Shown: positions 1 to 25,638 of the stretch, one piece after another | Layout of the letters: each line of letters opens with the position of its first letter | Position numbering within the stretch: position 1 is the stretch's first letter | IMG/VR virus record: IMGVR_UViG_3300032182_000321 | Span: 1 to 25,638 of that record | Reading direction: 5' to 3' (one strand) | Length of the DNA stretch: 25,638 nt | Origin: a virus | The notes under the pieces: generated by a model | What the model saw: the letters and a program-made list of their open reading frames with translations, nothing else | What the model was told of the DNA's origin: nothing | Database searches by the model: none | Position numbers and translations under genes: made by a program

Positions 1-1013
1 TTTGTATTATTTAGAGTGTCGTAAGACTCAGGACTCCACTTGGCACCTGAAGTTAGACCAGTTACAGTCTCTGCAGTTGTAAAGGTTCCTGTTCTGTTGA
101 TGATCTCAAGTTTTCTTGTGGCAGAATCCCAGGACTTGACTTCTGCTCTGTTATCTTTAGGTGAGTAGTCAATAGTAACGGTAGGAGCAGTTGTATATCC
201 TTCACCCTCATTAGTGATAGTGATACCAGTAATGAGACCAGTAGAGCTAACTGTCGCGGTTGCAGTTGCACCTTCTCCTTCGCCTGAAATAGTAACTGTT
301 GGTGGTAGTGACTGACTATAATGAGATCCAGAATCTGTAACGGAGATGCCAGTAATAGCACCAGATTCTGCATCTACAGTTGCAGTTGCTTTAGCAAGGA
401 ATTCGTCACCAACAACCTCTTCGCCAACTTGGAAGTCACCAATACCACCAGGATCCATAAACATAAGGATAGCAGGAGACATGATGGTTTCAAGAACATC
501 GATCTCCTCAACACCTGTGGAGATGTCGTCACTGCCATACTCATAGATCTCAGCAGTCATAGTGTAGAAGTAAATCTTACCCAACTGGTAGAATGGATCT
601 TCTCTTTCTACAAACTTGATCTCGTAGATATCTTCTGTAAGAGGGAAGTAGAGTAGGTCACCCTCATTAGGACGACCAGGAACAGTCAGACTGTAACCTT
701 CTACTGCTTCTTCCCATCTACGTTGAGACACAACAAAACGAACCTCGTCGGTAATACGAAGTCCAAACTTGCTGATGAATTCTGATGGTGACCCGAAACC
801 CTCTACGTTTTGTAGAAGCATCTCTACCTGAAACTGACTCTCAAACTTATTATAGATGATATCATCTAGGACACCATCAGTAATGAGAGTTCTTGGCAAG
901 TAGTAGATATCTGTGCCGAACAGTTTGATCTGCTCATCCACAAGATCCTGGACGAGACCTTGCTCGCCAGTCGTGCCGCCGTAGTAACTTGGAAAATATG
1001 GTGATGTTGGCAT
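1..1013 (-). CDS. gp14: Neck protein gp14, 3' end cut by window edge
   Basis: Head-completion/neck protein; in T4, gp13 and gp14 form the neck that closes the filled head and receives the tail. I read an open frame from ATG at 1013-1011 to the window edge (337 residues, no stop). It begins MPTSPYFPSYYGG and continues through LVQDLVDEQIKLFGTDIYYLPRTL, a pattern typical of cyanomyovirus gp14 (LFGTDIYYLPRT). The start lies one base after the gp13 stop, with GGA about 7 bases upstream, so the two genes are probably translationally coupled. T4 gp14 is 256 residues; this one is longer because residues about 214-281 are two GxGY-type beta modules (ITGISVTDSG..., then ITGITITNEGEGY) lying between FQVGEEVVG and EVKSWDSATRKLEI. 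The stop is outside the window. Identity is secure; the insertion reading is inferred. Confidence 0.9.
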   Translation of the reverse strand, partial: MPTSPYFPSYYGGTTGEQGLVQDLVDEQIKLFGTDIYYLPRTLITDGVLDDIIYNKFESQFQVEMLLQNVEGFGSPSEFISKFGLRITDEVRFVVSQRRWEEAVEGYSLTVPGRPNEGDLLYFPLTEDIYEIKFVEREDPFYQLGKIYFYTMTAEIYEYGSDDISTGVEEIDVLETIMSPAILMFMDPGGIGDFQVGEEVVGDEFLAKATATVDAESGAITGISVTDSGSHYSQSLPPTVTISGEGEGATATATVSSTGLITGITITNEGEGYTTAPTVTIDYSPKDNRAEVKSWDSATRKLEIINRTGTFTTAETVTGLTSGAKWSPESYDTLNNT

Positions 1014-1014
1014 C

Positions 1015-1845
1015 TTATCCGATCATGTCCATAGGTGGGAGTGAGTAATCTGTCATCATTCTTGACTCCAGTTCCTTCACTTCATTGTTACCATCTTCCC
1101 AGATCTGACGACCGTTGAGTGTGACACCACCAGGAAGTTGAACTGCGTTATACTTGATTAGGTTTTGTCCCCACTGTCTCTTCAGTAGAGCAGTAGCATA
1201 TTTTTTGACAAAACTGTCATTATATACCTGAGTGAACTCAGTAGGATCAAGATAACGATGGCAATCAATGAGTAGATATTGATCCTCTACAATCCTTGAC
1301 TTATCGATATCAATATAAAGACGATCTTGTCTCTTGTTAAATCTATACTCAATGAAAGCACCTGTATTGATAATCATATCAATAGTTTCAAAGTGCTGCT
1401 TGATCATGTAGTAGTTTGTCAGATCAAAGTTACCAAAACTAAATGCAGAACCTGATGAGAATGAGAACAGGTCCATCAAATAGTATTGGTTGCTCATACC
1501 AAACAAGTTGTTCCTCATAAAGTTTGAGGAGACACCAAAGACTTTGGAAACACCAATAACTGCATCAGGGACTTCGATGTAGTTGTTTCGGTTTTCCCAT
1601 GCGTCTGCGTTTGGTGCAGCACTTGCCTCATCTGATGAGTCAAATCTGGTTACGTCGGCAGCAGTAAACTTGTGCTTGAGATACATCCTCTCCACACCAT
1701 CGAAATGATATTCGTGGTAATACTGAATTGCCTGATCAATGATATCATCTGTTTGCTCGTCTGCAACATTAATCTGCAGCACTGGAGCACCCAGTTGACG
1801 TTTGCAATAATCAATTAATTCTTGCTTTGTTGCTGGTGAAGCCAT
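1015..1845 (-). CDS. gp13: Neck protein gp13
   Basis: T4 gp13 homologue, a 276-residue head-completion protein that forms the neck with gp14 (T4 gp13 is 309 residues). The N-terminus (MASPATKQELIDYCKRQLG, then a segment with APVLQINV and YYHEYHFDGVERMYLKH) is the characteristic cyanomyovirus gp13 opening. It continues with YRFNKRQDRLYIDID in the middle and ends ELESRMMTDYSLPPMDMIG. ATG at 1845-1843 is the only sensible in-frame start; no good Shine-Dalgarno lies within 15 bases. A late-promoter motif sits about 30 bases upstream inside a terminator hairpin, so gp13-gp14 probably form their own late transcript. The stop is one base from the gp14 start. Confidence 0.93.
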   Translation of the reverse strand: MASPATKQELIDYCKRQLGAPVLQINVADEQTDDIIDQAIQYYHEYHFDGVERMYLKHKFTAADVTRFDSSDEASAAPNADAWENRNNYIEVPDAVIGVSKVFGVSSNFMRNNLFGMSNQYYLMDLFSFSSGSAFSFGNFDLTNYYMIKQHFETIDMIINTGAFIEYRFNKRQDRLYIDIDKSRIVEDQYLLIDCHRYLDPTEFTQVYNDSFVKKYATALLKRQWGQNLIKYNAVQLPGGVTLNGRQIWEDGNNEVKELESRMMTDYSLPPMDMIG

Positions 1846-1856
1846 GCATCTAGATA

Positions 1857-1890
1857 CAAAAAGTCCCTACCTGTATTTATCAGGCAGGGA
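1857..1890 (-). terminator. Intrinsic terminator after the 62-aa gene
   Basis: Read on the minus strand, TCCCTGCCTG and CAGGTAGGGA form a 10-bp stem with a single G-T wobble around the 7-base loop ATAAATA, followed by CTTTTTG. The stem begins 8 bases after the 62-aa gene's TAA. Stem length, G+C content and the U-run make this the clearest rho-independent terminator in the window. Its loop contains a late-promoter motif (see next entry). Confidence 0.88.
1874..1881 (-). promoter_or_regulatory. Late-promoter motif GATAAATA before gp13
   Basis: GATAAATA on the minus strand matches the T4 late promoter (TATAAATA) in seven of eight positions. It lies about 30 bases upstream of the gp13 ATG. It occupies the loop and first stem base of the terminator, so one short element seems to end the upstream transcript and start the gp13-gp14 transcript. 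Confidence 0.6.
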
Positions 1891-1898
1891 ACTAGGGG

Positions 1899-2087
1899 TT
1901 ATTCTGCTGGAGCTTCTGCTGGTGCGTCTTCTTCTTTAGGATTGAGAAGATCTAGTGTTTCCAGTCCACCTTGCAACTTAAGTTTATATTCTCTTGCTTT
2001 ATTAAGATTAGATTCTAGGTCAGCAATTTGCTTGTCTGTTGTAGCAATTTGCTCTTCAAAATTCTTTCTCAGTTCAGTTGTATCCAT
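1899..2087 (-). CDS. Small coiled-coil protein, conserved beside gp13 in cyanomyoviruses
   Basis: 62 residues from ATG at 2087-2085: MDTTELRKNFEEQIATTDKQ, then IADLESNLNKAREYKLKLQG and an acidic Ala/Pro/Glu tail (PKEEDAPAEAPAE). The body is one amphipathic helix with heptad-like Leu/Ile spacing, so a dimeric or trimeric coiled coil is likely. A longer form could start at GTG 2096, but the late-promoter motif at 2115-2122 would then leave almost no leader, so I prefer the ATG. It has its own promoter motif and its own terminator, so it appears to be a monocistronic late gene. I recall similar short proteins next to gp13 in cyanomyoviruses; function unknown. Confidence 0.8.
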   Translation of the reverse strand: MDTTELRKNFEEQIATTDKQIADLESNLNKAREYKLKLQGGLETLDLLNPKEEDAPAEAPAE

Positions 2088-2114
2088 GGTAATCACATTG
2101 AATGACGTGTGTAT

Positions 2115-2122
2115 TATTTATC
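2115..2122 (-). promoter_or_regulatory. Late-promoter motif GATAAATA before the 62-aa gene
   Basis: GATAAATA on the minus strand, the same octamer and flank (CTGATAAATA) as the one before gp13. It overlaps the TGA stop of the upstream 325-aa gene (2123-2121) and lies 28 bases before the preferred ATG at 2087. Confidence 0.6.
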
Positions 2123-3098
2123 AGACATATCTGACAGCAAAATAGAATCCATATTGCGTAGTGCTTGTATTAGATGCACTACCCCAAAAGAAGTCATCAA
2201 CGGCATCACCACCGTTTCTGTTTTCACAACCATATGCCTGAGAAGATCCCTGACTCAAATATGGACCACCGTTGCCATCCAGTCTGCTAGCACCAATTCT
2301 AAATCCCCAGCATCCGTCGTCAGCAGCGAATCTGCTAGAGGTATAATAACCATTGCTATTTGGTTGCTGGTTATCGGAATAGATTGTTGATGTGTTTCCA
2401 GAATCATCAACTACTTCACTGCCATCTGCGTTCAAAACATACCCATAGAGATTTCTATTCTGGTTGGGACTGAAGAAATTCTTCAAAGCAGTTCCAGTGC
2501 TATAATCTCTATAGATTTGCAAAGCAACTCCTTCATAACCATTGGGACCAAAACCAGCAAAAATCATGTATGGATATCCATTTAGAGTTCCATTGTCTAA
2601 TCCTGAGGTTAGTTCAATTTCTGTTCCAGAATCAAACTCAGATGAATTAAATTGACGTAGACTACTAATATCACTAGTTCCACTTTGAGATTCTGCCATA
2701 CCATTGTATGCTGGTGTAGCAATCAATGTAAATCCTAGAGATTCAAACTCACCCTTGATACTAGAAACTTGATCGTATGTATAAGAAGAAAGAGTAGCAT
2801 TAAGTTGTTCGAGATCACTCTTAAGACCTGCTCCTCCAGTCAATGTTCCATCATATGTTCCCCACAGTGGAGCATTGTCAAATGGATCAATTCCGTAGTA
2901 AACTTCCAAAGTTACTGTTTCGGAGTTATAACCAATTTGACCAATTGTAGGACTGGTAGGTCTTGTTGCAGTAGTCCATGTCTCAAATACCAATCCAGGA
3001 GGATTGTATCCCTGAGGAAAATTGATAGTGTTTCCTGAGATGTTGAAGATAGTATCTCCAGCAACTGTCTGTAGTTGATCTGCTCTAATATTACTCAT
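2121..3098 (-). CDS. Adhesin-like virion protein, second paralogue (325 aa)
   Basis: 325 residues, probably a fibre tip or other surface-exposed virion protein; exact role unknown. Residues 1-90 are the N-terminal module shared with the 96-aa and 329-aa proteins (YNPPGLVFETW, RPTSPTIGQIGYNSE, LEVYYGID), a pattern like the G.IRYNT...LEVYNG.W repeat of phage fibres. Residues 95-145 include a short helical stretch, then FTLIATPAYNGMAESQ. Residues 237-325 are nearly identical to the upstream paralogue, with conserved cysteines in DDGCWGFRIG and AYGCENRNGG and a glycine-rich DGNGGPYL. The aromatic end GFYFAVRYV is typical of a closing beta strand. The start lies 6 bases after the 329-aa gene, with only a weak A-rich leader, so co-translation is likely. 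Confidence 0.85.
   Translation of the reverse strand: MSNIRADQLQTVAGDTIFNISGNTINFPQGYNPPGLVFETWTTATRPTSPTIGQIGYNSETVTLEVYYGIDPFDNAPLWGTYDGTLTGGAGLKSDLEQLNATLSSYTYDQVSSIKGEFESLGFTLIATPAYNGMAESQSGTSDISSLRQFNSSEFDSGTEIELTSGLDNGTLNGYPYMIFAGFGPNGYEGVALQIYRDYSTGTALKNFFSPNQNRNLYGYVLNADGSEVVDDSGNTSTIYSDNQQPNSNGYYTSSRFAADDGCWGFRIGASRLDGNGGPYLSQGSSQAYGCENRNGGDAVDDFFWGSASNTSTTQYGFYFAVRYV
2181..2390 (-). repeat. Duplicated C-terminal domain, copy B
   Basis: Encodes residues 237-306 of the 325-aa protein. It corresponds to 3165-3374 in the neighbouring gene. The first 45 residues (STIYSDNQQPN to DGNGGPYL) and the last 19 (AYGCENRNGG...DDFFWG) are identical; only about six residues between them differ. 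DNA differences in the conserved parts are mostly silent, and there are two perfectly identical runs of 26 bases. Confidence 0.93.
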
Positions 3099-3104
3099 GA
3101 TTTT

Positions 3105-4094
3105 TTATACTTTTTTGATACAGAAGTAGAAACCATATGATGTTGTGCTAGTATTTGTAGCATTGCCCCAGAAGAAGTCATCAACAGCGTCACCGCCGTT
3201 TCTGTTTTCACAACCATATGCATTAGATGTATTATCTTGTAGATATGGACCACCGTTACCATCTAGTCTAGATGCACCGATTCTGAATCCCCAGCATCCG
3301 TCATCAGCAGCAAATCTACTAGAGGTGTAGTATCCATTGCTATTTGGTTGCTGGTTATCAGAATAGATTGTTGATTGTCCTGTAGCTGCTTCTCTTTCGG
3401 TTCCATCCGCATTGATAACCATCACAGCAAGATTTCTATCTTGGTTTGGAGAGAAGAAATTTTTCAGATATGTGCCGCTACCATAGTCTCTGTAACCTTG
3501 GAAAGCAATACCTTCATAACCATTAGGACCAAAACCAGCAAAGATCATTCCTGGCATATTATTAAGTCCATTGTTAGAGAATCCACTACTCAATTCAATT
3601 TCATTGTTTCCATCAAACTCAGATGAATTAAATACACCCAAACTACTAATTGCACTGGTAGTGCCACCTTGAGATTCTGCCATACCATTATAGGTTGGAG
3701 TAGCAATTAGTGTATAACCATATGCTTCAAATTCTGCTCTAATTTGAGAGACTTGACTATAACTGTAACTTGCAAGAGCACTGTTAAGGTTAACCATATC
3801 ATTATATGTGCTAACTCCACCAAATCTAACTTTGGTTGGTAGTTTAAACCATATAGGATTACCACTGTTAGGATCAACACCTGCATAAAATTCTGCTTGC
3901 CTTCGGTCCATATTGTATCCCATACTATATGGGATCAAATTAGTAGTAGGACGATTATCTGCATCTGCCCAAGTAGGTAGAACAAATCCACCTGGATCAT
4001 ACGACGCATAAAATTTTGTGGTTCCGTCACTGTTTAGTGTGACCACAAGTTCACTCGCCGTATTTTCTAACGCATTAACTTTAACGGTGCTCAT
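3105..4094 (-). CDS. Adhesin-like virion protein, first paralogue (329 aa)
   Basis: 329 residues, paralogous to the 325-aa gene just downstream. Residues 1-90 are the shared N-terminal module (SYDPGGFVLPTW, DNRPTTNLIPYSMGYN, AEFYAGVDPNSGNPIW). Residues 97-125 are helix-prone (VNLNSALASYSYSQVSQIR). Residues 127-215 contain TLIATPTYNGMAESQ, IFAGFGPNGYEG and YLKNFFSPNQDRN, all shared with the paralogue. Residues 241-310 are the near-identical domain, with Cys267 and Cys295; a third cysteine (Cys325) is absent from the paralogue. ATG at 4094 follows AGGA at 4107-4110 (12-base spacing) and a CTAAATA promoter motif. It lies where T4 carries short-fibre and whisker genes, so host binding is plausible but unproven. 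Confidence 0.85.
   Translation of the reverse strand: MSTVKVNALENTASELVVTLNSDGTTKFYASYDPGGFVLPTWADADNRPTTNLIPYSMGYNMDRRQAEFYAGVDPNSGNPIWFKLPTKVRFGGVSTYNDMVNLNSALASYSYSQVSQIRAEFEAYGYTLIATPTYNGMAESQGGTTSAISSLGVFNSSEFDGNNEIELSSGFSNNGLNNMPGMIFAGFGPNGYEGIAFQGYRDYGSGTYLKNFFSPNQDRNLAVMVINADGTEREAATGQSTIYSDNQQPNSNGYYTSSRFAADDGCWGFRIGASRLDGNGGPYLQDNTSNAYGCENRNGGDAVDDFFWGNATNTSTTSYGFYFCIKKV
3165..3374 (-). repeat. Duplicated C-terminal domain, copy A
   Basis: Encodes residues 241-310 of the 329-aa protein; partner of 2181-2390. High conservation here contrasts with much looser similarity in the first 240 residues of the two proteins. Confidence 0.93.
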
Positions 4095-4101
4095 GTGTTA
4101 C

Positions 4102-4133
4102 GTTATTCCTATTTGACTATTTAGGTTATTCCT
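4102..4133 (-). repeat. 9-bp direct repeat AGGAATAAC flanking a promoter motif
   Basis: AGGAATAAC occurs at 4133-4125, where it includes the stop codon of the 96-aa gene, and again at 4110-4102, where it supplies the AGGA of the 329-aa ribosome binding site. The CTAAATA motif lies between the copies. Confidence 0.7.
4118..4124 (-). promoter_or_regulatory. Late-promoter motif CTAAATA before the adhesin-like pair
   Basis: CTAAATA on the minus strand, one base past the TAA of the 96-aa gene and 24 bases before the ATG of the 329-aa gene. It resembles T4 TATAAATA shortened to the form seen in marine T4-like phages, and would drive both adhesin-like genes. Confidence 0.6.
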
Positions 4134-4416
4134 GACTAGGATTAAATTGGGTTCCTTTAAATACTGCCCAAAGAGCATTGCCCTCATCATCTACGCCGTG
4201 GTAGATTTCTAGTCTGGTTGACTTGCTATTCCAACCAGCAGCACCAATGGGAACTCCTGTGGGTCTGTTATCAGATCCATCCCAAGCAGCAAACGCAAAT
4301 GCGTTAGGTTGATAGGATCCTTGAAATGTGATGGATCCTCCAGCCCCAAACGACATAGCATTATTGCCGCTTGCTGTTTTCCAATTAGTTACTCTTAGTG
4401 TGCTTGACTGACTCAT
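4126..4416 (-). CDS. Single-module fibre protein (96 aa)
   Basis: 96 residues, essentially one free copy of the N-terminal module of the two adhesin-like proteins: FQGSYQPNAFAFAAW, NRPTGVPIGAAGWNSKS, LEIYHGVDDEGNALWAVFKG, then a short tail FNPSQE. It carries no C-terminal domain. The frame is intact, and the gene is tightly packed 11 bases after the 2934-aa gene's stop and followed at once by a promoter motif, so it is probably expressed rather than a decaying remnant. It could be an adaptor joining the large fibre to the tips, or a copy that lost its C-terminal domain. Confidence 0.78.
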   Translation of the reverse strand: MSQSSTLRVTNWKTASGNNAMSFGAGGSITFQGSYQPNAFAFAAWDGSDNRPTGVPIGAAGWNSKSTRLEIYHGVDDEGNALWAVFKGTQFNPSQE

Positions 4417-4427
4417 TGTTTTTTAGA

Positions 4428-7400
4428 TTAGGTAATGATCCAAGTTGCTCCAGAAGCAACCGTAACTTCAAAACCATTGGCAACTGTAATAGGACCAGTT
4501 GAAGATCCATTATTTCCAGTTGGAATAGTTACATCTTCATCGATTGAAGATCTACTGACTTTAATAACACCGTAGGTGTCCAACCACTGCGCTTGACCAT
4601 TAACTTTAATGGTTCCCGTCATGTAGATATCACCTTCAACGTCTAAAGCTTCCTGTGGATCTTTAGCAGAAGAGAAATTGATACCAACTTTCGTTGTTCT
4701 ATAAATGTCAACTAGGTTGGGCGCTTCAGTCCAACGTGACGTTACAAAAGGTGCGTTGTTTTGATAAAGGATGCCATTAATATTTATGTCACCCTGGACA
4801 TTTAGATTGTAGTCTCTATCAACTGGATTAGAAGGATCGCTATTGTCAGTTCCAGAGAAGGCAGTTGTGTTAATACCAACTCTGTTGTTGGTTCCTTGAA
4901 TCGCAAGTGCAGGAGTTGACTTCCAGTCTGTAGCACCTACAGAACCATCGTTAGCGGTAATCTCGAAGATGTCTCCGCCAACAATTCCATTACCAACTCT
5001 AAAGTTGCTTAGATATCCACCAGCACCATCAGATGCTCCAGTTGCACCATAGAAATAAAGTGGAGCATCATCATTATTATCAGTAGTTCCAAGTGTCAGA
5101 CCTGCGATGCCAACAATCATGTTGTCAACTTCAAGACCATTATTGGTTCCGCTGTTCTCAATCTTGAGACCACCATCACCTTGAATGGTTAGTTTGTTGT
5201 TAGAGTTGTTGCGGAAAATGAAGTCTCTATTACTTGCTCTACCGTTAAAGATCCAGTGTGCGCCTTCGCCAGGATGTGTGCTTGCTGCTGCACCAGACGA
5301 GATGAACATCATCGCATGGTCGGCATCATCATAATAAGAACTTCTAGCACCATCAATCAACAATTGATGTCCAGTTGCATTATCAGGACCACTTAGTCTT
5401 AGAGCAGCAATTGTTCCACCAAGAATGTCAAGACCAATACCAGTCGTTAGAGTAGTTCCAACATTGATACCGACAGCTTCTTTAGCAGTATCCACAAGTA
5501 GAGTATCACTATCAACTGCCAAGTTAGCAGCAACAGTAATGTTGCTCAGGAAGTCTGCTCTACCAGAAACTTCTAGTGCCTGGTTAGCAGCAGCAATACC
5601 ACTGATAGTCAAGGAACCAGACATTGTGTCGCCTGCCTTCAGAACGTTGTCTGAAGCAGCACCAGTTAGTGCAGCAGTGATTGTTCCTGCCTCAAAGTCT
5701 CCATTAGCATCACGAATGACACCAGTGCTTACGACATTAGTAGAGTTGAAAGTGATGTTACCAGCGTTCCAGATCTTCTGACCCAAGATGGTCATTCCAT
5801 CTGCATCAGCAACTTTAACTTCCAACAGACCAGAACCATTGGTGTTATTACCACCAGATGCAATAATTGCACTGTTGTAATTTGTTGCTGCAATCTGAGA
5901 AGATCTAAAGTAGATAGAAGGATCAGTTGCTGCCTGACCATCTGCTCTACCAAGTTTCAGTCTAGCATTACCAGCAGAACTCTCTGCAGCAATAACTTCA
6001 TATGTTCCGTCAATTGTGCCATCGCCATTATCATCTAGTTGTGAAACACCATAGTCTTGGAATGCGTATGCGTTTGCAACACCACCTTCACCAATGAAGT
6101 ATGCTACCTGATCTCCGTTAGAATCAATAAAGTCACCAGATGTCAGACTACCAGTGAGAAGTGTGTAGTTGTTAGCGGGATCATTAGCATCTAGGTTAGT
6201 TTCAACTTTAGTAAGAGTAAGTTCGCCTACACCATTACCACCATTATCATACAAGTTGACAGGTAGACCAGCAAGGAAAGGAGCAGCAGAACCAAGAATT
6301 TCGTCACGAACCAAGACAAAGTATCTATCTTGTCCTGTCCAGTCTACAACACTCAATGAATCAAGGATTTTCTTCTTGGTCTGTAGTTCTGGAAGTCTTA
6401 GATCACTGAAGATACCATAGTTGATATGGGTAGCAGTTTGATACCACTTACCCTGACGACCATCCATCATGTCAGCGTCTAGTCCGCTGAGTTCACCGTC
6501 ATTCTGGGAGTGCCAGATCAGGTTCCAGTTACCGAATGGGTTAGCAGGACTTGTATGTGAACCACGCAACCAGAGGTTACCACCTCCAGTCGCTGGAGTG
6601 CCATCTGTAATTGCAAGTTGTCTAACACCACCGAAGGTTGCGTCAAAGTCAGAACCACCATTTCTCATGGTAAGAACCATGTGCCTGGTTCCACCATCAA
6701 AGAGACCATCTGCAGTATTGTTCTTGGTATCAGCAATGATACCTGCAGAGAATTCGTTTGGTGCTGGGTTACCAGTTGGTGATCCAGTAGAAGTTTTCAG
6801 TCTGAGTGTATTACCAGATTGGTTTGCAATACTGATATTGTAGGTTCCAGATAGTCTATCAACAGGCAGAACACCAGCGTTTTGGTTGCTGGAGTTTAGA
6901 TAGAACGAACCTTGTGCGCCGTCCAGGGTGTCAGCGTCGAGACCAGAATCAGGACCCGTGTTAATATCAACAGAACCGTTACCAGCCTGACCAATAACAA
7001 ACTGAGTCTTTCTAAACCTTGCAACACCAAGTGTTCCGTATGCATCACCAGAAGTTGTTAAATCAGTTACTCTGTCAATATCAACCGCAACGTTTGCATA
7101 TTGTCTGAGAACTGTGGTTACCTTAGCAAGTAGAATTAGACCAGATCCAGGTCCAAGTTCAGTTGGAGTAGAAGATACGATAAAGTCAACGTTCTGCTGA
7201 CTGGTATTTTGACCATAGTCTTGACCACCATCAACAATGGTAACGTCAGTAACAACACCACCTGTTGTAATAATGTTAGCTCTTAGACCTACACCATTAC
7301 CACCCGTTAGCGCAACGTTGAAGAAAGGACCAGCATCGAATCCAGAACCGCCGTCTTGGATAACAATTTGATCAACAAATCCACCTTCAGTTTGAGAAGA

Positions 7401-10400
7401 CTCAAATGTTAGAGGAGATGATCCTCTATCAAATTCGATAACGGTTCCAGCAGGAAGTGTTGCTGTCAAGAACTTGTCAATAGTAACGGTTGTCTCGCCT
7501 TCTTCGGTAAGAACGCCACTAATATTAGTGTCTGCTTGAATACCTGTAATTGGTTCAAGTGCATGACCTAATAGGAACTGAGAACTACCTTCAAAGACTA
7601 ATGTAGAAGAACCACTATTAGATTGTTGAGTCAATGCTGCAAAGTATCTTGTCTCTGGACCTTTGATCGTTTGGACTGCAGGTTGATAAGACTGGTCTCC
7701 TCTTAGGAATGTGAACGAGTTTGCAGCACTTTCAACTCCCTGAGCATTAGATGCCAGTCTAGCGGTAGAGATAACACCAGACGTAATGTCAGATGCTGCA
7801 ATCTGGTTAGATGATAGAGATACCCAGTTGTTAGCATTAGATGCTGATGTGTTAACAATACGAGTGATGTCAATAACTTCTGCTGGTAGATCACTGGAAT
7901 CAATTGTATCCGTGTCTTCAATCTTGATGTTATTAACAATATCTCCATATAGTCTACTTTCAATAAGACCAGTAGCAGTTGCTTGTGTTCCAGAACCTGC
8001 AGGTGCAGCAATTGTAATAGTTGGAGGAACTTGATATCCTTTACCTCCAATATATCCATTAGATAGTTCAATAGTAACAATAACAACCTGACCATTAGCA
8101 ATGGTTGTAGTTGCAACAGCAGGAACACCACCTGCCTGCTGATTACCAGTAATGGTAACGATAGGAGGAGTTATATAACCAGATCCACCATCAGTGATGT
8201 TGATCTGATACAGAACACCTTGTCTGTATTCTGTTGCCTGAATCTTACCACCAGTAATGCTACCAGTGAAGATGTCGCCAACGGTGAACTGTAGAGTAGT
8301 GTCAACAGCAAATGCAGCAAACAAACTATCACTATCGTTGTTCAGAATAAACGAAGTATTAGTATCCTGTTGAATCGCGATGTCACCTGCAAGTGCGCCT
8401 TCAATAGAAACTCTTTCTGCTTGGTCCGCAACAGTGTAAACCTGGAAAGGACGTAGAGGTGGAATCTGATCTTCGGAGATCTTGCCAGAGTCAGTAAGTT
8501 CAACCAGTGCTCTAGGAACTGGGTTGGTTGAATATGGTTTGTTGATGTAAGGACCAAGGTTATTAGTGATGAAGTCCTTGACTGCCTTCTGTGTAGGTAG
8601 TTTGCTATCACTGGAGTTAGCACCACCAAGTGTGTTGCTGTTGTCGAAACCAGTAACAACAACGTCACCACCTTTCAGTTTCAAGAATTCAACTTCCGAG
8701 ATGGTAACCGTTCCAGTAAAGGTAATGTTACCTGTTCTGTTTTCAATTCTTGCGAACGTTCCAACCTTGAAGTCGCCAAGTTCGTCAGTTCCAGAAACGT
8801 ATGTTCTACCATAGTTCTCGGAGACTTGCTCGTTTGACTCAACTTTAACACCACCGTTTTCAGGTAGTGCAAGATAGCTAGTTCCAGAACCAGCGTATTC
8901 CCAAGTGTGCGAGGAAGAGTTAACAATAGAAGGTCTATGTAGTCTGACAGTAGCACCAACCAAAGAGGCAAGAGCAACTGGATTGCCAGTTGCAGTCTCG
9001 ATTAGTTCAGCGCCACCACCTGAACCAGACTCAAGAGTAAGTTGAGCAGAGAAAGGAGGACCAACAGTTACTTGATCAACAACATCAACAAAGTATTCGA
9101 TATCTGGATTAAGATTTTCGTAACCGTCGATCTTAACAACATAGTGCTCCAGAGGTTCTCTACCAAGACCACTAACAGAGAGGATTGTTCTACCAGTTGG
9201 TGTTGCAGATACGTTAGTGATTGTTGCAACGTCAAATTCATATGCTTCTTTTCTGAAACCAGTTGCTCTAAGCGCAAAGATACCGAAGTTTGTAGCAGAG
9301 TTGGTGATGGATGCATAACCACCAGTATCAGCGAGAACACCATCAGCACAGAAGATACAGAAGACAGAAACCAACTGAGTATAACCATCTTCAATAATCT
9401 TGTAACCAATACCACCTTCAGAAACAATCGTGAAGGCAGATGCAACCATCGACTTGCCCTGGTTGGGGAACTTAGCAGTTCCCTCAACAGTTAGACCTGG
9501 GAAAGGACAGTTGGGTTGCTTGACCTTAGAACCATCGACCAGAGCACCGTTACCACCAAGCTTAGAGATGATAGAAGAGTTCTGTGTATATGGAGATGCC
9601 TCAATGATTGGGAAATCATCATAGGTTGCTCTTACAGTGACCTTGACTCCATTAGCATCAGTAATTACACTGCTTGCATAGTTGTAGATACCAACAATAT
9701 CGAATAGAGTTCCAGTTGTCTTAGTTGTTGCTCCTACTGCAACAGTCTCTTCTAGAATTTGTTCAAGAAGCAAGAAGGAAGCACTGATTGTAGACTCAAC
9801 ATTAGCACACAATGGATTACCAGTTCCATCAATCAAGATAGAAGTATCAGTAAACTGTGGAATATCTGTATACAAGAATGATACTGCATTTCCAGAACCA
9901 TCCTTCCAATTACGCATTGCTGCGATTGCTAGATCTCTTACTTCGTTGAATGCATAAACAGTAGGTCCAAGTTCACTTGCTGGAATTCCTGTTAGATTTC
10001 CTGCGCCAGAGAAATAAGATTCCGCAGCAGTAACAATTCCAGTATTTCCACCAAGACACAAGTCTCTAATTAGAGCACTGAGAATAAAGTTGATGTCTCT
10101 ACGGCACTTACGCTCGTCAACGTTGTTGAGAGTAAGAGAAGGATATTGAACTCTTGCTGCTTCATATGCTTCATCAGCAATAGCATGTCTATTTCTAGCA
10201 ATTAAGTATGCAGCGTCTAAGTATGTTCCGCTGGCATCATTAGCAAGAACATCAACATACAGATATGCTAGTGTATCAATAGAACTTCTTACATTAGCAC
10301 AAACTTCTCCACCAGAACCATCTTCAATTACAGTATCATCAAAGTATCTGGGGAGCGAAGAATATACTGGAGTGTAAACTGGTTGTCCTACAGAACCATC

Positions 10401-13232
10401 ACCAGTTCTCCACTTTCTCATCGCATAGATGCAAAGTTCGCGAGTATATTCTAACGCACGAACTGTTTGAATAATTTCATTATCGACAAAAGTAATCTCT
10501 GTGTTAGTTCCATCGATATACTTTCTAGCAGCATCAATGACATTATTGTTGCTACCAAATTCTAAGTCAGCAGTAATAGCATTGATGAAGTGCTTAACAT
10601 CTCTACGGCACTTCTCGTCGCTTACAGGAATGTTGAAACTTGGATAAGTTTTCTGTGTAGTGACACCATCAATATCACATTCTACAACTAAACCAGCAAG
10701 TTGAATAGTATCATCTTCTGAAAATACTGGTGCATTATCAATAGTAATGGTTGCTGCACCAGTAACAATGTTATCATAAACAAAGTTTGTAACATTGTAA
10801 GTAGTTCCACTTGAAACATCAGTTACAGTTCCACCACTTACATATGTGTGAATAAATCTGGATGTTCCAAGATAGACCTTAAAGTCAAATCCGCCACCAT
10901 CTCCAATATCATATGGGAAGAAATATTCTTGCTTGAATTCATCATTAATTCTACTTACAACTTCATCTGCAATAAACTCTCTATTGTTTCTGATCTGGTT
11001 TACAGCATCTTGATATCTTCTAGAAATCCAATTTGCTTCTAGGAATTTGTTAGGAGAGTTGAGCAGAGATAGGGTTACAGACTTAGAGTAGTTTGTTACC
11101 TGTGCAAACTGACCAGGATCATAATTGTCATTCGTTAGAGTTGGTGCTTTCTTAGGAATAACGAAACGTCTTGATCTACCATCAGGATCTTCTAGAACCT
11201 TATAGATTCTCTGTTTGCCCATCAGGAATGACAGGTCAGGAGCATTTGTAGAAAGACCAGAGATCTCAATCTCTTGACCTTCTTTAAAGTCGTGAATGTT
11301 GTCTGCTTCTACAAGTGGGTTGGTATAGAAGATGATACCACCAAGATCTTCTTGGACACCATAGTCACCAAAACCACCAGTTGCTACTTCAGCAGTTCCT
11401 TGCTTAGAGAAGTCAATACGTGAAATAGGTAGAACTGAGGTAATGTCTCTGTCTTCAAAAACAACTTCACCTTCTGCTCTAATTGATATAATGTCAGTTG
11501 TGACCAGAGAATATGTATCTCTTACATATGTGAATTCGAGAGTATCTGGTCCGTTACCTGCAGCACCAGTATCGTGAATCGGATTGTCTTCGCCAGATGT
11601 TCCAGAAGCTGTTACCTGATAAACATGATCTTCTGTCCAGACAAATGTATTAAGTGCATAGAAAGTATTTGTTTGGAATCTTTCTGTATTAGGACCACCA
11701 AATACTAGAGTTTCACCAGCATCTACAGAACCAGATACTTGAACAAAATCAAATGTTCCATTGACATAAGCATCATTTCCAGTGGTTGTATTAAAATTAA
11801 CTTGCCTAGTTTCAATAATACCACCAGCATTGACACCTCTAAGTTCCTGACCTGCAGTTAGAGATTGTAGACCACCATTAGATTGGAAAACTGCTTCAAA
11901 AACTGATTCACCAAAAATCTGGTGACCGATTGGGAATGAAGTATCAAAGTCACCATTTACATCGTAGTCATATGTAATTCTTTGCTTGTCGTCAAAGACC
12001 ATTGCAAAGTCCCAAGTTGCAACGGAGAAACCATCCGAGTCAACTTGGTCACGATAGGTAACACCGATGACATAGTTCTTGTCACCGAACTTGAAGATGT
12101 GCTTTCTTGGGTTAGCAGGACGAATGATAACCAGACGCAGGTTGTCACCAACGATAGATGCATCAGGTGGAATGGAGATTGGGTTATCTTCTACATAGTC
12201 ACCACCAGAGATGATGATCGACTCCTTAACACCAGGAGTTGCCCATGCCAACTGACATGCTTTCTTAATTGTTCTAACTGGGTTGACTGCAGAACGACCG
12301 TCATTCTCGTCGTTACCAATCAACTGAGAAACATAGATACGACCACCAACGTCATTCGTTGCTAGGTTGAGGACGTATTCAGTAGTAGCAATCTTGTCAG
12401 ATTTATCACCTAGAATTGGTGTGATAGATCTTGGATAAATACCTGCTTCGCCAGTCTCTCCATAGTAGATTTCATTTTCATCAGATACACGGAAACCAAT
12501 ATGTTTGAACTGAACAGTTCCATTGGTCTCAATACCATCAATATGCAGAGGTGGATTTAATGGACTAGCGTCACTAGTTCCAACATTCAACGATTGGTAT
12601 ACATTAGGACCACGGAAGACAAATGTATCCTTCTGATACAGAGTGTCTGATGCCCAAGGAGTTCCAGTATTATTGATAAACGTCTTGAGATTTGGTGCTC
12701 TAAGATTAGCATCTGGAGTAACAATATTATCAATATCCAGGTTTAGAATTCTCGCCGTGTCTGAAATGATTGACGTAGAAGTTCTGATAGCACCGTTGAT
12801 ATCAAGTTCAAAGTCAACAGAGTCAAGAAATGCAGTTGCGGTTGCACCTAAACCATCTCCACCAGTGATAGTTACACCAGGAGCAGTGGTGTATCCATCA
12901 CCCTGCTGATCAATAATAACAGATCTAATTCTTCCTTCAGAAACAACAGCAGATCCTAGTGCCTGAACACCACCTAAAGGAGGCGGATCGATTTGAACAG
13001 TAGGTTGTTGGGTATATCCTTGACCCTCATTATCGATAACAATCCTATCAACTCTAGATCCAGTTCTGTTAATACCAACACGAGGCAAACCCGTAGAAGG
13101 ATCTGTCAGTGCTCGCATGATTTCGATTTCATTAACTCCAGATCCAGATCTGATAGTTAAGTTTGATTCTCCGATAAGAGCAGGAGAGATCGCCCTGAAT
13201 TGTTCTCTGTCAGAATTAAACTTAAAGCTCAT
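4428..13232 (-). CDS. Giant fibre-like virion structural protein (2934 aa)
   Basis: 2934 residues, a modular extended virion protein of the kind found in cyanomyovirus structural clusters, probably a tail fibre or baseplate-attached adhesin. In order: residues 60-136, two GxGY modules (IVIDNEGQGYTQQPTVQI, VIIDQQGDGYTTAPGVTI); from 297, a beta-helix-like start (GRIYVSQLIGNDENDG) resuming at 1255-1330 (SMVASAFTIVSEGGIGY, GYASITNSATNFGIFALRA); residues 739-1165, a duplicated Cys-containing helical domain; residues 1675-1756 and 1951-2020, more GxGY modules; residues 2098 and 2251, fibre motifs LDADTLDGAQGSFY and LDADMMDGRQGKWY; residue 2531, LKAGDTMSGSLTISG. The C-terminus (TYGVIKVSRSSIDEDVTI to ATWIIT) looks like a fibre end; no S74 chaperone is visible. 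A CTAAATA motif lies 38 bases upstream. Confidence 0.88.
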   Translation of the reverse strand: MSFKFNSDREQFRAISPALIGESNLTIRSGSGVNEIEIMRALTDPSTGLPRVGINRTGSRVDRIVIDNEGQGYTQQPTVQIDPPPLGGVQALGSAVVSEGRIRSVIIDQQGDGYTTAPGVTITGGDGLGATATAFLDSVDFELDINGAIRTSTSIISDTARILNLDIDNIVTPDANLRAPNLKTFINNTGTPWASDTLYQKDTFVFRGPNVYQSLNVGTSDASPLNPPLHIDGIETNGTVQFKHIGFRVSDENEIYYGETGEAGIYPRSITPILGDKSDKIATTEYVLNLATNDVGGRIYVSQLIGNDENDGRSAVNPVRTIKKACQLAWATPGVKESIIISGGDYVEDNPISIPPDASIVGDNLRLVIIRPANPRKHIFKFGDKNYVIGVTYRDQVDSDGFSVATWDFAMVFDDKQRITYDYDVNGDFDTSFPIGHQIFGESVFEAVFQSNGGLQSLTAGQELRGVNAGGIIETRQVNFNTTTGNDAYVNGTFDFVQVSGSVDAGETLVFGGPNTERFQTNTFYALNTFVWTEDHVYQVTASGTSGEDNPIHDTGAAGNGPDTLEFTYVRDTYSLVTTDIISIRAEGEVVFEDRDITSVLPISRIDFSKQGTAEVATGGFGDYGVQEDLGGIIFYTNPLVEADNIHDFKEGQEIEISGLSTNAPDLSFLMGKQRIYKVLEDPDGRSRRFVIPKKAPTLTNDNYDPGQFAQVTNYSKSVTLSLLNSPNKFLEANWISRRYQDAVNQIRNNREFIADEVVSRINDEFKQEYFFPYDIGDGGGFDFKVYLGTSRFIHTYVSGGTVTDVSSGTTYNVTNFVYDNIVTGAATITIDNAPVFSEDDTIQLAGLVVECDIDGVTTQKTYPSFNIPVSDEKCRRDVKHFINAITADLEFGSNNNVIDAARKYIDGTNTEITFVDNEIIQTVRALEYTRELCIYAMRKWRTGDGSVGQPVYTPVYSSLPRYFDDTVIEDGSGGEVCANVRSSIDTLAYLYVDVLANDASGTYLDAAYLIARNRHAIADEAYEAARVQYPSLTLNNVDERKCRRDINFILSALIRDLCLGGNTGIVTAAESYFSGAGNLTGIPASELGPTVYAFNEVRDLAIAAMRNWKDGSGNAVSFLYTDIPQFTDTSILIDGTGNPLCANVESTISASFLLLEQILEETVAVGATTKTTGTLFDIVGIYNYASSVITDANGVKVTVRATYDDFPIIEASPYTQNSSIISKLGGNGALVDGSKVKQPNCPFPGLTVEGTAKFPNQGKSMVASAFTIVSEGGIGYKIIEDGYTQLVSVFCIFCADGVLADTGGYASITNSATNFGIFALRATGFRKEAYEFDVATITNVSATPTGRTILSVSGLGREPLEHYVVKIDGYENLNPDIEYFVDVVDQVTVGPPFSAQLTLESGSGGGAELIETATGNPVALASLVGATVRLHRPSIVNSSSHTWEYAGSGTSYLALPENGGVKVESNEQVSENYGRTYVSGTDELGDFKVGTFARIENRTGNITFTGTVTISEVEFLKLKGGDVVVTGFDNSNTLGGANSSDSKLPTQKAVKDFITNNLGPYINKPYSTNPVPRALVELTDSGKISEDQIPPLRPFQVYTVADQAERVSIEGALAGDIAIQQDTNTSFILNNDSDSLFAAFAVDTTLQFTVGDIFTGSITGGKIQATEYRQGVLYQINITDGGSGYITPPIVTITGNQQAGGVPAVATTTIANGQVVIVTIELSNGYIGGKGYQVPPTITIAAPAGSGTQATATGLIESRLYGDIVNNIKIEDTDTIDSSDLPAEVIDITRIVNTSASNANNWVSLSSNQIAASDITSGVISTARLASNAQGVESAANSFTFLRGDQSYQPAVQTIKGPETRYFAALTQQSNSGSSTLVFEGSSQFLLGHALEPITGIQADTNISGVLTEEGETTVTIDKFLTATLPAGTVIEFDRGSSPLTFESSQTEGGFVDQIVIQDGGSGFDAGPFFNVALTGGNGVGLRANIITTGGVVTDVTIVDGGQDYGQNTSQQNVDFIVSSTPTELGPGSGLILLAKVTTVLRQYANVAVDIDRVTDLTTSGDAYGTLGVARFRKTQFVIGQAGNGSVDINTGPDSGLDADTLDGAQGSFYLNSSNQNAGVLPVDRLSGTYNISIANQSGNTLRLKTSTGSPTGNPAPNEFSAGIIADTKNNTADGLFDGGTRHMVLTMRNGGSDFDATFGGVRQLAITDGTPATGGGNLWLRGSHTSPANPFGNWNLIWHSQNDGELSGLDADMMDGRQGKWYQTATHINYGIFSDLRLPELQTKKKILDSLSVVDWTGQDRYFVLVRDEILGSAAPFLAGLPVNLYDNGGNGVGELTLTKVETNLDANDPANNYTLLTGSLTSGDFIDSNGDQVAYFIGEGGVANAYAFQDYGVSQLDDNGDGTIDGTYEVIAAESSAGNARLKLGRADGQAATDPSIYFRSSQIAATNYNSAIIASGGNNTNGSGLLEVKVADADGMTILGQKIWNAGNITFNSTNVVSTGVIRDANGDFEAGTITAALTGAASDNVLKAGDTMSGSLTISGIAAANQALEVSGRADFLSNITVAANLAVDSDTLLVDTAKEAVGINVGTTLTTGIGLDILGGTIAALRLSGPDNATGHQLLIDGARSSYYDDADHAMMFISSGAAASTHPGEGAHWIFNGRASNRDFIFRNNSNNKLTIQGDGGLKIENSGTNNGLEVDNMIVGIAGLTLGTTDNNDDAPLYFYGATGASDGAGGYLSNFRVGNGIVGGDIFEITANDGSVGATDWKSTPALAIQGTNNRVGINTTAFSGTDNSDPSNPVDRDYNLNVQGDININGILYQNNAPFVTSRWTEAPNLVDIYRTTKVGINFSSAKDPQEALDVEGDIYMTGTIKVNGQAQWLDTYGVIKVSRSSIDEDVTIPTGNNGSSTGPITVANGFEVTVASGATWIIT
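9738..10223 (-). repeat. Helical Cys domain, copy 2 (uninterrupted)
   Basis: Residues 1004-1165 of the 2934-aa protein. Landmarks are YLDAAYLIARNRHAIADEA, YPSL, ERKCRRDINFILSALIRDL, GGNTGIVTAAESY, FNEVRDLAIAAMRNWKDG and PLCANVESTI. The same landmarks occur in the same order in copy 1. Confidence 0.8.
10248..11018 (-). repeat. Helical Cys domain, copy 1 (with inserted segment)
   Basis: Residues 739-995 of the 2934-aa protein. Landmarks are YQDAVNQIRNNREFIADEV, TYPSFNIPVSDEKCRRD, FGSNNNVIDAARKY, LEYTRELCIYAMRKWRTG and EVCANVRSSIDTL. About 93 residues (768-860, nt 10653-10931), rich in Thr, Val and Gly and apparently beta, separate the first helix from the YPSF...KCRRD segment. That spacer is missing in copy 2. 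Confidence 0.78.
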
Positions 13233-13269
13233 CTTCTACGCAACCTGCTGATGATTTTATTCTCTTATC

Positions 13270-13276
13270 TATTTAG
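13270..13276 (-). promoter_or_regulatory. Late-promoter motif CTAAATA before the 2934-aa gene
   Basis: CTAAATA on the minus strand in the 49-base gap after the 168-aa gene, 37 bases before the ATG at 13232. The gap also holds an AGG at 13244-13246 as a weak ribosome binding site. No convincing terminator hairpin is present. Confidence 0.6.
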
Positions 13277-13281
13277 CATGA

Positions 13282-13788
13282 CTAGAACTGGATACTGACT
13301 ACCTTGATATATGCTACCCACTTAATTGACTTGGTTGTTCCAGACCTAGATGTCTGGTAACTAAAAGAATTAGCGCCTGCACCAAGAAATGGACTTACGG
13401 TCCAAGTTTGATCATTAGGAATATTATCAGAAACAGTTGTGGTCATAGTGGAAAGTTCTGTGAGAACTCCAGCATTAGACACTTGGATGGCAGATTCTAA
13501 TTTTGTTGATAAGACAACAGAAGAATCATCATTAACTCCAATAATTGATGCCTCAATAAAATTAATAGTTTGATTGTCTAAGGAGATAACAGAATTGACA
13601 TTATCTGTAGACAAAATTGATGTATTGATACCTCTCATTATGTAATGAGTAGTATTACTATCCGTGTAAAAAGAATTTTTAATCTCAAGACTATTCAAAT
13701 CTTTAGCATTTTTTTCATTATCAATAATGGTGGTTTTGTCAACAGAAAAACCACCTACTGAATCAAATGTTTTATTAGATACTGGCAT
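13282..13788 (-). CDS. Conserved cyanomyovirus virion-associated protein (168 aa)
   Basis: 168 residues beginning MPVSNKTFDSVGGFSVDKTT, which I recognise as a conserved protein of cyanomyovirus structural clusters without a T4 name. The middle (HYIMRGINTSILSTDN, INFIEASIIGVNDDSS) and end (NDQTWTVSPFLGAGAN, SFSYQTSRSGTTKSIKWVAY) are beta-rich with no cysteine, no signal peptide and no membrane segment. AGAGG at 13798-13802, 9 bases before the ATG, overlaps the TAA of the 1499-aa gene (13804-13802), so translation is probably linked to that gene. A small virion or fibre-attachment protein is likely. Confidence 0.8.
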   Translation of the reverse strand: MPVSNKTFDSVGGFSVDKTTIIDNEKNAKDLNSLEIKNSFYTDSNTTHYIMRGINTSILSTDNVNSVISLDNQTINFIEASIIGVNDDSSVVLSTKLESAIQVSNAGVLTELSTMTTTVSDNIPNDQTWTVSPFLGAGANSFSYQTSRSGTTKSIKWVAYIKVVSIQF

Positions 13789-13797
13789 GGTTACTTA

Positions 13798-13802
13798 CCT
13801 CT
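13798..13802 (-). promoter_or_regulatory. Ribosome binding site AGAGG of the 168-aa gene
   Basis: AGAGG on the minus strand is the best Shine-Dalgarno in the window. Its first base is the third base of the preceding gene's TAA stop, with 9 bases to the ATG. Confidence 0.65.
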
Positions 13803-16800
13803 TACTTTTTGATGATTTGAGAAACTACAGTAATCTCTACGTCATCTCCCGTAGAGAGGTTTGAATCAAGAGTATATGTAATTCTAACTTCTCCTCCAGA
13901 GGTGAAGTCAAAAACAGTGTCGAATAGATTTACTCCTGTAGAAACATTACTTACTTCTGTGTGGAAGATGTCTGTTCCTTTACTTGTGACAGCGTATTCT
14001 ACAAATTCTCTATCACCCGTCGTGATATTATTTGCTACAATTCTAGCAGTGCAAGCAGTCTCAGTAGCAGGATCAAACAATACAGCATCACCTGTATTCA
14101 ATGTTCCTCTTTCAAGATCCGATTTCTTGGTCAAAACTCTAAAGTTGTTCAATTGAACATCTCGCAGTGCTTCGTCTAGCAATCTAATACCACTGAAAGT
14201 TCCAGTTCCATAACCAAGATTAAAGAATACATCTGCATTATTTGTAATTCTTAGAACAGGATCTACAGTAAGACCTGCTGACATACCAAAGTCAAAGTTA
14301 TCCTTGGTTGAATAAAGGAAAGTCTCTGTTGTTGATGTATTATCAAGAGAAGTTGCTAAAGAATCAAATGTAATTGTAGAAGCATTAAAATTAAATGTAT
14401 CACTGATAGTAGATACCAAAGTATCCACATTATCAAAGTTAAGTTCTGAAGATGTCAGTCTCAGTGAAGAAAGACTTTGGTTAATGAAGAACAGAGTATC
14501 TTCGTCAGCACCAGCAGAAGATTCTGCTTTAATTTCTGTATCCTGGTCTACGTCCTTGACGCCTCCTAGACCTCCCCATTGGTTTCCATTGTAACCTTCA
14601 AATTGATTGTCATCAGTATTATATCTGATAGATCCTTGAACAGGATTACCTTTACTGTTGTTATCTCCAACAGGAATTACCAATGATGTTGGGATATCGC
14701 AAACAATTTTCTGACCTGCATTAGGTTGTAGAATTAGATCACTGGTATCTGTAGAAATTTTATTATCACCCAGTCTGAGATCATTATTAATTACTACATC
14801 AGTGAATCCCAGAGGATCGATACGAATCTCTTCAATTTCTTCAAAGATTAGATTTGAAACAGCAGTTGTGAAGTAAGCAAGTTCTGCAGCACCATTTGTA
14901 AATGTATCTCCAGACTGATCATTTGGTTCGTTACCTGTTGTTCCAGTCAGACCGCCTGTAATTACTTCATAGATGTCATTTCTATATTTGACATAATTTC
15001 CTGCTACTACAGGAGAGTTTGCAACCCATTCTGTATATGCAGGAGCAGCAGTATTTGCAGATCTAATCTTCTTAACGTCTACAAATTCTAGATGTTCTTT
15101 GGTAACTTTGATGGTATTTGCTCCATCATTATAGAACCAAAGAATATTATCGTTAGCACCAACAGACAATTCTGCAAGAATTTGTGTATTACCATCAATA
15201 TCTCTCACACCACCAAGTGATGTCCATGATGTATTTTGAGAACTGTAACCCTCATACTGTTGAGTTTCTGTATTAAAACGAATTGCTCCATCATATGAAA
15301 CTGCTTGAATGGGTCTTTCGGCAATAGTTCCTGCTGGAATTACAAGAGCACTGGAAGAATTAATTTTTGTTTGACCAGTGCTAGGTGGACTAAATTCTAA
15401 ATCAAATCCAGGGTTAGAAGAGATTACATTATTTGTAATAGATAGTCTATCATTTACATTAATAGTTCCTGTGGTCTTAATTTCTCCAGTAGTAGCAATG
15501 TCACCAGAAGTATTAGCAATTTGAATTTGATTGCCAATGTTAAAGTTTCCTGCTTTAATATTGATCTCTGCGCCAGCATAAACATCAATTTTATTGACTC
15601 CATTAGTGTCTGCTCTAATTTCATCTACAGTGAAGAATGTTGATTTTGCTATAGGAGCAGTTAGATTGTTAATGTTTCCTGCAGTAAATGTCAGATTTGT
15701 TCCTGTAGAATTAAATGCATCGAGAGTTCCTGTTTCTACATCAGCACTGATCAAAGTGCTTTCTGCGATAGTAATCAAAGTAAACTCTGCACCACTACCA
15801 AAAACTTTTGGGTTATTAAGATCAATTGTATAAGTATTGTCTCCTGTAGATCCTGGAGAAGAACCCATCAATGCATGATTGGGGCAATAAACATATAGAG
15901 GACTAGGTGTAGTATCTGTAACTTCTAGTTCTAGTCCTTCTACAGATCTAGTTACACCAGTTAGGTATTCAACGCCAGCAATTTCTAATTGTGCAGCACC
16001 ACCATTCACTGGCAGATTATCAATAGTGATTGTATTTGCACCAGTGTCAATAGAAACAATCTTTGTTCCTGCAGCAGTAGATCCTCCACCATCAGAAACT
16101 GTGGTAACTTCCATTCCAACTGCAACATTAGAACCAGATAGACTCTCAACAATACTTAGAGTTGTGGATCCTGGAGTAATAGTTGCGTTTACTGTAGTGA
16201 TGTTCCTGGTTCCATCTTTGAATTCGCTTAGAGCAAATACGTGTCCAGATAGAGATGAGTCACTTAAGTCCCATAGATAAGTGTTTCCAGAATACAAAGG
16301 TGTGCCATTCCAGTCACCACTACCATCAATGTTAAATCTAAAAGATGATGTAATAGAACTAACAGTATATGATACACCAACACCAGTTGGGTTCCATGAA
16401 CTTGCTGCTTGAGCACCGCTCACTCCCAAAACTGTGATATCTGTAATATTTCCACCAGAAGAGTTTATAGCAATAACATCTAAAGTTGTTGTTCCAGAGT
16501 CTCCAACAAAATCGATGGTTCCACCAACAGTAGGAGCAAGACCTGATGATACAGGAATAGTTTCTACAGGAACAAGTGTTTCAATGTCTTCTACGAGAAC
16601 TGGAAAGCTAATGGGATTTACAAGATCTGTAGCAGCAACAGTGAGAACGTCTCCTGGGTCATATCCAGAACCACCTGATACAATCGTAAGACTTTCGACT
16701 GCGCCTAGATCACCAACTGTATATTGGAAGTCTTGAGTTGGAACACCATATGCTGGAGTAAAGGTCAATGTAGCAGTTCCTGCTTGTGTAGGAACCGCAG

Positions 16801-18301
16801 ACAGTTGCAATGTAGTTCCATCAACAATAGTTTGAACTGTAACACCCGTGCCTAGAACACCAGTTCCTGCAGTTTGAGAAACAAGAAAACCTACTGAAAT
16901 ATTAGATGTATCTGCAACAGTAATTTCGTCTAGGTTGTTAACATCAGATGCAAAGTCAAGAGTAGCAGTAGCGTTTGTAGAAGCAGCTGCTTGTGACAAC
17001 TCAATAGTTGTAGAGTTAGTGACTGATGCAACTGTTGTTCCTTCCAGAACTTCTCCACCATTAACAGTCATGCCCTGAAGGATGCCTGTAGTAGAGGCAA
17101 GTGTTACAGTCGTAGAACCAGAAGTAACGTTAGCAGTAGCTTGTAATTGACTTGATAGATTACTAGAAATACCAGTTAATGGTCCAGGTAGTGTCAATAC
17201 GTCATTAGGTTGATACCCAGTTCCTTTTGAATCGAAAGTAAGTCCTGTAATACCACCAGGAAAACTTGTTACTTGGAATTGTGGTGCTGTTCCTGATGCA
17301 TTTCCTAAATCTGTAGCACTAACAGATAGAGTATCTCCATTTCTGTATCCTTGCCCTTCAGCAGTAATTGTGATGCCAGTTACTACACCTGTGATATCAA
17401 CGGTATCAATTCTAAAAGCAAAGTTACTACCACCGCCACCACCAACGTTAGCATCATCAACACCCAAGATATCTCCTACTTGGTAACCAGTTCCAGGGAA
17501 AGTAATAGCAACCTGAGTGACTACTCCTCCACTAATGTCAACTGTTCCGAGAATATCAGTGTTAGGACCACTACCACCTGTTAGTGGAGTATCCGCATAC
17601 GAACCATCAGCATATCCAGATCCAGCATTTGTAATGGTTCCTGTAATAGTTGTAGGACCAGTAACAACAACATCTGCTTCTGCACCACTACCAGTTCCAC
17701 CAGTTAGAGAAACACTATAAACTGCTTCTACTAGATTAGCACCAGTATTCTGAATCGCTACAACAATACCAGGAACACCAAAAGATACAATTGCTCCCGA
17801 ACCATTACCACCCGACAAATTTGCAGTAAAGTCACCAGGAAGGTAATCAATACCTTCTTGAGTTACGGTTCCTAGGTATTCTGTGACAACAATATCAGCA
17901 GTTCCGAAAAAACCTGTTCCCCCATCAAAGGGAACGTTAGTAAAAGTTCCAACATCATATCCTGTTCCAGGATTAGAAATAGACGTGCCAGAAGTTTGGA
18001 GAGATTTGTTTTGGACTTGAATGTCCTTGAAGGTGACAAAAGCAGTTTCTCTAATATCTAAGATTCTTTTGGTTCCGCTAACAAAACCAATTGATTTTGC
18101 TTGTGGTTTAAAGATACCAAGAGAAGTGTCAGTCGAAAATGCCAGAGATGGATCAGTCTTTGTTCCATCACCCAGTTTCAACAGACCTGTTTCCAGGTTG
18201 CTACCACCCGCAGAAATCGAGAAGATCTGTGTTCCAATCTGATTGATTTTTTGCCTTTGAGTTTCAAAGGTATCCGTTTTAGCGACGTTAATTGCTGGCA
18301 T
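13802..18301 (-). CDS. Repeat-rich virion structural protein with cupredoxin-like domain (1499 aa)
   Basis: 1499 residues with the opening MPAINVAKTDTFETQRQKIN, which I know from large cyanomyovirus structural proteins. Residues 105-375 are about seven GxGY-type modules (NPGTGYDVGTF, NAGSGYADGSY, FPGTGYQVGD, AEGQGYRNGD, SKGTGYQPND), with another at 531-560. Residues 389-516 hold two copies of a second module (GSTTVTLASTTGILQGMTV...), with a third at 701-776. Residues 652-828 look like a cupredoxin fold with His687, Cys806, His809 and Met812. Residues 946-1083 and 1169-1298 are a tandem repeat built around AIRFNTETQQYEGY and SIRYNTDDNQFEGY. No transmembrane segment is seen. ATG 18301 overlaps the end of the 64-aa gene by 14 bases; AGAGA upstream and a CATAAATA motif could support separate expression. 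Probably a tail or baseplate-associated protein. Confidence 0.88.
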   Translation of the reverse strand: MPAINVAKTDTFETQRQKINQIGTQIFSISAGGSNLETGLLKLGDGTKTDPSLAFSTDTSLGIFKPQAKSIGFVSGTKRILDIRETAFVTFKDIQVQNKSLQTSGTSISNPGTGYDVGTFTNVPFDGGTGFFGTADIVVTEYLGTVTQEGIDYLPGDFTANLSGGNGSGAIVSFGVPGIVVAIQNTGANLVEAVYSVSLTGGTGSGAEADVVVTGPTTITGTITNAGSGYADGSYADTPLTGGSGPNTDILGTVDISGGVVTQVAITFPGTGYQVGDILGVDDANVGGGGGSNFAFRIDTVDITGVVTGITITAEGQGYRNGDTLSVSATDLGNASGTAPQFQVTSFPGGITGLTFDSKGTGYQPNDVLTLPGPLTGISSNLSSQLQATANVTSGSTTVTLASTTGILQGMTVNGGEVLEGTTVASVTNSTTIELSQAAASTNATATLDFASDVNNLDEITVADTSNISVGFLVSQTAGTGVLGTGVTVQTIVDGTTLQLSAVPTQAGTATLTFTPAYGVPTQDFQYTVGDLGAVESLTIVSGGSGYDPGDVLTVAATDLVNPISFPVLVEDIETLVPVETIPVSSGLAPTVGGTIDFVGDSGTTTLDVIAINSSGGNITDITVLGVSGAQAASSWNPTGVGVSYTVSSITSSFRFNIDGSGDWNGTPLYSGNTYLWDLSDSSLSGHVFALSEFKDGTRNITTVNATITPGSTTLSIVESLSGSNVAVGMEVTTVSDGGGSTAAGTKIVSIDTGANTITIDNLPVNGGAAQLEIAGVEYLTGVTRSVEGLELEVTDTTPSPLYVYCPNHALMGSSPGSTGDNTYTIDLNNPKVFGSGAEFTLITIAESTLISADVETGTLDAFNSTGTNLTFTAGNINNLTAPIAKSTFFTVDEIRADTNGVNKIDVYAGAEINIKAGNFNIGNQIQIANTSGDIATTGEIKTTGTINVNDRLSITNNVISSNPGFDLEFSPPSTGQTKINSSSALVIPAGTIAERPIQAVSYDGAIRFNTETQQYEGYSSQNTSWTSLGGVRDIDGNTQILAELSVGANDNILWFYNDGANTIKVTKEHLEFVDVKKIRSANTAAPAYTEWVANSPVVAGNYVKYRNDIYEVITGGLTGTTGNEPNDQSGDTFTNGAAELAYFTTAVSNLIFEEIEEIRIDPLGFTDVVINNDLRLGDNKISTDTSDLILQPNAGQKIVCDIPTSLVIPVGDNNSKGNPVQGSIRYNTDDNQFEGYNGNQWGGLGGVKDVDQDTEIKAESSAGADEDTLFFINQSLSSLRLTSSELNFDNVDTLVSTISDTFNFNASTITFDSLATSLDNTSTTETFLYSTKDNFDFGMSAGLTVDPVLRITNNADVFFNLGYGTGTFSGIRLLDEALRDVQLNNFRVLTKKSDLERGTLNTGDAVLFDPATETACTARIVANNITTGDREFVEYAVTSKGTDIFHTEVSNVSTGVNLFDTVFDFTSGGEVRITYTLDSNLSTGDDVEITVVSQIIKK
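14408..15466 (-). repeat. Two-copy internal repeat of fibre-like module in the 1499-aa protein
   Basis: Residues 946-1083 and 1169-1298 align throughout: FDLEFSPPSTGQTKI with SDLILQPNAGQKIV, SALVIPAG with TSLVIPVG, GAIRFNTETQQYEGY with GSIRYNTDDNQFEGY, LGGVRDIDGNTQI with LGGVKDVDQDTEI, and GANDNILWFYNDG with GADEDTLFFINQS. The IRYNT...FEGYNG core also resembles the N-terminal module of the 96/329/325-aa proteins. Confidence 0.85.
15818..16348 (-). other. Cupredoxin-like domain with complete-looking metal ligand set
   Basis: Residues about 652-828 of the 1499-aa protein: FRFNIDGSGDWNG, TYLWDLSDSSLSGHVFALS, FKDGTRN, then after an insert EYLTGVTRSV and PLYVYCPNHALMGSSPG. His687 plus Cys806-x2-His809-x2-Met812 are the His, Cys, His, Met set of a blue-copper (type 1) site. 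Related phage proteins carry a similar pattern ending Y.C.NH.GMGG. Whether metal is bound is inference. Confidence 0.6.
17177..17989 (-). repeat. Array of GxGY beta modules in the 1499-aa protein
   Basis: Residues 105-375 contain about seven degenerate 30-45-residue units. Each has a V/T-rich strand, a G-x-G-Y turn, a Gly/Asp stretch and a second strand (for example GITITAEGQGYRNGDTLSV). The DNA copies are diverged, so this is an old protein-level repeat. Confidence 0.82.
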
Positions 18302-18482
18302 TTCTTACGATCTCTCTTAGAAGTTGCTTGATGTCAGATAGTTCTTCCTTCAATGTATTTATGTCACTCCTCATTGCCGATATAGTTTGTGACGCAGACT
18401 TTTTGGGGGGCAACTGCTTGTTTACAATTGCCCCTGTCTGTGGATCTCTATAAAGGTTATCGTGACCTTCAACTTTTATCAT
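18288..18482 (-). CDS. Small coiled-coil protein (64 aa)
   Basis: 64 residues: MIKVEGHDNLYRDPQTGAIV, a basic NKQLPPKKSASQTI, then a helix with heptad-like spacing (RSDINTLKEELSDIKQLL, REIVRNASN) likely to oligomerise. I recognise the type as a conserved small protein beside the giant structural genes of cyanomyoviruses; no function is known to me. Its ATG overlaps the TGA of the giant upstream gene as ATGA (18482-18479), with no clear Shine-Dalgarno, so translation is probably by coupling. Its end overlaps the 1499-aa gene by 14 bases, making a tight operon. Confidence 0.85.
   Translation of the reverse strand: MIKVEGHDNLYRDPQTGAIVNKQLPPKKSASQTISAMRSDINTLKEELSDIKQLLREIVRNASN
18356..18363 (-). 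promoter_or_regulatory. Possible late-promoter motif CATAAATA before the 1499-aa gene
   Basis: CATAAATA on the minus strand inside the 64-aa gene, about 55 bases before the 1499-aa ATG. It fits the NATAAATA form, but because it lies within coding sequence it is weaker evidence than the intergenic motifs. Confidence 0.4.
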
Positions 18483-21400
18483 ACTGATGCAACAACTCTA
18501 ATGTCTTGGACCTTAGGAACGTAAGATGGATCATCAGTCTTCAACGAAATCTTAACTCCGAATGAAGTAAATTCATCTAGGTTATCCACTGTATATCTAA
18601 ACTCTTGATACGCTGTCTGCTCTTCTTTCTGAGCAGAAATTGTATTCTGTGGTGTAGCAAGTTTAGGTGTATCCTCGAATCCAGTTCCATTAAAGAACTG
18701 CCACTCAATATCTTCAAACTTCTTCTGGATAGAAGTTGTCTTTGTCTTGTATGCAAGTTGAATGTTCTCACTATCGGTTACATTTGCAGTGATGATAACA
18801 TCAATTGCAGTTGCGCCTTGTGTGAGACTGATTTCCTTAGTCACATACTTAGCAACAGAGGAAGTATCTTTTGCACTATCTTCAGAAACGAAGTCTACGC
18901 CATCGGAGAATGTCATAGTCTTGACTTCATAATATCTTTCATCTCCTGGACCTAGGTTTGACCAAGAAACGAGATCACCAACTCTAAAGATGTCAGAAGA
19001 CTGATCAGCAACTTGCTGGGTTCTGATGAAAGAACCAGTTCCACTGGCACTAGTGTAATCAGAATTGATTGGTTGCTTATCATTCTCTAGAGTCAGAGTC
19101 TGAGAAGGAACATCCCAAACACGAACAGTTCCATTGATAAGGTTGTCATAATTTTCAGTGGTGTTGGAAGGATTGATTCCTGTAACTAGTTGACCGAAGG
19201 AGAAACTTGGATTTACTTTGATTGCTCCAGCAGCACTTACGACAACTGTGTTGCTTTCCAATTCACCACTTTCCTGTGATTGTAGCGAGAAGAAGAGTTC
19301 TTCATTTGCTTTAAATACATTGTTATTTTTGACCTTAACAAAGACAGTGTTGTCAGAAGATCTATATCTAACAACTTCGCCACGAGAACCAGATGGTTCA
19401 ATACCTTGAGCATCATTACCAATACCTTCAACAGTCTGACCAAGGCTAACAACAATTGGATTGCTGTTGCTATCTAGGTTGCCACTTAGAGTCAATCTGT
19501 ATACAGGGTAGAACTCGATAACTTGATATCTCTTGCCGTATCTGTTCTCCTTACCAGAAGCATTCTCGATTCTGTTAGAAGATAGTTTGATAGAAGATGT
19601 TTTAAGATCAAGGATTGGAGACAGATACGACTTAGTAGAAGAAAGTGTCAGTCTGTAGACAAGACTATTGCCGAGGTTATTGAGTAGAGTGTTGATGTCA
19701 GATGCAACAACCTTCTGGTTGATGAAGAACTGTTCTTCGTTGAGGAACGTTCTTTCAAAATCAGCAGTAGAGTAAGAAGTGTAGTTAATAGTGTTAGAGT
19801 CAATAGGAACTACATTAGTTGTCTTGATTGAAGTATCAATGTTTGTAGATGGTGACTGGATGTAAGAGAACTGAGCAAGAACTCTCTCATACTTCTTGTT
19901 AGAAGTAATCAGTCCGCTAGCACCACCACCAAATACTGTATCTGCTGCTCTACCAATTCCTGATACACAGAATGTGTCAACACCACAATTGTTCACCTTG
20001 AACAGAGTAGTATTCAATGCTCCTTGTGTAAATCCAGCAGTAGTCTCTAGATTCTTAAAGAATACGTATGAACTACCATCTTCAAATCCATGGTTCTTGT
20101 GGTTGACCTTGATGACATTATTGTTGTTCTTGAACAACTCAGATGTTGCATTAGCGTTTGCGAATGCATAGGTCTCAAGAGGATCATTAACCATCTTCTC
20201 ATAACCAAGTGACTGGTTGGTGATGTCAATGGTTGCGTTGGAAGAGATGTCAAACTCAGCGCGATATAGAGTGAACTTGATATCTTCAAACAGATCCTCT
20301 ACCCAGGAACCAGTGTTCTGTGACTTGTAGACAGAACCAAGTGATGGGTTGGTAGTAACTGTAGTGTTGGTTGCGATTTCAGTCTCACCAAGTTTAGACG
20401 CCCAGATGCTGTAGTCTTGAGAATCTGTCTCAACAACCAAAGCATACTCGGTATTATTCTGTAGATATACAGGATAGTCGAAATGGAACTTGGTTGGAGT
20501 TGTAGATGGAACAACACCCGTGGTGTCTGTAGCAACACCCATTCTAACAGCAGGTTCTGTAATTTCGATCTCTGCTTCGATAACTGCTCCGCCGTTACCT
20601 AGTCCTGTGCCTCTAATAACAATCGAAGGTGGTTCGGTGTATCCTCTACCAGCAAGAGTGATAGTAGAATCATAGATCAGACCACCAGAGACTACAACCG
20701 TGCCCGTTGCGTTACTACCGCCAGGTAGACTTGGAGACTCAACAGTAATAGTAGCAGTGTCATAGTTATCACCAGCATTAGTAACCTTCAGACCAGAAAC
20801 AACACCAGAGTCCTTAGCAATTCTTGCAGTAATCTCAGTGTTGTTTGCATTGTTGAATGTAGTGATAGAAGAGATCTTCAGACGCTCATCAGGAACGAAT
20901 GAAATACCATTATTGTTGTCAAGAACGACAGTGTAAACCTGCTCATTGGTCAAGACAATCTCGTTATCTTCCGATACAGCGAGTTCGTTGTTGTTCTTAT
21001 CAAGAACCTTCAATACAGGACCAGATGCATTGCTAGACTCTCCAGAGATTGTTTCATCCTTGAGAATGGTAACTGTGTCAGAAACATATACCTTCAGGTA
21101 GGTGTAAGGTTCGACAACAACCTCAGTTCCAGGAACAACATTCTTGCCTGGTTTCTCGGAGTTAACATCAGTCAGATATACACGAAGAGGAATGGTGTCG
21201 CTCTTAGTGCTGAGGAATAGATCTACACCAGTTGTGAATACACCTCCCTCGTAGTTTTCAACCTTAAAGGTTTGAGCAAGTGGGTTTGGTTTCTGCTCTT
21301 GCTCAGTGTTGCTAGAGACCAATTGGGTTCCTTCATTAGACTTGAAGTAAGCAGGTTTCGTAGATACGATAGAAGCAGGATTCTCTGGTAGCAGACCAGT

Positions 21401-24400
21401 CGCATAGAACTTAGTTTCTGCGAAGGTCTCTACAGTTGCCTTGTCTGCATTGGTGCTGCTAGATGTAAATCTAAGAGTCTTCTCGCCAGTAGTGATCTTG
21501 ACTTCTTCAGAACCTTCATCGTAGGAAACAGTTTGTGCATCACCTGTCCACTGAGTTGCTTGGCGTGGTGCCTTACCAGCAGGAATTAGGATAATACCAC
21601 TTGCGTTACCATTTGCATCAGTGATGATAGGAGCATTGAATGTAGACAGAGAGTTGCCAGGGATTCCAGTGAATCTGATATCAGGAACAACCCAACGGTT
21701 GATCTTCTTGCCTTCTAGGAATACGAATACTTCAGTCTTGGGTTTCAGTCTACGGATGTTGAACTTAACAGGAATGCTACGAGCGAAATACTGCAAGGAG
21801 TTGACAATAGACTTGCCACCACTTGTCCTAGTGGATACGCCCTTAGGAGTTTCATTGTTCTGTGGACTGATGTTAGAAGAACTTGCAACAGATGCGGGTG
21901 TTACCTCTTCTGCAACAATCTCATCATTCGTCTTAGACAGACCGTTGATGTTGTAGAAAGATCTCTCGGTTCCATTCCATGTTACTAGGAATGAATTATA
22001 CAGACTGCTGAATGCAGATGAGATATCATCCTTAGCGAGGAAAGGAACAAACAAGTTGGTGTTGTTATCTGTTACCAGAGGAACAGTGTTTCTGTCATAC
22101 CAGGAATCAACATTAGGATCTACAGCAAGATCACCGACATACTGGAGAACAACAAATGGATTTGGATTGATAGTCTTAGTAGCAAAGTTGTTACCAAGTA
22201 GTCTCTGCTCTGTGAATGGTAGAGAAAGAACACCATTGTTGTTTACATAACCAGCAACTCGTCTCTGGTCTTCTCTGGTGTTGACTTCTTTGACAAGAAG
22301 ACTCTCTTCACTAACTTGTGGTCTCAAAACAGACTGCTGAGAATCGATAGCACAAGAGTAGTCAACAGACTTGACATCTCCTTTATGGGTCTCAAAGTTA
22401 TCAACATAGAAACCAGTCTTAAATCTGTCTAGACCAATTTCATCCTGAATTTGCATGTTCAATGCTTGCTGCTCAAGGATGCTTAGAGATGTGTAATACT
22501 CAAGACGCTCGACACGCTGATTGAGTTTACCGATATCCTTCATTGTGTAACGCTTGTTCTCTACAGGAACAATTCTTACATCTCTATAACTATCGGTGTA
22601 TGCAGGAACATACAGATAGAACAGAGGGATAGAATCACTAAGTGTCTCAGGTCTGGATGGGTTCAATGAAGAATTGCCCTTCTTGACAATGAAACTACCT
22701 TGAGTATTCAGGAATACACCATCAATTCTATCTAGATACTGATCTTTGTTATACTTAACAGTCCAAGGTAGATTTGTATCATCAGATGGTGTGCTGGATG
22801 GAATGCCAGAGGTTGCAGTGAATGACAGATACTCATTCTGTGCAAGGAAAGAATTATCCTGATAACCAGGAAGGATGTTGGTGTTATCAACCTTAGGTCT
22901 GAAGTCAATGACATCTTTAAGAGACACTAGACCATTGACAGAAGAGTTAAATGTAGGAATCTCGGTCTCAGTAACACCTGCTTCATGCAGATAGGAATCA
23001 ATGGTGCAGAAGTCACCTTGTGAATGCTCGAAGTAATCGAATGCAATGATCAACTGTCCTGTAGGAGCAGATACTCCTGGTTTCAAAACTAGTCTTGCAG
23101 TATCATAGAAGGTATCTCTTTGACCATTGTCGAAAGTATACTTATCAGTTACGTCTGTTCCAGAAACTAGGTTACCACCTGCATCAACAGTAGGAGGTGC
23201 AGAAACAGAACCTTCGTAGACATATCTCAATTTGTATACATCAGAATAGGAAACGATCTGGATAGTCTCGCCACCGTTTTCTTGTCCTCTAAATGGAACG
23301 ACATTTGTTCCACCAGATTGAACAATGATTTGCTTGTTCTCAATAGAAGTCTTGAGTCTTGGTTTTGCTTTAGATACTTGCAGTGTAGCAGTCAACTTCA
23401 ATGTTGGGAAGTTGATAGCAGGAACATCAAATGTAGGATCTCCTGCTTCTGGATTAGCAACTCTGTTCTCTAGTGCTGCTCTAATTTCATCAATGTTACC
23501 AAAATAGTTTTCTGGGAAATTGATAGTAACACTACCAGCAGTCAAATCACTATCAGACTGCTCAATCGTTACAAATGATGGATCAATGTATACAACGTCA
23601 CCAGTCTTCAGTGCTCCTGCAAATGGAAGCAGAACAGGAGGATCGTTGATAGGATCTGCTCCTGGTTGAGAATCGTGAATCGCAACACCAGGATCCAGAA
23701 CAGTAATCAGGAAGTTTTCTTGAGTAAACTCAGCAAATCTCTGTGTTCCGAATGGAAGTTGTGCAGCAAATGTTAGGTTGCCGCTACCAGAAGATGCAGT
23801 AGTAATGAAGTCTCTTCTGAAGTAGTAAGTGATCTTAGAATCTTCAGATGAATCGATCAGTGACTTGATCTGCTTATCACCTGTTGGGAAGACTAGAGTT
23901 CCTACTGGATTCTCGATAAGAGGTCTCTGGTTTACAACAGATGCATTGACAACATCTGCTTGTAGGGTGCGATCTAGATAGATTCTTGATCTCTTGACAC
24001 CATCAGGTCTAGTTGCATACTGAACAACATACTTGAATACATCACCGTTAACATCGGAGAACTGAACAATGTCACCTTGGACAAGGTTTCTCGATGCATC
24101 GCCATTGAAACCATTACACTCAATGAACTTGTATCCTCTGGTTCCAGAGAATGTAAAGTCGGTGATAGAAGTAGTTGTAGTATAACCAGTTCTCTCTAGT
24201 TCGATGTCAGCAGAGAACTTGTTCTTGCTACCAGAACCAAAAGCAGAATACAGAGACTTGACGTTCTTAGGTGAGTAAGTATATACTGTATTTCTAAACA
24301 GAACAGGAACAATAGTTGCCTGGTTCAGTGGAGTTGGAGAAACGCCACCAACTTCTACTACAGGTGGTTGTGAGAAGACTTGAGTAACTGCTGTTCTGTC

Positions 24401-25638
24401 TTTGACATATACTCTAGAGATAGCACCAGACCCTTGAATTACCATCTCAATGGCACTTCTAGGATACTCGACACCATCTAGAGAGATGACAGGGTTTCCG
24501 ACGTTGTAGGAGTCACCACGACTGACACAGATGAAGTGAGAAACAGTGTTCTCTACAGCAATCTTGAGAGTTCCACCATCTTCTCCTAGGATAGTCTCTC
24601 CAGGTGAGAATACACCCGTTACCATAGTAACAAATAGTTTGTTGATGGAAGAATAAGTTGCAGATGTGCCACCTTCAATGACAGCAACTGCTCCACTAAT
24701 AGCACCATAAACATACTTACCAGGAGTAAACTCATCTCCTACAATAGTCTCTTCTAGAAGAAGACGAGTGAAGAACTCAGGAGCAAAGAATGAGAAGTCA
24801 AAGATAGAGTTATACTTTTCGACACCACCAGTCAGTTTGCCCTTAGATACGATCTTGTCGGTATCTTGGTTGAAACCAGAACTTACTTCTTTGAGTGCAA
24901 TGTTTTTTGGTTTTACCAGACCTACAATGGGAGTAATAGATTCATTGTAATCTCTAATTACAAGCAAAGGAGAGTTTCTTGTTTGAACTTCAACCTCAGT
25001 CTTATACAGTTCACGAACAAGGTTGATAGAATCTGTTAGGTCATAGTCAACTAGGAATAGATCCAGTTCACCACGATTACCTTTGACGGTCAGTTCAATA
25101 TATGTTGCTGCTCCTGATCCATCAATCTCAGGTCTTCTAACTTTAGAGAAAGAGAGAACATCAACATATGAATAGGTATTAGTGTTGCCAGAGTCAGAAC
25201 GAGTCTTGATAAACCATAGTTTAGAAACAGTAGTCTCTAGAAAATCATCGGTAAAACTATCTGGATTGAAAGCAGCATCTTCAATAGAGCAGTAGATAGT
25301 CTTGATACCATCAGTTACTTCAAATCCTTGGCCGCGGCGATCAATAGTCTGCTTGACATCACTATCTGCTTCAGTGTCATTCAGACCTACCGTGCCATCA
25401 TTATATACAGAGTTCAAGAATACAGTTGGGTATGCATTCAGTTCTGCACCTTCTGAGTTTAGAGGCGTAGTGCCGTATACATTGGTAATGAAGAATGAAG
25501 TCAGACCAGATGTCTTGAGAGTTTGGTTTTCTCTCTTAAGTGAATCTCTTGCCTTGTCAATCTCAATATACTTGGTTTCTTTGTTCTTGACCTCATAACC
25601 TTTGATGTATGCTTTACCAGCACCAATGGTTCCTACTA
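18479..25638 (-). CDS. Giant DUF4815-type virion/baseplate structural protein, 5' end cut by window edge
   Basis: At least 2385 residues; the frame stays open to the right edge, so the true start is outside. The 73 residues read before TTG 25417 include GAGKAYIKGYEVKNKETKYI and EIDKARDSLKRENQ, a typical DUF4815-type opening; TTG is an internal leucine. Counting from that leucine: LVSLKDVIDFRPKVDN at 830, DRIDGVFLNTQGSFIVKKG at 896, and RYTMKDIGKLNQRVERLEYY at 956 (start of a coiled coil). PNPLAQTFKVE at 1378 opens a beta-sandwich that resumes at 1640 (TPTKFHFDYPVYLQ) and ends near SLGSVYKSQN and KFTLYRAEFD. The C-terminus contains FFINQKVVASDINTLLNNLG. It probably belongs to the baseplate or tail-fibre attachment; I do not assign a T4 gene number. 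It ends in an ATGA overlap with the 64-aa gene. Confidence 0.87.
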   Translation of the reverse strand, partial: VGTIGAGKAYIKGYEVKNKETKYIEIDKARDSLKRENQTLKTSGLTSFFITNVYGTTPLNSEGAELNAYPTVFLNSVYNDGTVGLNDTEADSDVKQTIDRRGQGFEVTDGIKTIYCSIEDAAFNPDSFTDDFLETTVSKLWFIKTRSDSGNTNTYSYVDVLSFSKVRRPEIDGSGAATYIELTVKGNRGELDLFLVDYDLTDSINLVRELYKTEVEVQTRNSPLLVIRDYNESITPIVGLVKPKNIALKEVSSGFNQDTDKIVSKGKLTGGVEKYNSIFDFSFFAPEFFTRLLLEETIVGDEFTPGKYVYGAISGAVAVIEGGTSATYSSINKLFVTMVTGVFSPGETILGEDGGTLKIAVENTVSHFICVSRGDSYNVGNPVISLDGVEYPRSAIEMVIQGSGAISRVYVKDRTAVTQVFSQPPVVEVGGVSPTPLNQATIVPVLFRNTVYTYSPKNVKSLYSAFGSGSKNKFSADIELERTGYTTTTSITDFTFSGTRGYKFIECNGFNGDASRNLVQGDIVQFSDVNGDVFKYVVQYATRPDGVKRSRIYLDRTLQADVVNASVVNQRPLIENPVGTLVFPTGDKQIKSLIDSSEDSKITYYFRRDFITTASSGSGNLTFAAQLPFGTQRFAEFTQENFLITVLDPGVAIHDSQPGADPINDPPVLLPFAGALKTGDVVYIDPSFVTIEQSDSDLTAGSVTINFPENYFGNIDEIRAALENRVANPEAGDPTFDVPAINFPTLKLTATLQVSKAKPRLKTSIENKQIIVQSGGTNVVPFRGQENGGETIQIVSYSDVYKLRYVYEGSVSAPPTVDAGGNLVSGTDVTDKYTFDNGQRDTFYDTARLVLKPGVSAPTGQLIIAFDYFEHSQGDFCTIDSYLHEAGVTETEIPTFNSSVNGLVSLKDVIDFRPKVDNTNILPGYQDNSFLAQNEYLSFTATSGIPSSTPSDDTNLPWTVKYNKDQYLDRIDGVFLNTQGSFIVKKGNSSLNPSRPETLSDSIPLFYLYVPAYTDSYRDVRIVPVENKRYTMKDIGKLNQRVERLEYYTSLSILEQQALNMQIQDEIGLDRFKTGFYVDNFETHKGDVKSVDYSCAIDSQQSVLRPQVSEESLLVKEVNTREDQRRVAGYVNNNGVLSLPFTEQRLLGNNFATKTINPNPFVVLQYVGDLAVDPNVDSWYDRNTVPLVTDNNTNLFVPFLAKDDISSAFSSLYNSFLVTWNGTERSFYNINGLSKTNDEIVAEEVTPASVASSSNISPQNNETPKGVSTRTSGGKSIVNSLQYFARSIPVKFNIRRLKPKTEVFVFLEGKKINRWVVPDIRFTGIPGNSLSTFNAPIITDANGNASGIILIPAGKAPRQATQWTGDAQTVSYDEGSEEVKITTGEKTLRFTSSSTNADKATVETFAETKFYATGLLPENPASIVSTKPAYFKSNEGTQLVSSNTEQEQKPNPLAQTFKVENYEGGVFTTGVDLFLSTKSDTIPLRVYLTDVNSEKPGKNVVPGTEVVVEPYTYLKVYVSDTVTILKDETISGESSNASGPVLKVLDKNNNELAVSEDNEIVLTNEQVYTVVLDNNNGISFVPDERLKISSITTFNNANNTEITARIAKDSGVVSGLKVTNAGDNYDTATITVESPSLPGGSNATGTVVVSGGLIYDSTITLAGRGYTEPPSIVIRGTGLGNGGAVIEAEIEITEPAVRMGVATDTTGVVPSTTPTKFHFDYPVYLQNNTEYALVVETDSQDYSIWASKLGETEIATNTTVTTNPSLGSVYKSQNTGSWVEDLFEDIKFTLYRAEFDISSNATIDITNQSLGYEKMVNDPLETYAFANANATSELFKNNNNVIKVNHKNHGFEDGSSYVFFKNLETTAGFTQGALNTTLFKVNNCGVDTFCVSGIGRAADTVFGGGASGLITSNKKYERVLAQFSYIQSPSTNIDTSIKTTNVVPIDSNTINYTSYSTADFERTFLNEEQFFINQKVVASDINTLLNNLGNSLVYRLTLSSTKSYLSPILDLKTSSIKLSSNRIENASGKENRYGKRYQVIEFYPVYRLTLSGNLDSNSNPIVVSLGQTVEGIGNDAQGIEPSGSRGEVVRYRSSDNTVFVKVKNNNVFKANEELFFSLQSQESGELESNTVVVSAAGAIKVNPSFSFGQLVTGINPSNTTENYDNLINGTVRVWDVPSQTLTLENDKQPINSDYTSASGTGSFIRTQQVADQSSDIFRVGDLVSWSNLGPGDERYYEVKTMTFSDGVDFVSEDSAKDTSSVAKYVTKEISLTQGATAIDVIITANVTDSENIQLAYKTKTTSIQKKFEDIEWQFFNGTGFEDTPKLATPQNTISAQKEEQTAYQEFRYTVDNLDEFTSFGVKISLKTDDPSYVPKVQDIRVVASV
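20558..21106 (-). other. Module block inserted in the beta-sandwich of the giant protein
   Basis: Residues about 1438-1620 (counted from the leucine at 25417) lie between PGTEVVVEP and VRMGVATDTTGVVPST, which are contiguous or nearly so in relatives as I remember them. The block contains two GxGY-type units (GLKVTNAGDNYDTATITV and TITLAGRGYTEPPSIVI) and an upstream strand-rich stretch. Confidence 0.55.

Follow-up and report, generated by a model that had tools for sequence, protein, structure and literature searches.

The window analysed here, i.e., the whole stretch of 25,638 bases, is a virus record whose source is a T4-like cyanomyovirus. On its minus strand, a large open frame is followed by genes for a 1499-aa virion structural protein homologue (PHROG 6005), a 168-aa virion protein (PHROG 5449), a 2934-aa fibre, the three proteins of the array described below, a 65-aa ORF, and gp13. 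The gene located directly upstream of the array (4428..13232, minus strand) encodes the giant tail-fibre protein (PHROG 5342 "tail fiber protein", 4375 bits), which is the likely partner of the array proteins. At the gp13-side end of the cassette lies the 65-aa ORF (1899..2096, minus strand; PHROG 580, E=2e-21, for which PHROG gives no function), and the flank is marked by a gp13-like neck protein (head-tail adaptor Ad2; 1015..1845, minus strand; PHROG 211, E=5e-45) that is 96% identical to gp13 of S-H9-2. DNA similarity to isolated cyanophages spans gp14, gp13, and the 65-aa ORF, and ends at the start of the array, which is therefore a variable island beside a conserved flank. A terminator-like stem-loop with a T run (1864-1890, minus strand) is situated between the 65-aa ORF and gp13, and is possibly where the cassette transcript ends. 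The T4-late-promoter-like heptamer, CTAAATA, is found a short gap before the 329-aa gene (4118-4124, minus strand) and before the fibre gene (13270-13276, minus strand). It occurs three times in the window, no more than expected by chance, and was rejected as a late-promoter signal.

An earlier note on this DNA had described a three-gene array at 2121-4416, and the ORFs are indeed located there, all on the minus strand. The rank-1 gene (4126..4416) encodes 96 aa, the rank-2 gene (3105-4094) 329 aa, and the rank-3 gene (2121-3098) 325 aa. The two longer proteins begin with an N-terminal module that comprises approximately residues 1-95 of the 329-aa protein (3810..4094, minus strand; profile E=5.9e-22) and residues 1-90 of the 325-aa protein (2829..3098, minus strand; profile E=4.1e-25, with AlphaFold2 strands between residues 8 and 82). 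Each extends ~235 residues beyond the module, into a C-terminal tip of type A that was delimited by protein alignment (3105..3809 in rank 2 and 2121..2828 in rank 3, both minus strand). The 96-aa protein is, as had been proposed, the module alone, without a tip. The note had also stated that the three proteins share the same first ~90 residues. The module is homologous, given that the 325-aa protein, used as a query against the window's own record, retrieved the 96-aa protein at E=2.6e-12, but it is not identical (36% over residues 2-86). The pattern given in the note (Y.P..F...W....RPT...IG..GYNS....LE.Y.G.D...N.LW) is close to the ten columns that are invariant in a 13-sequence alignment (P, W, R, P, G, N, E, G, D, and W).

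An iterated module profile converged at 74 domains among the loci fetched, and all three window proteins match it with E-values of 6e-22 to 4e-25. In array proteins, the matching segment spans residue 1 to ~90, and members beyond the array are nearly all found in fibre-adjacent cassettes of cyanophage loci. Two internal module copies are also found in the 1499-aa virion structural protein homologue, at residues 955-1031 (15209-15439, minus strand) and 1180-1247 (14561-14764, minus strand). In agreement with the view that the extra ~235 residues have no recognised family, none of 24736 Pfam models matched any of 27 aligned members below E=0.03. A sequence search of the PDB with the module gave no match, nor did tblastn of the 325- and 96-aa proteins against 50,697 phage records. 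The isolates discussed below were therefore reached by synteny and profile. A single-sequence IMG/VR search with the 96-aa protein found no relative, and its relatives in that collection were obtained by an alignment-based search.

Rank-specific modules and the module-only gene

The order of fibre gene, module-only gene (100-101 aa), and two long genes is also found in seven other IMG/VR loci (L001-L003, L023-L025, and L033). Another candidate relative, L006, was discarded as an unrelated contig. A tree of 24 modules resolves each rank as a single clade, with support of 98/97 (rank 1), 93/92 (rank 2), and 80/76 (rank 3), and when rank labels were shuffled on this tree, none of the shuffled sets scored as low as the real labels. 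The three modules therefore split before these phages diverged, and have since stayed in rank. Each rank holds its own module lineage, and the bases look specific rather than interchangeable. Consequently, the proposal that the genes encode interchangeable subunits on a common base needs to be amended: the phylogeny described below agrees with exchangeable tips, but the base is not common to the ranks.

Each of the eight arrays built like that of the window includes the module-only gene. The rank-1 proteins of the relatives are ~45-52% identical to the window's 96-aa protein, and dN/dS for the rank-1 genes is 0.15-0.41 among close relatives.

Tips and their exchange

Within the window, the rank-2 and rank-3 tips are ~73% identical, whereas their modules are ~35% identical (first 80 columns). 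Third codon positions are 0.32-0.35 identical in the modules, which is the level of chance, and mostly 0.5-0.8 identical in the tips. A second tip family, tip B (~190 aa, with the motif SYVTSFGLNQ), is encoded at L033:6314-8057 and L001:2020-2880, and the L001 member had no PHROG match. Tips A and B are unrelated, yet both are found on the same ranks, with a rank-2/rank-3 pairing of A/A in the window and L023-L025, B/A in L001-L003, and B/B in L033.

The rank-3 gene of the window combines two different affinities. Its module is 60-64% identical to those of L023-L025 and 45-48% identical to those of L001-L003, whilst its tip is 61-64% identical to the former and 81-82% identical to the latter. 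In the tree, the module joins L023-L025 (support 97/98), and the tip falls outside the L023-L026/L004 tip group (97/98) and groups with L001-L003. Comparison of the locus across related phages, which the earlier note had suggested as a check, thus revealed tip swapping, in that the rank-3 module and tip disagree in the tree. Modules cluster by rank and tips do not, which argues that tips have been exchanged onto rank-specific modules; on the evidence of these trees and alignments, the exchange takes place at the border of module and tip. Co-evolution of the fibre C-terminus with the modules was tested and was not seen: the C-terminus of the window's fibre is nearer to L001/L033 than to L023-L025, and does not track the module affinities.

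Tip A is also found on carriers with different N-termini, a 435-aa protein (L027) and 622-aa proteins (L028-L030). At L028:1511-3379, it forms the end of the 622-aa protein, and the other genes of that contig are unlike those of the cyanophage cassette; tip A has possibly been transferred to another phage group. Tip A patterns were not found in any of 84,980 bacterial and archaeal genomes.

AlphaFold2 modelled the 325-aa protein with a mean pLDDT of 75.6 and a pTM of 0.68, and predicts that the rank-3 tip is an alpha/beta domain (pLDDT mostly 60-94). Most structures aligned to modelled residues 88-325 are fibrinogen-like or intelectin, at Z-scores of only 3.0-4.2. The highest fold score, which is also weak, was for a TLDc protein (mEAK7, Z 4.7), and Foldseek returned nothing from the PDB with E<=0.001. 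The best matches in BFVD are cyanophage proteins named F5/8 type C, sericin-like, collagen NC1-like, and similar, followed by LamG-like and fibrinogen C-terminal proteins. A fibrinogen-like identity for tip A, suggested by the fold comparison, was unsupported by sequence tests and was not adopted: no match to fibrinogen PF00147 was found among the 27 members, whilst an S-CAM4 protein from the same locus does match (1.9e-6), and profile-profile comparison of tip A with phage fibrinogen-like tips gave a probability of 0.2%. Searches of PDB sequences with tip A produced weak allophycocyanin matches alone (best E=0.06), which we took as chance. The model of the tip-B protein of L001 is poor (pLDDT 50), and is usable only for its strand order, which repeats that of the module.

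Related cassettes in other cyanophages

Six isolates, S-PM2 (genes 092-094), S-H9-2, Syn1, S-RIM32, S-CAM4, and Sf-CH11, resemble the window in carrying the module within approximately residues 1-90 of proteins encoded in a variable interval adjoining gp13. They differ from it in having one to three such genes, in their fibrinogen-like, laminin-G-like, or glycine-rich tips, and in that no module-only gene was seen. Pfam matches of these tips include Laminin_G_3 (E down to 3e-16), Fibrinogen_C (2e-6), and Gly_rich_2 (4e-15). Interspersed among the adhesin genes of isolates, or located after them, are small genes of 104-122 aa (L007:16547-16915 and 17849-18178; L008:16258-16623; L017:8229-8585; L018:7613-7927), whose products could be fibre assembly chaperones. 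In S-RIM8 (L020:560-5980) and ACG-2014g (L021:864-5978), a single giant protein of 1806 and 1704 aa, respectively, is encoded directly before gp13 in place of an array, and starts with an Mtd_N domain (PF18454).

The products of S-PM2 genes 092-094 are labelled virion structural proteins in the record, and virion labels in that genome series are partly based on proteomics of S-PM2, Syn9, and S-SM1 (PMC3037559). By gene order and length, S-PM2 092/093 correspond to S-PM2d089/090 in the record of the deletion mutant S-PM2d. The latter acquired a series of SNPs early in chemostat coevolution, which were partly reverted later (PMC9910659). For the tips encoded by this gene pair, Pfam gave Fibrinogen_C at E=0.0023, short of the curated cut-off, and Laminin_G_3 at 1.4e-12. 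Counting against a virion role, the virion proteome of S-SM1 was also measured (PMC3037559), and yet its cassette genes, 044-049, are annotated as hypothetical only.

Cassettes of the same kind are located behind a different fibre gene in S-SM1, S-TIM4, S-RIM12, P-RSM1, P-RSM4, and S-MS29. In S-SM1, S-TIM4, S-RIM12, P-RSM1, and S-MS29, ordered module genes come after the fibre gene, some of them module-only, with rank-specific clades as in the window; the fibre gene, the place in the genome, and the tips (fibrinogen-like or glycine-rich) are different, and the first product consists of a module and sequence like the C-terminal end of the window's fibre. Ranks in these five phages were designated q1 to q5. 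The q1, q2, and q3 modules form clades with support of 100/100, 98/94, and 97/97, respectively; q4 forms no clade, and the q5 clade is weak (77/65). In S-SM1, gp13 is >60 kb from the cassette, and we therefore conclude that the cassette is linked to fibre genes, and not to gp13.

This linkage bears upon another reading, in which the array would supply short fibres of the baseplate or neck and stand in for T4 gp12 or whisker fibritin in cyanophages; we consider it unlikely. The window's order of fibre, array, 65-aa ORF, and gp13 would suit it, and replacements are to be expected given that cyanomyoviruses have no recognisable wac, g10, g11, or g12 (PMC2984593). However, the cassettes of all six phages follow a fibre gene, with that of S-SM1 far removed from gp13, no credible match was found among the Pfam models, and the swapping of fibritin C-termini is described as ancient and ended (PMC3797505), unlike that of the tips described here. 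The earlier note had placed the array where T4 carries its short-fibre and whisker genes; this agrees with the gene order in the window, but not with the cassettes of the other clades, and the analogy to gp12 and whiskers is unsupported.

The q2 rank is module-only in S-SM1, S-RIM12, and P-RSM1 (76, 86, and 89 aa) and tip-bearing in S-TIM4 and S-MS29, whilst q3 is module-only in S-SM1 alone among the five phages. That q2 relatives differ exactly in the presence or absence of a tip is what one would expect if only the tip-bearing genes matter, and the 96-aa gene is a former third adhesin gene that lost its tip by deletion and is now decaying. We nevertheless regard such decay as quite improbable, because the gene has been kept in eight of eight arrays with the identity and dN/dS values given above, and because module-only genes persist in three isolates of other clades. 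These independent occurrences strengthen the suggestion, itself consistent with the findings, that the 96-aa protein may be an adaptor or cap.

Within the cassettes or next to them, annotations of 2OG-Fe(II) oxygenases, ferrochelatases, and tryptophan halogenases are frequent (L016, L018, L008, L017, L040, L041, and L047), and these enzymes possibly modify the fibre, the tip, or the host surface.

A probable multi-subunit adhesin of the tail fibre

Mtd, the major tropism determinant of a Bordetella phage, and TSP3 of phage CBA120 are receptor-binding proteins that form trimers. Residues 38-83 of the modelled module superpose on TSP3 residues 583-623 (Z 5.3, rmsd 1.8 over 41 residues, a weak match), a region near the C-terminus of TSP3 that is not part of its XD domains. 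Approximately residues 36-84 superpose, also weakly, on the N-terminal region of Mtd (Z 3.8-4.5, rmsd 2.5-2.6 over 44 residues). Unlike Mtd, the window module had no match to Mtd_N (PF18454) in Pfam searches, and hhalign of the module with two phage Mtd_N sequences gave a probability of 1.4% from shallow profiles.

Based on these observations, we consider it probable that the array encodes an adhesin set of several subunits, which accompanies the tail fibre, has exchangeable tips, and retains a tipless subunit. The three proteins would be subunits of a host-recognition (adhesin) assembly of the fibre encoded upstream. We infer that the ~90-residue module is a small beta-rich assembly domain that would dock each subunit, probably as a trimer, on the fibre or on a neighbouring module. 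Because the module lineages differ from rank to rank, the docking places probably do so as well. The exchangeable receptor-binding tip, which recombines between ranks and phages, would be the C-terminal domain of 235 residues. The 96-aa protein would serve as a subunit without a tip, kept since assembly needs its module.

One could argue that neither the small proteins nor the modules belong to the virion, and that they instead assist fibre folding as chaperones or cap the fibre. Small extra genes adjoin adhesin genes in many phages, among them S-H9-2, Syn1, and S-RIM32 at this very locus, but most members carry the module in frame with a tip, and the 1499-aa protein has it internally. A structural domain fits better, which makes a chaperone role highly improbable.

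The presumptive adhesin set has precedents. In T-even phages, adhesin genes lie directly behind the distal fibre gene (gp37/gp38). As in the window, their tips are shuffled by recombination (PMC3797505); unlike the window, gp38 is a single adhesin and there is no set of paralogues with a common N-terminal module. Another parallel is the receptor-binding protein cluster of the Ackermannviridae (tailspikes TSP1-4 of CBA120, and S117), in which N-terminal assembly domains are conserved by subunit and C-terminal binding domains are recombined. These tailspikes are joined via their N-terminal domains into a branched complex (PMC8825819), and an engineered Ackermannviridae phage carries one tailspike reduced to its N-terminal assembly domains (PMC11414711). 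However, Ackermannviridae assemble through the gp10-like XD2/XD3 domains of TSP2 and TSP4, for which the window proteins gave no Pfam match, whereas each subunit of the cyanophage cassette has one small module, whose fold seems to be different, and tipless subunits are widespread there in nature.

A more specific version of the adhesin model, which we put forward tentatively and think rather doubtful, is that the ranks are fixed places in an ordered hetero-assembly at the fibre, with each module having its own site and the bare module being an obligatory placeholder. If so, a tip at any rank can be carried, lost, or exchanged, but the module must stay, and marine cyanophages would show a head of several adhesins, with tipless modules occupying the slots that lack a tip.

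To our knowledge, T4-like cyanophages have no recognisable T4 gp12, gp34, gp37, or whisker genes, and as a consequence, the recognition of Synechococcus and Prochlorococcus by these phages is poorly known. The present analysis offers a concrete, alignable cassette, a profile with which it can be recognised in different clades, and a rule open to testing, namely that modules keep their rank and tips move. It also singles out S-PM2d089/090, two genes already known to mutate under coevolution with the host, and would account for short ORFs (76-101 aa) next to fibre genes, annotated as "hypothetical", as structural parts. The occurrence of this layout in many related viruses suggests how host-recognition parts are exchanged.
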